Of a stretch of DNA of 64,000 bases, positions 1 through 64,000 are shown one piece after another. The stretch is from Brevibacillus laterosporus DSM 25 (GTDB lineage: Bacteria > Bacillota > Bacilli > Brevibacillales > Brevibacillaceae). The notes beneath the pieces were generated by a model. The model worked only from the letters and a program-made list of their open reading frames with translations. It did no database searches and had not been told where the DNA came from. Both the position numbers and the translations under genes were made by a program. The stretch spans positions 3,036,501-3,100,500 of the forward strand of contig NZ_CP017705.1 of assembly GCF_002706795.1 (NCBI RefSeq). The letters run 5' to 3'. The number at the start of each line of letters is the position of its first letter. Position 1 is the stretch's first letter.

Positions 1-2
1 GC

Positions 3-599
3 TATATCAAGATGTCTGGTTTAAAAATGGAAGCGAAAAACATCAAAACAATGTTTTTAAATCCAATCGTATTGGCTACCTTTGCTGGATTATTTATCTG
101 GATGTTCCAAAATTATATTCCACAGGTTCACATGATGGCAGATGGAAAAGAAGTAAGCTACGCATTCCTTCGTATAGACCAAACAGCCTTGTGGTTATTT
201 AAACCAATGGATTATCTAGCTAAATTAGCTTCTCCGCTTGCTTGGTTGTCTATCGGTGCTACTCTTGCTGAGATTTCTTTAAAAGATGCTGTACGAGTAA
301 AAGATGCTTGGTACTACAGCTTAAATAAAGTTGTCATCGTTCCGATTGTTAATATCGTGATCTTGACTGTCCTAACAATGACTGGTCTATTGCCAATCTC
401 TCATGTAGCTTTGGCAACGGTAGTAATCATGATGGCTACACCAACAGCAACAGTGGCAGCAGCTTATGCCATCAGCTTTGATAAAGAGGCAGTATTAACA
501 TCTAACTGCTCCTTGTTATCCACAATACTTGGTGTGCTAGCAATGCCTTTATGGATTGTTGTCCTAGAAATGATTAAATCTTTGGGACTGTTTGTATAA
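3..599 (+). CDS. AEC-family transporter, C-terminal part (5' end outside window)
   Basis: The reading frame is open to the left edge of the window, so this is the C-terminal part of a longer protein; the first visible Met is at 12. About 195 residues hold roughly five to six hydrophobic segments with polar loops, and a late segment rich in Ala/Thr (around ATPTATVAAA) typical of the auxin efflux carrier / malonate-malate permease (AEC) family. These are secondary carriers of organic acid anions in the cytoplasmic membrane. A 2-hydroxyacid dehydrogenase follows 62 bases downstream with no terminator between, which suggests co-transcription and a shared 2-hydroxy or 2-oxo acid substrate (inference). 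The exact substrate cannot be read from this fragment. Confidence 0.85.
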   Translation, partial: YIKMSGLKMEAKNIKTMFLNPIVLATFAGLFIWMFQNYIPQVHMMADGKEVSYAFLRIDQTALWLFKPMDYLAKLASPLAWLSIGATLAEISLKDAVRVKDAWYYSLNKVVIVPIVNIVILTVLTMTGLLPISHVALATVVIMMATPTATVAAAYAISFDKEAVLTSNCSLLSTILGVLAMPLWIVVLEMIKSLGLFV

Positions 600-661
600 A
601 AGAAATAACGAAAACTAGAGAAAATGGCAAGTAGGTTCACAAAAGAGAGGGAGGATTTCAA

Positions 662-1663
662 ATGAAAACAGTTAATTTAGTTTGCTATGGTGTACGCGAT
701 GTAGAGGTTGAATTCTTTCAAAAACTAAACAAATTCAATTATAATTTAACACTAGTAACAGATTTAATGAATGATACGAATGTTGAGATGGCTAAAGGTG
801 CAGATGCGGTTATGGTTCGCGGTAATTGTAAGGCGACTCGCACGAATATCGAAAAATTAGCTAGCTACGGAGTGAAATATTTACTCACTAGAACGGTAGG
901 TTTTAACCATATTGATCTACAAGCAGTGAAGGATTGTGGTATGAAAGCAGCTCGCGTACCAGCTTATTCTCCAAATGCGATTTCTGAATTAGCACTTACA
1001 CTTGGCATGATGTTGATGCGCAATGCTTCTTATACAGCTAATAAAACAAAAGATAAAGACTTCACAGTAGATGCTTCTATGTTTAGTAAGGAAATTCGCA
1101 ATTGCACAGTAGGTATCTTGGGTACTGGTAAAATTGGCTTAACAACTGCTAAATTATTCAAAGGCTTGGGAGCTCATGTAGTAGCATACGACGTTTTTGA
1201 AAATGAAACAGCCAAAATAATTGTAGATTATCTGCCTCTAGATGAAGTATTAGCAAAATCTGACTTAATTTCTGTCCATGTTCCGTTCTTCAAAGATCAG
1301 AATTACAAAATGATTAACGACGAGTTCCTAGCGAAAATGAAAGATCAAGCTGTGCTGATCAACACATCTCGCGGTGAGTTGCAAGATAATGAAGCAATTC
1401 TACGAGCTTTAGAAACAAATAAACTAGCTGGTTTCGGTACCGACGTATTTGAAAATGAATCTACTTTCTTCTTCAAAAACTTGAAGGATCAGGCTTTGCC
1501 TAATGAAACAATTGAAAAGCTAATCAACATGTTCCCGCGAGTTCTGGTAACACCACATATCGGTTCTTACACAGATGAAGCGCTCACAAACATGGTAGAA
1601 ATCTCTTATGAGAACCTGTATAGCTTCCTTACTGCGGGAAGATGTGATAACGAAGTAGCATAA
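662..1663 (+). CDS. D-2-hydroxyacid dehydrogenase (D-lactate dehydrogenase-like)
   Basis: A cytoplasmic NAD-dependent enzyme that interconverts a 2-oxo acid and a D-2-hydroxy acid. The 333-residue length is normal for the family. The Rossmann nucleotide motif GILGTGKIG lies near residue 150. The family catalytic triad is visible: Arg in NTSRGEL (about 235), Glu in the DVFENE region (about 262) and His in TPHIGSY (about 297). The layout resembles fermentative D-lactate / D-2-hydroxyisocaproate dehydrogenases more than the formate or glycerate branches. The start follows GGGAGG with good spacing. It is followed by a strong terminator at 1697 and preceded by a carrier for organic acids, so a role in lactate or branched 2-hydroxyacid metabolism is likely. 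Substrate remains inferred. Confidence 0.9.
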   Translation: MKTVNLVCYGVRDVEVEFFQKLNKFNYNLTLVTDLMNDTNVEMAKGADAVMVRGNCKATRTNIEKLASYGVKYLLTRTVGFNHIDLQAVKDCGMKAARVPAYSPNAISELALTLGMMLMRNASYTANKTKDKDFTVDASMFSKEIRNCTVGILGTGKIGLTTAKLFKGLGAHVVAYDVFENETAKIIVDYLPLDEVLAKSDLISVHVPFFKDQNYKMINDEFLAKMKDQAVLINTSRGELQDNEAILRALETNKLAGFGTDVFENESTFFFKNLKDQALPNETIEKLINMFPRVLVTPHIGSYTDEALTNMVEISYENLYSFLTAGRCDNEVA

Positions 1664-1696
1664 CAATTTTGTAAAAGTAATAGTCTCTTTGCAAGT

Positions 1697-1736
1697 AGCC
1701 ACCTTTCATCTGGGTAGAGAAAGGTGGCTGTTTTTA
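1697..1736 (+). terminator. Rho-independent terminator after the dehydrogenase
   Basis: An 11-bp stem (AGCCACCTTTC paired with GAAAGGTGGCT) is followed by a T run at 1731-1735. Confidence 0.9.
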
Positions 1737-1751
1737 TTTGACCAATTAGCT

Positions 1752-2093
1752 CTATTGAATATGTAATTGTTTCTGAGCTGGTTCTGGAATGTCTTTAATG
1801 GCTACGTTATCAAGATTTGTCACATCGCCTTGATGATTTATTGTGAATTTAACTAAAGAACCTTCTGGTATTTTAGAATCCGCGATGTAAGTAAGGATTT
1901 TTTTATTTCCATCTTTATCATAGGTGGGGAGAGTATATTTCTTGCCTTGATTGGTTACATCTTTACCTTCACTTAACATGGCAGCATAAAACTCTGTTTC
2001 ATTACCTAAAACATTGTATTGATCCCGCTCACAACCCGCCAAAGCCACACTTCCTAGTAAAAGAGCAATGATAAGGCTTAGATTCTTTTTCAA
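1752..2093 (-). CDS. YxeA-family (DUF1093) lipoprotein
   Basis: A small secreted lipoprotein of about 113 residues. The best start is TTG at 2093: AGAAAGGACG lies just upstream, whereas the longer open frame to 2177 has no ribosome binding site and would put 28 charged residues before the signal peptide. After KK comes a hydrophobic stretch and the lipobox VALAGC, so lipid anchoring at Cys is expected. The rest (YDKDGNKKILTYIADSKI, then EGSLVKF and a C-terminal IPEPAQKQL) matches the pattern of the YxeA/DUF1093 family. The function of that family is unknown. The gene is monocistronic, convergent with the dehydrogenase upstream of it on the map. Confidence 0.8.
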   Translation of the reverse strand: MKKNLSLIIALLLGSVALAGCERDQYNVLGNETEFYAAMLSEGKDVTNQGKKYTLPTYDKDGNKKILTYIADSKIPEGSLVKFTINHQGDVTNLDNVAIKDIPEPAQKQLHIQ

Positions 2094-2316
2094 TACAAAA
2101 ACGTCCTTTCTACAGTCATAGTGGGTATGGATTCCTTTTACTATGTAACCGTTCAGCTGAGAAGTCTTCCACTTCAAGCGCTAGCTAAGCGATAAGTAGT
2201 TCACCAAGTCAATAGGTTCCCCTTCTTACAATCACTAAAGTTATACAAAACATACGAAATATTCATTTAATTGTCAATGTTTTTGGGAGTTCTAAAATAG
2301 AAAAGCCATCCTCAGC

Positions 2317-2359
2317 TTTCCCACAACTTTTCCTTATGGTGGACATTCACCTGACATAC
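2317..2359 (+). promoter_or_regulatory. Candidate regulatory region shared with the efflux operon
   Basis: TTTCCCACA at 2317-2325 and TGACATAC at 2352-2359 lie upstream of the repeat-protein gene. The same two blocks recur at 6089-6097 and 6113-6120 upstream of the MacA-like gene, with the gap shorter by 11 bases, close to one helical turn. A palindromic AAGAAGTTCTTCTT follows at about 2383-2396. Binding by the two-component regulator encoded between them is inference. Confidence 0.4.
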
Positions 2360-2426
2360 TCCATTAGTAAATTGTTACTTGTAAGAAGTTCTTCTTGCAA
2401 ATCAACTATGAAGGAGTTTGATTCGA

Positions 2427-3512
2427 ATGAATAAAAAAGCATCGAAATGGATGATCGGAGCATTAGCTCTTGCAGTGTTTGCACCAACTGCTGCTTTTGC
2501 GGCAACTACTTCAAATGTAGAGACAACAAAAGTAGAACAAACCTTTCAAAAACGTGGACATTTTTCTCTAGAGGATAGACAAGCCAATCAGGAGGAATTA
2601 ATGAAGATCATTAATAAATACAATCCTGATCTAGCTGACGATTTCCAAAAGCTGTTTGATCAGCAGGAAAAAATGAAAGAAAAACTTCCTCAAATGGATG
2701 AAGAAACGAAGAAAAAGCTAGATGAAATTCGTGAGCAAGTAAAGGATGGCACGTTGACGCAAGAGCAAGCAAAAGAAGAAATGGAAAAGCTTGGACTGAA
2801 GGGTTTTGATCAGAATAAGGTCAAAGTCAAAGTATCTAAAAACCTAGATGAGGAAACGAAAAAGAAACTGGATGAAATTAAAGACCAAGTGAAAGATGGA
2901 ACACTAACTGAAGAACAAGCAAAAGAGGAAATGGAAAAGCTAGGTATCAAACAACCTGTTCTTAAAATGGTTAAACTTGACGAAGAAACAAAGAAGAAAC
3001 TGGATGAAATTAAAGACCAAGTGAAAGCTGGAACATTAACCGAAGAACAAGCAAAAGAAGAGATGGAAAAATTAGGAATCGAGCAACCTGTTCGCAAAAT
3101 CATCAAATTTGACGAAGAAACGAAAAAGAAACTCGATGAAATCCAGGAGCAAGTGAAAGCTGGAACGCTAACCAAAGAACAAGCAAAAGAAGAGATGGAA
3201 AAGCTGGGTGTCAAGCATGCAATCCATGAAGGTATCAAACTTGACGAAGAAACAATGAAAAAACTGGATGAAATCCAGGAGCAAGTAAAAGCTGGAACAC
3301 TAACTGAAGAACAAGCAAAAGAAGAGATGGAAAAACTAGGTATCAAGCATTTTGTTCGTGAAGGAAAAGAAAATATCATGGAACAGATCAAAGAAGCCGC
3401 TGACGCGGATGATGCTGATACCGTGAACAAACTGCTACAAGATTGGTTAGAAAAAATGCAAAACAAGAAAAATCCAAAAGCAGAGGCTGACTCTGAAGAA
3501 GAGGCTGAGTAA
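2427..3512 (+). CDS. Secreted protein with five 44-residue charged helical repeats
   Basis: Start is the ATG at 2427, ten bases after AAGGAG; an in-frame TTG at 2418 sits on top of that site and is unlikely. Residues 1-26 are a clear signal peptide ending in AFA. From about residue 90 the protein has five repeats built on LDEETKKKLDEI, DQVKxGTLTEEQAKEEMEKLG and a variable linker. Units 2, 3 and 4 are exactly 132 bases (2844-2975, 2976-3107, 3108-3239); unit 1 is 150 bases. The GTLTEEQAKEEMEKLG element resembles DUF2680/YckD or SHOCT-like short helical hairpins. The C-terminus is acidic. Extracellular or wall-associated role; function unknown. It lies just upstream of a two-component system and shares promoter motifs with the efflux operon beyond it, so an envelope-stress role is possible. 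Confidence 0.85.
   Translation: MNKKASKWMIGALALAVFAPTAAFAATTSNVETTKVEQTFQKRGHFSLEDRQANQEELMKIINKYNPDLADDFQKLFDQQEKMKEKLPQMDEETKKKLDEIREQVKDGTLTQEQAKEEMEKLGLKGFDQNKVKVKVSKNLDEETKKKLDEIKDQVKDGTLTEEQAKEEMEKLGIKQPVLKMVKLDEETKKKLDEIKDQVKAGTLTEEQAKEEMEKLGIEQPVRKIIKFDEETKKKLDEIQEQVKAGTLTKEQAKEEMEKLGVKHAIHEGIKLDEETMKKLDEIQEQVKAGTLTEEQAKEEMEKLGIKHFVREGKENIMEQIKEAADADDADTVNKLLQDWLEKMQNKKNPKAEADSEEEAE
2694..3371 (+). repeat. Tandem in-gene repeat, 5 units, 132-nt period
   Basis: Units begin at 2694, 2844, 2976, 3108 and 3240. Units 2-5 are near-identical at the protein level and differ by scattered silent and conservative changes, which suggests old duplication with purifying selection. Confidence 0.9.
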
Positions 3513-3850
3513 TTGAAATAGATAAGTAGTAAAAAATGAAAGCTAGTGGCTAACAATTACGGCAATTAAGCTACTAGTAAGTTATAGGCAATGTAAAAAA
3601 ACGGCAGTAGTATCCGGCAAAATAGCAGTAGTAATGCGGCAAAAAGTAGTATCCTCATGTTTAAAGTATCCTCCCACTCCCGATATAATGTGTGATGTCA
3701 ATTGGCATGGTTTTCCTGATCTTCAGGAAGGCCATGCTTGTGTTTAGTTTTTTTGTATTAACTGCCAAAATATTCCCCCTTTTCCTTTAGGTATGTTTTT
3801 CGTATTCTGTTGATAGAGCCCTAACCTCATATACTGGAAGGGAGCAAATT
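3513..3850 (+). promoter_or_regulatory. Intergenic leader with direct repeats, candidate promoter and hairpin before the two-component genes
   Basis: At 3600-3660 there are imperfect direct repeats of GCAGTAGTA and CGGCAAAA. A perfect TATAAT lies at 3684-3689 with a weak TTTAAA at 3660-3665 (18-base spacer). A 15-bp hairpin with two G-U pairs and a 3-base loop (3705-3737) is followed by a T-rich tract to about 3755. If the TATAAT is used, the hairpin is in the 5' leader of the response regulator; otherwise it ends transcription from the repeat-protein gene. Confidence 0.5.
3705..3755 (+). terminator. Intrinsic terminator or attenuator upstream of response regulator
   Basis: Stem GCATGG...CCTGA pairs with TCAGG...CCATGC, loop TCT, then TTGTGTTTAGTTTTTTT. 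Strong predicted hairpin; T tract interrupted. Confidence 0.65.
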
Positions 3851-4537
3851 ATGCAAACAATTGTAATAGTAGAAGATGAAGGACCGATCTCTCGGGTTCT
3901 ACAAGTTTATTTAGAAAAAGCAGGGTATCAAGTAGAGCTTGCCTTTGATGGTGAAGAAGCCGTACATACATTTGATCGTGTGGCACCTTCTCTGGTTTTA
4001 TTAGACGTCATGCTACCAGGGCAGAGTGGGTGGAAGGTGCTGGAGTATATTCGTACCAAAAGCAGTTGTCCAGTTATCATGCTGACAGCGTTGGGGCAAC
4101 TGGATCAGAAGATAAACGGGTTAAATCAGGGTGCAGACGATTATATTACCAAGCCTTTTATTGGTGAGGAGGTAGTAGCACGTGTTAATGCTGTTATGCG
4201 ACGCTCCTTACTGGTCATGGGTGACTACCAAACTCGAATTTTTGGAAGTTTAAAAGTAGATTATCGGGCTCATTCTGTCACATTACATGGTATTGAGCTT
4301 ACTTTTACACCACGTGATCTTTCAGTGTTTCTATTTTTAGCACAGCATCCCAATCAGACCTTTACTAGAGAGCAATTAATCGAGCAGGTTTGGGGGATGG
4401 ATTATGAGGGCAGTGATCGTGCTGTTGATCTTGCGGTGAAGCGTATCCGTAGAACCTTGCAAAATTGGCCAACCGATGAAGGAGAGATTCGTACACTACG
4501 AGGATTGGGGTATCAGTTCTGTGTCAATGAAAAATAG
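3851..4537 (+). CDS. OmpR/PhoB-family response regulator
   Basis: DNA-binding partner of the kinase that follows. Residues 1-115 form a receiver domain with acidic pocket EDE at 8-10, phospho-acceptor Asp52 in LLDVMLPG, a conserved Thr at 79 and Lys101 in ITKPF. The C-terminal half is a winged-helix DNA-binding domain (FTPRDLSVFLFLA through IRTLRGLGYQF). The 228-residue length is standard. A GGGAGC ribosome binding site precedes the ATG. The stop overlaps the start of the kinase gene, so the pair is translationally coupled. The efflux genes downstream are its most likely targets (inference from position and the shared promoter blocks). Confidence 0.93.
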   Translation: MQTIVIVEDEGPISRVLQVYLEKAGYQVELAFDGEEAVHTFDRVAPSLVLLDVMLPGQSGWKVLEYIRTKSSCPVIMLTALGQLDQKINGLNQGADDYITKPFIGEEVVARVNAVMRRSLLVMGDYQTRIFGSLKVDYRAHSVTLHGIELTFTPRDLSVFLFLAQHPNQTFTREQLIEQVWGMDYEGSDRAVDLAVKRIRRTLQNWPTDEGEIRTLRGLGYQFCVNEK

Positions 4538-5951
4538 AGAGCGGAAGACGCTATTAACTTATTGGACAACTCGTTATGTATTAACCTTATGTGTTGGTCT
4601 TGTCGTCATTGGACTTTTCTCTAGCATGTGGATAAGTTACAATGAAACGCAAAAACGGTTAGATGTCATGAGATATATGGCTGTGGAGATTTCTGAACAA
4701 ATTGTATCAGCGAACGGGACTGGGATTGTATTACCTGTCTTCCTGTCGCGATTAGTAGAGAATCGACACCGCTTCATGGGAGGATTTAAGCCCATGGTTA
4801 TGATATTAGATGAACACCGGCAGATTGTCTTTGGAAAATCAAATCGATTTGTTGACGATATACTCCGCCGAATGTCTCCTAATTGGGAAGAAGATCAAGC
4901 CGTGCAAGAAATACAGACGCGCTCAGGAGATACTGCTATTTGTCTTACCCAGAAGATAGAGGAAAATGGTCAAACACTAGGATGGGTATTTCTCTTTTCT
5001 CCTAAAAAAGAGATGGATCGTAGCATAGAGACGTTGCAACAATTATGTATTATGCTAACAAGTCTTGGACTGTTAGGTTGGATTGTTATTTATTATTTAA
5101 CAAAAAAATTATCGGAACCCGTGAAGGAAGTTGCGGATGCGGCTAAACAGATTGTGACGGGACGCTACGATATTGAACTGAAAAAGGACATCAAAGAAAA
5201 AGAAATCTATGAACTTATTCAATCGTTTAAAGATATGGCTGATCGACTCCGTCAGTTAGAATTGATGCGAACGGAGCTATTGGCTGGAGTTACCCATGAG
5301 CTGAAAACACCAGTTACCTCCATCAGCGGGCTGTTACAAGCGGTTAAAGATGATGTGGTAACCGGTGAAGTAGCCAAAGAGTTTCTGGATATTTGCTCAA
5401 AAGAGATTTTTCGCTTACAAAAAATGGTGGAAGATTTATTAGATTTTAACTCATTTGCGGTAGGAGATATTAAAGTTAATAAACAATCGCAGAACATGAA
5501 TCATCTCGTGCAAGAAATTACACATCAATGGTTGATAGGACAAGAGGAGAACACGCTTGTTCTTCAGACGAATATTCCCGAACAGGAAGTATGGATTGAC
5601 ACCGACCCACTACGTATACAGCAAATTTTATATAATCTATTAAATAACGCAAAACAAGCGACAGGACTAAACGGAATTATACAGGTAACTCTATTACATC
5701 AAGCTGACGTTTTTCAGATTTGTGTTCAAGATAATGGTGTCGGAATTTTGGAATCAGAAAAGGCAAACATTTTTGAACGATTTTATCGCGGAGAAGAGAA
5801 GAAGCATAGGGTAAGAGGACTTGGGCTAGGATTACCTTTTAGCAAAATGATGGCAAAAGCGCTTGGTGGCGATCTTGAATTGACTGAGAGTGTTAAGGAG
5901 AAGACCATTTTTACATTGACTGTAAAAAATGAGTTAAATCTAAAACCATAA
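4527..5951 (+). CDS. Membrane sensor histidine kinase
   Basis: Start taken at ATG 4527 (a GTG at 4521 is also possible), overlapping the regulator stop; the longer open frame to 4476 lies within the regulator gene. Two membrane segments (about 15-37 and 170-190) flank an extracellular sensor region of about 130 residues. A HAMP linker follows, then the HisKA box with phospho-acceptor His in HELKTP (about residue 256), and the HATPase domain with N box (NLLNNAKQA), G1 box (DNGVGI) and G2 box (RGLGLGLP). About 474 residues. The operon ends at the terminator at 5981. The signal is unknown; linkage to an ABC efflux system suggests sensing of a toxic or membrane-active compound. Confidence 0.92.
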   Translation: MKNRERKTLLTYWTTRYVLTLCVGLVVIGLFSSMWISYNETQKRLDVMRYMAVEISEQIVSANGTGIVLPVFLSRLVENRHRFMGGFKPMVMILDEHRQIVFGKSNRFVDDILRRMSPNWEEDQAVQEIQTRSGDTAICLTQKIEENGQTLGWVFLFSPKKEMDRSIETLQQLCIMLTSLGLLGWIVIYYLTKKLSEPVKEVADAAKQIVTGRYDIELKKDIKEKEIYELIQSFKDMADRLRQLELMRTELLAGVTHELKTPVTSISGLLQAVKDDVVTGEVAKEFLDICSKEIFRLQKMVEDLLDFNSFAVGDIKVNKQSQNMNHLVQEITHQWLIGQEENTLVLQTNIPEQEVWIDTDPLRIQQILYNLLNNAKQATGLNGIIQVTLLHQADVFQICVQDNGVGILESEKANIFERFYRGEEKKHRVRGLGLGLPFSKMMAKALGGDLELTESVKEKTIFTLTVKNELNLKP

Positions 5952-5980
5952 TCCATAGATAGACAAAGTCATTCATATAG

Positions 5981-6029
5981 GTTGTCCACAATTACTGATT
6001 ACAAAGGTAACTGTGGACAACTTTTTTTA
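5981..6029 (+). terminator. Terminator after the two-component operon
   Basis: GTTGTCCACA pairs with TGTGGACAAC (inner AGTTAC-type pairs extend it), followed by a run of T at 6022-6028. Confidence 0.9.
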
Positions 6030-6088
6030 TGATGCCCTTATTGATCTCAGGTGAGGATTCCATTCTTTTACCTCCAGAATTCATCAGA

Positions 6089-6120
6089 TTTCCCACAGGA
6101 CAGACATCTAGTTGACATAC
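6089..6120 (+). promoter_or_regulatory. Candidate regulatory region of the efflux operon
   Basis: TTTCCCACA at 6089-6097 and TTGACATAC at 6112-6120; TTGACA is a good -35 box. See the matching blocks at 2317-2359. Confidence 0.45.
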
Positions 6121-6191
6121 AGCGAACTTATAGTTAGTTCATCACAAAGTTTGTTTGAAAAAAAATAAACGATTTTTTGGGGGAAATCCTA

Positions 6192-7790
6192 ATGATTGGA
6201 AGTACAACGAAGAAATCATTTTTTAGTGGAATGGAAAAGAAGAAGAGACGGATCATCATGGGAACAGTAGCTTTAGCCTTACTGTGTGGAACGGGCATTT
6301 TTGTCTATAGTAAGTTTGTCACTCCTTCACGTGCCGCTACGATTATGCAGACAGTGAATGTCCAGAGAGGGGATGTTTCGGAGATCGTTGCTGCTTCGGG
6401 AACGGTGCAAGCCGCTCAACAAATGACTTTAACATTTCCGAGTGGTGATGATGTCATTTCGGCAATACATGTAAAAATAGGTGATTCTGTAAAAGCAGGA
6501 CAGGTACTCGCTACCATGGATCAGTCTACTGCTTTGATGCAGGTAAAAATTGCAGAAGCCAACCTGTTATCCGCTAAGGCTGGCTTAGCGGAAAAAATGC
6601 AAACAAAAGATGAGAATGAAATTTTAGTATTACAGTCTAATGTGACGAAAGCAAAAGCATCATTGGAATCTGCTAAGAAAAATTTCGACAATCAAAAAGC
6701 GTTAATCCAACAAGACAAAGCAAGCAGTAACTTGCAAGAGGCTCAAAAAAATGTTGAAACCCAAAAAAGATTATATGAAGCGGGTGCTATCTCCAAAAGT
6801 GAATTAGATCAGGCACAAAATAGTCTCAATCAGGCTGAAGCAGAATACAAAACGGCTAGCATGCAGTACAGTCAGACAATCGATCAAAGTAATAATAATG
6901 TTGCTCAGGCACAAGCTGCTTACGATTCGGCATTAGCTCAATTTAATCAAGCAAAAACTCCAGCCCAAGAGTCTTCCTTACAAGCTGCAAAAGCATCAGT
7001 TGCCCAAGCTGAGGTACAGCTACAACAACAGCAGCAGTATTTAGAAAAGCTAACGTTAAAAGCACCAATGGATGGTGTCATTTTACAGGTGAATGGGCAG
7101 GTAGGTGAAGTGGCAAGTTCTCCCTTTTTGATTATGGACAACTCGAATGCCGAACAATTGGGAGTGATGGCTCAGATCAGTCAGAGTGATATTGGTAAAA
7201 TCAAGGAAGGCATGGAAGCTACTTTTACCATCGGAACCTACAATGGTAAAAAGTTTCAAGGAAAAGTGGAAACAGTGTACCCAGAGGGCAGTACAGAATC
7301 AGGTGTGACAACCTACAAAGTACTCCTTACCGTCGGCAATAAAGAAGGATTGTTAAAACCAGGCATGACGCTCCAGACAACAATTCATGTAGGAACACAA
7401 AAGAATGTGCTCTATGTCCCAATTGCTGGTTTGCGTGAACAAGGTGGAAAAACAGGTGTTTTGGTAAAAGGAAAAGATGGCGCTACTACAGGGAAAGAAA
7501 TGAAAGCAACAACCGATTCAAAAGATAAATCGCGTAACGGTGGACAAAATGTATCAGGTTATCAATTTAAGGAAGTAACGACTGGACTGATAGGCTCTGA
7601 TCGCGTTGAGATTACTTCTGGTCTTGAAGAAGGAGATCAAATCCTTTTAACCATGCAGGTATCTAGCTCATCCAGTAATCGTCAAATGGGTCAAGGCACG
7701 ATGTCACCAGGTATGGGTGGTATGCCCGTAATGGGAGGAGGTATGCCAAGTGGTGGAGGTGGTTTCCAAGGCGGGGCAAGAGCAAGATAA
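6192..7790 (+). CDS. MacA-like efflux adaptor (HlyD/RND membrane-fusion family)
   Basis: Membrane-anchored adaptor of an ABC efflux system. Start is ATG 6192 with GGGGGA upstream; the TTG at 6177 has none. One N-terminal membrane segment (about 23-43) is followed by a barrel-sandwich (lipoyl-like) half with [14 protein letters not shown], a long coiled-coil hairpin of about 170 residues rich in Ala, Gln and Glu, the second lipoyl half ([10 protein letters not shown]), and beta-barrel and membrane-proximal domains. The C-terminus is a Gly/Met-rich tail. About 532 residues, longer than E. coli MacA because of the tail and coil. The downstream ATPase gene overlaps its end, which fits a MacAB-type operon. 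The substrate is unknown; antibiotics or peptides are typical for the family. Confidence 0.9.
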
Positions 7791-8514
7791 TGTGAGAGCA
7801 GTTATTCGCATTTCGGATGTGAAAAAGAAGTATGTTATTGGAGATCAAGAGATACATGCCCTGCGAGGAGTAAATCTTGTTATTGAAGAAGGGGATTTTG
7901 TAGCCATCATGGGGCCCTCAGGCTCTGGTAAGTCTACCATGATGAATATGATTGGTTGCTTGGATCAACCTTCAAGTGGAACCTTTTATCTTGATGACTA
8001 TCCTGTTTCAGAGGCAGAGGATGAGGAGTTAGCTAAGATTCGGAACCAGAAAATAGGCTTTGTTTTCCAAAATTTTAATTTGATTCCGCGTACACCTGCC
8101 GTAGAAAATGTGGAACTACCACTTTTATATGCAGGTGTAGATGCCAGGGAGAGACGAAAGAGAGCTATTGATTCCCTACACAGTGTCGGACTTGGCAATC
8201 GGTTATACAACAAACCAAATGAATTATCAGGTGGGCAACAGCAACGTGTTTCCATTGCCCGTGCCTTGGTTAATCAACCTGTAATTATTTTGGCAGATGA
8301 GCCTACAGGTGCTCTTGATACCAAGACGAGTCAAGAGATTATGGGGATTTTCCAACGATTAAATGATGAAGGAAAAACGGTTATTCTAGTCACTCACGAA
8401 CCAGATATTGCTGAATATGCGAAGCGAGTCATCCATTTCCGTGACGGACAGATAATAGCTAATGATGTGGTCCAAGAGCGAAGAATAGCGAATTCTGAGG
8501 AAGTGGTATTATGA
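7750..8514 (+). CDS. ABC transporter ATP-binding protein, MacB/LolD type
   Basis: ATPase of the efflux system. Walker A is GPSGSGKST, the Q loop lies in [10 protein letters not shown], the signature is LSGGQQQR, Walker B is [13 protein letters not shown], and the switch His lies in LVTHEP. These match the MacB/LolD/FtsE branch (DEPTGALD). The start is uncertain: GTG 7750 follows AGGAGG by nine bases but lies inside the adaptor gene, while GTG 7792 lies just after the adaptor stop and gives a family-typical N-terminus but a weak ribosome site. Either way the gene is coupled to the adaptor. Its stop overlaps the permease start by four bases (ATGA). Confidence 0.93.
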
Positions 8515-9722
8515 ATTATTGGGAAGCTATGCGCGTATCGCTACGAAGTGTAACAGCTAATAAACTTAGGTCTTTTCTAACCATGTTAGGTATCATGATC
8601 GGTGTATCTGCTGTGATCACAATGGTAGCGATCGGGGAAGGGGCAAAAGCTAGTGTAGCCAATCAAATTAACGGCTTAGGGAGTAATCTGTTAATTATCT
8701 CGGCAGGGCAAGCAAAGCAAGGTGGCATTAGTTTGGGGGCAGGTTCGCTTTCACTCCGGTTAGAGGATGCTAAAGCCCTTCAACAAAAGGATTCCATAGC
8801 AGATGTTACCCCTGCCGTTAGCACGCGAGCGCAGTTGGTGTATCAGAGTGACAACTATTTGTCCAGTCTGGAAGGCACGACAGAAGCTTTTCCAGAAGTA
8901 CGTAATGTTAGCTTACAAGAGGGAAGATTTTTTACTAGCTTTGAGGTAAGCGAGCAGGCAAATGTGGTGGTGATCGGTTCAGAGGTTGTCACAAATCTTT
9001 TTGCCAGCTCCAATGAAAGTCCAATTGGCAAAACGATTGAAATTAATCGAATTCCATTTACAGTGGTGGGCATTTTAAAAAGCCAAGGTAGCTCAGGCAT
9101 GACCAATAATGATGATAAGGTAATCATTCCAATTACAACGGCGATGGAGCGTCTAGGACAAAGCAGCATTCGGACAATCTATGCTTCGGCTACTTCAGCA
9201 GATGAAATGCTTCAGGCACAGTTTGATATTCAACAAACCTTGCGAGCTCAGCACAAGTTAATGCCTAGTCAAGAAAATGATTTTACCATAAGTTCGCAAT
9301 CAGATATTTTGGAAACTGCACAAAGCGTAACCAGCGTAATGACAACATTGTTATCAGGAATTGCTGGAATTTCTTTAGTAGTGGGTGGTATCGGCATTAT
9401 GAACATCATGCTGGTCTCAGTCACGGAGCGTACTCGTGAAATTGGGATTCGCAAAGCCATCGGAGCAACCAAGGTAGCGATTATGCAACAATTTTTGATT
9501 GAATCAGTTACTCTGAGCTTCTTAGGGGGAATGATCGGAATTCTGCTGGGAATTGGAGCTGCTTGGATCGTGAACAAGCTCGGTGGGGTGGAGATTGCAA
9601 TTACAATAACTCCCATGCTGTATGCCTTTTTATCATCTTTATTTGTTGGTGTGGTGTTTGGCGTGTATCCTGCTAAAAAGGCTGCAGAGATGAAGCCAAT
9701 TGACGCATTGAGATATGAATAA
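8511..9722 (+). CDS. ABC transporter permease, MacB/FtsX family
   Basis: The 403-residue permease starts at the ATGA overlap with the ATPase gene. An N-terminal membrane segment with [12 protein letters not shown] is followed by an extracytoplasmic MacB-PCD domain (about 50-240) and three C-terminal membrane helices carrying the FtsX signature ([20 protein letters not shown], then IRKAIGATK). This is the four-helix topology of MacB. With the adaptor and ATPase it forms a complete export complex that would work without an outer membrane component in a monoderm cell. Confidence 0.93.
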
Positions 9723-9810
9723 AAATACATTTGTGACCTACTACATATCTTAGAATTGAATCGTAAAGAAGAATATATACTACTCATGCAAATGTATGAA
9801 GAATTAGGTA

Positions 9811-9855
9811 AGCCCTTTTCCTTGTTTTGTAAACAAGAAAAAGGGGCTTTTTTTC
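9811..9855 (+). terminator. Terminator after the efflux operon
   Basis: AGCCCTTTTCCTTGTTT pairs with AAACAAGAAAAAGGGGCT across a short loop, then a T run from 9848. Confidence 0.9.
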
Positions 9856-10013
9856 TTATATAATGATTTAGTTAAATAAAACTGAAACCTTTTCTTATTT
9901 ATTCTGTATTAAGTTAGTAAGAATTTATTACGTACAAGATAAATTACAGATTATATTTGATTCATTTGGTAGAAGCTAATTTTACCATAAGAAAGGAGAT
10001 CTTTTAGGGATAG

Positions 10014-11465
10014 ATGGATATGAGAAAAGAGAAGCATCGCCAAATTCAAATTATGAAGCTCCTCGGTGGAGAAAATAGATGGTTTACAGTTAAGGAATTA
10101 TCCGAAAAAATAGGTTGTTCATATAAAACTGTTGCCAAGGAAATTTCCATAATGAAAGATTTTTTGCCATCTGGCTGGGAGATTTGTTCTGTAAAAGGTA
10201 AGGGAGTCCAATTATTTTTACCGGACAGTTCCTCTATAAATGAAGTGATATCTTTATTTGTGAGAGATTCGTTCACTTTTCAAGTGTTTCAGCAATTGCT
10301 CGAAGGGAATAGTAAAACCGTTTCCCAATTAGCCGAGAATTTATTTATCCAAGGGCCTTCTCTTCAAAACGTTCTAAGAAGTGTTGGGAAACATTTAAAG
10401 ACGTATAAATTACAGCTTCAGAGAAATCCCCTCCAAATTGTAGGAAATGAACTTCAAATCATCATGATGTTTTTTGAACTATATACTAGCTCCTATACCA
10501 ATAAAGAATGGCCGTTTGTAGAATACGAGGAATTATGCTTGCAGTACCTAGATGAGGTTGAAGAAGCATTAGGTATCACTTTTGATGTATGTGATAGGCA
10601 TAAGCTATCTTATTATATAGCTATTTTATTAATTAGGAAAAAACAAGGCTATCAGATCAATTTAGGCAATCAATTTTCACAATATAATATTGGAACACCT
10701 TATTACCATACAATATCAACGATACTGGATCAGTTAACATCGGATTATAATATCTCTTTAACACCAGAGGACAAGGTTGTTATAACGATTGTTATTAAGG
10801 CTTCTAAGCATGCGTATAAGGATATCGATAAAGTAAAAAAGGAAGCACTTCAATATTTTCAAGAAGGAAAAATACAAGTATTCATATATATGAAGGATTT
10901 CATTCACATGCTGGAGAACCGAATCAAAAAATCATTGATCCATGATGAGGAATTTGTTTTTACCTTGATTGATTATTTTAAGCGAACCATATATACCCTA
11001 AAGTATTTCTCTACAATAAAAGTAAGAGAAAAAAATATTACCAAATATATTAAAGAGAAACATCGGGAAACGTTTCTACTAGTTAAAGAAGTATATAACG
11101 AATGGGCAAAAAAATACGGTATAGCTGATCATATCATTGATGATGAAATTGCTAATGTAACGATGCAATTAGAAGCTACGATCTCATTTAAATCTCAATC
11201 GAAAAAGGCTCTTATTATATCTGGAGAAGGAACAAGCTGGAAACGATATATGGAGGCTATTCTAAGAGAAAGGTTTGGAGAAAAATTACAAGTATCGGAT
11301 CAGTATTTGTATGATATAACAGAGGAGCAAATCAAAACGTTAGATATTGATATAATCATTACTACCATTCCTATTGATATACAATCCATCCCGGTTATTC
11401 GAGTTCAATCCATTTTATCTCAGCGTAACCTTCATACCCTCCAGCAATTTATTAACGATAATTAA
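10014..11465 (+). CDS. Mga/AtxA-like transcriptional regulator with PRD-like domains
   Basis: A 483-residue cytoplasmic regulator. Residues 1-60 hold a helix-turn-helix with VKELSEKIGCSYKTVAKEI, and a second HTH (Mga type) follows at about 85-150 (SQLAENLFIQGPSLQNVLRSVGKHL). The middle holds two helical segments like PTS regulation domains (about 170-400), and the C-terminal 90 residues (KKALIISGEGTSWKRYMEAIL...) look like an EIIB fold. This order is that of AtxA/Mga/AcpA virulence regulators. PRD regulators in this family respond to PTS phosphorylation or CO2. It stands alone with its own terminator and no obvious target beside it. The start follows AAAGGAGAT; ATG 10020 is an alternative. 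Confidence 0.8.
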   Translation: MDMRKEKHRQIQIMKLLGGENRWFTVKELSEKIGCSYKTVAKEISIMKDFLPSGWEICSVKGKGVQLFLPDSSSINEVISLFVRDSFTFQVFQQLLEGNSKTVSQLAENLFIQGPSLQNVLRSVGKHLKTYKLQLQRNPLQIVGNELQIIMMFFELYTSSYTNKEWPFVEYEELCLQYLDEVEEALGITFDVCDRHKLSYYIAILLIRKKQGYQINLGNQFSQYNIGTPYYHTISTILDQLTSDYNISLTPEDKVVITIVIKASKHAYKDIDKVKKEALQYFQEGKIQVFIYMKDFIHMLENRIKKSLIHDEEFVFTLIDYFKRTIYTLKYFSTIKVREKNITKYIKEKHRETFLLVKEVYNEWAKKYGIADHIIDDEIANVTMQLEATISFKSQSKKALIISGEGTSWKRYMEAILRERFGEKLQVSDQYLYDITEEQIKTLDIDIIITTIPIDIQSIPVIRVQSILSQRNLHTLQQFINDN

Positions 11466-11514
11466 ATTTATGATTGCCAAGTAATCAGTCTGTTTAGCAG
11501 GTTGGATTCAACAC

Positions 11515-11565
11515 GAAAAAGATGTTCTCTTTCAATAAAATGAGAGGAAGCGTCTTTTTTATTTC
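11515..11565 (+). terminator. Terminator after the Mga-like regulator
   Basis: AAAGATGTTCTCTTT-type left arm pairs imperfectly with AGAGGAAGCGTCTTT, followed by TTTTT. Confidence 0.65.
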
Positions 11566-11802
11566 TGTTAGAGACAATGATCAGAATGCTAAAAAAAGTG
11601 GAAAAGTAGTATCTTACATACAGAAAAGGCATCGTGAAAATGGATAGCTGGAGATGACTTTATCAAGGAGGTAAAAAATTACCTTTAGTAACGGTAATTA
11701 ATGCACTTGATAGGAAAATCAGTTCATATGTAATATATGTATTACGACTTAGGTATAAAGTCTTATGTAATGTCAGCTTTTAGGGAGGATTTATAAATAT
11801 AC
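11566..11802 (+). promoter_or_regulatory. Leader of the HD-GYP gene with orphan Shine-Dalgarno and inverted repeats
   Basis: AAGGAGGT at 11665-11672 has no ATG/GTG/TTG start at normal distance. It precedes an inverted repeat AATTACC-N9-GGTAATT (11677-11699) and a second, GTAATA-N4-TATTAC (11730-11745). No c-di-GMP riboswitch signature was recognised. The role is unknown. Confidence 0.35.
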
Positions 11803-12876
11803 ATGCAGTTACTTTCTATTAATCACTGTGAGTCTGGTATGAAGCTTTCACGCAATATTTATAGTAGCAATGGTTCGGTTTTAGTGGGTAATGGGGTAAC
11901 TTTAACTCAAAGTATGATTGAACGACTAAATGAATTAAATATCAATTCCATCCATGTTCAAGATAAAGATATAGCGGATACTCCTGCTAAGGATGTTATA
12001 TCTGAACAAGCAAGGAAGGAAGCCATAGATTTTGTGCATACCACATTTGATAATTCCCACTCTAAAGCTATTGCAGGAGAACAAATGGGCTCGAGCGCTC
12101 AGGATATGCTGGCGAATTTAATTTATACATGCAAGAATAACTCCATGGTCATGGATTTGCTAGGAAGGATTTGTGTTTTTGATAAAAGTATATTTGTCCA
12201 TTCCTTCAATGTAATGATCTATAGTGTATTAGTTGGATTGAGAATGGGCTTGAATAAGGAGCAACTCACAGATGCAGGCTTAGGTGCGCTCTTACACGAT
12301 GTAGGGAAATTGATGATTCCAACTCAGATTATGAATAAACCTGAGAAATTAACAGATGAAGAATATGACTTGATGAAGTCGCACGCAAGTAAGGGATTTG
12401 CACTATTACAGCAAATGCCGGCAATTCCAGAGGTGGTTGCGCAATGCGCCTATCAGCATCACGAACGCATGGATGGAAAGGGGTATCCGCGTAGCTTACA
12501 GGAAGCAGATATTCACTTATTTGCGAAAATAATTGGGGTGTGTGACGTCTTCGAGGCTTTGACCAGCAAGCGTGTATATCGAAAGCCAATGTTACCACAC
12601 GATGCCATGGAATTTCTGTTTGCAGGCTCGGGTACTCAGTTTTGTCAGAAGGTATTGCAGGCTTTTCGTAATTCCATCTATTTATATCCTGTAGGCATGT
12701 TTGTAACCTTAAGCTCAGGATACTCAGGTGTTATTGTCAAGAATAACCCAGGCATGCCATCACGGCCTATTGTTCGCAGATTGGAAAATGAAGCCCACGT
12801 TACATTACCCCCATATGAAATCGATTTGTCCAGCGAATTGAACTTGGTTATTTCTGATTGCAAAGCAATTGGATAA
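11803..12876 (+). CDS. HD-GYP domain protein, probable c-di-GMP phosphodiesterase
   Basis: A 357-residue cytoplasmic protein. An N-terminal region of about 110 residues of unknown type resembles the DUF3391-like front of some HD-GYP proteins. The HD-GYP domain has HDVGK (His165-Asp166), the second metal region YQHHERMDGKGYP (about 218-230, with the GYP as GKGYP), and CDVFEALTSKRVYRKP. All key metal and signature residues are present, so hydrolysis of cyclic di-GMP is expected. There is no receiver or membrane domain. The only in-frame start is ATG 11803; GGGAGG lies 15 bases upstream, an unusually long spacing that may mean weak translation. Monocistronic. Confidence 0.88.
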   Translation: MQLLSINHCESGMKLSRNIYSSNGSVLVGNGVTLTQSMIERLNELNINSIHVQDKDIADTPAKDVISEQARKEAIDFVHTTFDNSHSKAIAGEQMGSSAQDMLANLIYTCKNNSMVMDLLGRICVFDKSIFVHSFNVMIYSVLVGLRMGLNKEQLTDAGLGALLHDVGKLMIPTQIMNKPEKLTDEEYDLMKSHASKGFALLQQMPAIPEVVAQCAYQHHERMDGKGYPRSLQEADIHLFAKIIGVCDVFEALTSKRVYRKPMLPHDAMEFLFAGSGTQFCQKVLQAFRNSIYLYPVGMFVTLSSGYSGVIVKNNPGMPSRPIVRRLENEAHVTLPPYEIDLSSELNLVISDCKAIG

Positions 12877-13025
12877 GGATTGAAAAGCGAGGAAATAATA
12901 AATCAATTTAGTTAACTATATATATGAAATAATATTTCGAAAAGTATATCTGAAACATTCCTCTATCCCTTATAATAGAACTAACATCTAGTGCTACTTG
13001 TCAAAAGCAATTAGGAGGAATTCAA

Positions 13026-14387
13026 ATGAATTACCTAAATGATTTGCGGCAACTGTTTCGAGATGATCAAGTTTCTGTAAGTGAGAGCGTTTTAGAATTA
13101 CATAGTAAGGATGAATCATATCACATGCCTGTCTTACCTGATGTAGTGGTGTTTCCTGAATCCAGGGAGGATGTATCACGTTTGCTTGCTTTTGCGAATG
13201 ACCGTGAGATACCTGTGGTCCCATTTGGTATCGGAAGTAGCTTAGAAGGACATGCGATCCCTGTACACAAAGGAATATCTTTAGATTTTCAACGAATGAA
13301 TCAGATCCTAGAGATTCGACCAGATGATTTGTTGATACGTGTCCAACCAGGTGTAACCAGAACCGAAGTAAATAAAGAACTCAAAAAATACGGTTTGTTT
13401 TTCTCTGTTGATCCAGGGGCAGATGCTACGCTTGGTGGAATGACAGCGACAAATGCCAGTGGGACTACTGCGGTTCGATATGGTGTTATGCGTGATCAGG
13501 TACGTGACTTAGAGGTAGTGTTAGCTGATGGAAGCATCATTCATACCGGTGGTTTAGCAGCAAAATCATCGTCTGGGTACCATCTAAATGGTCTATTTGT
13601 TGGTTCAGAAGGGACATTGGGTATATTTACTGAGCTGACCTTACGTGTTTACGGAATTCCTGAAGAAATCATGGCTGTTCGAGCTACTTTTCCTGATGTA
13701 AAAAGTGCTGTCCAGACAGCGGTGACCATTCTTTCCGTAGGGATACCTGTTGCTAAAATTGAGCTAGTAGATCAATTATCCATTCAAAAAATTAATAGTC
13801 ACAAGAATACATCATACGAAGTAACACCTACGTTATTCATTGAGTTCCATGGAAATACAGCAGGATTGGTGCAGGATGCACAATTTGCTAGAGAGCTAGC
13901 TTTAGATAAAGGATGCCTTCAGTTTCAGCAGGAGATAGATTCAAAAGCTCGGGCGCAATTATGGGAGGCTAGGCATCATTTGTACTACGCCTTTGCCCAT
14001 TCCGTACCAGGTAAGCGTGTGATGACGACGGATGTATGTGTGCCGTTATCCGAGCTGACTGGTGCAGTACACAATGCCCAACAAATCGTACAGGATTTAA
14101 AATTAGAGGGCGGAGTGGTTGGACATATCGGTGATGGTAATTACCATACGTTGATTTTATTACATCCACTTGATTCTGAAGAACTGGCACGTGCGGAGGA
14201 GGCGAATACCCGTATAGTTGAATACGCCTTGGCACGAGGTGGTACATGTACGGGAGAGCATGGAGTAGGGCTGGGTAAACGAAAATACCAGCAAACAGAG
14301 CATGGTGAAGCATTTCATGCCATGTTAGCTGTAAAAAAAGCCTTTGATCCTAAAGGAATATTAAATCCAGGAAAAATTTTCAGCTAG
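13026..14387 (+). CDS. FAD-linked oxidase, glycolate oxidase GlcD / D-lactate dehydrogenase type
   Basis: A 453-residue flavoenzyme that oxidises a 2-hydroxy acid such as glycolate or D-lactate. The FAD-binding type 4 (PCMH) domain covers about 35-215 with PFGIGSSLEGH and PGADATLGGMTATNASGT; the C-terminal FAD-oxidase domain (about 215-453) ends in GxxHxGDGNxH-like VVGHIGDGNYHTLIL and TGEHGVGLGKR, which hold the conserved His metal/substrate residues. The start follows AGGAGG with eight bases. It is single, with no glcE/glcF partners, which fits the D-LDH (Dld2/LDHD) form. It could use the product of the dehydrogenase at 662-1663, but that link is inference. Confidence 0.9.
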   Translation: MNYLNDLRQLFRDDQVSVSESVLELHSKDESYHMPVLPDVVVFPESREDVSRLLAFANDREIPVVPFGIGSSLEGHAIPVHKGISLDFQRMNQILEIRPDDLLIRVQPGVTRTEVNKELKKYGLFFSVDPGADATLGGMTATNASGTTAVRYGVMRDQVRDLEVVLADGSIIHTGGLAAKSSSGYHLNGLFVGSEGTLGIFTELTLRVYGIPEEIMAVRATFPDVKSAVQTAVTILSVGIPVAKIELVDQLSIQKINSHKNTSYEVTPTLFIEFHGNTAGLVQDAQFARELALDKGCLQFQQEIDSKARAQLWEARHHLYYAFAHSVPGKRVMTTDVCVPLSELTGAVHNAQQIVQDLKLEGGVVGHIGDGNYHTLILLHPLDSEELARAEEANTRIVEYALARGGTCTGEHGVGLGKRKYQQTEHGEAFHAMLAVKKAFDPKGILNPGKIFS

Positions 14388-14456
14388 TAGCCAACTATGG
14401 AGGGATACTGGTAGGAACCTCTGGTGGCATGTGCTGTTTATAGTTCGAATACGTGA

Positions 14457-14497
14457 AGGACTCATCTCGATTTTCTTTGAGAGGAGTCCTATTTTTT
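14457..14497 (+). terminator. Terminator after the FAD oxidase
   Basis: AGGACTC pairs with GAGTCCT (further CTC/GAG pairing inside), followed by ATTTTTT. Confidence 0.9.
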
Positions 14498-14643
14498 GCT
14501 GTGAAGAGCTACCATAGCTATAAGCCCTAGATGGAATCCTCCCTCCTATGAGCAATAACCGCAAGCTGGGAGGGACATATGTCCTTCCCAAAAAATACGG
14601 ATTATCATTTAATAATAGAGAATCAGATTGGGGGAGAGAGATA

Positions 14644-15069
14644 ATGAGAGGGAGCTTATTCGCGTTTTTAGGCGGGGCTTGTATTACCTTGCAAGGAGTA
14701 GCGAATTCTAGGATAAGTCGAGATATTGGAACTTGGCAAACGGCGACTATCACCCAATTAACTGGATTTGTTCTAGCTTTGCTTATTCTGATGTTCGTCA
14801 GAGATGGAAAATGGCAAAGGATTAGGCAAGTAAAGCCGTTATATTTGACTGGTGGTGCTTTAGGGGCGTTCATCATTTTCAGTAATATCACCGCTATCCA
14901 ACAGATCGGTGTTACCCTTTCGATATCTACACTGCTGATTGCTCAGTTGAGCCTGACCTTTATCATTGATAGTAATGGATGGTTCGGCGTGTTGAAACAG
15001 AAGATGAGACTGCCACAGTTCATCGGCATAGCAATGATGATAGCTGGTGTGGTGATACTAAGATTTTGA
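14644..15069 (+). CDS. Half-size DMT transporter, YdcZ (DUF606) family
   Basis: A membrane protein of 141 residues with about five helices. Start is ATG 14644 after GGGGGAGAGAG; the longer frame to 14548 would overlap untranslated leader and adds a charged N-terminus. The Gly/Ala pattern (FAFLGGACITLQGVANSRIS and IGTWQTATITQLTG) matches the YdcZ/DUF606 branch of the drug/metabolite transporter superfamily. Such half-size proteins work as homo- or hetero-dimers. A second member of the same family lies at 15859-16338 with a Crp/Fnr regulator between them, so they probably form a heterodimer. The substrate is unknown. Confidence 0.85.
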   Translation: MRGSLFAFLGGACITLQGVANSRISRDIGTWQTATITQLTGFVLALLILMFVRDGKWQRIRQVKPLYLTGGALGAFIIFSNITAIQQIGVTLSISTLLIAQLSLTFIIDSNGWFGVLKQKMRLPQFIGIAMMIAGVVILRF

Positions 15070-15122
15070 TCGTATAAATATTTTAGAATGCGACAGATGA
15101 TAGACTGGGGGTAAAACGAGTA

Positions 15123-15821
15123 ATGAAGGAAATCTCAGATCGTGAGCAGTTGAATCATTATCTACATGCTCATCAAATAGAATCCGTATTTAATGAACAG
15201 GTACTACCTCATTTGGCACTGTACAGCTTTAAGCAGGGAGAGATTATCTGCTCTCAAGGAGAATCTGCACAGTATTTGTACCTTCTTGTTAAGGGAAAGG
15301 TTAAGATCTATACTACCTTGATGGAGGGGAGAACACTGATCCTCTCTTTTAAAACACCTCTTGAGGCGATTGGGGATATCGAATACGTACGTGGTACTGA
15401 TATTCTCAATACGGTTGAGGCAGTATCGCCTGTCTATCTGATTGGTGTTCACCATCGTTGGCTGAAAAAATACGGAAGAGATTACTCACCGTTTCTCCAA
15501 TTTTTACTGGAGATCATTACTCGAAAATTTTATATTAAATCCAATTCTTTAAGCTTCAATCTGATGCATCCCGTGGAAGTGCGGTTGGCAAGTTATCTAT
15601 TGTCTGTCTCCTATGACGAGTCTAATTCTCTCTTTAAAGGGCAACTAAGCACAGTCAGTCTAAGGGATGTAGCGAACTTAATTGGAACCAGCTATAGGCA
15701 TCTAAATCGGGTAATTCGACAATTCTGTACAGAGGGGCTAATAGAGCGAAACAAAGGTTTCATTCTTGTGAAGGACAGAGCTGGATTAAGTGCGCTGACC
15801 AGTCATAATATTTACGAGTAG
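15123..15821 (+). CDS. Crp/Fnr-family transcriptional regulator
   Basis: A 232-residue regulator with a cyclic-nucleotide-like sensor barrel (residues about 20-125; FKQGEIICSQGESAQYLYLLVKG broken in the usual place) and a C-terminal winged helix (SLRDVANLIGTSYRHLNRVI, about 178-200). The barrel lacks a convincing cAMP-binding Arg-Ser pair, and there is no N-terminal Cys cluster like Fnr, so the ligand is unknown. The gene resembles YeiL-type regulators. It sits between two YdcZ transporter halves on the same strand with gaps of about 40-55 bases, so it is likely to control them. Confidence 0.87.
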   Translation: MKEISDREQLNHYLHAHQIESVFNEQVLPHLALYSFKQGEIICSQGESAQYLYLLVKGKVKIYTTLMEGRTLILSFKTPLEAIGDIEYVRGTDILNTVEAVSPVYLIGVHHRWLKKYGRDYSPFLQFLLEIITRKFYIKSNSLSFNLMHPVEVRLASYLLSVSYDESNSLFKGQLSTVSLRDVANLIGTSYRHLNRVIRQFCTEGLIERNKGFILVKDRAGLSALTSHNIYE

Positions 15822-15858
15822 TTAAGCAGGGATAACATCAGTAAAGGGAGAAAATGCA

Positions 15859-16338
15859 ATGATTCTAGGGATAGTATTGGCTTTGATCGCAGGCTCGCTA
15901 GTTGGCTTACAAAATATTTTCAATGGTAAGGTAAATGAGCATGTTGGCTCTTGGACAACGACTACATTAGTATTAGGAATGGGTTTTGTGGCTTTGCTTA
16001 CGATGGGTTTCATCTTTGAAGGGAAGCACATATTTACATTACAAAATATGAAGACCTGGTATTGGTTTAGCGGTTTGATCGGAGTAGGGGTGGTAATCTG
16101 TCTGGTGCAGGGGATAAGACTGCTTGGTCCTACGTATGCCGTCTCTATCGTTGTAACATCACAGCTCGGGTTTGCTTTATTGTGGGACTCGCTAGGCTGG
16201 TTTGGACTGGATAAGGTTCCTTTTACTTTTAGGCAGTTGATAGGCGTACTCGTTATCGTTTGCGGTGTTTTTCTATTTAAATTAGGAAATGGATGCGAGA
16301 AGCAGGTGGCGGGTGATTCACAGCATTCTGTCAGATAA
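15859..16338 (+). CDS. Half-size DMT transporter, YdcZ (DUF606) family, second copy
   Basis: A 159-residue membrane protein with about five helices and the same family pattern as 14644-15069 (VGLQNIFNGKVNEHVGSWTTTTLVLG at the matching position, so the internal NxxxxxxxGxWxTT pattern is shared). Start ATG follows AAAGGGAG. It ends with a short polar tail. Probably the dimer partner of the first copy. The three-gene arrangement transporter-regulator-transporter suggests a locally regulated export or import system. Confidence 0.85.
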   Translation: MILGIVLALIAGSLVGLQNIFNGKVNEHVGSWTTTTLVLGMGFVALLTMGFIFEGKHIFTLQNMKTWYWFSGLIGVGVVICLVQGIRLLGPTYAVSIVVTSQLGFALLWDSLGWFGLDKVPFTFRQLIGVLVIVCGVFLFKLGNGCEKQVAGDSQHSVR

Positions 16339-16469
16339 GTGATTTTACATGTTAGATGCTGTCAAACAATAGTAAGAAGGTGTGGATAGATGGTTATTCG
16401 CAAGTATGGTGACATATGATAGACTAAGATTATAAATATTTACCATATCGAGTACGAATGGAGCATATC

Positions 16470-17015
16470 ATGATCATTAACAAACAAGAATTTGGTGTAA
16501 AAGGGCTAAGCTATACGATTCGATCTGCAACCGAAACAGATGCGAAAGCTTTGTCTGAGCTTAGATTACAGATAGATGGAGAGACTGAAAATTTAGACAG
16601 GGAAAAAGGAGAGGCGTTCATAGATCCATTAGGTTTTGAACAATTAATTAAAGCTGATACTGAAAATAAAAGGAACTTATTTTTAGTTGCGGTCGTTCAT
16701 GATCAGATAGTCGGGTTTTCCAGATGTGAAGGAAATCAGTTGAAAAGATTCTCACATAAAATAGAATTTGGTGTGTGCGTTTTAAAGGAATTTTGGGGAT
16801 TTGGCATAGGCAAAAATCTGTTAAAAGAATCTATTGCTTGGGCTGACTCGAATGATATTAAAAAAATTACATTGAATGTTTTAGAAACGAATGATAAAGC
16901 CATTGCCCTTTATAGAAAGCTTGGCTTTGAAATAGAAGGCATACTAAAAAAAGACAAAATCCTGTCTGACGGTAAATATTATAACACCATTATCATGGGG
17001 AGATGCCATGAATAA
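16470..17015 (+). CDS. GNAT-family N-acetyltransferase
   Basis: A cytoplasmic acetyltransferase of about 181 residues. The acetyl-CoA loop is in the segment VCVLKEFWGFGIGKNLL (Q/R-x-x-G-x-G/A pattern seen as FWGFGIGKNL), followed by the typical LNVLETNDKAIALYRKLGFEIEG broken into helix and strand, which is the RimI/phosphinothricin acetyltransferase-like C-terminus. ATG 16470 follows GGAG; ATG 16458 is a less likely start. The substrate cannot be named from sequence. It is monocistronic with a strong terminator. Confidence 0.85.
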   Translation: MIINKQEFGVKGLSYTIRSATETDAKALSELRLQIDGETENLDREKGEAFIDPLGFEQLIKADTENKRNLFLVAVVHDQIVGFSRCEGNQLKRFSHKIEFGVCVLKEFWGFGIGKNLLKESIAWADSNDIKKITLNVLETNDKAIALYRKLGFEIEGILKKDKILSDGKYYNTIIMGRCHE

Positions 17016-17062
17016 GAACAAGCTAAAATTGCTAGGTACACTAATTCACTTCAGTCAGTCGT

Positions 17063-17110
17063 AATAGAGTGCATAACCAGTCGGAGCTACTGGAGGCACT
17101 CTATTTTTTT
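17063..17110 (+). terminator. Terminator after the acetyltransferase
   Basis: ATAGAGTGC pairs with GCACTCTAT, with an inner CCAGT/ACTGG stem, followed by a run of seven T. Confidence 0.92.
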
Positions 17111-17155
17111 ATCCCCTTATTTGTATATCTTTGTATCATACTTAAGTTAGACGGT

Positions 17156-18052
17156 CTACCGTTCCATAGAAAAATGCTCAATGACTTGGGACTTAAATAA
17201 TTTTGCAGGAAAATGCAGCTCCCTATCCTTATGGACAATAAGCCCGTGTGTTGAGTAAATGGGCGGGCATAGTGGTAGCGTTTGGAACTCTTTTTCTTCT
17301 AGTTCTTTTTTTACGCATATTTCTGGAAGTAATGCAAAGCCAATGCCACATTTCACAGCTTGCTTAATCATTTCTATGCTTGGAAACTCTAATGCACTAT
17401 TTCCTTCAATTCCAGCCTCCTGCAAAATCCTACTAGCTTGAGTGTGGTATAGGCAACTGGGTCCAAAGCTTATTACGATTTCATCGTGTAACATATCCAA
17501 TCCACTAGATTCAACTCTTTGTACTAAGGCATCCGAGGCAATAAAAACAAGTTTTTCCTCTAAAAGTGGGTGGAAAATCAGGTCATTGCGATGGGGATTT
17601 TGCGGAACAATGCCAAAATCTACAGCGTGATCTAAAACCCTCTTCAGAATATCCGGCTGAAATCCCGCTTCTAGTCTTACTTTTATCCGTGGATATTGAT
17701 TCATAAATTGTTGGATAAAGGAGGACATACGTGTTAAGAAAAAGGATTCTTGCATACGAATATGTATCGTTCCCTGCGGCTGATCCAATTCGTTCATTGC
17801 ATGCTCTAAGGACATACCTAAATGTATAAATTGATACGCAAATGTAGCAAGTCTAACACCCGCTTCTGTAGGTTTTACACCTCTGGATAATCGATGAAAC
17901 AATTTTTGATTGCAGGCTTGCTCCAATAACTGAATATGAGTAGTTACAGTAGATTGAACATAGCCTAATTTCTCTGCGGCTCGACTAAAGCTCTTTTCTT
18001 CTATTACTGCAATAAATGTCTGAAAGAACTTCCCTTCCAGTAATTCAATCAT
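17156..18052 (-). CDS. LysR-family transcriptional regulator
   Basis: Start chosen at 18052, eight bases after GGAGGT; the open frame to 18169 would run into the divergent promoter. The first 60 residues are the LysR winged helix (FFQTFIAVIEEKSFSRAAEKLG, then QSTVTTHIQLLEQ). The remaining 230 residues form the periplasmic-binding-like inducer domain. About 298 residues, standard. It is divergent from a DJ-1/PfpI gene with 149 bases between, the classic LysR target arrangement, so it probably controls that gene and itself. The inducer is unknown. Confidence 0.9.
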   Translation of the reverse strand: MIELLEGKFFQTFIAVIEEKSFSRAAEKLGYVQSTVTTHIQLLEQACNQKLFHRLSRGVKPTEAGVRLATFAYQFIHLGMSLEHAMNELDQPQGTIHIRMQESFFLTRMSSFIQQFMNQYPRIKVRLEAGFQPDILKRVLDHAVDFGIVPQNPHRNDLIFHPLLEEKLVFIASDALVQRVESSGLDMLHDEIVISFGPSCLYHTQASRILQEAGIEGNSALEFPSIEMIKQAVKCGIGFALLPEICVKKELEEKEFQTLPLCPPIYSTHGLIVHKDRELHFPAKLFKSQVIEHFSMER

Positions 18053-18201
18053 TGTATATCTACCTCCATGGTATCGGGAATCGAAATGGATTGTATCGTA
18101 AACATTCATAAGTAAAATCGGTAATTCAATGATATAGTAACTCTCGTACAGAAGAAAGTACTCTTTCAAAAGCAGGACGATCCAAAAGGAGGAAACAAAA
18201 C

Positions 18202-18861
18202 ATGAACAAAAAACAAGGATTTAGATTAGGCGTGTACATTTTTAAAGACGCAGAGGTTATTGATTACGCAGCTCCCTACGGTGTATTTTCGGTAGCTCGA
18301 AGATTTGACCCTGAATTGGATGTTTTTCTTGTAGCAGACGCGATGAAACCAATTCAAACTCAAGCGGGATTAACTGTACACCCCAACTATAGCTTCAATG
18401 ACATGCCCGATTTGGATGCCTTTTTAATTCCTGGTGGCTTTGGTACTCGGCAGGAAACGAATAATAAGCGACTACACCAATACATTCGATCTCTTCCTGA
18501 AACAACTCTGCTTACAAGTGTATGTACAGGCTCATGGATTTACGGCAGAATGGGGCTTCTCGATGGTATCCCTGCAACAAATCGTAAAGAGCCAGATCAT
18601 TTGGAGGCTACGGACATGGGCAAGGTACCAATCGATCGATTAGCTGAAATTGCACCAGCTTGCAAAATCAGTCGTGCTCGTATAGTTGATACTGGCAGAA
18701 TTATAACCGCAGGCGGGATTGCTTCTGGTATGGAAATGGGCTTTCATTTGTTAAAAAGAGCAGGCTATGATGAAAACTTTATTTCTGAAGTAGCTCGCGT
18801 TATGGAGTATAAAGTAGCATATGACAACTACAAGGGTGATATTGAATATTTTGATTGTTAG
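18202..18861 (+). CDS. DJ-1/PfpI-family protein (class I glutamine amidotransferase-like)
   Basis: A 219-residue cytoplasmic protein. The nucleophile elbow TSVCTGSW puts Cys108 where the DJ-1/PfpI cysteine sits, after the LIPGGFG loop (about 75-81). GGIASGMEMGFHLL lies at the position of a conserved C-terminal motif in isonitrile hydratase (InhA)/AraC-linked DJ-1 domains, but there is no HTH here. Likely activities for the family are isonitrile hydratase, glyoxalase III or deglycase-type; sequence alone does not decide. The start follows AAAAGGAGG. It is transcribed divergently from the LysR gene and ends at a terminator at 18950. Confidence 0.85.
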   Translation: MNKKQGFRLGVYIFKDAEVIDYAAPYGVFSVARRFDPELDVFLVADAMKPIQTQAGLTVHPNYSFNDMPDLDAFLIPGGFGTRQETNNKRLHQYIRSLPETTLLTSVCTGSWIYGRMGLLDGIPATNRKEPDHLEATDMGKVPIDRLAEIAPACKISRARIVDTGRIITAGGIASGMEMGFHLLKRAGYDENFISEVARVMEYKVAYDNYKGDIEYFDC

Positions 18862-18949
18862 GGTAATTTAGTTAGAGTAGAGAGGTACATTTTATTGCCA
18901 AAGTTCATTCGAATAATCTACAAGTAAAGTAATACCGAGTTTCCATTAT

Positions 18950-18990
18950 GAAGCCACCAAGCATAAAAAGCGAGGTGGCTTTTATTTTTG
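18950..18990 (+). terminator. Terminator after the DJ-1 gene
   Basis: AAGCCACC pairs with GGTGGCTT, followed by TTATTTTT. Confidence 0.88.
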
Positions 18991-19022
18991 ATTATAAGAG
19001 GGGGAATTAATTTATTGCTTTC

Positions 19023-19059
19023 AAATCATTATGAAGAACAATTTTCTTTATAATGATTT
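19023..19059. promoter_or_regulatory. Large inverted repeat overlapping a TATAAT, candidate operator of the HTH-TPR regulator
   Basis: Two 14-base arms (19023-19036 and 19046-19059) match with one mismatch and a 9-base spacer. The right arm contains TATAAT at 19049-19054. There is no T run, so it is not a terminator. Region 18991-19186 otherwise holds only AT-rich sequence. Confidence 0.5.
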
Positions 19060-19186
19060 ACATTAATATACAAGTAAGTTACTATTATTCAAATATGTGA
19101 AGATATGTATATGATTATTAATATGACAACTGGAGTAATAAATAATTCTATATTGTTAATCCAAATAGGTGAAGGCAAGGGTATAA

Positions 19187-20479
19187 ATGGGAGGAAATCA
19201 AACTTTACATTATACATCTCTGGGGGAACTAATAAAAATGAAACGAGAAGACATGGAAATAAGTTTATCTGAGTTGGGAAGACTATCGGGAGTTCACAAA
19301 AGTGCTTTGGCGAGAATTGAAAATGGTGAAACCAAGCAACCTAAATTACAAACAATCAAGGCTATAGCGGACGTTCTAGAACTTCCTTATAAAGAAATTG
19401 TTGAACATTATATGAAAATAGAACAACGTGCCGAGGTTTTACAGGAACTAATTTTAGAAGCGATTGAAGTTTCTCAGTTTCAATTAATCCCTAATGTGGC
19501 TCAAAAAGTGCTTGCATCTCCCAATGAGGATACATATATATCATTAGAGCGTCTGTATAATTTTGTTGACACTATTGTAAACAACGAAATTAAGCTATTA
19601 CTTTATGGTGAAATAATCACATATGCCAGGCAACATGGAGTACCAAAGTATATAGCTAAAGGATTATTGCAAAAATATTTGATTGATAGAGAGGATTTTA
19701 AGAGACTTGAAGAGTCATATAAAGATGGAGAAGAAATAGCTTACTATGTTGACTTTTTATCCCTTGACGAACAAATAACTTTTTATTATCGTATGGCACT
19801 TCACGCACATAACATTAAAAAGTATGAAAAGTGTATTAAATTTGGTCAAATGGGGATGGAAAAAGACAAAACAAAAAATGATCTTAAAGAAAGTGTAGCA
19901 TTGGCAATGTGTAATTCTTATGTAGAACTCGAAGACCATGTCAGTCTTCATTTACATTTAGATGAATGTGAAAAAAAGAAATATCATTTCATTATTAGAT
20001 GTATAAACTATTATCGAGCCATAATTCTTTCACAAAGAGGTGATTATGAAAAAGCTATTCCTTTATTGCAGGAATGTTTAGAAGAAGTTATAGGTATTAG
20101 ACGCTTGTATCGATTAAACAGGCTGCTAGAAGCTCTATCTAAATCAAAAAATGTCGATCTAATCAGAAAACTAATACAGTCTGAGGAAAACGATTTTTCA
20201 TTTAATCCAGTTACGCCACACCAATATGCTCAGGCAGGTATGTACTATAAATTTAAAGGAACTTTTCTTATTGAAAATGGGCAATTCGATTTAGGTATAG
20301 AACAACTTCTTCAAAGTATATCCTATTATGCTATGATAGGTTCGTATAAGGATATTATTGAATGTTCCAAGGAGATTTTTTATTATCATGCATTCTTCAA
20401 AAGACAAACCAAATTTGAAATTGCAGGAAAATTGAATGAATTGTATAATGAAGTTACCATGGGAGAAAAGAGGGAATAA
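19187..20479 (+). CDS. HTH-TPR cytoplasmic regulator, RRNPP type (NprR/PlcR-like architecture)
   Basis: A 430-residue protein. Residues 12-66 are an XRE-type helix-turn-helix (LGELIKMKREDMEISLSELG, SGVHKSALARIENGE). Residues about 80-425 are all-helical with TPR-like pairs (for example YYRAIILSQRGDYEKAIPLL at about 280-300, and ENGQFDLGIEQLLQSISYY at about 362-380). That domain order and length fit peptide-responsive RRNPP regulators such as NprR (about 420 residues). There is no membrane segment. A 45-residue exported-peptide gene begins immediately after its stop codon and shares its terminator, as papR follows plcR and nprX follows nprR. Likely a quorum-sensing receptor. It is AT-rich compared with its neighbours, a sign of accessory DNA. 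Weak start context; GAAGGCAAGGG lies upstream. Confidence 0.82.
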   Translation: MGGNQTLHYTSLGELIKMKREDMEISLSELGRLSGVHKSALARIENGETKQPKLQTIKAIADVLELPYKEIVEHYMKIEQRAEVLQELILEAIEVSQFQLIPNVAQKVLASPNEDTYISLERLYNFVDTIVNNEIKLLLYGEIITYARQHGVPKYIAKGLLQKYLIDREDFKRLEESYKDGEEIAYYVDFLSLDEQITFYYRMALHAHNIKKYEKCIKFGQMGMEKDKTKNDLKESVALAMCNSYVELEDHVSLHLHLDECEKKKYHFIIRCINYYRAIILSQRGDYEKAIPLLQECLEEVIGIRRLYRLNRLLEALSKSKNVDLIRKLIQSEENDFSFNPVTPHQYAQAGMYYKFKGTFLIENGQFDLGIEQLLQSISYYAMIGSYKDIIECSKEIFYYHAFFKRQTKFEIAGKLNELYNEVTMGEKRE

Positions 20480-20481
20480 TG

Positions 20482-20619
20482 ATGAAGAAAATTGTAATTT
20501 CTACTATTATCTTTTCAACCTTCTTCTCACTTACATTTATTGTTTATGATAAATTTATGGAAGCTTGCTCAGAAAAATATTCCGCTTCCAAAGTTTATAA
20601 CGAAGACCTAGGGCATTAA
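20482..20619 (+). CDS. Small exported pro-peptide, candidate signalling peptide of the RRNPP cassette
   Basis: A 45-residue gene. Two tandem ATGs lie at 20479 (overlapping the last base of the regulator TAA) and 20482; the second has AGAGGG at seven bases and is preferred. The N-terminus is MKK followed by a hydrophobic core at residues 4-21, a signal peptide of Sec type. The remaining tail of 24 residues is polar (YDKFMEACSEKYSAS then KVYNEDLGH). In Phr, PapR and NprX precursors the active peptide is five to eight residues from the C-terminal part, so the end of this tail is the likely signal. A terminator follows within 22 bases. No homologue is recognised by sequence; the call rests on position, size and signal peptide. 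Confidence 0.75.
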   Translation: MKKIVISTIIFSTFFSLTFIVYDKFMEACSEKYSASKVYNEDLGH

Positions 20620-20638
20620 TCAACTTAAACCTTTTTAG

Positions 20639-20669
20639 GAAAAAACGCTATGGATTTAGCGTTTTTTTG
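20639..20669 (+). terminator. Terminator of the regulator-peptide operon
   Basis: AAAAAACGCTA pairs with TAGCGTTTTTT around a short loop, with the T run as the right arm. Confidence 0.9.
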
Positions 20670-20827
20670 TTGTTAATGATTTTACAGCTAGTTTTAAGAT
20701 ATTCTACGACAAATAGAGTTTTTAGCTAAAAGAGGATTCTGTATGTCTCTAATACGAGAAGTTTATAGATAGAAAATAATAAATGAGGCAAGAAGGGCGT
20801 TTCTTGAGAGATTAGGAAAAATAGTTT

Positions 20828-20913
20828 CGACATTAAATGTAATATATTGTCGGTAATTTTATAGTGTTGCAAATGTAAAAATTTTGAAAATTTCTAGCGA
20901 CGGCTGATATACT
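20828..20913 (+). promoter_or_regulatory. Promoter of the secreted-protein gene with upstream inverted repeat
   Basis: TTGAAA at 20884-20889 and TATACT at 20908-20913 are separated by 18 bases. An inverted repeat CGACATTA-N9-TATTGTCG (20828-20852, one mismatch) lies 31 bases upstream of the -35 box and could be an activator site. Confidence 0.55.
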
Positions 20914-20919
20914 TATAGT

Positions 20920-21178
20920 AAGCATTTGGAAGGGGGAATTGTTATAAGAAATTTTATTCTTAAATAGGGACGTTCTTCAAGTAATAGGTAAGCCTGAACG
21001 TCCCATCCAACATGAGTAATAGGCTAATATTACTCATACTAATTTTACCATTTTTGAAGTAGTGGCGAAAGTACAATGTCACAGGAAAAAATACTTAATG
21101 CAATGGTTTTAAAAGGTTTAGCTTAACTATTAATGGTTATGGGTGAAAGGGATAAAATAAATTTTTGGGAGGATTAAC
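20920..21178 (+). promoter_or_regulatory. Long 5' leader with two strong hairpins
   Basis: Between the promoter and the ATG at 21179 are about 260 bases. Hairpin 1 is GGGACGTTC (20967-20975) paired with GAACGTCCC (20996-21004). Hairpin 2 is ATGAGTAAT (21012-21020) paired with ATTACTCAT (21029-21037). A GGAAGGGGGAATT at about 20928-20940 looks like a ribosome site but no good ORF follows. A 16-codon ORF starts at 21012 inside hairpin 2 without a ribosome site. No known riboswitch class recognised. Confidence 0.5.
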
Positions 21179-21706
21179 ATGAAAAGGATTATGACAGTCT
21201 TAAGTCTTTCTGCTTTGCTCGTGATCCCTACTATGGGGGGAAATGTTATAGCATCAGAATCGGATGAACTATCTTTAGAAAGAAATGTGACTGAAAATTA
21301 TGAAGTTGACTTCGAAAAATGGCCTACTAGTGATTTATCTAGTGAAATTGAATTGTCGCTAAACGTTCCTACAAATAGTTTTAGTAGTCAAGGGTTTGAC
21401 TTTAAAAGTCTTGCCACAGGAAAAACAAAACTATCATCATCTGACAGTGAAGTGAAATCAACAGGGACAACTAAAGGTAAAACTTTAAGTACAGTTGTTT
21501 CAGCAACAACAGGTTTATTTAAAGATGGTGAAAGCTTAGGTGAAAGTGATAAAGCGATTGCAATAGGTAAGTTGACTGCAACGGCTGAGAAAAGTTATTT
21601 CTCAAATAAGTGGAAAAAGAACAAGTTTGAAGGTGTAACTGTTCATACTGCAACTTATGATGGGGTTTTATACGATGATGCTTCCGCAGATAAATTTCTA
21701 AAATAA
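21179..21706 (+). CDS. Secreted protein of unknown function
   Basis: A 175-residue protein with a signal peptide (MKR, hydrophobic to about residue 20, cleavage near VIASES). The mature part is rich in Ser, Thr, Lys, Asp and Glu with no Cys and no recognised domain. The region after residue 75 (Ser/Thr/Lys-rich, then ATTGLFKDGESLGE) looks beta-rich or disordered, and the C-terminus has aromatic residues (YFSNKWKKNKFEG). GGGAGG precedes the ATG with good spacing. It has its own promoter, a long structured leader and an exceptionally strong terminator that overlaps its stop codon, suggesting high, regulated expression. Position next to the RRNPP cassette makes it a candidate output gene (inference). 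Confidence 0.8.
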   Translation: MKRIMTVLSLSALLVIPTMGGNVIASESDELSLERNVTENYEVDFEKWPTSDLSSEIELSLNVPTNSFSSQGFDFKSLATGKTKLSSSDSEVKSTGTTKGKTLSTVVSATTGLFKDGESLGESDKAIAIGKLTATAEKSYFSNKWKKNKFEGVTVHTATYDGVLYDDASADKFLK

Positions 21707-21747
21707 ATGTTAAAAAGGTATGATTTTATCATACCTTTTTAACATTT
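21705..21747. terminator. Perfect 20-bp palindromic terminator
   Basis: Arms 21705-21724 and 21728-21747 are perfect reverse complements around a TTT loop. The hairpin has A and T runs on both sides, so it could work in both directions. It begins within the stop codon of the secreted-protein gene. Confidence 0.9.
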
Positions 21748-21863
21748 ATTGAAAATGAAGTTATGGTGTATATTCTAAGCGCTAGAAAGTACCACTTGAT
21801 GACGTTTAGAAAAACTTCTGTGTAAGCTAAATAACTTTTTTAAAAGGGAGGTATTCTGTACGA

Positions 21864-22922
21864 ATGAAAATAAAGCATTATTGGATGCTCCTATCGGTAG
21901 TGTTAATGTTAAATTTGATGCTTACAGCTTGCTCAAATGAAGGGTATTTACATGTTAAATATAAACAAGATGATATTTTGGTTATTCAGGGTGAAAAATT
22001 TTCCAAAAGTGAACATACTTTACTACATAATAGCCCTGTTGAATCCTCTTCTTTTACTTCTGCAACGGGGTTTGTTCCAGATGAAAGATGGAAAAGTCAA
22101 ATAAAGGTACAGGATGAAAAATATACGTTTCTTGATATACATTCATCTAATGTAATAACAGGTACATTCATTCTTGATAATAATTCAAAAAAAGATATTA
22201 GATACAAGATACTTGCTTATCAAGGTAACCAAAACATACCAATTAATATTGATGGTTATGACAAAAAAATTGGAATTGAAGTAACGGTAAAGAGCAATAC
22301 CACAGTAAAACTACCTGTATCGATTCCATTTTCAGCAACAGGCGATAAGGAATTAACCATTTTTCCAATAACTATTTCTAACCAATTAGAAAGATATAAC
22401 GGTGGAAATCTTGGCTTAGTGCGATTTTTTGTCTCTAATGGAATGGATACTCAAATAACGAAAGAGACAATTGCTAAGCAAGCGTTTTCTTTACCTGAAA
22501 ATTATGACACACAAAATATTTCTTTACTCCCTACGTTGTCTTGGATGGGGGATAAGTTCGCTGAACCGAAATACATTAATAGGAATAATAAGCTATATAC
22601 TACAAAGAAAGTGAAAGGGTTACAAGTAAAGCCATTACCATATGATACAAAGCTCGATATTATTTGGGCAGATGAATTTGGGAATACTACCCTACTTGCA
22701 AAAGATGTTCCTGTAACTAAAAATCAAGCTACCTCCATTAATATTGAAGATCAGATATTATCTGACATCTATCAAAACGAACAACGTCAATTCTTATTTG
22801 TTTTTGCTAACAGAAATGAAGAAATATTGGCTGATGTGCTTGCCCTTGATCAATTTAAAAAACCATATATGACTACCTTTCAAGGGATTATTGAGATATA
22901 TCCAACCATAGAGAAAAACTAG
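21864..22922 (+). CDS. Lipoprotein of unknown function
   Basis: A 352-residue secreted protein with a lipoprotein signal peptide; the lipobox is LTAC with Cys at about residue 23. The mature part is mixed, with beta-rich patterns (NVITGTFILDNNSKKDIRYKIL broken by turns, KLPVSIPFSATGDKELTIFP) that suggest immunoglobulin-like sandwich domains; no catalytic motif is seen. The start at 21864 has AAAAGGGAGG about 13 bases upstream, longer than usual. It is separated from the secreted protein by a strong terminator and ends at its own, so it is expressed independently. I do not recognise a family. Confidence 0.78.
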   Translation: MKIKHYWMLLSVVLMLNLMLTACSNEGYLHVKYKQDDILVIQGEKFSKSEHTLLHNSPVESSSFTSATGFVPDERWKSQIKVQDEKYTFLDIHSSNVITGTFILDNNSKKDIRYKILAYQGNQNIPINIDGYDKKIGIEVTVKSNTTVKLPVSIPFSATGDKELTIFPITISNQLERYNGGNLGLVRFFVSNGMDTQITKETIAKQAFSLPENYDTQNISLLPTLSWMGDKFAEPKYINRNNKLYTTKKVKGLQVKPLPYDTKLDIIWADEFGNTTLLAKDVPVTKNQATSINIEDQILSDIYQNEQRQFLFVFANRNEEILADVLALDQFKKPYMTTFQGIIEIYPTIEKN

Positions 22923-22944
22923 CTTACTAGGTTGAAAAGACTAT

Positions 22945-22977
22945 AAATTTCCTTCTGAGATGAGAAGGAAATTTTGG
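22945..22977 (+). terminator. Terminator after the lipoprotein
   Basis: AAATTTCCTTCT pairs with AGAAGGAAATTT across GAGATG. The region 22978-23172 after it holds no supported gene. Confidence 0.82.
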
Positions 22978-23172
22978 AACTTCGCTGACCTATTCAATGA
23001 AGCTTAATGGAAGTTCTTAGGGGAAATGGAGCTAAGTACAATTAAAAATAATCATAAAGCAATGCCTCAACAACACAATAAGGCTATGCTGGGACATGCT
23101 TGCAGCTCGGTTTTCTCTAACTTTAATAAGGAAAGATTTTATGGCTTATTAACAAGAATAGGAGTTTAGTAT

Positions 23173-23210
23173 AAAAAAGCCGGTAATCCATATAAGGATA
23201 CCGGCTTTAT
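23173..23210 (-). terminator. Terminator of the chitinase gene (minus strand)
   Basis: On the minus strand AAAGCCGGTATCC pairs with GGATTACCGGCTTT and is followed by TTTTAT. Confidence 0.88.
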
Positions 23211-23287
23211 GGGCGCCAATTCAGACTAAGTGCTATTCACCTCATCCATTTCCAAACTCAGTCATATCAGCGGAAAGCACTATGTTC

Positions 23288-25861
23288 TTACTTATCAGTA
23301 ATGGTATATTTTTTTCCATCAATTGTAATGGTATAATTGGTAGGCCCGCTTATTGGCACGTAATAGACGATGCTCATATCTATACTTTGGCCAGGAGCTA
23401 CTGATTTCCAGGTAGGAATGGTTACTGCCACACGGTGAAAATCACCCTTTAATCCACCAATGTTTGGCCCCGTATGACCAGCAGAAATCAGTTTTACACT
23501 ATCCCCACTGTAGCTACTAAATTGGGCTGAGGTAGAAGTAGGCACATCGAACTCAATGACAGAGCCACCTGTGATCGTTAGATTACTGTTATTGGTTATT
23601 TTTAGCGTAGGATTGATTGGGTAATTTTGATCGCCTTGTTGAAATCCAGTGACCTTTATCTGTAGGGCTAGTTTATCGGCTGGAAGAGGGGTCTTGCTGT
23701 TCGAAGTATCGTACGGCGTTGCTGCCACAAATTTGCTATGCATCAATTTCGTTAAAGTAGAACCCATGTAGTATTCTCCCTTACCGTCATTACGATCCTT
23801 GTACCAGTCATAGTCACCTGCCATTTCCCAAATCAAGATTCCACCAATCCCATTTTTCATTACATAATCTGCTTTGGCACTAATAGATTGTTCATCCTCA
23901 GTAGATAGAAAAACTTTCTTCTGGGCATTCCATAGCCAAGGTGCAACAAGAGTCGAATCATAGTTACGCTTATAGGTACCTGTCAATACTGGATTTGGAA
24001 TTCCGTGATCCCTCAGATAGGAGCCAGCAATCCCTTTTTCAAGATTTTTGGCATGCCACATTGGATTTGAACCTGCCCCTTCTTCTTTGCCATTCTCATC
24101 TTTATCATGCCAGATGTTATCAACACCTGTAGCACCATCACCGCAAGTGGTTTGTCCAGTTGGACAATTTTTGCCTACAGCTTTTCCCCATAATCCATCT
24201 GTTCCTCCCACAACATTTTGGAAGCCACGAGTATAGTAGGGAACCCCGATGTTTATTCGTCCTGCCTGCATCATCCCACGCATGTAATGGTAAGCCCAAT
24301 CTGTATTGAGATAGCCAATACCTCCATATTGAGGTGTATTATAGATGTTATATTTGATTAACTCTCCATCTTTTCCATCATCAAATAACGCAGCGTTAGG
24401 GCCAACGAATTCATTCCATGCTCCGTGAAGATCATAGGACATTACATTCACATAATCGAGATACTGCAAGGCTTGGAAGGATTCCATTCCACGTAATAAA
24501 TAAGCAGAAGAGGGGGATGCCACGGTTAGCATATAATATTTTCCGTCCTCAGCGGATGCCTGATCCAGCTTGACTCGCAAGGTTTTTAATAAGGAGTCAT
24601 AGCCTGCCATTAGCCCTTTTAAGCGTGGTGTGGAAAACTGCCAATCTAATGGATTGCCCGCTTGGTTCATTGTAGTTGGGTATTCGTAGTCGATGTCTAC
24701 TCCTTCAAAATTATATTTGCGTAAAAATTCAACAGCAGAGGTAGCGAATGTGTCAATTGCAGACTGATTAACAGAACCATCTGCATTCGTTGTCATCGTG
24801 TAAAAGCCTCCAGAAGCAATTCGCTTTCCACTCTCATCAATGTAACCACCTGATTCAGCCCATCCACCAACGGAAACAAGGGTTTTTACGCCAGGATTTT
24901 TTTTCTTCAATTGTGTTAGCAAATTGAAGTGACCTTTATAGGGTAGGGAAGGGTCCATAGATGCATCCGGATACTCCGGCCAAGTCATGCCTAACGCTGG
25001 ATTCGTTGTATCAGTAGGAGAACCAACAGATATGCGGTTACTACTGTCAACATGGGCAAAGGCGTAGTTAATATGCGTTATATTTTTCCATGGGATATCG
25101 GAAGCTAAATATTTAGATTGTCCATTTTTTCCTGTTCTCCAGCTAGTAAAGTAACCAATTATACGTCGCTTCGAATCATTAGCTAGCTTTTCACGTCCAT
25201 CTTGGTCATATGCTTGGCAATAAGGAATGTTTTTTACGCCAGAATCATATAGACCTGCTGGCCGGCAGGGCACTGCTGGATCAGGTGGTAAAGTGTCTTT
25301 ATCTGTAGTGACCTCGATTCCTTGACTAGCCTCAGATTCCAATCCTTGATTATCTTTTGCCTTTACTGTGAACGTGTATGTGGTACGGGGGGTCAGATTC
25401 GTGATTGTAGCTTTGGTTTCTGTAACCGCTTGCAAACCACCGTTATAATAAACCGTATAGCCTATCACTTGTTTGTCATCGGTAGAAGCATTCCATGTGA
25501 GAGAAACACTTGTGGAGGTTTTTGCTGTTACAGCTACATTGGTAGGTATGGTAGGGGGAGTGTTAGAAGGATCAGGTGGAGTACTGGGATCTGTAGAGCA
25601 GGCACCAAGGTCCTGCCACACATCACTGGTACCTGGCGTTTCACCTTGTGTCCACCATTTTGCCTTCCATTCATGGCCGTTGTAAGAAGATTGTTTTCCA
25701 TCTGTGTAAATCATTTTACTGTCCCATGCAGCAGAGCAAATCGTTGCTCCAGATGCCTTAGCTGATAGAATTGCCGGGAAGATACTTGCAAAAAGCACGA
25801 AGGCTAACAACAAAAAACTGAATTTTCCGACTGAATGAATAGCAGGAATACGTAGATACAT
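23288..25861 (-). CDS. Secreted multidomain chitinase, glycoside hydrolase family 18
   Basis: An 857-residue secreted enzyme that hydrolyses chitin. Start ATG 25861 is nine bases after AGGAG; the ATG at 25870 touches that site. Order: signal peptide (to about 37), a CBM5/12 chitin-binding module with paired aromatic residues (AAWDSKMIY, HEWKAKWWTQGETP; about 38-90), a fibronectin type III module (about 100-187), the GH18 barrel (about 220-715) with the catalytic motif FEGVDIDYE at about 385-394, and a C-terminal beta module of about 125 residues (from LQIKVTGFQQGDQNYPINP) like the CBM found at the end of other bacterial chitinases. Monocistronic, with promoter and terminator. Confidence 0.95.
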   Translation of the reverse strand: MYLRIPAIHSVGKFSFLLLAFVLFASIFPAILSAKASGATICSAAWDSKMIYTDGKQSSYNGHEWKAKWWTQGETPGTSDVWQDLGACSTDPSTPPDPSNTPPTIPTNVAVTAKTSTSVSLTWNASTDDKQVIGYTVYYNGGLQAVTETKATITNLTPRTTYTFTVKAKDNQGLESEASQGIEVTTDKDTLPPDPAVPCRPAGLYDSGVKNIPYCQAYDQDGREKLANDSKRRIIGYFTSWRTGKNGQSKYLASDIPWKNITHINYAFAHVDSSNRISVGSPTDTTNPALGMTWPEYPDASMDPSLPYKGHFNLLTQLKKKNPGVKTLVSVGGWAESGGYIDESGKRIASGGFYTMTTNADGSVNQSAIDTFATSAVEFLRKYNFEGVDIDYEYPTTMNQAGNPLDWQFSTPRLKGLMAGYDSLLKTLRVKLDQASAEDGKYYMLTVASPSSAYLLRGMESFQALQYLDYVNVMSYDLHGAWNEFVGPNAALFDDGKDGELIKYNIYNTPQYGGIGYLNTDWAYHYMRGMMQAGRINIGVPYYTRGFQNVVGGTDGLWGKAVGKNCPTGQTTCGDGATGVDNIWHDKDENGKEEGAGSNPMWHAKNLEKGIAGSYLRDHGIPNPVLTGTYKRNYDSTLVAPWLWNAQKKVFLSTEDEQSISAKADYVMKNGIGGILIWEMAGDYDWYKDRNDGKGEYYMGSTLTKLMHSKFVAATPYDTSNSKTPLPADKLALQIKVTGFQQGDQNYPINPTLKITNNSNLTITGGSVIEFDVPTSTSAQFSSYSGDSVKLISAGHTGPNIGGLKGDFHRVAVTIPTWKSVAPGQSIDMSIVYYVPISGPTNYTITIDGKKYTITDK

Positions 25862-25918
25862 CTTTTTCATCTCCTAACTTTCATTTTTTACTTAGTTCAG
25901 TTCATGTCATTGTTGTTT

Positions 25919-25947
25919 ATTTTAGATTGGTTCGTTTAAATATACAA
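25919..25947 (-). promoter_or_regulatory. Candidate sigma-A promoter of the chitinase gene
   Basis: On the minus strand TTGTAT (25947-25942) and TAAAAT (25924-25919) are separated by 17 bases, about 58 bases before the start codon. The region 25948-26159 between the divergent genes holds AT-rich sequence with several TATAAT-like words and no supported gene. Confidence 0.45.
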
Positions 25948-26159
25948 TAGACTGAATTAAATGAAAAGTGTATTTTTGTGAAATGAAACAGTTTGTGAGA
26001 AAAAGATAGTAGAGACCTGAGTAAAGTTTCGTGCAATGATTCGAAAACTTCCAGTCTAATTCTTGCACAAATGCATAACGAACATTTGGACTAAAACTTT
26101 CACTAGCTAGGCGATATAATAAAGCCATAAAGCTATTGATATAATTATAAAATATGTAT

Positions 26160-26173
26160 AGAAAGCGCTAACA
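26160..26173. promoter_or_regulatory. Candidate cre (CcpA-binding) site
   Basis: AGAAAGCGCTAACA differs at two positions from the common form TGAAAGCGCTTACA. It lies 92 bases upstream of the ascorbate-type PTS operon and between it and the chitinase gene, so it could serve carbon catabolite control of either. Confidence 0.6.
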
Positions 26174-26264
26174 TTAATTTTGTTATTAAGATGTAGATAT
26201 AGTGCCAACAAGAATGAAGCACTAAGAAACACTGGGACATGGAGAAGGAGGTTAAAGGATCACC

Positions 26265-26717
26265 ATGCTAAGTGAACTATTAACCAGAGACCACATTCAA
26301 GTTATTGAAGAAATCCCTACTTGGGAGGAGGCTATACGATTAGCTGCTCAGCCATTACTAGATGATGGAAGCATTCAGGACTCCTACATTCAGGCTATGA
26401 TTCATAATGTGAAGGAGCTGGGGCCGTATATAGTGATTGCTCCAGACATTGCGATTCCTCATTCGCGTCCTGAGAATGGCGTGAACAAAGTAGGCATGAG
26501 CTTTCTGAAATGTCATAAACCGGTTTCCTTTTCAGAAAAAGCAGAGCATCAGGTCAGATTATTCTTTGTGCTGGCAGCTACGGATAATGACTCCCATTTA
26601 GGTGCACTATCTCAATTAACAGAAGTATTATCTGATCCAAATTCTTTACAAACCCTGTTAACAACAGATTCTATCGAAGAGGTTTTTCAGCTTATTCAGG
26701 TAAAAAATAATCAGTAA
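26265..26717 (+). CDS. PTS EIIA component, ascorbate/mannitol-fructose type
   Basis: A 150-residue cytoplasmic phosphocarrier. The phosphorylated residue is His66 in DIAIPHSRPENG, the usual EIIA (PTS_EIIA_2) site. It takes phosphate from HPr and passes it to the EIIB encoded next. The order EIIA-EIIB-EIIC with SgaT/UlaA-type EIIC marks the L-ascorbate (Ula/Sga) family. Start follows AAGGAGG. First gene of a three-gene operon ending at 28402, preceded by a candidate cre site. Confidence 0.92.
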   Translation: MLSELLTRDHIQVIEEIPTWEEAIRLAAQPLLDDGSIQDSYIQAMIHNVKELGPYIVIAPDIAIPHSRPENGVNKVGMSFLKCHKPVSFSEKAEHQVRLFFVLAATDNDSHLGALSQLTEVLSDPNSLQTLLTTDSIEEVFQLIQVKNNQ

Positions 26718-26749
26718 ATATAACAATTACATTTGAGGAGGAATCATTT

Positions 26750-27016
26750 ATGAAAAAGATTTTGGTGGTATGCGGAAACGGTCTAGGAAGTAGTTTTATT
26801 GTGGAAATGAACGTGAAAAAGATTCTAGGTGAGTTAGGCATTGAAGCGGAAGTATCACATACCGATTTGGCTTCTAGCAAAACAGAGAGAGCTGATCTAT
26901 ATCTAGGCTCTAAAGATATCGTGGGAAATCTTGAAGATGGTTCACGTGTTGTTGAAGGATTAACAAACATTTTGGATCAAAACGAAATTCGTGAAGTCCT
27001 GAAAAAACACTTCTAA
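26750..27016 (+). CDS. PTS EIIB component, ascorbate (UlaB/SgaB) type
   Basis: An 88-residue EIIB protein. The phosphocysteine is Cys8 in VVCGNGLGSS, the family P-loop. It relays phosphate from the EIIA to the sugar bound by the EIIC. Good AGGAGG ribosome site; 32 bases after the EIIA gene. Confidence 0.93.
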   Translation: MKKILVVCGNGLGSSFIVEMNVKKILGELGIEAEVSHTDLASSKTERADLYLGSKDIVGNLEDGSRVVEGLTNILDQNEIREVLKKHF

Positions 27017-27079
27017 CGCTAGAAGTGTTTGGATTCCTCTTTATTGCACCATGAAAAAAGAAAAGTGGAGGGATTGCCC

Positions 27080-28342
27080 ATGCTAGATTTTCTGATGAAC
27101 GATATTTTAGGAACACCTGCGATCTTGGTCGGACTCTTCGCTTTATTCGGCTTGTTGCTCCAAAAGAAAAATATTGCTGACATCATCGCAGGTACTTTGA
27201 AAACCACTATGGGTTTTATTATCCTAGGTGGTGGAGCTAGCATTTTAATTGGCTCTTTAGACGCTTTTAGCAAAATATTTACAGAAGCTTTTCATATTAA
27301 CGGGGTTATTCCAAACAACGAGGCGATTGTAGCCATTGCTCAACAAACGTTTGGGAAAGAAACAGCGATGATCATGTTCTTTGGAATGGTAGCTAATATT
27401 TTGTTTGCACGTTTTACCCCGTTTAAATATATTTTCTTAACGGGTCATCATACGCTGTTCATGGCTTGTTTGTTATCCGCAGTATTATCCACAGGTGGTT
27501 TTACTGGTGCACCGTTAGTTATGATTGGATCGGTTTTATTGGGAGCTTTGATGGTTTTATCTCCAGCAATTACACAACCATATACACGTAAAGTAACCGG
27601 TTCTGACGATTTCGCCATGGGTCACTTTGGATCATTTGGATACGTAACAGCGGGCTTTATTGGAGCAAAGTTTGGCAATAAAGCAAAATCCACAGAAGAT
27701 ATTAAAGTTCCAAAATCTCTTGGTTTCCTACGTGATACATCGATTTCTATCTCTTTGACGATGGCGCTCTTGTATTTGATTATTGCACCATTTGCTGGGC
27801 AAAGCTTTATCGAGACCCAACTTTCTAACGGACAAAACTTCATTGTATACTCCTTTATTCAAGCAATCACTTTTGCAGCTGGTGTGTATATTGTTCTAGC
27901 TGGGGTACGGATGTTGATTGCAGAAATTATTCCTGCCTTTAAAGGGATTGCCGATAAAATTGTACCAAATGCAAAACCAGCGCTCGATTGCCCAACTATA
28001 TTTCCATTTGCACCAAACGCCGTTATTATTGGTTTCCTAGCTAGTTTTGTGGCAGGTCTAATCGCCATGTTTATCTTGCCAGTGATTGGTCTTAAGGTTA
28101 TCGTTCCTGGTGTTGTAGGTCACTTCTTCACAGGTGCCGCCGCAGGTGTTTACGGAAATGCTACAGGTGGACGACGAGGTGCGATCATCGGTGCTTTTGT
28201 AAATGGGTTATTGATCTCTATCTTGCCAGCTCTATTATTACCGGTACTGGGTGGACTAGGTTTTGAAGGTTCTACGTTTGGTGATGCTGACTTTGGAATT
28301 GTAGGGATTATTCTTGGAAAAATGATTACGTTGTTTCAATAG
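27080..28342 (+). CDS. PTS EIIC component, ascorbate (UlaA/SgaT) type
   Basis: A membrane permease of about 420 residues with about eleven hydrophobic segments. Start ATG 27080 follows GGAGGG; the open frame to 27029 adds a charged stretch. The segment FGMVANILFARFTPFKYIFLTGHH (split here by function: the NILFARFTPFKYIFLTGHH loop) and the C-terminal FFTGAAAGVYGNATGGRRGA region match UlaA. It imports and phosphorylates its substrate, expected to be L-ascorbate or a related acid. None of the ascorbate catabolic genes (ulaD, ulaE, ulaF, ulaG) is in the window, so the true substrate is open. Confidence 0.92.
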   Translation: MLDFLMNDILGTPAILVGLFALFGLLLQKKNIADIIAGTLKTTMGFIILGGGASILIGSLDAFSKIFTEAFHINGVIPNNEAIVAIAQQTFGKETAMIMFFGMVANILFARFTPFKYIFLTGHHTLFMACLLSAVLSTGGFTGAPLVMIGSVLLGALMVLSPAITQPYTRKVTGSDDFAMGHFGSFGYVTAGFIGAKFGNKAKSTEDIKVPKSLGFLRDTSISISLTMALLYLIIAPFAGQSFIETQLSNGQNFIVYSFIQAITFAAGVYIVLAGVRMLIAEIIPAFKGIADKIVPNAKPALDCPTIFPFAPNAVIIGFLASFVAGLIAMFILPVIGLKVIVPGVVGHFFTGAAAGVYGNATGGRRGAIIGAFVNGLLISILPALLLPVLGGLGFEGSTFGDADFGIVGIILGKMITLFQ

Positions 28343-28368
28343 ATAAAAAAGGTAACAAATACTAGTAG

Positions 28369-28402
28369 GCTAGTTTCACGTTATGTGAAACTAGCTTTTT
28401 TG
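28369..28402 (+). terminator. Terminator of the ascorbate-type PTS operon
   Basis: GCTAGTTTCAC pairs with GTGAAACTAGC, then TTTTTT. Confidence 0.93.
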
Positions 28403-28473
28403 ATAATTGAAGGACCAAAATTTCAAATAAAAAATATATGTTTGAGACCGCGCAGGTATTTATTGGGGGAAGT

Positions 28474-28691
28474 TTGCAACATTTAAGTGAAATACAGGTA
28501 TAAAAATAGGGTGAACATACAAGAGAAACAGCTTTATTCCTAGATGATTAAAGCTGTTTTTTGAATTAAAAAAACGAGTTTCTTCCTATTATAATGGCAA
28601 CTGTGCAAGGGCTATAAAAATGACCGTGCAAATTGTGCAAAAGCATATTTCTCTTTGCAAATGAAAAATGACAGACATCCAAGTTTTGCAA
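28474..28691 (+). repeat. Cluster of six TGCAA direct repeats upstream of the fructose operon
   Basis: TTGCAA or GTGCAA words, all on the plus strand, begin near 28474, 28603, 28626, 28635, 28655 and 28686. Within them a terminator-like hairpin lies at 28526-28562 (AACAGCTTTA/TTAAAGCTGTT then T run) with no gene in front of it. The purpose is unknown; a DeoR-type operator array is one possibility. Confidence 0.4.
28526..28562 (+). terminator. Terminator-like hairpin without an assigned gene
   Basis: AAACAGCTTTA pairs with TAAAGCTGTTT followed by more T. Upstream 28403-28525 has no ORF; a weak promoter TTGCAA(19)TATAAA at 28474-28504 would give a transcript of about 50 bases. Confidence 0.6.
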
Positions 28692-28740
28692 GCAAATGAT
28701 AGGCTGTCAAGAAATGGACGATATTTGTAAGAGCTTACCG

Positions 28741-28800
28741 TTGATTTGTAGAAGAATTATGTATATAATCAAAAACAATCACAAACAATTAAAAACGATC
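28741..28800 (+). promoter_or_regulatory. Promoter and candidate FruR operator of the fructose operon
   Basis: TTGATT (28741-28746) and a perfect TATAAT (28764-28769) are 17 bases apart. Just downstream three 10-base direct repeats of AAAAACAATC type occupy 28771-28800, and a related TAATCGATC follows at about 28813. A repressor on these repeats would cover the transcription start, as expected for the DeoR-type repressor encoded first in the operon. Confidence 0.65.
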
Positions 28801-28856
28801 GTAAATTAATCATAATCGATCAAATGTGTGATTTTTACTAAAGGAGCGACAATTGA

Positions 28857-29612
28857 ATGTTAACTCCAGAACGACATCAACTCATTTTGGCTTTGCTCAA
28901 AGAAAAAGAAGTGGTTACTGTTCATGAATTGGTAGATACCACGAATGCATCTGAATCAACTATTCGTCGGGATTTAAGTGAGTTAGAAGAAAAACGTTAT
29001 TTAAAACGTGTTCATGGTGGAGCTTCTATCTTGCATCGCAAACTCGAAGAACCGACTGTGCTAGAAAAAGTAAAGAAAAGTGAACAGGAAAAAGTAGCGA
29101 TTGCTGCTTATGCCGCTTCTCTTATCAAGGATAAGGATTCCATTTATTTAGATGCAGGTACGACAACAGAACAGATGATTCCCCACATCACAGCTAAGCA
29201 GATCGTAATTGTTACGAACGGTCTTAATATTGCCCTGACTGCTCGACAATATGATTGTAAGACCATTTTAATCGGTGGTGAGTTAAAAGCAGGTACGATG
29301 GCCGTGATTGGTAGAGGGGCTGCAACCGGGATGGGGCAATATCGTTTTGATAAATGCTTCCTTGGTATGAATGCCTTTGATCTCACACATGGCTTTACTA
29401 CTCCTGATCCAGAGGAGGCCTATATCAAGCAATTGGCGCTTTCTTATTCAGATGAGAAGTATGTGCTGTGCGATTCACAAAAGTATGGAGAGGTGACATT
29501 TGCCAAAGTAGCGGATATAAACGAAGCGATGATTATTACAGATGATCGCATAAATCCGGCAGAAGCAGAGAAAGTAAGAAAACTAACAAGATGCAAAGTG
29601 GTGAAATTATGA
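28857..29612 (+). CDS. fruR: DeoR-family repressor of the fructose operon
   Basis: A 251-residue regulator. The N-terminal HTH (about 18-57) ends with STIRRDLSELEEKRYLKRVHGG, the DeoR signature; the C-terminal domain is the DeoR sugar-phosphate sensor with YLDAGTTTEQMIPHI and the GGELKAGTMAVIG segment. Known FruR proteins of this type respond to fructose 1-phosphate. It starts the fruR-fruK-fruA cluster; its stop overlaps the fruK start (ATGA). AAGGAGCG ribosome site. Confidence 0.92.
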   Translation: MLTPERHQLILALLKEKEVVTVHELVDTTNASESTIRRDLSELEEKRYLKRVHGGASILHRKLEEPTVLEKVKKSEQEKVAIAAYAASLIKDKDSIYLDAGTTTEQMIPHITAKQIVIVTNGLNIALTARQYDCKTILIGGELKAGTMAVIGRGAATGMGQYRFDKCFLGMNAFDLTHGFTTPDPEEAYIKQLALSYSDEKYVLCDSQKYGEVTFAKVADINEAMIITDDRINPAEAEKVRKLTRCKVVKL

Positions 29613-30520
29613 TTTATACGGTAAGTCTTAATCCTTCGATAGACTATCACATCTGGTTGCCAAGCTTGCAAGTAGGAAGAATTACCGGAGCAACAAAAGA
29701 AATAAAGATGGCTGGAGGCAAGGGAATTAATGTCTCTAAAGTATTAAAGAATGTAGGAAAAGAATCGGTGGCTCTCGGATTTATTGGTGGATTTACAGGT
29801 GAATTTATTGCTCAGGAAATGGAAGCGCTTGATATATCAACTTCTTTCATCAAAGTAGAGGGAGATTCACGAATTAACGTCAAGATGAAAGCGGAGACAG
29901 AAACAGATATCAGTGGTGTTTCCCCAGAGATTCCTGCCGCAGCGTTTGCGCAATTGATGGACCAAATCCAGAGTTTGCACAAAGATGATTATTTAGTGTT
30001 AGCAGGTAGTGTACCTAAGAGCCTTAACAGTGACACTTACGAAACAATGATGGACGTTCTTGCAAATAAAGGTTTGCAAATTGCACTAGATGCTAGTGGA
30101 GATGCTCTAAAAAGGGGCATTACCAAGAAGCCATTTTTTATCAAACCCAACCATCATGAACTAGGCGAATTGTGTGGAGTAACCATTGCCACACCGATAG
30201 AAGCCTATCAGCATGCCAAGCGAATAGTTGATCAGGGAGTGGAGAACGTTATTGTTTCTTTGGCAGGCAAAGGAGCGGTCTTTGTAAATCAGGAAGGCGC
30301 TTATGTTGCCCAATTTCCCGAGAGTAAGCCTGTTAATTCGATTGGAGCCGGAGATTCTGTAGTTGCAGGATTTTTATACGCTAAAAGCGAGCAGATGCAA
30401 GAGGCAGAAGCCTTTCAATTTGCGATTGCTTGTGGTACAGCAACAGCTTTGTCCGAAGGTTTTTGTACACCAACGACTATTGCTAAATACTTGCCAACCA
30501 TCCAAGTGGCAAAAATATAG
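29609..30520 (+). CDS. fruK: 1-phosphofructokinase
   Basis: Cytoplasmic PfkB-family kinase converting fructose 1-phosphate to fructose 1,6-bisphosphate with ATP. Start is ATG 29609 in the ATGA overlap with fruR, giving MIYTVSLNPSIDYHIW, the standard N-terminus; the longer frame to 29591 is not needed. The PfkB motifs are GGKGINVSKVL near residue 36 and the C-terminal GAGDSVVAGF near 245, which holds the catalytic Asp. 303 residues is normal. The fruA gene follows after 18 bases. Confidence 0.95.
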   Translation: MIYTVSLNPSIDYHIWLPSLQVGRITGATKEIKMAGGKGINVSKVLKNVGKESVALGFIGGFTGEFIAQEMEALDISTSFIKVEGDSRINVKMKAETETDISGVSPEIPAAAFAQLMDQIQSLHKDDYLVLAGSVPKSLNSDTYETMMDVLANKGLQIALDASGDALKRGITKKPFFIKPNHHELGELCGVTIATPIEAYQHAKRIVDQGVENVIVSLAGKGAVFVNQEGAYVAQFPESKPVNSIGAGDSVVAGFLYAKSEQMQEAEAFQFAIACGTATALSEGFCTPTTIAKYLPTIQVAKI

Positions 30521-30538
30521 AACCAGGGGGATAAGGAA

Positions 30539-32413
30539 ATGCGTATCTTAGACATGCTGCGAGCAGATACTATTGTTATGCACCTATCTGCAACCTCCAA
30601 GGCAGAGGTCATTCAAGAACTGATTGACCAATTGGACCAAGCAGATTGCCTGAACGACAAAGAAGGAATGAGAGAAGCAATATTAGCTCGTGAAGCTCAT
30701 GCTTCAACAGGAATTGGTGAAGGAATTGCTATTCCCCATGCCAAAACCGAAGCGGTAAAAAAACCAAGTATTGCGTTTGGCTACTCCCGTGAAGGAATAG
30801 ATTACGATGCATTGGACGGACAAAAATCGCATTTATTTTTCATGATTGCAGCTACTGCCGATGCTAACCAGGCGCACTTAGAAACCTTGGCACACCTGTC
30901 TGAAATGCTCATGGACGAGTCCTTCCGACAAGAATTGACTCAGGCTACGATCAAGGAAGAATTATTAAAAATGATTGCGAGAAAAGAAAAGGAAAGTCAT
31001 AATGTAGAGGAGCCCTCTGTTTTACCAGGTGAAACAGGAGGAGTAAAAGTTGTCGCCGTGACAGCTTGTCCAACAGGGATCGCTCACACATATATGGCAG
31101 CCGATGCTTTGAAAAAGAAGGCAGAAGAAATGGGCATAGCCATCCGTGTAGAGACAAATGGTTCCGGTGGTGCAAAGAATAAATTGACATCTGAAGAGAT
31201 TGAACAGGCAGATGCGGTAATCGTTGCTGCTGACAAACAGGTCGATATGGACAGGTTTAAGGGCAAGGTAGTGATTGAAGTGCCGGTAGCTGATGGAATT
31301 CGTAAGGCAGAGGACTTGATTAAACGAGCAATAAATCAAGATGGCCCAGTCTACCAAGGTAGCACGTCTTCCGCAGATTCCTCTGAAGATAAGTCAGGCA
31401 GATCAGGTTTTTACAAGCATTTGATGAGCGGTGTATCCAACATGCTACCATTGGTGGTTGGTGGAGGTATCATCATCGCTATTAGCTTTATGTTTGGGAT
31501 TAATGCAGCCAATCCGGATGATCCCACTTTTAGCCCGATTGCCAAGCTGCTGAGTGACATCGGTGGTGGTTCCGCTTTCAAACTGATGATCCCTGTATTA
31601 GCGGGTTATATTGCCATGAGTATTGCTGATCGACCAGGTTTAGCCCCTGGTTTAGTTGGTGGATGGCTAGCCGCGGAAACAGGCTCTGGATTTTTAGGTG
31701 GATTAATTGCTGGTTTCCTTGCAGGTTATTTGGTGGTAGGATTGAAAAAAGTGTTTTCTGGTTTGCCTCAGTCTCTTGAAGGTATTAAACCAACTCTGTT
31801 GTACCCGTTGTTTGGTATTTTGCTAACAGGTCTAGTCATGCTTGGCGTTGTTTCACAACCGGTCGCAGCACTTAATAACTGGTTAACAGATTGGTTAAGT
31901 AATATGGGACAAGGAAATGCTGTCATTCTTGGTATTGTAATCGGTGCCATGATGGCTGTTGATATGGGCGGTCCTGTGAATAAAGCAGCATTTACATTCG
32001 GTATCGCTATGATTGCAGCAGGAAACTATGGTCCACACGCAGCAATTATGGCTGCTGGGATGACACCTCCATTAGGAATTGCATTGGCAACGACTTTGTT
32101 CAAAAAGAAATTTACTGCACAGGAAAGAGAAGCAGGTAAAACCGCATATATTTTAGGAGCTTCCTTCATCACGGAGGGTGCAATTCCGTTTGCAGCAGCT
32201 GACCCAACACGCATAATTCCGGCAACAGTTCTGGGCTCCGCTGTAGCAGGTGGCTTGTCGATGTTCTTTGGATGTACACTACCAGCACCTCATGGAGGAA
32301 TGTTTGTTCTTCCAGTTGTAGGTAATCTTGGGATGTATATTGTGTCAATTTTGGTAGGAACATTGATTACTGCCTTGATGATCAATATACTAAAAAAAGA
32401 AGTTCATGAATAA
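30539..32413 (+). CDS. fruA: Fructose-specific PTS EIIABC
   Basis: A 624-residue membrane phosphotransferase that imports fructose as fructose 1-phosphate. EIIA is residues 1-150 with phospho-His67 in IAIPHAKT. EIIB is about 168-265 with phospho-Cys in TACPTGIAHTYMAA. EIIC spans about 290-624 with eight to ten membrane segments and the PTS fructose loops (VDMGGPVNKAAFTFG, TEGAIPFAAADP). The order A-B-C is the Bacillus-type FruA. GGGGGAT ribosome site. The ptsH gene follows after 31 bases with no terminator. Confidence 0.96.
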   Translation: MRILDMLRADTIVMHLSATSKAEVIQELIDQLDQADCLNDKEGMREAILAREAHASTGIGEGIAIPHAKTEAVKKPSIAFGYSREGIDYDALDGQKSHLFFMIAATADANQAHLETLAHLSEMLMDESFRQELTQATIKEELLKMIARKEKESHNVEEPSVLPGETGGVKVVAVTACPTGIAHTYMAADALKKKAEEMGIAIRVETNGSGGAKNKLTSEEIEQADAVIVAADKQVDMDRFKGKVVIEVPVADGIRKAEDLIKRAINQDGPVYQGSTSSADSSEDKSGRSGFYKHLMSGVSNMLPLVVGGGIIIAISFMFGINAANPDDPTFSPIAKLLSDIGGGSAFKLMIPVLAGYIAMSIADRPGLAPGLVGGWLAAETGSGFLGGLIAGFLAGYLVVGLKKVFSGLPQSLEGIKPTLLYPLFGILLTGLVMLGVVSQPVAALNNWLTDWLSNMGQGNAVILGIVIGAMMAVDMGGPVNKAAFTFGIAMIAAGNYGPHAAIMAAGMTPPLGIALATTLFKKKFTAQEREAGKTAYILGASFITEGAIPFAAADPTRIIPATVLGSAVAGGLSMFFGCTLPAPHGGMFVLPVVGNLGMYIVSILVGTLITALMINILKKEVHE

Positions 32414-32444
32414 CTAAATTAACGAGAAAAAGGAGAAATATTCC

Positions 32445-32705
32445 ATGTTAACAAAAACTTGCGTAATTCAAAACCCTGCTGGCTTGCATGCTCGTCCAGC
32501 AACAATGTTCGTACAAAAGGCAACTTCTTTCTCTTGCGATGTAAATTTAATTAAAGGCACAAAAAAAATTAACGGCAAAAGCATCATGGGTGTTATGACA
32601 CTTGCAGCGAAAAAAGGCGATGAAATCGTACTTGAAGTAAGTGGCGAAAACGAAGCTCAAGCTCTTGAGGAATTGGGCGCGATCCTAGAAAGTGCAAAAG
32701 AATAG
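32445..32705 (+). CDS. ptsH: HPr phosphocarrier protein
   Basis: An 86-residue general PTS carrier. His15 in AGLHARPA accepts phosphate from enzyme I, and Ser46 in GKSIMGVM is the HPr kinase site used for CcpA-dependent catabolite control. Both are in place. AAGGAG ribosome site. It sits directly behind fruA and ahead of ptsI, so general PTS proteins are tied to the fructose operon here. Confidence 0.97.
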   Translation: MLTKTCVIQNPAGLHARPATMFVQKATSFSCDVNLIKGTKKINGKSIMGVMTLAAKKGDEIVLEVSGENEAQALEELGAILESAKE

Positions 32706-32722
32706 TTAGGAGATGATCCGTC

Positions 32723-34450
32723 TTGCTTTGTAAAGGTATTGCAGCAGCCCAAGGGATCGCTCTTGGTCGAGCTTTGGTAAAGGTAGAAGAAACCCTCTCT
32801 TATACACGTAAAACACTTGCAGCGGATGAAATAGCTGCGGAAGTGGCACGTTTGAAAGAGGCTTTGAACAAAACCAACTCCCAATTAGAAGTGATTAAAC
32901 AAAAAGCACTTCGTGACATTGGGGAAGCAGAAGCAAAAATCTTCGAAGCTCACCAACTGTTTCTGGAAGATCCAGAATTCGTTGGAGCAATGGAAGGTAA
33001 CATCGAGAATGATAAAGTGAACGCTGAAGCAGCTTTAGAAGATGTTCGTGACATGTTCGTAGGTATGTTTGAGAGCATGGACAACGAATATATGCGCGAG
33101 CGTGCAGCAGACCTGCGTGACGTAAGCCAACGAATTCTAAAGAACTTGCTTGGTGTGGAAGACACTTTGGTTGGTGATTCCAAAGAACCAGTAATTCTGG
33201 TTGTTCATGACCTGACACCATCCGATACCGCACAACTTGATAAGAGCAAAGTGAAAGCGTTTGTAACCAATATTGGTGGTCGTACTTCTCACTCTGCAAT
33301 TATGGCACGCACGATGGAAATTCCTGCGATTACTGGTCTTAACGATATCACAGAGAAAGTTCAAACCGGTGATATGTTGATTGTTGACGGTGAGACAGGT
33401 GATGTATACGTAAATCCTGAGCAAGAGCTCATTGCTACGTACCAGAAAAAATTAGAAGAGTACGAGGCACAAAAAGCTGCATGGGCACAATTAGTCAATG
33501 AACCATCTGTATCAAAAGACGGTCATCATGTTGAATTAGTTGCGAACATCGGTAACCCTCATGACGCTGAAGTAGCTGATAAAGCAGGCGCTGAAGGTAT
33601 TGGTCTGTTCCGTACAGAATTCTTGTACATGGGCCGTGATAACTTCCCGACTGAGGAAGAACAATTTGAATCATATAAAGCCGTAGCACTTACGATGGAC
33701 AAAAACCGTCCTGTAGTTATTCGTACGTTGGATATCGGTGGAGATAAAGAGCTTCCATACTTGCAATTGCCGCATGAAATGAACCCGTTCCTAGGCTACC
33801 GTGCGATTCGCATTTGCTTAGATCAAGTGGACTTGTTTAAAACGCAATTGCGTGCCCTTTTACGAGCAAGCGCATTTGGTAACATTAAAATTATGTATCC
33901 AATGATCGCTACTTTAAAAGAGCTGCGTCAAGCAAACGCAATCTTAGAAGAAGTAAAAGTAGAGCTTCGCGGTAAAGGTATTGCCTTTAACGAGGAGATT
34001 GAAGTGGGAATGATGATTGAAATTCCTGCAGCAGCTGTCATCGCTGATCAATTGGCAAAAGAGGCTGACTTCTTCAGTATTGGTACAAATGATTTAATTC
34101 AATATACCATGGCATGCGACCGTATGAATCAACAAATTTCTTACCTGTATGATCCGTATAATCCAGCAGTATTGCGTTTGATTAAAAACGTGATTGATGC
34201 TGCTCATAAAGAAGGCAAATGGGCTGGTATGTGCGGAGAGATGGCAGGAGAGGAATATGCATTGCCAATCCTTCTTGGTTTTGGACTTGATGAATTTAGT
34301 ATGAGCGCACCTTCTGTATTGCGTGCACGTCATATGCTAAAACAACTAAGCTATAAGGAACTTCAAGCAGTTTCTGAGCACGTACTTAGCTTGGAGGGTG
34401 GCGAAGAAATTCGTGATTACATCAAGACTAATGTATTGGACAAGTTATAA
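32723..34450 (+). CDS. ptsI: Phosphoenolpyruvate-protein phosphotransferase (PTS enzyme I)
   Basis: A 575-residue cytoplasmic enzyme that takes phosphate from phosphoenolpyruvate and gives it to HPr. It starts with TTG 32723 after TTAGGAGA. The N-terminal HPr-binding and phosphohistidine part has GGRTSHSAIMAR with the active His at about 189; the C-terminal barrel carries the PEP sites (GIGLFRTEFLYM, the DIGGDKELPY segment, and the FFSIGTNDLIQY motif) and the catalytic Cys in WAGMCGEMAG. Complete. A terminator follows. Confidence 0.97.
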   Translation: MLCKGIAAAQGIALGRALVKVEETLSYTRKTLAADEIAAEVARLKEALNKTNSQLEVIKQKALRDIGEAEAKIFEAHQLFLEDPEFVGAMEGNIENDKVNAEAALEDVRDMFVGMFESMDNEYMRERAADLRDVSQRILKNLLGVEDTLVGDSKEPVILVVHDLTPSDTAQLDKSKVKAFVTNIGGRTSHSAIMARTMEIPAITGLNDITEKVQTGDMLIVDGETGDVYVNPEQELIATYQKKLEEYEAQKAAWAQLVNEPSVSKDGHHVELVANIGNPHDAEVADKAGAEGIGLFRTEFLYMGRDNFPTEEEQFESYKAVALTMDKNRPVVIRTLDIGGDKELPYLQLPHEMNPFLGYRAIRICLDQVDLFKTQLRALLRASAFGNIKIMYPMIATLKELRQANAILEEVKVELRGKGIAFNEEIEVGMMIEIPAAAVIADQLAKEADFFSIGTNDLIQYTMACDRMNQQISYLYDPYNPAVLRLIKNVIDAAHKEGKWAGMCGEMAGEEYALPILLGFGLDEFSMSAPSVLRARHMLKQLSYKELQAVSEHVLSLEGGEEIRDYIKTNVLDKL

Positions 34451-34460
34451 GAAAAACGTA

Positions 34461-34500
34461 AGCAGGCTGTTGAGATAACTCTCAATGGCCTGTTTTTTTA
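34461..34500 (+). terminator. Terminator of the fru-ptsHI operon
   Basis: CAGGCTGTTGAGA pairs with TCTCAATGGCCTG, then a T run. Confidence 0.9.
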
Positions 34501-34554
34501 TAGAAATTTTTGTAGATATTTTACATAAAAAATGAAAAATATCCCTTTTTTCTC

Positions 34555-34583
34555 TTGTATTGATAATGATAATCGTTTACATT
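34555..34583 (+). promoter_or_regulatory. Fur-controlled promoter of the petrobactin operon
   Basis: TTGTAT (34555-34560) and TACATT (34578-34583) are 17 bases apart. The spacer contains TGATAATGATAATCG at 34561-34575, which matches the Fur 7-1-7 consensus TGATAATnATTATCA at all but two or three positions. Iron-bound Fur would block polymerase here. Confidence 0.8.
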
Positions 34584-34671
34584 TATATGTGAGTACTTTC
34601 AATTTTTATTAAAAAACCTAAATATCTACTTCTTTGGTAAAAAAAGCGTAGCAAGCAAAAGGAGATGCAAT

Positions 34672-36471
34672 ATGAAGCATGTTAAAGATATTGCCGAACA
34701 CGCAGCTATGCAAAGCTTTCTGAACTGCTATCTCCGGGAAACAGGAAACGGTAGGTGGATGACGACAAATGGAGAAAATTATCTTCATGTGCCGTTGGTG
34801 TCTCAGAAAATGGATTTATACGTCAAGGCCAGCTATCAATCGCCGACAGGAAGGCATCTATTTGACTATCCTGCCTTTTATCAGAGTAGAGAAGAGGCAC
34901 CAGTAGTTGAAGCTGATTATGTCACGATGACTGTATTATTGGTTAAGGAACTGTCGTTACAGCATGGAACGAAGGCAGTACCAGACGAGCTGGTATTGCG
35001 AGTTATTCAAAGCTGTCAAAATATGGAGAGATACTTAGCAGCTCGCTATGACGACGGGGAAGAGCTATATGGCTTTGAAATGGATTTCATTACGGCTGAG
35101 CAAGCTTTACTCTTTGGACACCTTTTCCATCCTACACCAAAGAGTCGGCAAGGAATTCCTGATACAAAGCAGGCTATTTTTTCGCCAGAGCAAAAAGGAG
35201 CTTTCCCTTTACACTATTTTGCGGCCCATCACTCTTTAGTCTTAGAAGGATCGGGATTCGAACAATCTGCTACCGAGATTATCAAAGCAGAGCTAGGGCA
35301 GGAAGTGCTAGATCGAGACGGGATTAGGCAATATGCAAGGAATGAAAATTACTCACTTATCCCTCTGCATCCGCTACAAGCGGAATGGATGTTGGATCAA
35401 CACTCAGTTCAGAAGTATATCAAGCGTGGTTTGTTGCACAATCTAGGCCCTCTAGGTGAATTTTATCAAGCTACTTCTTCATTGCGAACGGTCTACCATC
35501 CAGATAAAAGCTTTATGATAAAGCTTTCTATTCCTGTTAAAGTGACTAATTCTTTACGTGTTAACAAACACTCAGAGTTAGAAAGTGGAGTAGAGGCAAA
35601 AAAGGTACTGGATACAATTACGGAGGATATGAGCAAAAAATATCCAGGATTTGCTTTTATACACGATCCCGCTTATATCACACTCAAGCTGGACGAGCAG
35701 GATGAGTCAGGATTTGAGGTCATCTTACGCCATAATCCCTTTCAGGGTAGTGAGGCTAACAATATTACAGTGCTCGCTGCTCTAATTCAGGACCCATTAC
35801 CTGGACAACAAAGTAGACTGGCTGTGATTATTTTACAGCTTGCGAGGCAGGAGGGGCGGACGCCATCAGAGGTGAGTCTTGAGTGGTTCCGGCGTTATCT
35901 GGAAATTTCACTCAAGCCAATGGTATGGCTCTATCTCAAGTGGGGAATTGGCTTAGAAGCTCATCAGCAGAATAGTATTGTTAAGCTTCAGGACGGATAT
36001 CCCAGCCAATTTTACTACAGGGATAATCAAGGATATTATTACTGTCAATCAATGAAGGAATTGTTATCTCGAAATTTTCCCAATCTTGGTGAAACGAGCA
36101 AAAACGTAACCGAAGACAGCTTGGTGGACGAACGGTTACGTTATTATCTGATTTTTAATCATATGCTTGGTCTTATTAATGGCTTTGGTACCGCAGGATT
36201 AATAGATGAACAGCAGTTATTAGATGAGATGCGCACTGTGTTACAAGAGTTTTTGCCGTTAAATAGAGAACCATCTCGATTTTTACATAGTCTGCTGACG
36301 TCAGAAAAGCTTGCTTGCAAGGCGAATTTACTTACTCGTTTTCATGATGTAGACGAACTAGAGGGTGAAGAGAGCAACTCTGCTATCTTTGTTCAGATCG
36401 ATAATCCGCTTGCAAAAGCAAGTAAGCGTCAAATAGAACTCGAAACTGAAAACCAACTGGCGCTACGTTAA
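34672..36471 (+). CDS. asbA: Petrobactin synthetase AsbA (NIS synthetase)
   Basis: A 599-residue cytoplasmic NRPS-independent siderophore synthetase of the IucA/IucC family. AsbA condenses citrate with spermidine at the start of petrobactin assembly. Family motifs are visible: LHPLQAEWML (substrate-binding HP-x-Q), the KLSIPVKVTNSLR block, and LEAHQQNSIV with the ferric-iron-reductase-like C-terminal domain. GCAAAAGGAGATG ribosome site. First gene of the asb cluster behind the Fur box; 40 bases to asbB. Confidence 0.94.
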   Translation: MKHVKDIAEHAAMQSFLNCYLRETGNGRWMTTNGENYLHVPLVSQKMDLYVKASYQSPTGRHLFDYPAFYQSREEAPVVEADYVTMTVLLVKELSLQHGTKAVPDELVLRVIQSCQNMERYLAARYDDGEELYGFEMDFITAEQALLFGHLFHPTPKSRQGIPDTKQAIFSPEQKGAFPLHYFAAHHSLVLEGSGFEQSATEIIKAELGQEVLDRDGIRQYARNENYSLIPLHPLQAEWMLDQHSVQKYIKRGLLHNLGPLGEFYQATSSLRTVYHPDKSFMIKLSIPVKVTNSLRVNKHSELESGVEAKKVLDTITEDMSKKYPGFAFIHDPAYITLKLDEQDESGFEVILRHNPFQGSEANNITVLAALIQDPLPGQQSRLAVIILQLARQEGRTPSEVSLEWFRRYLEISLKPMVWLYLKWGIGLEAHQQNSIVKLQDGYPSQFYYRDNQGYYYCQSMKELLSRNFPNLGETSKNVTEDSLVDERLRYYLIFNHMLGLINGFGTAGLIDEQQLLDEMRTVLQEFLPLNREPSRFLHSLLTSEKLACKANLLTRFHDVDELEGEESNSAIFVQIDNPLAKASKRQIELETENQLALR

Positions 36472-36511
36472 CAAAACGGAAAAATGACTGTTGATAATGG
36501 AGGCTTTGGTA

Positions 36512-38359
36512 ATGCAAGTAACTGACTGCGATGTGAACATTGGGGAAGCCATTCGCTCCGAACAATACTTGCAGGTGCGAAGAAGAGTATTTCGTCAGTG
36601 TATTGAATCCATGATCTACGAAGGAATTTTGACTCCTGAAACACAGCTAGAAGAAACGTCTACACGTATCACCATCACGGGGTGGGACGAACACGACCAA
36701 CCAGTAGCTTACCAATGCTGGGCGCGGCGGACCATTACATTTGGAATGATCCGGCTTTTACCATCTAAACCGCTCATGCGTGTTGATGGTAAGACGGAGC
36801 AAGAGGCAGAGTCGATTACGCGCTTTTTAATGGATATATTCCGCAAAAGAGACGTAGACGAGCAAATGCTAGCCTCGTTTGCCCAGGAATTGGAACAAAC
36901 GCTGCTTAAAGATACACTTTCACAGTATAGTCGGGCAGAACGGAAAGTATGGCTAAGGGGAAAGAGCTACGACGAACTGGAGGGCGACCTGATGGACGGT
37001 CACCCATATCACCCTAGCTACAAATCCCGGCTAGGATTCGATTACCTTGATCATTACGCATATGGACCAGAGTTTAAACAGGAAGTGCAGCTATTATGGA
37101 TAGGCATACATAAACAGTATGCGCATGTAAAAACAGATCAGGATATGGAGACTCAGCAGTTATTTTTGGATGAATTGGGAGTAGAACAGAGAGAAGCTTT
37201 TCGTTCGGTTTTCGTACAACAAGGATGCGATCCTGAGGAGTATGATATGTTACCGGTGCATCCGTGGCAGTGGCGCAAACATATCGTTCCCGCTTTTCAG
37301 GCTGATTTGCATGCCAAAAGAATCGTGGAGCTGGGGCTCTCCAACGATCGTTATCGACCACAGCAATCAATTCGGACGTTTGCCAACAGCAGCAATCGAA
37401 TCAAACCTTATGTGAAGCTAGCGATAAATGTAGTCAACACTTCCGCAGCTCGTCACTTAACCCCGCATTCGCTTGCTAGTGCGCCACTCATTTCCCGTTG
37501 GTTAAAGGGAATGCGAGATACAGACCCATATCTCAAAGATGAGATCAAATTAGTTATGCTTGGAGAATTTGCGACGGTTTGCTATGATCCACCACCTCCA
37601 GCAGATTTGGTTGAGATGGTGACGTTTGGTGTGATTGGATGCATGTGGAGAGAAAGCCTGCATCAATACCTGGAGCCTGATGAAGAAGCTGTTCCCTTCA
37701 ATGCTTTATCTGCAAGAGAGTTAGATGGAGTCCCGTTTATTGATCCATGGATACGTGAGTATGGTATTGAGAATTGGCTGAGACAATTGGTTGAAAAAAG
37801 TGTACTACCAGTTGTCCATTTACTGGTTAAGCATGGGATTGCGCTGGAGTCTCACGCTCAAAACATGATACTGATCCATCGCAAAGGGGTTCCCGTACGA
37901 GTTGCATTAAAAGATTTTCATGAGGACTTGATATACTGTAAACCATATCTGAACGATCCAGAGGCATGTCCGGATTTTGCGAATGTACATGAATTTTATG
38001 CAACTGTGGAGCCTAATGTCATGTTCCACATGGATGATCCTTCGCTTGTACGAGACTTAACATTAGAAACACTATTTTTAATTAATTTAGGCCAATTGTC
38101 GCTTATGTTGGCTGAACATTATGATTTTGCAGAAAGTAGATTTTGGATGCTAATAGCTCAAATGATCGAGCAGCACCAAAGTCGTTTTCCTGAGCTGAAG
38201 GAACGGTTTGAGCTTTTTCAATTATTTGTTCCAAGCATCATGGCAGAGCAATTAACTAAGCGACGCCTTTATTCTGATAACGTGACGCATGTACACCAAG
38301 TACCCAATGCTCTATATCAAGCTAGAGAAAGCTTGCGAGCTATCCTTTGTAGGAGGTGA
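36512..38359 (+). CDS. asbB: Petrobactin synthetase AsbB (NIS synthetase)
   Basis: A 615-residue IucA/IucC-family synthetase that joins spermidine and dihydroxybenzoyl units onto the citrate backbone. Start ATG 36512 lies eight bases after TGGAGG; the open frame to 36491 begins before that site. Family motifs: LPVHPWQWRKHIVPAF (split as MLPVHPWQW), the IRTFANSSNRIKPYVKLAIN block, and LESHAQNMILIHRKG. It is the paralogue of AsbA (similar order, different C-terminus). AsbC follows after six bases. Confidence 0.94.
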   Translation: MQVTDCDVNIGEAIRSEQYLQVRRRVFRQCIESMIYEGILTPETQLEETSTRITITGWDEHDQPVAYQCWARRTITFGMIRLLPSKPLMRVDGKTEQEAESITRFLMDIFRKRDVDEQMLASFAQELEQTLLKDTLSQYSRAERKVWLRGKSYDELEGDLMDGHPYHPSYKSRLGFDYLDHYAYGPEFKQEVQLLWIGIHKQYAHVKTDQDMETQQLFLDELGVEQREAFRSVFVQQGCDPEEYDMLPVHPWQWRKHIVPAFQADLHAKRIVELGLSNDRYRPQQSIRTFANSSNRIKPYVKLAINVVNTSAARHLTPHSLASAPLISRWLKGMRDTDPYLKDEIKLVMLGEFATVCYDPPPPADLVEMVTFGVIGCMWRESLHQYLEPDEEAVPFNALSARELDGVPFIDPWIREYGIENWLRQLVEKSVLPVVHLLVKHGIALESHAQNMILIHRKGVPVRVALKDFHEDLIYCKPYLNDPEACPDFANVHEFYATVEPNVMFHMDDPSLVRDLTLETLFLINLGQLSLMLAEHYDFAESRFWMLIAQMIEQHQSRFPELKERFELFQLFVPSIMAEQLTKRRLYSDNVTHVHQVPNALYQARESLRAILCRR

Positions 38360-38365
38360 TAAACC

Positions 38366-39616
38366 ATGTTGATCATCAATGAAAATGAAATCGGTTCAAA
38401 TCAATTTGATTCTCGACTGCTGAGCTATTTAGGAATGCCCCATTTTCAACAACCAGAGGGAAAAAGATTCGCTTTATGCTTGTCGAATGCGTTAGACATT
38501 ATTAGTCTCGTCCTTTATTTACGTGACCATGGTGCTTCGGTTCTGCTTATTCATGGTGAAACGCCAGAAGAGACAGCTTATCAAATGGCAGTGGACGGTC
38601 AATGCTATGGGCTTATCTACCATGTTCCAGAAAACTTTGTGTTGGTCCCACAAGAAGGGGCGACAGAGCAGGAACCTTCTGTTTATCAATACAGCTCGGG
38701 AACGACTGGTCAACCAAAGCTGGTAAGACGTAGCTGGAAAGAAATCAACGTAGAAATGTCAGCATATAACCAGGTATTTCGTGCATATGAGGACTTAGTT
38801 CCGATAGTAATGGCGCCCGTTACTCATTCCTATGGATTGATTTGCGGGGTATTGGCTACTTTGGAACGAGGAAGTAAGCCATTGGTGGTTACTCATAAGA
38901 ATCCCAAATTTGCTTGGGAGGTTATTAAAAAGACACCACAGCACATCGTTTATGGGGTACCGTTGCTATTCCACGTCTTATCCAGTTTTACGAGTGAAGC
39001 GGTTCGTTTTCATCGAATCATGACCTCTGGTGCTCCTATGCCGGAGCAATTATTTACGAGGCTACAAGGCATGACAGATACGATGATGCAACAGTATGGT
39101 TGCTCAGAGACGGGATGTATAAGTATCAGTGAACAGATGACCTCTCATGTTGATCTAGGAAAGCCTCTATCACATGTGACGCTTACAGCAGGAGTGGAAA
39201 CGGATAGCCCGGCGGAGATTACGGCTACGATCAATAATAAGACAATCTATACACAGGATTTAGGGTATTGGCAAGCAGGCCATATTCAATTTGTTGCCCG
39301 AATGGATGATGTAATTAATGTATCAGGTTTGAAGGTGTTTCCTATGGAAGTAGAGGAAATGATTTTAAAAATGGACGGGATGAAAGAGGTTGTTGTTTAT
39401 AGAGGTCAGCATCCTGTAATGGGTGAGGTAGTTAAGGCGATGATCGTAGCTGATGAGAGTATCACCCCTTCTAGCATTCGAGATTGGTGCTTACCCAGAT
39501 TGCCAGCCTACAAGGTTCCTTTTGAAATTACATGTGTACAAAGGATCCCGAAAACACCAAATGGTAAAGTAAGTCGTCGCTTGTTAGAAACGGAGGAAGT
39601 TGTTCATGAAGCGTGA
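38366..39616 (+). CDS. asbC: 3,4-dihydroxybenzoate-AMP ligase AsbC
   Basis: A 416-residue adenylate-forming enzyme that activates 3,4-dihydroxybenzoate and loads it on the carrier AsbD. The AMP-binding core is YQYSSGTTGQPKLVRR (about 107-122), followed by MMQQYGCSETG and the hinge region MDDVINVSGLKVFP; the C-terminal catalytic Lys lies in TPNGKVSRR. It is shorter than standard acyl-CoA synthetases, as known AsbC is. GTAGGAGGTG ribosome site. Its end overlaps the asbD start. Confidence 0.94.
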   Translation: MLIINENEIGSNQFDSRLLSYLGMPHFQQPEGKRFALCLSNALDIISLVLYLRDHGASVLLIHGETPEETAYQMAVDGQCYGLIYHVPENFVLVPQEGATEQEPSVYQYSSGTTGQPKLVRRSWKEINVEMSAYNQVFRAYEDLVPIVMAPVTHSYGLICGVLATLERGSKPLVVTHKNPKFAWEVIKKTPQHIVYGVPLLFHVLSSFTSEAVRFHRIMTSGAPMPEQLFTRLQGMTDTMMQQYGCSETGCISISEQMTSHVDLGKPLSHVTLTAGVETDSPAEITATINNKTIYTQDLGYWQAGHIQFVARMDDVINVSGLKVFPMEVEEMILKMDGMKEVVVYRGQHPVMGEVVKAMIVADESITPSSIRDWCLPRLPAYKVPFEITCVQRIPKTPNGKVSRRLLETEEVVHEA

Positions 39617-39893
39617 GGAACGAATGGAACAGATAAAAGAAATAGTGACGAAGAAGCTAAAATTGACTCACGTCGTCACCCTAGATGAATCCATGCGATT
39701 ACAGGAGGATTTATTGATTGATTCAATCATGCTTCTTCAGTTGATTGTTTATATTGAGGAAGAATTGCAATTGATGGTCCCAGCAAAAGAATTGGACCCA
39801 CGTACTTTTCTTACAGTAGGATCTTTGCTTGACTTTATCGAGCAGTTACAGCCAGTTAATACTACTGCTCTATCGTCTACTCCTACGCAATAG
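39606..39893 (+). CDS. asbD: Aryl carrier protein AsbD
   Basis: A 95-residue acyl/aryl carrier protein. Ser40 in LLIDSIMLLQL is the phosphopantetheine attachment site. It carries the 3,4-dihydroxybenzoyl group between AsbC and AsbE. Start ATG 39606 lies nine bases after GGAGG and inside the end of asbC; a TTG at 39600 is less likely. The last 20 residues are a Thr/Ser-rich tail beyond the usual fold. Confidence 0.92.
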   Translation: MKREERMEQIKEIVTKKLKLTHVVTLDESMRLQEDLLIDSIMLLQLIVYIEEELQLMVPAKELDPRTFLTVGSLLDFIEQLQPVNTTALSSTPTQ

Positions 39894-39938
39894 ATTTTTA
39901 ACGATTTTGTACCAATACGTACAGCTCAGGGGGATTTC

Positions 39939-40922
39939 ATGGTTAAGGTTCATTGCTTAATTAGTTGCTTTTGTGAAGTAATCAAACGATATACACATGT
40001 GGATTACCGTCCCTATTATTTTGGGGTTTGGGATGCTGATTTTGTCAAAAAAGAAGACGGAGTTCTAACCTACTACACAGACAATCATGAGCCAATTATA
40101 AATGGATTTGAACACCTTTTTAGTGCTAACGTACAGGAATGGTACGATTCTAATAAAGATAAAGAGAGTAATTTGCAAACCTTTTTAGAGCTACTTGATT
40201 CTCGCAACGAGCATCAGTTTGTGCTTGTACAGATTGATATGTCACTTATTCCTGAACGTGATAATAAATTCGCTTTAAAGCCGTTTCCTCATTTTTTGAT
40301 GATTTCTAAAACAGAGAACGAGGACGAATGGTTTATGTTCGACCCAGACTTTCGCTGGGAGGGAAATGTAAAAAAGGCAACAGTCATAGAAGCATTCCTA
40401 CAAAATCCATTCGGAGGCGGCTATTTATTTGATGCTAGGAATATCGTAGCACCCTCCTATGAAAAAACGGAGCAATACTTTCATGCTACTTTTCAACGGA
40501 GTCATAATGAATTTACTAGTAGTCTGAAAGCATTGATCTCAGATATGGCAGAGGAGAGGAATGGATATACTCTCGATATGCTACTACCTGCTGTGAAACA
40601 GGTGAAAGTGATTGCGATCCGAAAATATAGTTACGAGTATGCGTTCATGTTTTTTAAAGATTATCTTCAATATTCCCGTGATGAATTTTTACGGCTAGCT
40701 TATCAGATTGAAGATGTTGTACAAGCCTTCACCACGGCCCAATATCTGGCGGTAAAAATGTCTATGACTAAGAATTTAGCACTGCTACCTCCGATCATTG
40801 AGGCCCTTGAGGAAGCCGATACGATTGAATTACAGATTAAAGAAGAGCTAGAGAGACAGTTTGTACAATGGACGTTGATGGATAGAGCAGCTGTGACTCT
40901 TAATGAAGAGGAATGGAGGTAG
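39939..40922 (+). CDS. asbE: Petrobactin biosynthesis protein AsbE
   Basis: A 327-residue cytoplasmic protein with no strong catalytic motif beyond the AsbE family pattern (YRPYYFGVWD near the N-terminus, WFMFDPDFRWEGNV in the middle). In the known pathway AsbE transfers dihydroxybenzoate from AsbD to the spermidine arms. Assignment rests on family resemblance and its fixed place between asbD and asbF. The stop lies six bases before the asbF start. Confidence 0.92.
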   Translation: MVKVHCLISCFCEVIKRYTHVDYRPYYFGVWDADFVKKEDGVLTYYTDNHEPIINGFEHLFSANVQEWYDSNKDKESNLQTFLELLDSRNEHQFVLVQIDMSLIPERDNKFALKPFPHFLMISKTENEDEWFMFDPDFRWEGNVKKATVIEAFLQNPFGGGYLFDARNIVAPSYEKTEQYFHATFQRSHNEFTSSLKALISDMAEERNGYTLDMLLPAVKQVKVIAIRKYSYEYAFMFFKDYLQYSRDEFLRLAYQIEDVVQAFTTAQYLAVKMSMTKNLALLPPIIEALEEADTIELQIKEELERQFVQWTLMDRAAVTLNEEEWR

Positions 40923-40927
40923 GGTTG

Positions 40928-41776
40928 ATGAAATTTTCACTATGCACGATTTCTTTTCGCCATCAGCTAATCTCTTTTGCAGATATGGTTGAATTTGCCA
41001 GAAAACATGATTTTGACGGTATCGAATTATGGGGGATTCATGCTCAGCACTTGTATGATGGGGATCGAGAAAAAGGAGAAGAACAGCTTCGTATCTTAAC
41101 AAAGCATGAAATGCAGATATCGATGCTAAGCGACTATTTAGATATATCCTCTCATCAATCATTCTCCAAAACGCTCGATAAAGGGAAACGATTAATCTCC
41201 TTAGCGAAGTGGTTAGGGGGCAATCGCATTCGGACGTTTGCTGGGCAGAAGGCAAGTGCTGAGGTATCGGCAAACGAGCGAGCGTTATATGTAAAGCATT
41301 TGCGCGAACTGTGCGATCTATGTGGGGAGAATGGGATGGAACTGCTCTTAGAGACACATCCCAACACATTGACTGATGATCTCACATCTACGCTGACCCT
41401 ATTAGAAGAAATTAACCATCCATCGATAGCAATCAATCTGGACTTTTTGCATATCTGGGAATCCGGTGCTGATCCAATTGACAGCTTTGAAAAGCTACAG
41501 CCATGGGTGCACCATTATCACCTGAAAAATATCGTTTCTACTGAGCATTTGGGAGTTTTTCTGCCAAATAATGTTTACTCGCCAAGTGGAAGCCGCGAAG
41601 GGATTGTCCCATTAGCATATGGAGCAGTAGACTATCGTTCTATTCTTGAAGTTATTGCTAAGACAGATCATTTTGCATCAATCGAGTGGTTTGGTCCTAA
41701 CCCAGCTAAGGTATTAGGTGAAGAAATGAAATGGTTGCGCCAACAAGTACCAGCTCAGTCATTAAGTCTTTTATAG
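40928..41776 (+). CDS. asbF: 3-dehydroshikimate dehydratase AsbF
   Basis: A 282-residue TIM-barrel enzyme that makes 3,4-dihydroxybenzoate from 3-dehydroshikimate. Start ATG 40928 lies eight bases after GGAGG; the ATG at 40913 is inside that site. Xylose-isomerase-like features: FDGIELWGIHAQHL, LLLETHPNTLTDD (metal ligand Glu), AINLDFLHIWE (Asp/His), HHYHLKN (His) and SIEWFGPNP (Glu). The metal ligands all look intact. Ends the asb operon with a terminator 40 bases downstream. Confidence 0.95.
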   Translation: MKFSLCTISFRHQLISFADMVEFARKHDFDGIELWGIHAQHLYDGDREKGEEQLRILTKHEMQISMLSDYLDISSHQSFSKTLDKGKRLISLAKWLGGNRIRTFAGQKASAEVSANERALYVKHLRELCDLCGENGMELLLETHPNTLTDDLTSTLTLLEEINHPSIAINLDFLHIWESGADPIDSFEKLQPWVHHYHLKNIVSTEHLGVFLPNNVYSPSGSREGIVPLAYGAVDYRSILEVIAKTDHFASIEWFGPNPAKVLGEEMKWLRQQVPAQSLSLL

Positions 41777-41815
41777 CAAGTAAATATAAAACGAAAATAG
41801 GTAGTACTATAACAT

Positions 41816-41844
41816 AAAAAGATAGCCATCCAGGCTATCTTTTT
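41816..41844 (+). terminator. Terminator of the asb operon
   Basis: AAAAAGATAGCC pairs with GGCTATCTTTTT. Confidence 0.92.
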
Positions 41845-41979
41845 GCATGTAAAAACTTGATTAAAGCATAATCCGTTTCAGTAAACGCATAACATGGTTA
41901 AGAACCTTTGAGGTTAACAACTGTTGTATCGCTATCTCTAATGAAATGTGATGAAACAACAAAGTAAAAGGAGGATACC

Positions 41980-44796
41980 ATGTTTAACTGCGTTTTAAAA
42001 TGGATTTCTGCTGGATCAGCCTTCGCTTTATTTTTATCCACAGTACCCGTAGACGTATTGGCAGTATCTAAGACACAGGTGACTGTATCGGTTAACGAAG
42101 TCAAACGTAAAAATCACCCGACCACAGATACCAAAGATGACCAAGACATAACTACAGCTGATCAAAACACGTCTACTTCAAAAAAAGAACCAGATCCATC
42201 TAACGAAACAAAAACAAAGTCAAAGACAGGACAACAAAAACCAGACATTACGATCCCAGTAGATTTTACTGAATCGGAAGAAAAGTCCAAGGATCAATCT
42301 AAGGATATACACTTAGCCCCACTACTCCCCGCAAAGAGTAACGCTTCCACAACTGATATGGTCACATTGAAAAATGCAAAGAAGCTTCTATCACAGTTTT
42401 CCCTAACACATGAAAAGCTTAATGTTCACGTAGACCACTGTGTGGATGTGACTTTGGTAGCTCCTACTATAGAGTTAGACTATAAAGTAATGAGCGATAA
42501 CCCAGACATTGCTACTATTACCAAACAAGCTGATAATCGATTTCGTATTCAAGGGAACTCCCCTGGTAAAGCCCGCTTTTATGTTTTCATAGATAAAATG
42601 GCTCCCACATATATCGGTGAAGTGCAAGTATATGCAAATACGGATGTAAACCAAGATGGGCTGCTAACTTCTGAGGATGTAGCGTTCGTCCAAAAACATA
42701 TGGGCAAAGATAAGAAAGATCCTACCTGGGCAAAAATTAAAAATGCTGATGTCAATCGGGATGGCAGGATTGATAGTCATGATAAAAAATTGGTGCAACA
42801 GCAGCTTGATCAGTACAAACATTTACAGTCGTATGAACGTGTGATTTTGATTGGTATTAGTGGACTTGGTAACGCTAACAAAAAGATTTTTACTCCAAAT
42901 ATGGATAGCTTGATTAAGAACGGGACCTATACGTATGTAGCCAAGCCCGTAGCTGAACAAAAAAGTGCAGAAAACTGGGCAAGCATCCTACTTGGTGTAC
43001 CTCCTGAGGAACATGGTATTACTAGCAGTAATGTAGATACTAATTCGCGTACGACATATAGTCCACATGCTTCTGTGATTCGGTGGCTACATGAAGAAAG
43101 ACCGGAAGCTCATATCGGGGCTTTTACAGCTAACGCAGATATCCGTCGAGGGATTTTAGAAGAAGAGTTAGCAAAAGTCGACCAAATCACCATGAACACT
43201 GGTAGTCAAAATCTATCTGATGCAGAAGTAGCCAAGCAAGCGGCATCGTATATTTTACATCAAGGGAATAAAAATAGATTAACGTTTGTTCAATTACAAG
43301 GCCCGAAGCTAGCAGCGAATCAATATGGCTATCATTCCGCAAAATATACAGAAGCTGTGCGGAAAGTGGATCAGGAAGTGGGACTTATACTAAAGGCGCT
43401 AGAGATACAGAAACAGAAAAATAAATCCTTAATTCTTTTGGTAACAGATGAAGGAGCTGATGTTGATTACCCTACTTCTACGAACAAGTTTAACAAACTG
43501 ACGTGGGCAGTATCAGGACCGGACATAAAGACAGGCAACAATCCAAATTCTATTTCCGCAATGGATACGGCAGCGGTCATCGTAGAAGCTCTAAAGCTGA
43601 ACAAGCCAACTGTTTTCGCTGCAAAAGTACCACGAGATGTATTCGGTAAAGATGTGAAGGTTAAGAGTATTCGGATAAATAAATCAAGAATCAAACTGGA
43701 TAAGGGGGATACTGTTACGGTTCGAGCTACTGTTTCTCCTAAGGATGCGACCAATCAAAACGTAGAATGGAAAAGTAAAAATAAACGGATTGCGACTGTA
43801 AAAGACCGAGGGAAGGGTAAAGCCGAAATTAAAGGAAAGCGAGAAGGGACCACTTATGTTTATGTTATTTCCGATGATGGAGATAAGGAGGATAGAGTTA
43901 AAGTAATTGTAGAGGATGATTCTTCATCAGGTTCAGGAGCAAATTCTCGTAAAGACAAAGAGAACAATAAAGAGTGGCAACGTGAAATGATAAGAGCCGT
44001 TGAAAAAAAAGGCGGTAGGGTTATTTCAAAAGTTGTTCATTTTGATAAAAAAGATAACTTTTCTTATACAGTAGATGGGAGAATAGATACAAGCACAACG
44101 GCTGTGTTTCACTATGATGACAAACAGAATCGCTTGTCTTATGTACCGGCTGATTTTGAGTATGTACGTGGCGAAACTAGAGTCAAAATACGGGATCAGC
44201 GTATGACTGGAACCTTTGCCCTTGCTACCTTCAAAAAGACATTCCGAGATATGTATGGACACTGGGCACGTCATGATGTGGAATTGTTAGCAAACAAACT
44301 AATGATCTATGGTCAGTCAAGTAATTATTTCGTACCAGAACAACCAATTACCCGTGCTGAATTTGTAGCGATGGTAATAAGAGCGCTTGGAGAACAAGAA
44401 GGAAGTGGTTCACGCTTTAGCGATGTTTATTCATCCGCATGGTATGCTGGTGCTGTAGAGACAGCAAGGAGCAGAGGTTATGTTCTTGGTTACGAAAATC
44501 GGATGTTTGGACCAAATAAAACCATTACTCGTCAGGAAATGGCAGTTATTATGAAACGCATATTAGAAAAACGGGGGCTTCGTGTAAAGATTACTACCGG
44601 TCAACAAGCTACTTTTAGCACTTTATTCCATGATCTAGGCCAGCTTGCTTGGGGAAAACGCGATCTAGCAGAGGCTTATTATGCTGGACTCATTCAAGGT
44701 GTCAGCTACGGGTATTTACAACCACAGGCAAATGCAACACGATCTCATTGTGCCGTAATGATCAAACGAATGATAGGAAAACTTAACTTGTTGTAG
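41980..44796 (+). CDS. S-layer-anchored surface protein with dockerin-like, phosphatase-like, Big2 and SLH domains
   Basis: A 938-residue exported protein with an AAAGGAGG ribosome site. Order: signal peptide (about 1-29), a disordered Thr/Lys/Asp-rich region (to about 125), a beta domain, a dockerin-like pair of calcium loops (DVNQDGLLTSEDV and DVNRDGRIDSHDK; about 220-275), an alkaline-phosphatase-superfamily-like domain (about 286-555), a bacterial Ig-like group 2 domain (about 558-645), a charged linker, and three SLH repeats (about 755-938, with GHWARHDVELL, SAWYAGAVETA and YYAGLIQG). The first metal Asp of the phosphatase core is Ser (GISGLG), and the usual DHG near the C-terminal metal site is DEG, so activity is doubtful. 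Anchored to wall polymer by SLH. Function unknown. Confidence 0.88.
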   Translation: MFNCVLKWISAGSAFALFLSTVPVDVLAVSKTQVTVSVNEVKRKNHPTTDTKDDQDITTADQNTSTSKKEPDPSNETKTKSKTGQQKPDITIPVDFTESEEKSKDQSKDIHLAPLLPAKSNASTTDMVTLKNAKKLLSQFSLTHEKLNVHVDHCVDVTLVAPTIELDYKVMSDNPDIATITKQADNRFRIQGNSPGKARFYVFIDKMAPTYIGEVQVYANTDVNQDGLLTSEDVAFVQKHMGKDKKDPTWAKIKNADVNRDGRIDSHDKKLVQQQLDQYKHLQSYERVILIGISGLGNANKKIFTPNMDSLIKNGTYTYVAKPVAEQKSAENWASILLGVPPEEHGITSSNVDTNSRTTYSPHASVIRWLHEERPEAHIGAFTANADIRRGILEEELAKVDQITMNTGSQNLSDAEVAKQAASYILHQGNKNRLTFVQLQGPKLAANQYGYHSAKYTEAVRKVDQEVGLILKALEIQKQKNKSLILLVTDEGADVDYPTSTNKFNKLTWAVSGPDIKTGNNPNSISAMDTAAVIVEALKLNKPTVFAAKVPRDVFGKDVKVKSIRINKSRIKLDKGDTVTVRATVSPKDATNQNVEWKSKNKRIATVKDRGKGKAEIKGKREGTTYVYVISDDGDKEDRVKVIVEDDSSSGSGANSRKDKENNKEWQREMIRAVEKKGGRVISKVVHFDKKDNFSYTVDGRIDTSTTAVFHYDDKQNRLSYVPADFEYVRGETRVKIRDQRMTGTFALATFKKTFRDMYGHWARHDVELLANKLMIYGQSSNYFVPEQPITRAEFVAMVIRALGEQEGSGSRFSDVYSSAWYAGAVETARSRGYVLGYENRMFGPNKTITRQEMAVIMKRILEKRGLRVKITTGQQATFSTLFHDLGQLAWGKRDLAEAYYAGLIQGVSYGYLQPQANATRSHCAVMIKRMIGKLNLL

Positions 44797-44815
44797 AGAT
44801 AAGTAGGGATAAAAG

Positions 44816-44870
44816 ACAAGCATACGGATCGGGAATTAGTAAACGTCGCCCGGTTCGTATGCTTTTTTAT
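44816..44870. terminator. Terminator between the SLH gene and the convergent ArsR gene
   Basis: AAGCATACGGATCGGG pairs with CCCGGTTCGTATGCTT with wobbles, then T run; serves the plus strand and perhaps both. Confidence 0.88.
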
Positions 44871-44926
44871 CGAGTATGCCGAATTAATTTCTCGGTAGCA
44901 TAGCCTGGACAAAAAATGCTCTTACC

Positions 44927-45214
44927 CTATAAGGTTTGGAGGAATGTAGGTAAATATTGTTCAAAGGTTTCTCGATTAATACGTAAAAATTTAGACTGGC
45001 CTTCATTGCGCATATGGATGAGCCCTGCTTCTCGTAAGGTTCGAAAATGATAAGAGGCATTAGATTTTGACATGTGACAAAGTTCACCGACCTCCCCGCA
45101 CTTTGCCTCTTGTTCTTTTTGAAAAAGAACCCGAATGATCTGCAGGCGTGTTTCATCCGCCAATGCTTTTAAAATTTTTATTCGCTGTTTATCTTTAATT
45201 AAAATATTAGACAT
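44927..45214 (-). CDS. ArsR-family winged-helix regulator
   Basis: A 95-residue cytoplasmic regulator. The start at 45214 gives the usual ArsR N-terminus; upstream open frame to 45295 overlaps the DUF423 gene and looks random. The winged helix is visible in ILKALADETRLQIIRVL, MSKSNASYHFRTLREAGLI and MRNEGQSKFLRIN. A single Cys (AKCGEVGEL) precedes the recognition helix, so the ELCVCDL metal motif of classic ArsR is absent; Cys residues here are in C-G-E and E-L-C-H-M, which could still bind metal. It follows a DUF423 gene on the same strand. No clear ribosome site. Confidence 0.82.
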   Translation of the reverse strand: MSNILIKDKQRIKILKALADETRLQIIRVLFQKEQEAKCGEVGELCHMSKSNASYHFRTLREAGLIHMRNEGQSKFLRINRETFEQYLPTFLQTL

Positions 45215-45272
45215 GGAAAAATAATACAAAAAATAGGTATTATCTGCAAGTTTTTTATTTAGCAAAAAACAA

Positions 45273-45650
45273 TTACGCGGACCAAGTAAACCCACAGATG
45301 AATAGGCAAGCCCATCCTGCTAGAAAAGCAAGCCCACCGAGTGGTGTAATAGCACCAAGCTTACGAATACCTGATAAACTCAGCGCATATAAACTTCCCG
45401 AAAAGAGGACAATCCCCACAACAAACAACCATCCAGCAGCAGTAAGTAGCGCACTCGTCCCTAGGACTTTGATCAAAATCGCTGTCATCACTAAAGCGAG
45501 AGAATGGTACATCTGATATTGTGCACCGGTTTGAAAATTGGCCAGCATGTTATCGCTTCGTTTTCCTTTTAAACCGTGAGCTGCAAATGCCCCTAGCGCC
45601 ACAGAGAGAAAACCGCCTATGCCGCCTAGTATCATGAAGGTTTGAGCCAT
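45273..45650 (-). CDS. DUF423 membrane protein (YwdK-like)
   Basis: A 125-residue protein with four hydrophobic segments. The N-terminal ILGGIGGFLSVALGAFAAHGLK (AAHGLKG motif) and the C-terminal TPLGGLAFLAGW are the DUF423 hallmarks. Function unknown in all members. AAGGAAG ribosome site. Upstream of the ArsR gene by 58 bases, probably one transcript. Confidence 0.92.
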   Translation of the reverse strand: MAQTFMILGGIGGFLSVALGAFAAHGLKGKRSDNMLANFQTGAQYQMYHSLALVMTAILIKVLGTSALLTAAGWLFVVGIVLFSGSLYALSLSGIRKLGAITPLGGLAFLAGWACLFICGFTWSA

Positions 45651-45866
45651 TTTTAGTCTTCCTTTCTCTAAACCGTTGTTTTACAAATATTGTACATCAA
45701 TAACAAGGGAAACCACAGCAATGCAAGCACATCACAAGAAGTATCTTATTGATTAAGATGAATGTTTTGTTAAAAATGAAAGTATTTCTATTCGATGTGC
45801 TTATGGAGTGATACAATAGGGCTTATTATTATGCAAGTCCGGTACGAAGGAAGGGAGAGAGGAAAG

Positions 45867-46517
45867 ATGAAGCGTTTTTGGAAAATGAAAGAACCGGTTA
45901 ATACATGGACGCATTTTATTACGTTCCTGGCTGGTATTGTTGGTCTTGTGTTTTTGATCGTTTTGTCCCGTCACAGTGTTTCCAAGCTGATTACATTAAC
46001 AGTCTTTGGTGTTAGTATCATCTTGTTATACGGTGCAAGCTCCTTATATCATTGGGTGAGGACAACGCCAGCAAAAGAAATGATGCTCAAGAAATTTGAC
46101 CACATCGCTATTTATTTCCTCATTGCAGGCTCGTATACGCCCGTGTTTTACTATGGTTTATCGGGTGGCTGGAAATGGAGTATGCTCGGTGCTGTGTGGG
46201 CATTAGCATTGATCGGAATGTTCCTGAAAATTTTCTATATTCACGCTCCGCGCTATGTATCTACGGCTTTTTATGTGACATTAGGCTGGATTGCGGTCGT
46301 TCCGTTTGTCCAACTAATCAATCACTTACCGATTGGAGCGATTGCTCTCATTATCATTGGTGGCGTAATGTATACGATAGGAGCCATCATTTATGCGACC
46401 AAAATATTTGATTTTTTCCCCAATCGTTTTGGGTTTCATGAGATATTTCATTTGTTCGTGATGGCAGGAACCACGCTTCATTTTATCATGGTAGTAAAGT
46501 ACATTGTTCCCATCTAA
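45867..46517 (+). CDS. TrhA/hemolysin III-family (PAQR-like) membrane protein
   Basis: A 216-residue protein with seven membrane segments. The start is ATG 45867 after GGGAGAGAGG; the frame to 45795 lacks a site and is cysteine/tryptophan-rich. PAQR/hemolysin III motifs are present: SSLYHW near helix 2, KFDHIAIYFLIAGSYTP before helix 3, and GFHEIFHLFVMAGTTLHF in the last helices. The conserved Ser/Asp/His metal-site residues are all kept. Members such as YqfA/TrhA influence membrane lipid homeostasis. Monocistronic. Confidence 0.92.
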   Translation: MKRFWKMKEPVNTWTHFITFLAGIVGLVFLIVLSRHSVSKLITLTVFGVSIILLYGASSLYHWVRTTPAKEMMLKKFDHIAIYFLIAGSYTPVFYYGLSGGWKWSMLGAVWALALIGMFLKIFYIHAPRYVSTAFYVTLGWIAVVPFVQLINHLPIGAIALIIIGGVMYTIGAIIYATKIFDFFPNRFGFHEIFHLFVMAGTTLHFIMVVKYIVPI

Positions 46518-46912
46518 TAAAGCTTTTTATAAGGGTTCCATTGGTTGTAATTAGTTGCTTTTCATCAAAAGACATGATATTGTTAATACGTTGCGATGAA
46601 ACGCCTATATCCGTGGGAAATTCGCGAGTAACCAATGGCGATGGACTTGTTGTTCCATCTTTAATGATTGCCATTTTTTTATAAAACACGAGAATGTGCA
46701 GGCATTAAGTGTGAATTCTGCTTAATGCTTTTTTTTGTGAAAAACGAGTGCTTACAGACGATCATTCCACTGATAGGTTTATCAGAAGCAAATAAAATAT
46801 TAGAGGCTTATATACACAATAAAGTGGCAGACTATAGATGTTACGTTTTCTGGCACTTATCGTGTATAAAGCATGTAGGATTTCATCCGTAAATAAAGGA
46901 GATTGAAAAAAT
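46518..46912 (+). promoter_or_regulatory. Long region before the helicase gene with a terminator-like hairpin
   Basis: GCATTAAG (46702-46709) pairs with CTTAATGC (46721-46728) and is followed by eight T. It lies 185 bases after the TrhA stop, too far for a simple end, and 176 bases before the helicase start. It may be an attenuator or the end of an unannotated small transcript. No convincing gene in this region. Confidence 0.5.
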
Positions 46913-48436
46913 TTGGCTACATTTAATGAACTAGGATTGAGTCCATCCGTACTTCGATCCATCAGTAACATGGGTTTTGAAGAAGCGACTCCAATCCAAG
47001 CTTTAACCATTCCAGTTGCATTAACAGGAAGAGACCTGATTGGTCAGGCTCAAACAGGAACAGGGAAAACCGTAGCATTCGGTATCCCAATGATTGAAAA
47101 GATTGATACCTCTTCTAACCACATTCAAGGTATTGTATTGGCTCCAACTCGTGAGTTGGCTGTACAGGTATCTGAGGAATTGATCAAACTAGGTCAATAC
47201 ACAGGTATTAAAACCTTGCCAATCTATGGTGGACAGGATATCATGCGTCAAATGCGCGCATTGAAAAAGAACCCTCACGTTATCGTTGCAACTCCTGGCC
47301 GTCTAATTGACCACATCAACCGTCGCACAATCCGTCTACAAAACATTCAAACCTTGGTATTGGATGAAGCTGATGAAATGCTAAACATGGGTTTCATTGA
47401 AGAAATCGAAAGCATTTTAGAGCAAATTCCAGATGAGCGTCAGACTTTGTTGTTCTCAGCAACAATGCCACGCCAAATCGAATCTTTGGCACAACGCTAC
47501 CTTAAAAACCCAGAAAAAATCACCGTGAAAGCAAAAGAAGTAACGGTTCCAAACATTGAGCAAGTATACATGGAAGTTCAGGAAAAATTGAAGTTTGATG
47601 TAATGACTCGCTTATTAGATATACAGTCCCCAGAATTAGCTATCGTGTTTGGCCGTACGAAGCGTCGCGTTGATGAATTGAGCGAAGCCCTGAACAAACG
47701 TGGTTATTCTGCGGAAGGTATCCATGGTGACTTAACACAAGCAAAGCGCGACAGTGTTCTTCGTCAATTTAAAGAAGGCACCATCGACATTCTGGTTGCA
47801 ACAGATGTAGCAGCTCGCGGTTTGGATATCAGTGGTGTTACACACGTATATAACTTTGATATTCCACAAGACCCTGAAAGCTATGTTCACCGTATTGGTC
47901 GTACAGGTCGTGCAGGTAAGACAGGTGTTGCGACTACATTTGTAACATCTCGCGAGATTGATCACTTGCGCATGATTGAACAGGTTACAAAACGTAAAAT
48001 GAGTCGTCGTCCTGTACCAACATTAACGGAAGCGATTGAAGGTGCACAACGTATTACAGTTGACAAATTATTGTCTGTAATTGGTGAAGAAAACTACCGT
48101 GATTACCATAGCTTGGCAGAAACTCTACTTCAAGAAAATGATTCTGTTACATTGGTGGCAGCTGCTCTGAAAATGCTGACCAAAGAGCCGGATGTAACTC
48201 CAGTTCGTTTAACTGAAGAGGCACCTCTACGTTCTAAAAAACGCCGTCCTTTTGGCGATGATAAACGCGGTAGTGGTCCACGCCGTGGCTATGGCGAGCG
48301 TCGTAGCGGTAGTAGCAACTATCGTGGTGGCCGTTCAGAAGGTGGTCGTCGCAGTAGCGGTGATGACCGTCGTCGTAGCAGTGGTGGTAGAGCACCTAGC
48401 AAACCATCATCTGAAGGTAGAAAGCCTCGCGTATAG
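46913..48436 (+). CDS. cshA: DEAD-box ATP-dependent RNA helicase, CshA-like
   Basis: A 507-residue cytoplasmic helicase starting with TTG after AAAGGAGATTG. Motifs in order: Q motif (GFEEATPIQ), I (AQTGTGKT), Ia (PTRELAVQ), II (VLDEADEM), III (SAT), IV-V ([17 protein letters not shown]) and VI ([10 protein letters not shown]). The C-terminal tail after 430 is rich in Arg, Gly and Ser ([10 protein letters not shown] and related), typical of RNA-binding tails. CshA works in mRNA decay, ribosome assembly and cold growth. Followed by a terminator. Gene name by resemblance. Confidence 0.93.
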
Positions 48437-48473
48437 TAGTTGATTCAACTCTAAACAGCTAATAATAGGTGTA

Positions 48474-48533
48474 CAAGACGTGTATGATTGCCCGACTCCG
48501 AAAGGAGCAAAGGCTATCTACACGTCTTTTTTG
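48474..48533 (+). terminator. Terminator of the helicase gene
   Basis: AAGACGTGTA pairs with TACACGTCTT around a smaller inner hairpin (CTCCGAAAGGAG), then T run. The remainder of 48534-48804 holds no supported gene. Confidence 0.9.
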
Positions 48534-48804
48534 TATGCTTTTAAAGGTAGATTTTTCAGAATATGATTTTAACTTATCAAAAGACAGAGGAAATGAAAAG
48601 GAAGTTTAACAAGTAAGCTATTTTTTAATAACAATCATGCTATAAGCTGGGTTTTCTGGGTTTGTCTTGGTAGGAAATGAAACATTTACTGATTGAAAGG
48701 TTACATAATACGGGTGGATAATAAGCAGAGAATATTCGAATTTGCTTATGAATTTAATAGCTTATGTAGCGTAGCAAAAGAAATAAAGGAGGAACCAGCA
48801 AGTA

Positions 48805-49950
48805 ATGAGTGTTTCCGATACCAAACAAATCCGGTTATTGATAGTGATTATAGGTTCGCTAATGTTTTCTAGTTATCCAGCAATGGTTCATGCAACAGAT
48901 GAGAAGGCTATACATTCCCAAACTAGTGAAGAAAAACGTGAACTAACTCCTGAAAAAGTTGCTGAGTTGGCATTGAAACAAAATATCGATCTAAAGAAAT
49001 TCCGCCTTGATGTCGATACAGCTGATATTAATGCTAACCAAGCCATATATAGTTCAGTAAAGATGAAAGAATCAAATATTTCATCGCTCGGTGAAGCTCA
49101 GCAGAAATATGTGCAAACAGCTAAAGCGGAAGCCGCCAGAAACAGCCACAAATATATGTTACAAGCAATGGAGGATAAGACCAAGCTAGGTGCAGAGAAA
49201 GCTTTTTATGAGCTGTGGCATGCCAAGCAAGAGTTGCAGTTGAAGGAGCAAAGCTTAACTCGTGCACAAAAACAGGTAGATACGGCAAATACGTTATATA
49301 AAGCAGGAGTAAAATCCAAAAATGATGTGATGCAAGCAGAAACAGGATTAGCCCAAGCAAAAGCTAATTATGAAGCAGCCCGTAATCAGGTTAGCATTTC
49401 TACGCTTTCACTAAATCAATTTTTGGCGGAAGATTTGACTAAAGAATGGGAGCTATCTATACCTGAAGAGGATATACGCGACAAAGAGATTACTCCATTG
49501 GAAGAAGCCAAGCGTTTAGCTGTTGCCCAACGTGCTGAGATTCTAAAAATTGACGAAGAAGTAAAAGCGGCGAAAAAGAATGTTGAAACGATAGAGAAAT
49601 ATTCAATCTTGTCCTCCTTCCAAGGACAGCTTGCCAAAAATGATTTGGAAACAGCAGAAGTGAATAAAGAACAAACCAAAAACGATATTTTGTTAGAAGT
49701 TACTCGAAATTATGAAACTTTGACTTCCGCTAAACAAAGTATAGAGGCATTTGAAAAAGCCAGAGAAGCTTCCAAAGAGAATTATCGTTTAACACAATTA
49801 CGCTATGAAAATGGTCTTGCAACTACCCTGGATCTTATGTCTGCTGAGGAGGAGCTAGCACAGCGAGAAAACGAATATGAAACAGCTACTCACAATTATC
49901 GGTTAGCCTATCTCACCTATAAAAACTCAATAGGAAGACCTGTTTCTTAA
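48805..49950 (+). CDS. TolC-family protein
   Basis: A 381-residue exported protein: N-terminal hydrophobic segment with a likely cleavage near VHATDE, then long helices with heptad pattern (AQKQVDTANTLYKAGVKSKND, AKANYEAARNQVSI). Two TolC-like repeats are visible, each ending with the RYENGLATTLDLMSAEEEL type motif (YKAGVKSKNDVMQAETGLAQ and YENGLATTLDLMSAEEELAQ). It lacks the outer-membrane barrel strands, so in this cell it may act as a coiled-coil extracytoplasmic protein. AAAGGAGG lies 12 bases upstream. No transporter gene beside it. Confidence 0.85.
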   Translation: MSVSDTKQIRLLIVIIGSLMFSSYPAMVHATDEKAIHSQTSEEKRELTPEKVAELALKQNIDLKKFRLDVDTADINANQAIYSSVKMKESNISSLGEAQQKYVQTAKAEAARNSHKYMLQAMEDKTKLGAEKAFYELWHAKQELQLKEQSLTRAQKQVDTANTLYKAGVKSKNDVMQAETGLAQAKANYEAARNQVSISTLSLNQFLAEDLTKEWELSIPEEDIRDKEITPLEEAKRLAVAQRAEILKIDEEVKAAKKNVETIEKYSILSSFQGQLAKNDLETAEVNKEQTKNDILLEVTRNYETLTSAKQSIEAFEKAREASKENYRLTQLRYENGLATTLDLMSAEEELAQRENEYETATHNYRLAYLTYKNSIGRPVS

Positions 49951-49966
49951 TAAAGAAGTGTATAAA

Positions 49967-50021
49967 TTTTAAGTTTTTTTTAAGAACTTGTACCCTTTCT
50001 TTTTAAGATCCGTCTTATAAA
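49967..50021 (+). promoter_or_regulatory. Candidate response-regulator box array and promoter
   Basis: TTTTAAG occurs at 49967-49973, 49978-49984 and 50001-50007, spaced 11 and 23 bases. Such phased direct repeats fit OmpR/VanR-type regulators. TATAAA at 50016-50021 is a -10 box without a good -35, as in activator-dependent promoters. Confidence 0.55.
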
Positions 50022-50058
50022 ATAAGACAAAGGATCAGACAAGAAAGGAAGAGCATAA

Positions 50059-50664
50059 ATGAAAGCGAATAAAAGCGCTGTAGAAACGACCACTTGTCTA
50101 GCTATGCAACGATATGTTAGAGATAAAGTTCGGTTTTTTACTACATTTGTTAAATCACCTCGTGAGGTAGGGAGTGTTACTCCTAGCTCAGCACGCTTAT
50201 CTAAAAGAATGCTAGATGGAATCGACTGGGCAGAAGTTACGTCAGTGGTTGAACTAGGTGCAGGTACTGGTGTGTTTACGCAAAAACTGAAACATAAAAT
50301 TTCATCTCATACAAAAGTGTTTGTATATGAACAAGATGTAAAACTTCGAGCTGATTTACAAGAGAGATTTCCTTCTTTTCACCATCATTGCGATGCTCAG
50401 TGTTTGTCAGCAGACTTAAATCAAGCAGGTGTAGAACAGGTAGATGTCATCATTAGTGGATTACCGTTTATGAACTTTCCACAGGAATTACGTGAACAGA
50501 TCGTAGCGGAGATTATGCAATCGTTAAAACCAGGCGGTGCTTTTGTCGCTTTCCAATATTCCCTACAAATGAGAAAACAGTTGAAAGAGACCTTTCGTGA
50601 GGTATCTATTTCTTTTGAGCCGTTAAACATCCCTCCTGCATTTGTCTATCGGTGTCGTAAGTAA
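50059..50664 (+). CDS. Class I SAM-dependent methyltransferase, phospholipid N-methyltransferase-like
   Basis: A 201-residue cytoplasmic or membrane-associated methyltransferase. The SAM-binding motif is VVELGAGTGVFT (about 62-73), with an acidic residue after the second strand (VYEQD) and VDVIISGLPF as the catalytic-strand motif. The N-terminal FVKSPREVGSVTPSS is characteristic of phosphatidylethanolamine N-methyltransferase (PmtA-like) and related rRNA dimethylase-like enzymes. AGAAAGGAAGA ribosome site. First gene of a three-gene operon with a two-component system 65 bases downstream, so it may adjust membrane lipids in response to stress. Confidence 0.85.
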   Translation: MKANKSAVETTTCLAMQRYVRDKVRFFTTFVKSPREVGSVTPSSARLSKRMLDGIDWAEVTSVVELGAGTGVFTQKLKHKISSHTKVFVYEQDVKLRADLQERFPSFHHHCDAQCLSADLNQAGVEQVDVIISGLPFMNFPQELREQIVAEIMQSLKPGGAFVAFQYSLQMRKQLKETFREVSISFEPLNIPPAFVYRCRK

Positions 50665-50729
50665 CAGACAATCCGATGAGAAATAAATAGAATGAACATA
50701 AGATGCTATTTGTTCACGGGAGGAATCCG

Positions 50730-51434
50730 ATGATGAAAGAAACGATTTTAATCATTGATGATGAAAAAGAAATACGCGATTTAATTGATATCTATTTGAG
50801 TAACGAGGACTTCCGTGTTTTGAAGGCGGCTGATGGATTAGAAGGGTTACAAATCCTGGAGGAAAATCAAGTACACGTAATTATTTTAGATATTATGATG
50901 CCCAGATTGGATGGATTGGCTGCCTGCATGAGGATCAGGGAAAAGCAAAATGTCCCGATCATCATGCTGTCCGCCAAAGCGGAGGATATGGACAAGATTA
51001 TTGGGTTAGCTACTGGAGCCGACGATTATGTGACAAAGCCGTTTAACCCGATGGAACTGTTGGCGCGAGTAAAGTCGCAGTTAAGACGTTACATGCGGTT
51101 AAGCGGTTTTTCAGAAGTAAAGACTGACGAACTCGTAGTCGATGACTTAACGATCAATGTTGCGACGCATGAAGTGAAGATAGATGGGCGAGAAGTGAAA
51201 CTAACTCCACGAGAATTTGCTATTTTAGAATTATTGGCTCGCCATAAAGGAATTGTGTTTAGTGCAGAAAAAATTTACGAACGAATTTGGAATGAGCCTT
51301 TTTATCAATCTGATAATACAGTCATGGTACATATTCGTAAAATCAGGGAGAAAATTGAGCAAAACCCACGTAAACCTCGCTATATCAAAACCGTTTGGGG
51401 AGTAGGTTATAAAGTTGAAATGGAATCCATTTAG
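50730..51434 (+). CDS. OmpR/VanR-family response regulator
   Basis: A 234-residue regulator. The start ATG 50730 or 50733 follows GGGAGG; the frame to 50703 lies upstream of that site. Receiver domain: acidic pair DDE, phospho-Asp54 in ILDIMMPR, Lys in VTKPFNP. Winged-helix output: LTPREFAILELLARHKGI and VWGVGYKVE. It resembles VanR. Its stop overlaps the start of the kinase gene. Likely binds the TTTTAAG boxes ahead of the operon. Confidence 0.93.
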   Translation: MMKETILIIDDEKEIRDLIDIYLSNEDFRVLKAADGLEGLQILEENQVHVIILDIMMPRLDGLAACMRIREKQNVPIIMLSAKAEDMDKIIGLATGADDYVTKPFNPMELLARVKSQLRRYMRLSGFSEVKTDELVVDDLTINVATHEVKIDGREVKLTPREFAILELLARHKGIVFSAEKIYERIWNEPFYQSDNTVMVHIRKIREKIEQNPRKPRYIKTVWGVGYKVEMESI

Positions 51435-52908
51435 GCTAATACCATATACGTTTTATACGTGTTATAAGCTTTCGAAAAAAATGATTGCTCAGGGTAAATC
51501 AAGTTTACGTATACAATTGATTGCTGCTTTTGGGATATGTGTACTGGCTGGATTTTTTGTAGCCAGTGTTCTTAATCCCTATATGCTAACGAAACGGGCA
51601 TATATTGATTATACGTCAGGGATGGAAAGCATTGATAATCATGCTCGTAATTTGATAAGCACTCTCCGAATAGAAAATGAAAATAAACAACAAAATCCCT
51701 CATATCGGTTTGAGTTGCAAGAAATAATCGATGACCGTTCGAATAGCGGGAAGTATCACATTTTATTGGTTGATGAACAAGGAAAAGTCTTATATAAAAG
51801 TAAACAAACCTCCGAGGCTACGATTGATATTCATTCTGTTATCCAAAATGCAATGGATCTGCGTATTTATCGTCAGGATTATCAGAATGAGGCAAAAGAG
51901 TTTGTTTCCTTCTATCCTGTGGATGTAGGGGATAAAAAACTTTATTTAATAGTACGAGGTATGCCAGAACCGTCTATCGTCTATCAAACAGGCTATAGTC
52001 AGTTACCAGGACTAATTGGTTTTGGCGTATTTATTTTTTCCTTTTACTATCTAACAAAGCGAAAAATGTACCAAATTCAAAGTATTTCACAAGGTATTCA
52101 AGAAATGGCACTGGGGAATCTTGACATTCGTGTACCAGTTAACAGTAACGATGAATTGGGACAGTTGGCTAATAATATTAATGTCATGGCGATGCAATTA
52201 CATCATACTAGAGAGGAAGAACGTAAGGCAGAGCGAACCAAGCATGAGCTAATCACCAATGTTTCACATGATTTACGTACTCCACTTACTTCTATTATGG
52301 GTTATTTACGACTGATTCAGGATAAGCGTTATCATAGTGAGGGACAATTGGAAGAGTATGCCGGAATTGCTGTTAATAAGTCGGAACAATTAAAGCGTTT
52401 AATTGAGGACTTATTTGATTATACCAAGCTATCTAATAATGGTGTAAGAATGCAAATGCAGAGAGTTGATATATTAGAAATGTTAGAACAGTTAATGGAG
52501 GAGCTTGTACCTCAAGCGGAAGAAGAAGGTTTGCTCTTTCGGAAAAACTATGCTGTAGACCATCTGTTAGTACATGTAGATGCAGATAAAATAGTACGTG
52601 TGTTTGATAATTTACTAATAAATGCTATTAAATATAGTGAAAAACCAGGTGAAATTTTAATAAGCGCAGAACAACTAGGAAGTTCTATTCGTATCTCAAT
52701 TGGTAATAAAGGCCCCAATCTGACTCCGATGGAATTAGATCGTTTATTTGAACGTTTTTATAAGGTTGATGAATCACGGAGTATGGCAAAGGAAGGCTCT
52801 GGATTAGGTCTAGCTATTGCTAAGAGCATCGTTGAGTTGCATTGTGGGAAAATTTGGGCTGAATCACGTGACAATATGATCTTTTTTTACGTAGAATTGC
52901 CGGAGTAA
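51415..52908 (+). CDS. Sensor histidine kinase, VanS-like
   Basis: A 497-residue membrane kinase starting with TTG 51415, overlapping the regulator by 20 bases. Two membrane segments (about 37-58 and 195-215) flank a 135-residue extracellular sensor. HAMP linker (about 216-268), HisKA with VSHDLRTPLTS (His about 285), and HATPase with N box (LLINAIKYS), and G2 box (GSGLGLAIAKSI). It pairs with the regulator upstream. Stimulus unknown; cell-wall or membrane-active compounds are typical for the group. Confidence 0.92.
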   Translation: MKWNPFRLIPYTFYTCYKLSKKMIAQGKSSLRIQLIAAFGICVLAGFFVASVLNPYMLTKRAYIDYTSGMESIDNHARNLISTLRIENENKQQNPSYRFELQEIIDDRSNSGKYHILLVDEQGKVLYKSKQTSEATIDIHSVIQNAMDLRIYRQDYQNEAKEFVSFYPVDVGDKKLYLIVRGMPEPSIVYQTGYSQLPGLIGFGVFIFSFYYLTKRKMYQIQSISQGIQEMALGNLDIRVPVNSNDELGQLANNINVMAMQLHHTREEERKAERTKHELITNVSHDLRTPLTSIMGYLRLIQDKRYHSEGQLEEYAGIAVNKSEQLKRLIEDLFDYTKLSNNGVRMQMQRVDILEMLEQLMEELVPQAEEEGLLFRKNYAVDHLLVHVDADKIVRVFDNLLINAIKYSEKPGEILISAEQLGSSIRISIGNKGPNLTPMELDRLFERFYKVDESRSMAKEGSGLGLAIAKSIVELHCGKIWAESRDNMIFFYVELPE

Positions 52909-53285
52909 AATATCTGTTAATGCTGGAAAAACGCTAGTAAAGATAGCCGATGAGTTAAGATAGTTTATACATGTAAGCTCCTTCCTATATAGGGAGGGGC
53001 TAATTGATATGGGGATAAAAAAGGTAAAAAACAGCACGGCAAAAAATGTTCCCCCTTGCTCGAAACACAATACAATCAGAGAAACTATCTAACGAAAAGG
53101 GAAGGAGCTAGAGGGAGGATTACGATATAGGGCAATAAATACGACTAGTGCTCCGACCCTAGAGAGAGTAAATCCATGATCAAAGGAAGTTTTAAACATT
53201 TATTTATGAATACGGAAAGAAATAAAAAACTAAATCGGCTCTTTGTGCATCTCACTTATGGTGAGATAAATAAGGAGGAGACAAC
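52909..53285. other. Intergenic region, no supported gene
   Basis: Contains a wobble-rich hairpin at 52976-53001 with no T run, a GGGAGG at about 53114-53119 without a following ORF, and a perfect 7-bp hairpin ATCTCAC/GTGAGAT at 53249-53267 just ahead of the ribosome site of the decayed sigma gene. A 42-codon ORF at 53176-53304 has no ribosome site and is not accepted. Confidence 0.5.
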
Positions 53286-53458
53286 ATGGAGCAGAAGACG
53301 TTGATCGCTCTTATCGGATTGCCTACAGCTACTTACATAATGAAGCTACCAGCATGGATGCGGTGTGCGATGCAGTCGAGCAAGCATTTAATCGAGCTCC
53401 TATGTCGAGCTACTATACCTTTACAAAGAAAAATAGCCCAACGCTTGAAGGGCCATGA
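53286..53458 (+). pseudogene. Decayed ECF sigma factor gene (region 2 remnant, frameshifted)
   Basis: An intact AAGGAGGAG ribosome site precedes ATG 53286. After three codons the reading must move to another frame (a likely one-base loss near 53294) to give EDVDRSYRIAYSYLHNEATS and then MDAVCDAVEQAF, which reads like sigma-70 region 2 of ECF sigma factors. After this the similarity ends and a stop follows at 53456-53458, so regions 2.3 to 4 are missing. Without the shift the ATG gives a 63-residue protein of no recognised type. A strong terminator follows. I infer a pseudogene; no anti-sigma partner is adjacent. Confidence 0.6.
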
Positions 53459-53485
53459 ATCGTCATCTACAGACTAATCGTATGA

Positions 53486-53534
53486 TAAAAAACGCATGTA
53501 ATTCCTTTTAGAAAGGGGGGCATGCGTTTTTTAT
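53486..53534 (+). terminator. Terminator after the sigma factor remnant
   Basis: AAAAAACGCATG pairs with CATGCGTTTTTT across a CTTTTAGAAAG-containing loop. Confidence 0.9.
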
Positions 53535-53668
53535 GAAAGTGATTTGTTTCTAATGATAAGTTTTTCTAATGATAAGCATTGTATATCTGTATTTCACTTG
53601 TCAATCAAAAGAACTTATAGTGGAAGCAGATAAGGGAAGTTCCTTGATAGACAGAATGGAGAGATACA

Positions 53669-54721
53669 ATGGAAGTCAAAACAAAAACCAAAGGGCTTGT
53701 CAAACAAGAGAAGCGGACAGTTGGTTTTATCATTGGATTAGTGATTACCTTACTTATCGCTTTAGTAGCTAGATATCTAGCTCAATTTCCTTTTTTAAGT
53801 ATAATGGGGCAATTGGTAATTGCGATCTTGATCGGGATTACATGGCGTGCAGTGGCTGGTGTTCCACAACAAACGATTGCAGGTACCAATTTTTCTAGCA
53901 AAAAATTGCTTCGGTTCGGTATTATTTTACTTGGTATGCGATTAAATTTGATGGATATTTTATATGCAGGTCCTAAAGTGTTTGCTATGGCAGTATTAGC
54001 CATTGTTTTTGGATTAAGTGTAGTCTATCTATTTACACGCTGGTTTAAAGTAGAAAAGAAATTAGGGATTTTAACGGCATGTGGAACGGCTATTTGTGGT
54101 GCGGCAGCGGTCGTAGCAATTGCTCCGCAAATCAAAGCTAACGATGAGGAAACAGCGATTGGAGCGGCTACCGTTGCTATTTTAGGTACTATTTTCACGC
54201 TTCTGTATACACTTCTCTATCCTTTTCTTGGCTTTACACCAAATGGTTATGGTGTTTTCTCTGGTGCTACCCTACATGAGATAGCACACGTGATTGCAGC
54301 AGCGGCATCTGGCGGAAATAGTGCTGTAGATATTGCTGTCATTGTCAAATTAACTCGAGTTGCTCTCCTTGTCCCTATTGCGATTGGCATAGGAATATGG
54401 AGCAGTCGTTTGGAACAAAAAATGAATGGGGAAACAAATAAACAGTTTTCCTGGAGGTCGCTACCTATTCCGTGGTTTATCTTTGGATTTTTGGCAATGA
54501 GCGCTGTTAACTCACTAGGAATTATTCCTCAAGAAATTGCTACACAAATCGTCAACATCGCATATTTGTTAATCGCGATGGCCATGGCAGGATTAGGGTT
54601 AAATGTAGATTTGGTTGCCTTCAAACGAATGGGACTAAAATCGTTTTCAGCAGGTTTAGTTGGATCGATATTACTTTCCTTATTTGGTTTTGTAATGACG
54701 TTTGCTTTTCATTTAGCTTAA
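53669..54721 (+). CDS. YeiH/UPF0324-family membrane protein, putative sulfate exporter
   Basis: A 350-residue membrane protein with about ten helices. UPF0324 hallmarks: LLRFGIILLGMRLNL, TACGTAICGAAAVVAIAPQI with paired Cys, and FSGATLHEIAHVIAAAA. The fold relates to CPA/BASS carriers; the sulfate annotation in databases is tentative. GGAGAG ribosome site. Upstream are two copies of TCTAATGATAAG (about 53550-53575). Followed by a terminator. Confidence 0.92.
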   Translation: MEVKTKTKGLVKQEKRTVGFIIGLVITLLIALVARYLAQFPFLSIMGQLVIAILIGITWRAVAGVPQQTIAGTNFSSKKLLRFGIILLGMRLNLMDILYAGPKVFAMAVLAIVFGLSVVYLFTRWFKVEKKLGILTACGTAICGAAAVVAIAPQIKANDEETAIGAATVAILGTIFTLLYTLLYPFLGFTPNGYGVFSGATLHEIAHVIAAAASGGNSAVDIAVIVKLTRVALLVPIAIGIGIWSSRLEQKMNGETNKQFSWRSLPIPWFIFGFLAMSAVNSLGIIPQEIATQIVNIAYLLIAMAMAGLGLNVDLVAFKRMGLKSFSAGLVGSILLSLFGFVMTFAFHLA

Positions 54722-54729
54722 TAAAGTGT

Positions 54730-54760
54730 CTCCATTCCCATTGGGAGTGGAGTTTTTTTA
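54730..54760 (+). terminator. Terminator after the YeiH gene
   Basis: CTCCATTCCC pairs with GGGAGTGGAG, then seven T. Confidence 0.92.
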
Positions 54761-54895
54761 TCTAGGAGGACGTAAATTGAACGGGATTTTTCTCCCAACA
54801 TTATTTCACAGCAATTCTAGCTGTTACAAGCTTGTGAACAAGATTAGTTTGCTGTATGCTTCAAATATCGGAAGTATTAAAGGGGAGTATAAGGT

Positions 54896-55222
54896 ATGCA
54901 TTACTACGGAAATGAAACGATTATGTCGATAACGCAAGCCATTCATTTAAAACCAAATGAAATTAGGGTTCTTGAATGGGTTCGTACCTATGAATATGTA
55001 GAAAATACGTATGGTGTGGATGAGAATGTACCCGTCTTTTTGGAGATACAGATTATACAAGATGGGGTTCGTGTCCAGAAGAATCAAATTACAGATTTTC
55101 CTGATTTCACATGTTTACAAATGGAGATACATACCGATATTGAATCAGCTCTTCGTGTTTTTAAAGAGTGGGCTGATGAGATTATCAACCGCTTGAAAGA
55201 ACAAGGAACAGCCATCGAGTAA
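54896..55222 (+). CDS. Hypothetical protein, first gene of a three-gene operon
   Basis: A 108-residue acidic soluble protein with no signal peptide. GGGGAG lies about nine bases before the ATG. Predicted beta strands in the middle (PVFLEIQIIQDGVRV) and an amphipathic helix near the end (SALRVFKEWADEIINRL). I do not recognise it. The next gene starts 12 bases later, so the three genes to 56175 are probably one operon. Confidence 0.7.
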   Translation: MHYYGNETIMSITQAIHLKPNEIRVLEWVRTYEYVENTYGVDENVPVFLEIQIIQDGVRVQKNQITDFPDFTCLQMEIHTDIESALRVFKEWADEIINRLKEQGTAIE

Positions 55223-55234
55223 GGGGATGAGTGT

Positions 55235-55789
55235 ATGCGTGATACAAATAGCCGATACGGAAACCTACCTCCGCGGCCCCCTGCTTTATTATTTCAGATT
55301 GTTCAAAAATTTTACCGTGGGGCTGTAAGTCATTATCCGGTCATTGAGCTAGCTAAAGAACAACTACGTTTAGCTGTATTTGAATGGGAGGCTTGTATAG
55401 AGACAAGAAGTAACGACGAATTAGAAGCGGAGGAGTTGGTTCAAAAAGCGCTTACTACTTTGTTTCTTGAGTTTCACTTTTACGTGACATGTTGGTTGCA
55501 AATTGACCTAGCGCTACATCGCTTATGTAACCACCAGAATGGATCTGTGTTTTGTCGATTGAAGCAGCGTTTTTCCGATGACATAGAAAGGCATCTTGCT
55601 GTACGGCATTGTGTAGATGATACGCAAGCGTGTGTTTTGGCTCAAATGGAACACACTGAGGGCGATTTAAGTCAGCTTGCAAATGATATCTACTGGTTTG
55701 ATGGCCAACTGTTTACTGTTGATACGACTAGTCTACATACACTTAATGAGCTATATCGTTCCATTATGGAGAAAAGAGGAAACGTATGA
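55235..55789 (+). CDS. Hypothetical helical protein
   Basis: A 184-residue soluble protein, probably all-helical, with several Cys and His (FHFYVTCWLQIDLALHRL, RHCVDDTQACVLAQMEH). AAGGGGATGAG ribosome site. Its stop overlaps the next start (ATGA), a sign of coupled expression. No recognised family; the Cys/His content suggests possible metal binding, but this is inference. Confidence 0.72.
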   Translation: MRDTNSRYGNLPPRPPALLFQIVQKFYRGAVSHYPVIELAKEQLRLAVFEWEACIETRSNDELEAEELVQKALTTLFLEFHFYVTCWLQIDLALHRLCNHQNGSVFCRLKQRFSDDIERHLAVRHCVDDTQACVLAQMEHTEGDLSQLANDIYWFDGQLFTVDTTSLHTLNELYRSIMEKRGNV

Positions 55790-56175
55790 AAATGGGCTGG
55801 AAAGTGAGCAGTGTACTATTAGGTATTTTCGTTGTTTATCTGTGGATCATTCATTTACCGTATCCTCCGTTACCCATTGCATCCATGCCGGTCGAACAAG
55901 CAATGGCTATGGTAAAGGAACATCCTAAGCAGCTGGTCAGCCTCGGAAAAGAAGGTGGATATGAGTATTATATGATGGAAGGAACTCAAAAAGAGGCGGC
56001 AGAAAGATTAAAACAGCAAATGGCTCAAAGAGGATACCAATTTATAGAGCAACAAGGGGGAGGGTACTTTTTTGAACGTAATGGCCAAAAACAGGTGATT
56101 ACAAGTAACATGTGGACTGGCAAGTATGTTATCTTGAAGACGGCGAACCCTCTCGAAAAGGAGAGGGAAGGATAG
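55786..56175 (+). CDS. Hypothetical membrane-anchored protein
   Basis: A 129-residue protein starting in the ATGA overlap with the previous gene. One N-terminal hydrophobic segment (about 7-25) followed by a proline-rich turn and an extracellular part of about 95 residues with a helix (QKEAAERLKQQMAQRG) and a strand-turn-strand (YQFIEQQGGGYFFERNG). Probably anchored outside the membrane. Function unknown. Confidence 0.72.
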   Translation: MKMGWKVSSVLLGIFVVYLWIIHLPYPPLPIASMPVEQAMAMVKEHPKQLVSLGKEGGYEYYMMEGTQKEAAERLKQQMAQRGYQFIEQQGGGYFFERNGQKQVITSNMWTGKYVILKTANPLEKEREG

Positions 56176-56183
56176 ACCCATCT

Positions 56184-56645
56184 CTATATCAATGGTGAAG
56201 CTGCAATCGGACAGGTTTGCTCGTCTTCAGAGCTCTTTTCTTTCGATTTAACTTGCAATAGATTTTCCACGATATATAAGTGCAGAGCATTATATGATTT
56301 GTTACGGAAATGCCGGAAAATCAAAAAGACTAACAACGTGACAAAACCAACAATAAGGACAGAGAGCAAAGGGATGCTATTAGCAATGTAATGTGTTAGC
56401 TTGCTGGAAAATATGATGAAGACGATAGGTACGGTAGAAAAACAAAACGGTATGTATCCGAGCTGAGCTTCTGTTTTTTTGATAGCAGCACAGAGAATGC
56501 GCAGTTCATGAACGGTGAGTGTCTCATAAAAGTGCCAGATTTCTTCAATTTCTAACAGATCCTCACTACATTGAACAGCAATCTGTTGTGAATCGTAGCG
56601 CCTAAGAGATTTATATAGTTTGCGAAAGTCTCCATACGGCTTCAT
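56184..56645 (-). CDS. Hypothetical protein with two membrane segments
   Basis: A 153-residue protein convergent with the previous gene (9-base gap). A soluble helical N-terminus (HFYETLTVHELRILCAAIKK) is followed by two membrane helices (about 75-95 and 100-120) and a charged C-terminus. GGAGG ribosome site with good spacing. I recognise no family. Confidence 0.72.
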   Translation of the reverse strand: MKPYGDFRKLYKSLRRYDSQQIAVQCSEDLLEIEEIWHFYETLTVHELRILCAAIKKTEAQLGYIPFCFSTVPIVFIIFSSKLTHYIANSIPLLSVLIVGFVTLLVFLIFRHFRNKSYNALHLYIVENLLQVKSKEKSSEDEQTCPIAASPLI

Positions 56646-56666
56646 ATTCAGCCTCCTTCCTAAGTA

Positions 56667-56700
56667 TAAAAAAGACCGCCTGTCGAGAGCGGTCTTTTTG
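56667..56700 (-). terminator. Terminator of the SASP-like repeat gene
   Basis: AAAGACCGC pairs with GCGGTCTTT, with T/A runs on both sides; serves the minus-strand gene above it. Confidence 0.88.
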
Positions 56701-56726
56701 TTTACGACTAGGTAATAGGGTAAGAA

Positions 56727-57815
56727 TTACAAGCCGCTATAAGAGTGTAGTGTACCGTATCCACCAGCGTTTTGAGCTCTTACTTCTTGAGCATTGGTAC
56801 CTGCGAATCCATTTTGGAAAATGTTTTGAGCAGGAGAACTATAGTTTTGATAGCTTTGTTGAGCTTGCTGAGAAAAAGCTGGGGTTGCATATCCGCTGTT
56901 AATACCGCTGCCCATGCTTTGAGTAACAGCAGAAGCAGGTAGACTTGCATTCAATTGACGTACTTCTTGAACATTTGTGCCAGCGAAACCAGGTTGGAAT
57001 ACACTGTTGGCTCCAGCATAGCTCACTGGACTGCTATAGGAAGGAGTCTGAAATTGATATGATTGTGTTTGTGGCGTGTAGGATTGGTACGGCTGTTGAG
57101 CTACAGCAGGCAGGGAATAACCGGCATTAAGCGCTTGTACCTCATTTGCATTCGTACCTGCAAAACCTTGATTAAACACACTGTTAATGTTACTGTTCAA
57201 GCCTTGAGATAATGCGGTTCCTGCATGAGTTGCGTTTAATTGACGTACTTCCTGAGTATTGGTACCAGCAAAACCAGGTTGGAATACGCTGTTCGCACCA
57301 GTATATCCGCCTTGTACTCCATAGTTTTGGTTACCTGAAGAGAATTGTCCATAGGCTAGGTTTGCTAGGTTTGCAACACCTGGTGTAGGTTGACCTGCGT
57401 TGAGAGCTCGAACCTCTTGAACATTGGTACCAGCAAAACCAGGTTGGAATACGCTATTTGCACCAGCATATCCACCTTGTGTTCCATAATTTTGATTACC
57501 ATAAGAAGAGAATTGTCCGTAAGCTTGATTTGCTAAAGTTGGAGCAGGTTGACCTGCATTCAGAGCTCGAACCTCTTGAACATCTGTACCAGCAAAACCG
57601 GGGTTATAGACACTGTTAGCGGATCCAAAACCGCTTTGTGTCCCAAATGCTGGATTCGATACTTGGCTAAAGGATTGGTTTGTTGGATAAAAGCTATTGT
57701 TCAAAGCTTTTACTTCCTGCACATTTGTACCAGCGAAATTTGGGTTGAAGATCGAGCTTGCAGGTCCAGAGATTTGGTTGTAAGCAGAAGCATTATAATT
57801 TTGATTGTAGGTCAT
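56727..57815 (-). CDS. Gamma-type SASP-like protein with seven repeats
   Basis: A 362-residue protein rich in Gln, Asn, Ala, Ser, Tyr and Gly. Start ATG 57815 lies eight bases after AGGAGG; the GTG at 57824 touches the site. Seven copies of a core like NSVFQPGFAGTNVQEVRALN are spread through the whole length with spacers of about 15-50 residues. The core resembles the repeat of gamma-type small acid-soluble spore proteins (EFASETNAQEVRKQN), which are storage proteins degraded at germination. It is about four times longer than usual SspE and much richer in Tyr/Gly. Likely spore core or spore surface. Monocistronic. Confidence 0.75.
   Translation of the reverse strand: MTYNQNYNASAYNQISGPASSIFNPNFAGTNVQEVKALNNSFYPTNQSFSQVSNPAFGTQSGFGSANSVYNPGFAGTDVQEVRALNAGQPAPTLANQAYGQFSSYGNQNYGTQGGYAGANSVFQPGFAGTNVQEVRALNAGQPTPGVANLANLAYGQFSSGNQNYGVQGGYTGANSVFQPGFAGTNTQEVRQLNATHAGTALSQGLNSNINSVFNQGFAGTNANEVQALNAGYSLPAVAQQPYQSYTPQTQSYQFQTPSYSSPVSYAGANSVFQPGFAGTNVQEVRQLNASLPASAVTQSMGSGINSGYATPAFSQQAQQSYQNYSSPAQNIFQNGFAGTNAQEVRAQNAGGYGTLHSYSGL
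56740..57780 (-). repeat. Seven-copy protein repeat in the SASP-like gene
   Basis: Copies of the GFAGTN(x)QEVR(x)LNA core lie about 90-190 bases apart; several neighbouring copies are near-identical at the DNA level. Confidence 0.85.
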
Positions 57816-57909
57816 GTTGACCACCTCCTACCTTCAGTTTTTACCAACAGAGGAAACTCAATGCATACAAAGGAAAAAATTTTCGTTTTTATCTTACATT
57901 CCAGTTGTT

Positions 57910-59409
57910 CTAGGATATATCAATTTTTTCTTCTTCTTGTTTTGTAAGCTGTTCTTCTCGATCAGAACGCTCTTCTGAAAATAGCTGCTTAATCCTCTCC
58001 TGCTCCGTTTTAGGCCCAAGTACGTACAAGATATCGCCTGATTTTAAAATGGTATCTCCCTTAGGGATTAGCAATTTTTTACCTCTGATAATCGCGTTTA
58101 CCAATGCCTGATCAGATAATTGTAGATCGAGTAGATTGGTACCCACTACGTTGCTGTTTTCCCGAATGTGAACTTCAATCATTTCAGCGTTTGTTTTTGC
58201 AAGAGAAACCAGCTCTAGGCTATAGGGAGTTACTTTCTTTTCTCCTTTAGAAAAACCAAACCATTTAGCGAGAGGCGAAATAGTTGCCCCTTGAATGAGA
58301 GCAGAGGTTAAGACAACGAAAAAGACCACATTAAAGATTAACTGAGCATTCGCTAGCCCAGCAATCAATGGATAAGTAGCTAATACGATCGGGACAGCAC
58401 CGCGTAAACCTGACCAAGCAATAAAGGCTCGTTCTTTACTAGTGAACTTCATACCAAGCGTGCTTACATAAACCCCGATAGGTCGTGCTATAAACATTAG
58501 TAGAAAAGAAAGTGCAATGCCTTGCCAAATCACTTGTAATAAATCTGATGGAAAAACTAACAAACCTAACAGGATAAACATCAGGATTTGCATCATCCAG
58601 GCAAAAGCTTCGTTAAAGCGTAAGATAGAGTGTCGATAGGGAATTTCTACATTTCCTACAAAGACAGCCATCACATAAACAGCGAGTAATCCACTTCCAC
58701 CCAATATGGAGGTGGCACCGTAAGCTAGAACTGCCAGTGCAATAGACAGTACGGGATAGAGACCGGATGAATCCAGATTAATATTTTTAATGAGCATAGT
58801 GGAGATTTTGCCTAACAAATAACCCATTATCAGACCTAAACCCATTTCCCATAAGAATTCTACTATCATTGAGAATAAATTAACTTCTGGATGCTGCATT
58901 AATTCTATAAGGGCGATGGTCAAAAACATGGCCATCGGATCATTTGTGCCTGATTCTGCTTCCAGTACAGAAGTCAGTCGCTTTTTTATATTTTTATTGC
59001 CTAATACAGCAAAGACGGCAGCGGCATCTGTAGAACCAACAATTGCTCCAAATAATAGACCTTCAGTCCAAGACAAACCTAAAATAAACTTGGCACATGC
59101 ACCAATCAGAAAAGTGGTAAGAACAACACCTATGGTTGCTAAGGAGAGAGAGGGTTTGGCCACAGCACGAATGTCAGTCCATTTCGTCTGCATGCCACCA
59201 TCGAACAAAATAATGATAAGGGCGAGAATACCGAAGAGTTGTGTTAACGAGGCATTATCGTAATAAATGAATTTACTCAGGACCATTCCGACTCCAACGA
59301 AAAAAACAAGGGAAGGAAGGCCGATCCGTGATGAAAATTTGGCCGTAACAACGCCAGTAACCAATAGAACAGCGAGGAGCAAAATGATATTATCCGTTGT
59401 GAAAATCAA
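57910..59409 (-). CDS. Cation/proton antiporter (CPA1, NhaP2/CvrA-like) with TrkA-C domain
   Basis: A 499-residue transporter. Start TTG 59409 follows AAAGGAG by eleven bases; the ATG at 59436 lies upstream of that site. Twelve or so helices with the CPA1 signatures FDGGMQTKW, GSTDAAAVFAVL and LEAESGTNDPMAMFL (the conserved ND pair) and SGLRGAVPIVLATYP. After a cytoplasmic link the C-terminal 90 residues are a TrkA-C/RCK-C domain (VGTNLLDLQLSD, PKGDTILKSGDILYVLG) that binds nucleotide or ion regulators, typical of K+/H+ antiporters. Monocistronic. Confidence 0.92.
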   Translation of the reverse strand: MIFTTDNIILLLAVLLVTGVVTAKFSSRIGLPSLVFFVGVGMVLSKFIYYDNASLTQLFGILALIIILFDGGMQTKWTDIRAVAKPSLSLATIGVVLTTFLIGACAKFILGLSWTEGLLFGAIVGSTDAAAVFAVLGNKNIKKRLTSVLEAESGTNDPMAMFLTIALIELMQHPEVNLFSMIVEFLWEMGLGLIMGYLLGKISTMLIKNINLDSSGLYPVLSIALAVLAYGATSILGGSGLLAVYVMAVFVGNVEIPYRHSILRFNEAFAWMMQILMFILLGLLVFPSDLLQVIWQGIALSFLLMFIARPIGVYVSTLGMKFTSKERAFIAWSGLRGAVPIVLATYPLIAGLANAQLIFNVVFFVVLTSALIQGATISPLAKWFGFSKGEKKVTPYSLELVSLAKTNAEMIEVHIRENSNVVGTNLLDLQLSDQALVNAIIRGKKLLIPKGDTILKSGDILYVLGPKTEQERIKQLFSEERSDREEQLTKQEEEKIDIS

Positions 59410-59750
59410 CCATACACCAACTCCTTTAGATAACATATAAGTAAGAAAAATGTTCTGTGTGATATTTGTTACATGATAGCCTTTCTTTTAAATGTACACG
59501 AAACTGAGGGAGATGCAACATTTTAGATGGACTTTTGTGCTTTTTTATAATAAATCTCATAAAAAAGAACGTTTATATCTTGGTTTTTGTTGTGATCTCT
59601 GAATTAAGCGTAACATTACGCCTTGTTTTTGATGAAAAACGTAAAGCTTATGTAAAGATAATTTCATTATTATAATGGTAGTAGAGTAGGTATAGAAAAA
59701 TACCCCTCCTAATAGGAAGGGAAGGGCTGAATTCATGTAAGGAGCCTTTT
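59410..59750. other. Intergenic region between antiporter and YheD-like genes
   Basis: A terminator-like minus-strand hairpin lies at 59693-59722 for the ATP-grasp cluster. The rest is AT-rich and probably holds the antiporter promoter; no gene is supported. Confidence 0.6.
59693..59722 (-). terminator. Terminator of the YheC/YheD gene cluster
   Basis: On the minus strand CCCTTCCT pairs with AGGAGGGG around TATT, followed by TATTTTT. Confidence 0.65.
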
Positions 59751-61034
59751 TCACTTACACATGTGTTGCGAGTAATAAATAATGTTGCGTAGTGAGGCAC
59801 GGCGAATATCTGGTTCATCAAATTTTTCTGGCTTGGAATTTGCTTCGAAAAACCAGATATCACCCTCAGATGTTATTCCTAAATCCATAGACATCTCAGC
59901 AAGATCTCTCATATTCTGCTGTAGGGCCTTAGCTATAACGAGTACAATATTTCGAATGTTTTGTTGGATGAAAATGGCCCACTCTTCCCCAAAAATTTTG
60001 GGAAGGATTTTATCTGGCGAAAGAATAGTACCCCCACGTGGGACATGGGTGGTAATGCTTCGGGCCCCTGCTTGGCGAATGCCTACTCCAGTTATATCCC
60101 AATGCCCCTGACCATTTTTTTGTGTAAGGACACGCACATCAAATGGTCGATTATTATAGGTAGCAAGCATGATGCCCTGCTGAATGATATAGGGTTTCCG
60201 CTGCAGAATTGGCCAAAGATATGTCCATAGTTCATCTAGATCGTAAAATGATCTGTATAGTGATTTTTGTTGATGAACACGGCGTAAAATCCAGATATTA
60301 TCGTGTTTTTCAAGACGCATGATTCCTCGCCCAGCTTTTCCACGTATAGGTTTTAGGTAAAGTACATCATGTTTTTTAGCAAAGGACTTCAATCGCTCAC
60401 ATGAATCTAATGTATAAGTATCGGGCAAGAAAGGAACGATTTCCTTCCTGGATTGTAGGATGGTAAATAAGCTTTCCTTATCGAAAAACTGACGGTTGAA
60501 GAGTGTCACGTTCTTCAGTTGTGAGATGCGTTTGAGAGTTTCTTGCATGTGCTCTTTTTCCTCCACTGCTCGTGTTGGAATTCGATTATATATAACATGA
60601 GGAAAGGGAGTTTCAAACCTTTGCCAGTATTCTCTACGTTGATCGTATAAGTAACCTCGTATTCTATAAGTTTCCCAGTCTATACCGTCTGGAGTGAATA
60701 CAAACACGAGTGCTCCTAGCTTTTGTCCCGTTTTACTTATCTCCTGAAAATTTTCCCTATTTCCTTTAAATGACTCGCCTTTGCCAGAAGTAAGAATGCC
60801 GATAAGAGGAGCAATCTGCAACACATTGTTATACATGCTCCATCTGATGCGGGTACGATAGCGACCTGTTACAGTAGGAACTAATCCTAGGTTTAATGTT
60901 TGCTCGACGTGGAGCGGACCCAATGGCACGGTGATACGTTGTGTGGTACTAAGCGGGATGGGAAAGCGGGTACCCTCTACATACCATTGTCCTGAGGGGA
61001 GTATGGTCAGCCAACCGGATTGCCAGTGGGACAT
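59751..61034 (-). CDS. YheC/YheD-family ATP-grasp protein (last of the cluster)
   Basis: A 427-residue cytoplasmic or spore-associated protein. An N-terminal domain of about 90 residues precedes the linker (APLIGILTSGKGESFKG) and an ATP-grasp fold: VLYLKPIRGKAGRGIMRL, the RPFDVRVLTQKNGQGHW core and DLGITSEGDIWFFEANSKPEK. The last motif holds metal ligands (Asp, Glu, Asn). GGAGGAG ribosome site. YheC and YheD of B. subtilis are forespore-expressed, coat-associated proteins of unknown chemistry. Separated by 28 bases from the upstream copy. Confidence 0.9.
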   Translation of the reverse strand: MSHWQSGWLTILPSGQWYVEGTRFPIPLSTTQRITVPLGPLHVEQTLNLGLVPTVTGRYRTRIRWSMYNNVLQIAPLIGILTSGKGESFKGNRENFQEISKTGQKLGALVFVFTPDGIDWETYRIRGYLYDQRREYWQRFETPFPHVIYNRIPTRAVEEKEHMQETLKRISQLKNVTLFNRQFFDKESLFTILQSRKEIVPFLPDTYTLDSCERLKSFAKKHDVLYLKPIRGKAGRGIMRLEKHDNIWILRRVHQQKSLYRSFYDLDELWTYLWPILQRKPYIIQQGIMLATYNNRPFDVRVLTQKNGQGHWDITGVGIRQAGARSITTHVPRGGTILSPDKILPKIFGEEWAIFIQQNIRNIVLVIAKALQQNMRDLAEMSMDLGITSEGDIWFFEANSKPEKFDEPDIRRASLRNIIYYSQHMCK

Positions 61035-61062
61035 TAGAAACTCCTCCTTCCTTCAGCCCGTG

Positions 61063-62436
61063 TTAAAAATTAGCTAAATAGCGACTGTAATCAACGAGTA
61101 AACTACGCGACATTTCATCTGCTTGTTTTAGACGGGCATGTTTAAAAATAGAACGTCCTGGTTTAGAGTTAGCTTCGAACATCCAAATATTCCCTTCCTT
61201 ATCGATACCTATATCTAGACCGAGTTCACCTAGATTCGTGCCATAAGCAAACTCAATCGCATTGGCTAAGCGAATAGAAGCTTCACGAACGCGTTTTTCT
61301 AAAGTGTGATGCTGTTCTGGGAATAGAGTCTCTAGTAGTTCTTTACCTGGAATGATCCTTCCTCCAGTGCGAACGTGGGTAGTGACACTTCCAACACCAG
61401 CTACTTTGGCAGCTATACAGGAGACGACCCAACTATTTTCCACGTTTTTATGCAAATGAACTCGGAAGTCAAGTGGACGACCTGAATAGGTGCATAAATC
61501 AATGCCTTGCTGAATCAAGTAGTTACTTGCTCGGCGTGTTTGAAACACATGCTGATACAATTTGGGTAATTTCTGAAAGCGTCGGGTGACGTTACCTGCT
61601 CCGCTATGGTAAGAGAGCTGGTATCCCTTTGTAAGTTGCTTTATTTTTAATATTCCATACCCGAGACTACCATCTTTCGGTTTTAGATAGACCATAGAAT
61701 ATTTGTCAAGCATGCTTTTTAACATGGTGAGTGTAGGAGCTACTTGAGTTTCTGGAATGAACTCATTTATTTCCGGCATAGGATACAAGCGTTGATGAAC
61801 GCCCCATTTGTCAAAGAATCCAATATTAAACATGGGAACAAAATTTTCATTGGCTACGCGAGATTTAAAATCCTTGACGGACTCCTGGCGCTCCGCTGCA
61901 CGAGAGGGAACGCGATCATACAATACATCTGGCATGGCAGTCCAAAATCTTTTCCATACGTACTGCCCCTTATTAGAAGAGCGCAAGAACCAGCCGTATA
62001 CTCGATTAGATGACCAATCTACATCATTGGGTGAAAAGATAAAATAATAGACCCCTTTTCCTTTCTGAGCAGACAATAATTTTTGGAAAAAGCCAGATCT
62101 AGGCCCAATAGGTGCTCTACCTCCATCGCGTATACCTGTGGTGATGATACCGATGGATGGGCCAACGCGAATTGTTCCATCTTCGTATTTTAAATGGATC
62201 ATACCGGTATGAGGGATGGATAAGGCTTCTTTTAGTGGTGATGTTACTTTGACTTGATTACCGGATTTTTGCTTTTTATCTTCAATAATGATTCCATGTA
62301 CCGTTATTTGCCCGTGCGAGAAAGCAACTCGTTGTCGATTCTTAAATCCCCAGTCCCGGCATAGATGGGAAGGGAGCACGATGCCTTTGATACGGGAGTA
62401 GGTAAGAAATCGTAACCGTACTGAGATGGTTTCCAT
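61063..62436 (-). CDS. YheC/YheD-family ATP-grasp protein
   Basis: A 457-residue member with a full N-terminal domain (about 100 residues, HxxCRDWGFKNRQRVAF-type start), then GPSIGIITTGIRDGG and the ATP-grasp core: MVYLKPKDGSLGYGILKI, RPLDFRVHLHKNVENSW, and LGLDIGIDKEGNIWMFEANS. TAGGAGGTTAGGAG ribosome site. It is similar in length to B. subtilis YheD (about 450). Six bases separate it from the gene upstream. Confidence 0.9.
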   Translation of the reverse strand: METISVRLRFLTYSRIKGIVLPSHLCRDWGFKNRQRVAFSHGQITVHGIIIEDKKQKSGNQVKVTSPLKEALSIPHTGMIHLKYEDGTIRVGPSIGIITTGIRDGGRAPIGPRSGFFQKLLSAQKGKGVYYFIFSPNDVDWSSNRVYGWFLRSSNKGQYVWKRFWTAMPDVLYDRVPSRAAERQESVKDFKSRVANENFVPMFNIGFFDKWGVHQRLYPMPEINEFIPETQVAPTLTMLKSMLDKYSMVYLKPKDGSLGYGILKIKQLTKGYQLSYHSGAGNVTRRFQKLPKLYQHVFQTRRASNYLIQQGIDLCTYSGRPLDFRVHLHKNVENSWVVSCIAAKVAGVGSVTTHVRTGGRIIPGKELLETLFPEQHHTLEKRVREASIRLANAIEFAYGTNLGELGLDIGIDKEGNIWMFEANSKPGRSIFKHARLKQADEMSRSLLVDYSRYLANF

Positions 62437-62442
62437 GTACTC

Positions 62443-63543
62443 CTAACCTCCTATACGCTTATTCAAGAGATATTCAGCGTATTTTACTGGCTGTGCGACC
62501 GAATGTAATCTGGCATTCCCATCTTCAATTTGGCGGAATACCGTGCGACCTGGTCGTGAATTTACTTCAATAATCCATACATGCCCTTGCGTATCGACCC
62601 CTACATCTATTCCCAGCTCTACCAAACGACCATGATTTTTTTCTAAAAAAGGGGGAAGGAGTTGAGCAAGCATACCCACTTCCTCTATGATTTGATTACA
62701 TAAGTCATGTGGATAATGTTTCAGAAGGAAATCTTCTAATGGTACGGCGATTCCCCCACCGTGTAGATTAGAGGTAATGCTTTTTTTCTTCCCTACTCGT
62801 ACAGCCTTTCCGGTTGTTGTCCAATTGCCTCTCCCGTTTTTCTGGACTAAAATACGTATGTCAAAGGGTAATCCATCTGTGGTGTGTAGGCTCAAATAGG
62901 GTTGCAAGATGTACTTACGTCCCGTTGTTATCTTTTTAATACAGGTGAGAAGACTTTTTTTAGTGCGCAGGGTTCGTGTAAAGGGTTTATTATCCCGAGT
63001 TCTACCTATCAGTTCATACCCTTTTTTTACAGAAGAGATACGAATTACTCCACTACCATGGGTCCCGGCCATGGGTTTTATAATGACAGCCCCTTGTTCA
63101 GCCAGACTTGTTTCAAGAAGAGTAGGGTTAAAGAGTTGTGTCTGTGGTAACCATTTTTGTAAATCGTTTGATTTTATCAGCATGTTGTACACTTGCCATT
63201 TTCCCGATAATCCACGACCTAAGAAAGTGATTTTTGGATCATTTTGCAAGCGTTCGATGATCGGTCTATATTTAGCCACATGGGGTCCCATAAAATACCG
63301 ATCATAAATTAATTGTGGAAAGGGAATTTCTATGCGCTTCCAAATTTGTTCGATGAGTTCAAAACCTATTATGGTACGTGAGGTAAAATCAACCTGACGA
63401 GGAGAAAAGACGACTATGCGTATACCTAGCTTGCTTCCAATACGTGTTAAGGTGGTATAATAAGACTTTTCCCGGAAGGTTGGCTGGTTTGGCGATCCTT
63501 TGAAAATGGCCATAATTCCTAATGTTTTTTCTTGATTTCTCAT
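62443..63543 (-). CDS. YheC/YheD-family ATP-grasp protein, short form
   Basis: About 366 residues; it lacks the long N-terminal domain of its neighbours and starts near LGIMAIFKG, so it matches the size of B. subtilis YheC (about 363). Start ATG 63543 follows AGGTG; GTG 63552 is the alternative. ATP-grasp motifs: AVIIKPMAGTHGSGVIRI, LPFDIRILVQKNGRGNW and ELGIDVGVDTQGHVWIIEVN. Co-transcribed with its neighbours. Confidence 0.9.
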   Translation of the reverse strand: MRNQEKTLGIMAIFKGSPNQPTFREKSYYTTLTRIGSKLGIRIVVFSPRQVDFTSRTIIGFELIEQIWKRIEIPFPQLIYDRYFMGPHVAKYRPIIERLQNDPKITFLGRGLSGKWQVYNMLIKSNDLQKWLPQTQLFNPTLLETSLAEQGAVIIKPMAGTHGSGVIRISSVKKGYELIGRTRDNKPFTRTLRTKKSLLTCIKKITTGRKYILQPYLSLHTTDGLPFDIRILVQKNGRGNWTTTGKAVRVGKKKSITSNLHGGGIAVPLEDFLLKHYPHDLCNQIIEEVGMLAQLLPPFLEKNHGRLVELGIDVGVDTQGHVWIIEVNSRPGRTVFRQIEDGNARLHSVAQPVKYAEYLLNKRIGG

Positions 63544-63562
63544 TCTGATCACCTACGCTGTC

Positions 63563-64000
63563 TTATCTGTTCTTCTTTCTATAAGGTGTTGTTTGACAGA
63601 TTGGTTGGGTAAAGCCATGTAAAAAAGCGGTGTAGTTTACTAAATGTCGAACGGAAGGTCTTGCCTGTCGGGGAACAGTTTCGTTTTCGCGTAATCGTAA
63701 ACTGGTAATACATTTGGATGGTTTGCTGTTAACCTCTAATAGCCAAACCTTTCCGTTTGTATCAATACCTAGATCAATACCGAACTCTGCGAATTCACCT
63801 TGTAAAGCGTATTCTAACCGTTCAGCGATGAGCAGAGCTACTCTCTTGAGTTTGGGAATAGTTGGCTTTTTATTACGGTTCCATGGGCCACATGTTCGCA
63901 GGGCCTGTTTAGCAGTCATGATACTACCACCGCGTGCGACGTTTGAGACAATAGAATTTTGACCCGTTCGAGCAACGATGGAGGTGGTTGCCCAAATGCC
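63563..64000 (-). CDS. YheC/YheD-family ATP-grasp protein, C-terminal part (5' end outside window)
   Basis: The frame is open to the right edge, with about 146 residues visible. The visible part begins in the third ATP-grasp block (ATTSIVARTGQNSIVSNVAR, GGSIM) and includes FGIDLGIDTNGKVWLLEVNS, so this is a fourth paralogue in the same orientation, ten bases ahead of the next. It ends with a basic tail (TTPYRKKNR). The cluster continues beyond the window. Confidence 0.88.
   Translation of the reverse strand, partial: GIWATTSIVARTGQNSIVSNVARGGSIMTAKQALRTCGPWNRNKKPTIPKLKRVALLIAERLEYALQGEFAEFGIDLGIDTNGKVWLLEVNSKPSKCITSLRLRENETVPRQARPSVRHLVNYTAFLHGFTQPICQTTPYRKKNR

Follow-up and report, generated by a model that had tools for sequence, protein, structure and literature searches.

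In the window, that is, the whole 64,000-nucleotide stretch of Brevibacillus laterosporus DSM 25 analyzed here, we found a locus which is probably a peptide-signalling cassette of the RRNPP type (subfamily 08), in which an exported peptide and its receptor would act through a candidate operator at 20967-21004 to control target genes (Table 1). The initial annotation had proposed a receptor of this kind with an exported pro-peptide, and the predicted fold, the gene order, the conserved peptide tail, the co-variation of that tail with the TPR half of the receptor and the presence of 13 oligopeptide-binding proteins in the genome all give it good support. Its description of the cassette as self-contained within 19023-20669 has to be given up, as the probable operator and the target genes are located past the terminator shared by both genes.

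Table 1. Features of the cassette and its downstream region (window positions).
Feature	Position	Strand	Basis or remark
Receptor, 430 aa, XRE-type HTH (~residues 12-80) and nine TPR-like helix pairs	19187..20479	+	ORF, Pfam, AlphaFold
Pro-peptide gene, 46 codons (45 from second ATG at 20482), tail ..SASKVYNEDLGH	20479..20619	+	ORF, homologue comparison
Intrinsic terminator common to receptor and peptide genes	20639..20668	+	12-pair stem then T7
TTGTCGGTAA, Spo0A-box-like	20847..20856	+	TTTGTCGAA-like sequence probably ahead of same promoter in paralogues
Promoter-like TTGAAA-N18-TATACT, extended -10 (TG), toward downstream gene	20884..20913	+	TGGTAAAAT at equivalent place in paralogues
Candidate operator GGGACGTTCT-N18-TGAACGTCCC	20967..21004	.	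Conserved in orthologue L081
Second inverted repeat ATGAGTAATA-N6-TATTACTCAT	21012..21037	.	Paralogue counterpart TTGAGYAAC-N7-GTTACTCAA
Extended -10-like TGGTAAAAT facing operator	21042..21050	-	Putative counterpart in paralogues
Putative target, secreted 175-aa protein	21179..21706	+	No known family
Putative second target, 352-aa lipoprotein, no family	21864..22922	+	Partner of secreted protein on Priestia megaterium plasmid too

The receptor carries an HTH_3 domain (Pfam, E 2.5e-11); Pfam TPR matches were sub-threshold, and PHROG 32768, of unknown function, covers the protein over its full length (E 2e-151). The AlphaFold2 model, obtained with an alignment of 43 homologues (pLDDT 88), displays five helices in the HTH domain followed by 18 helices arranged as nine TPR-like pairs. 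Pfam and the predicted structure together give the N-terminal HTH and the C-terminal TPR or TPR-like superhelix that characterize RRNPP(A) receptors, as the initial annotation had claimed for a regulator of 430 residues. The likeness to NprR and PlcR put forward there was also borne out: peptide-bound NprR was the top VIA-align match of the model (Z 17.4, 288 residues), entries for Rap and AimR scored only slightly lower, and PlcR and AimR were among the top Foldseek matches. AimR entries aligned with nearly the full length of the model including the HTH (Z 14-16, 349-367 residues) at 10% identity and an rmsd of ~20 A, a large value that is expected from the flexible superhelix. Since unrelated TPR proteins also reach such Z values, the fold shows an RRNPP-like architecture and nothing further.

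The first ATG of the peptide gene (20479) overlaps the receptor TAA by one base, and no other terminator was found between the two genes; the small gene lies directly after the receptor stop and before a shared terminator, where it had been placed initially. It is preceded by the Shine-Dalgarno sequence GAGGGAA, encodes a KK n-region and a hydrophobic core, and ends at 20619 (MMKKIVISTIIFSTFFSLTFIVYDKFMEACSEKYSASKVYNEDLGH); a clear signal peptidase site was not apparent on reading the sequence. The adjacent small exported pro-peptide gene of RRNPP(A) systems is thus present, its export being judged from sequence alone.

Homologues of the receptor were detected in Brevibacillus and Paenibacillus genomes, in viral contigs and plasmids, and in the Brevibacillus phages Sundance, SecTim467 and Jenst; about a dozen paralogues are present in the genome of DSM 25 itself (5.4 Mb, one contig), some of them broken (L010, L014-L016). 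The copies in Sundance and SecTim467 (L105, L106) are accompanied by spo0E-like genes, and SecTim467 carries a second, AloR-like regulator beside the cassette. A rule based on a Shine-Dalgarno sequence, 25-75 codons and a hydrophobic N-terminus just past the receptor stop was satisfied at 66 of 86 receptor loci (some of them duplicates) vs 8 of 187 other ORFs of the same loci, which places the small exported ORF after the receptor beyond chance; several of the misses do carry a DPG-tailed ORF skipped by the rule. In the window 2 of 51 ORFs pass, the peptide gene at 20479 being one of the two.

The peptide tails across these loci end in DPGH, DPGY, DPGF, DPGW, DPQG, PDW or APW, that is, DPG[HYFW] or variants. 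The window tail reads NEDLGH, and both the orthologue L081, whose receptor is 99% identical, and the paralogue L002 have NEDPGH; on this comparison, NEDLGH is the form that the family tail DPGH takes locally. Values of dN/dS between 0.13 and 0.39 in five informative pairs show purifying selection on the peptide frame, among paralogues as well as orthologues, the closest pair (L001 and L081) having six changes and an uninformative ratio. An alternative is that the small ORF encodes a membrane microprotein or a toxin-like peptide with no link to signalling; it is short, with a hydrophobic N-terminus and no clear signal peptidase site, but we consider this very improbable, as the motif shared across genera and phages ends the polar tail and not the hydrophobic core, tail and TPR half of the receptor vary together, and a single recombination block joins the peptide gene to that half (see below).

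Past the peptide gene, part of the family shares an inverted repeat with the consensus GGGRYGTTCC-N18-19-GGAACRYCCC; counterparts of the N19 form occupy the corresponding position in most loci of the B. laterosporus type as well as in the prophage and phage copies. By one fixed rule this candidate operator was found in 19 of 84 downstream segments (near-duplicates included, ~15 being independent) vs none of 493 control segments, and a spo0E-like gene follows in 17 of the 19 loci (Fisher p 9e-7), only the window and orthologue L081 being without it. The pattern RYGTTCC-N18-20-GGAACRY occurs nine times in the DSM 25 genome vs zero for the reversed control pattern, and all seven N19 copies sit at cassettes or cassette remnants; two other matches (L137, L143) lie between convergent genes, look like terminators and were discarded. 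Two orphan operators were observed, one (L110, G000:C1:2705367, which is among the seven) with a peptide gene of tail SYFVDPGH and a truncated spo0E beside a transposase gene, no receptor being seen at the locus, and one (L111, G000:C1:3706113) accompanied by the remnant of a spo0E-like gene and by a gene for a secreted protein. The operator was absent in several paralogues (L005, L006, L009) and in the Paenibacillus homologues, which share no perfect 8-bp repeat.

In the window the outer nine bases of the arms (GGGACGTTC/GAACGTCCC) are perfectly complementary, while the element departs from the consensus in having GTTCT/TGAAC and a spacer one base shorter. Together with DLGH for DPGH, this divergence means that the window copy could be drifting. 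One reading takes it to be decaying, signalling having been broken by the Pro-to-Leu substitution of the tail together with the divergence of the operator, and the receptor being left constitutive or responsive to the L002 peptide: both L081 and L002 keep NEDPGH, L002 has the TPR half and peptide block of the window, and several paralogues in the genome are indeed broken. We find it somewhat unlikely, as the receptor and peptide frames of the window are intact, its operator arms are conserved in L081, and other functional-looking members also depart from DPGH (DPQG, PDW, APW).

The inverted repeat could alternatively form an RNA hairpin, of a leader or antisense RNA, or be the site of another regulator, with the receptor acting elsewhere. 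It lies within a predicted 5' leader, beside the second inverted repeat, and a promoter-like element on the reverse strand faces it. However, the L007 spacer is the reverse complement of the L002 spacer at 18 of 19 bases, so that the element occurs in either orientation with its asymmetric spacer conserved, as suits a site bound in double-stranded DNA better than a structured RNA; its spacing is fixed at close to three helical turns, its occurrence is tied to this receptor family, and neither the leader nor nine paralogous loci gave an Rfam match at a family's cut-off. We therefore regard the hairpin or foreign-site reading as unlikely and retain that of an operator of the receptor. In L003 and its orthologue L085 perfect arms AGGGACAT/ATGTCCCT are kept and the spacer between them has changed.

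Other elements recur across the loci around the operator, namely a Spo0A-box-like sequence, a purine-rich AGGAGGAAGAAAGGAGG, the second inverted repeat and the reverse extended -10; a CCUCC-bearing antisense RNA is possible at this control region. The likeness of TTGTCGGTAA (20847-20856) to a Spo0A box was judged against the general consensus of such boxes. We considered and rejected a leader peptide that would read through the operator (GVP...GTP in frame): its start codon and upstream frame are unconserved, and the palindromic arms of the 39-bp element yield those codons by themselves.

In the window, which lacks spo0E, the operator precedes the genes of the secreted protein and the lipoprotein, whereas in most operator loci it is followed first by a spo0E-like gene and next by one for a secreted protein. 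No family was found for the 175-aa protein in Pfam, NCBIfam or PDB sequences; the secreted protein of L108 is annotated as a matrixin-type protease, and those of others are without family. A C39-like peptidase is encoded downstream in L003, and an EntV-like bacteriocin, below the curated cut-off, downstream in Paenibacillus L056, where the operator was not found. The secreted protein and lipoprotein also occur as a pair on a Priestia megaterium plasmid (L125:4001-5654; 42% and 33% identity), with no receptor-peptide pair annotated nearby, so this cargo travels separately. As a guess, the two could act as toxin and immunity protein.

From these features we infer a course of events in which the 46-codon product would be exported by Sec and cut outside the cell, leaving a short peptide from its C-terminus (about ..YNEDLGH) that would be re-imported by an oligopeptide permease. 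Re-import is possible, since the genome encodes 13 SBP_bac_5 oligopeptide-binding proteins, the Opp-type components that such a system had been expected to need. The peptide would then be bound in the TPR half of the receptor, a dimer of which would bind the inverted repeat at 20967-21004 through its HTH; the bound peptide would alter the hold of the receptor on the operator and thereby control transcription from 20884-20913 into 21179-22922. The same layout in the paralogues would control a Spo0E-like phosphatase and a secreted protein. The operator lies ~45-85 bp downstream of the predicted transcription start of a good promoter, a position that favours repression relieved by the peptide, which we judge slightly the more probable mode. 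AloR13 and AimR, by contrast, are activators that their peptides turn off.

The paralogue L002 (G000:C1:1522398-1523660) shares 87% DNA identity with window positions 19613-20622, in a block that begins near codon 143 of the receptor and ends exactly with the stop codon of the peptide gene. Its HTH most resembles those of other paralogues (up to 82%, vs 54% to the window), its downstream region aligns with those of L004, L007, L010 and L011, a TAG stands in its receptor frame immediately ahead of the HTH, and its peptide tail reads YNEDPGH. By these alignments L002 is a natural chimera, joining the TPR half and peptide of the window lineage to the HTH, operator and spo0E of another. Matrix tests on the 15 operator loci gave a comparable division: distances among peptide tails follow those of the TPR half (rho 0.50, p ~0.0004 allowing for the HTH) and do not follow the HTH, whereas operator distances follow the HTH at a borderline level (rho 0.34, p ~0.04-0.05) and do not follow the TPR half, the 15 loci being related and the permutation leaving that relatedness in. 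We consider the chances evenly balanced that the long-spacer repeat with GTTC arms is a subfamily-08 operator related to that of AimR and that the system evolves as two units which can be exchanged, a signal module (TPR half and peptide) and a response module (HTH, operator and target).

AimR binds a long-spacer operator until the peptide releases it, the phi3T operator arms being ATGTTC-N25-GAACAT (PMC6458997). As a sequence feature, the candidate operator of the window resembles that of AimR-AimP of phi3T and SPbeta: both have inverted arms separated by a long spacer and lie past the peptide gene; the GTTC core is common to both, and the spacer between the GTTC/GAAC hexamers is 20-21 bp in the window family vs N25 in phi3T. 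AimR-AimP is a phage lysis-lysogeny locus with aimX; the window cassette is chromosomal, and no gene resembling aimX was noticed among its neighbouring ORFs, which include a chitinase-like gene. NprR-NprX and PlcR-PapR of the Bacillus cereus group also pair an HTH and TPR receptor with a downstream exported peptide, but identity is ~9%, the tail, operator and targets differ, and PlcR has five TPRs vs nine in the window receptor.

RRNPP_detector cluster 8, or RRNPPA subfamily 08, of the Paenibacillaceae has been described computationally (Bernard 2023, PMC10075063; structural phylogeny 2025, PMC12700828); it is sister to AloR-AloP, and PMC12700828 names its DPG motif. Like the window family, it combines an HTH-9TPR receptor with an adjacent exported pro-peptide and a DPG motif, on chromosomes, plasmids and phages of Paenibacillaceae (in the NCBI sense); the family and L081 (DPGH) have the DPG tail, the window copy itself having DLG. 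A plasmid of B. laterosporus LMG 15441 carries one AloR and one cluster-8 system (PMC10075063). On pBRLA33 we found a window-receptor homologue, with peptide tail DYDPGY, adjoining an AloR-family receptor (tail EHGVGG); the latter shares ~31% identity with a receptor from a plasmid of P. polymyxa ATCC 842 and has no significant sequence alignment to the window receptor family (E 0.21). This combination of one AloR and one family member matches the reported one indirectly, and the window pair was filed under subfamily 08, to which it probably belongs judging from the DPG motif, the taxa and pBRLA33. Hence the new receptor-peptide pair of the initial annotation is new at the level of the window sequence only, its kind being already listed and having about a dozen paralogues in the genome.

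AloR-AloP of Paenibacillus (Voichek 2020, PMC7425212) agrees with the window family in architecture and in the order of its genes, and has many paralogues in each genome and, in several of them, a spo0E-like gene downstream, as in most operator-bearing loci of the window family. The mature AloP13 peptide is SHGRGG and the AloP-like tails of Brevibacillus end in HGVGG or HGMGG, unlike the DPG-type tails. AloR13 activates its spo0E promoter and the peptide shuts the promoter off (PMC7425212); no locus was found with the published AloR13 primer among 399 genomes. Most AloR loci are without the operator, and a shared operator in AloR-proper loci was unsupported (5 of 40, three near-identical, vs 2 of 49 controls). 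In another Brevibacillaceae genome, GGGCGTTCC-N19-GGAACGCCC occurs in several copies; those at L139:2406 and 9653 follow a receptor of the AloR type and mark the beginning of a spo0E-like gene, respectively. Another HTH-TPR receptor family of DSM 25, ~25% identical to AloR (L113, L114 and L115, at ~2.93, 3.00 and 3.88 Mb), is in each case followed by GGGATGTTCC-N21-GGAACACCCC or a close sequence and a secreted-protein gene, the L115 peptide ORF ending in GYGEGW.

The three papers dealing with subfamily 08 and AloR make no mention of an operator for these families, and we found no published account of the candidate operator, of the L002 chimera, or of tails tracking the TPR half with operators tracking the HTH. 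As far as the literature found goes, subfamily 08 is known from computational prediction only; a defined candidate operator and target gene make it a testable reporter system and let the targets of many paralogues and phage copies be predicted from sequence. With the L002 chimera, nature has supplied an experiment on the re-wiring of peptide signals to outputs and, if the two-module reading is true, natural recombination of this kind rewires which signal drives which output. The Spo0E-like and secreted-protein targets suggest that these cassettes may place the timing of sporulation and the production of secreted factors under density control.
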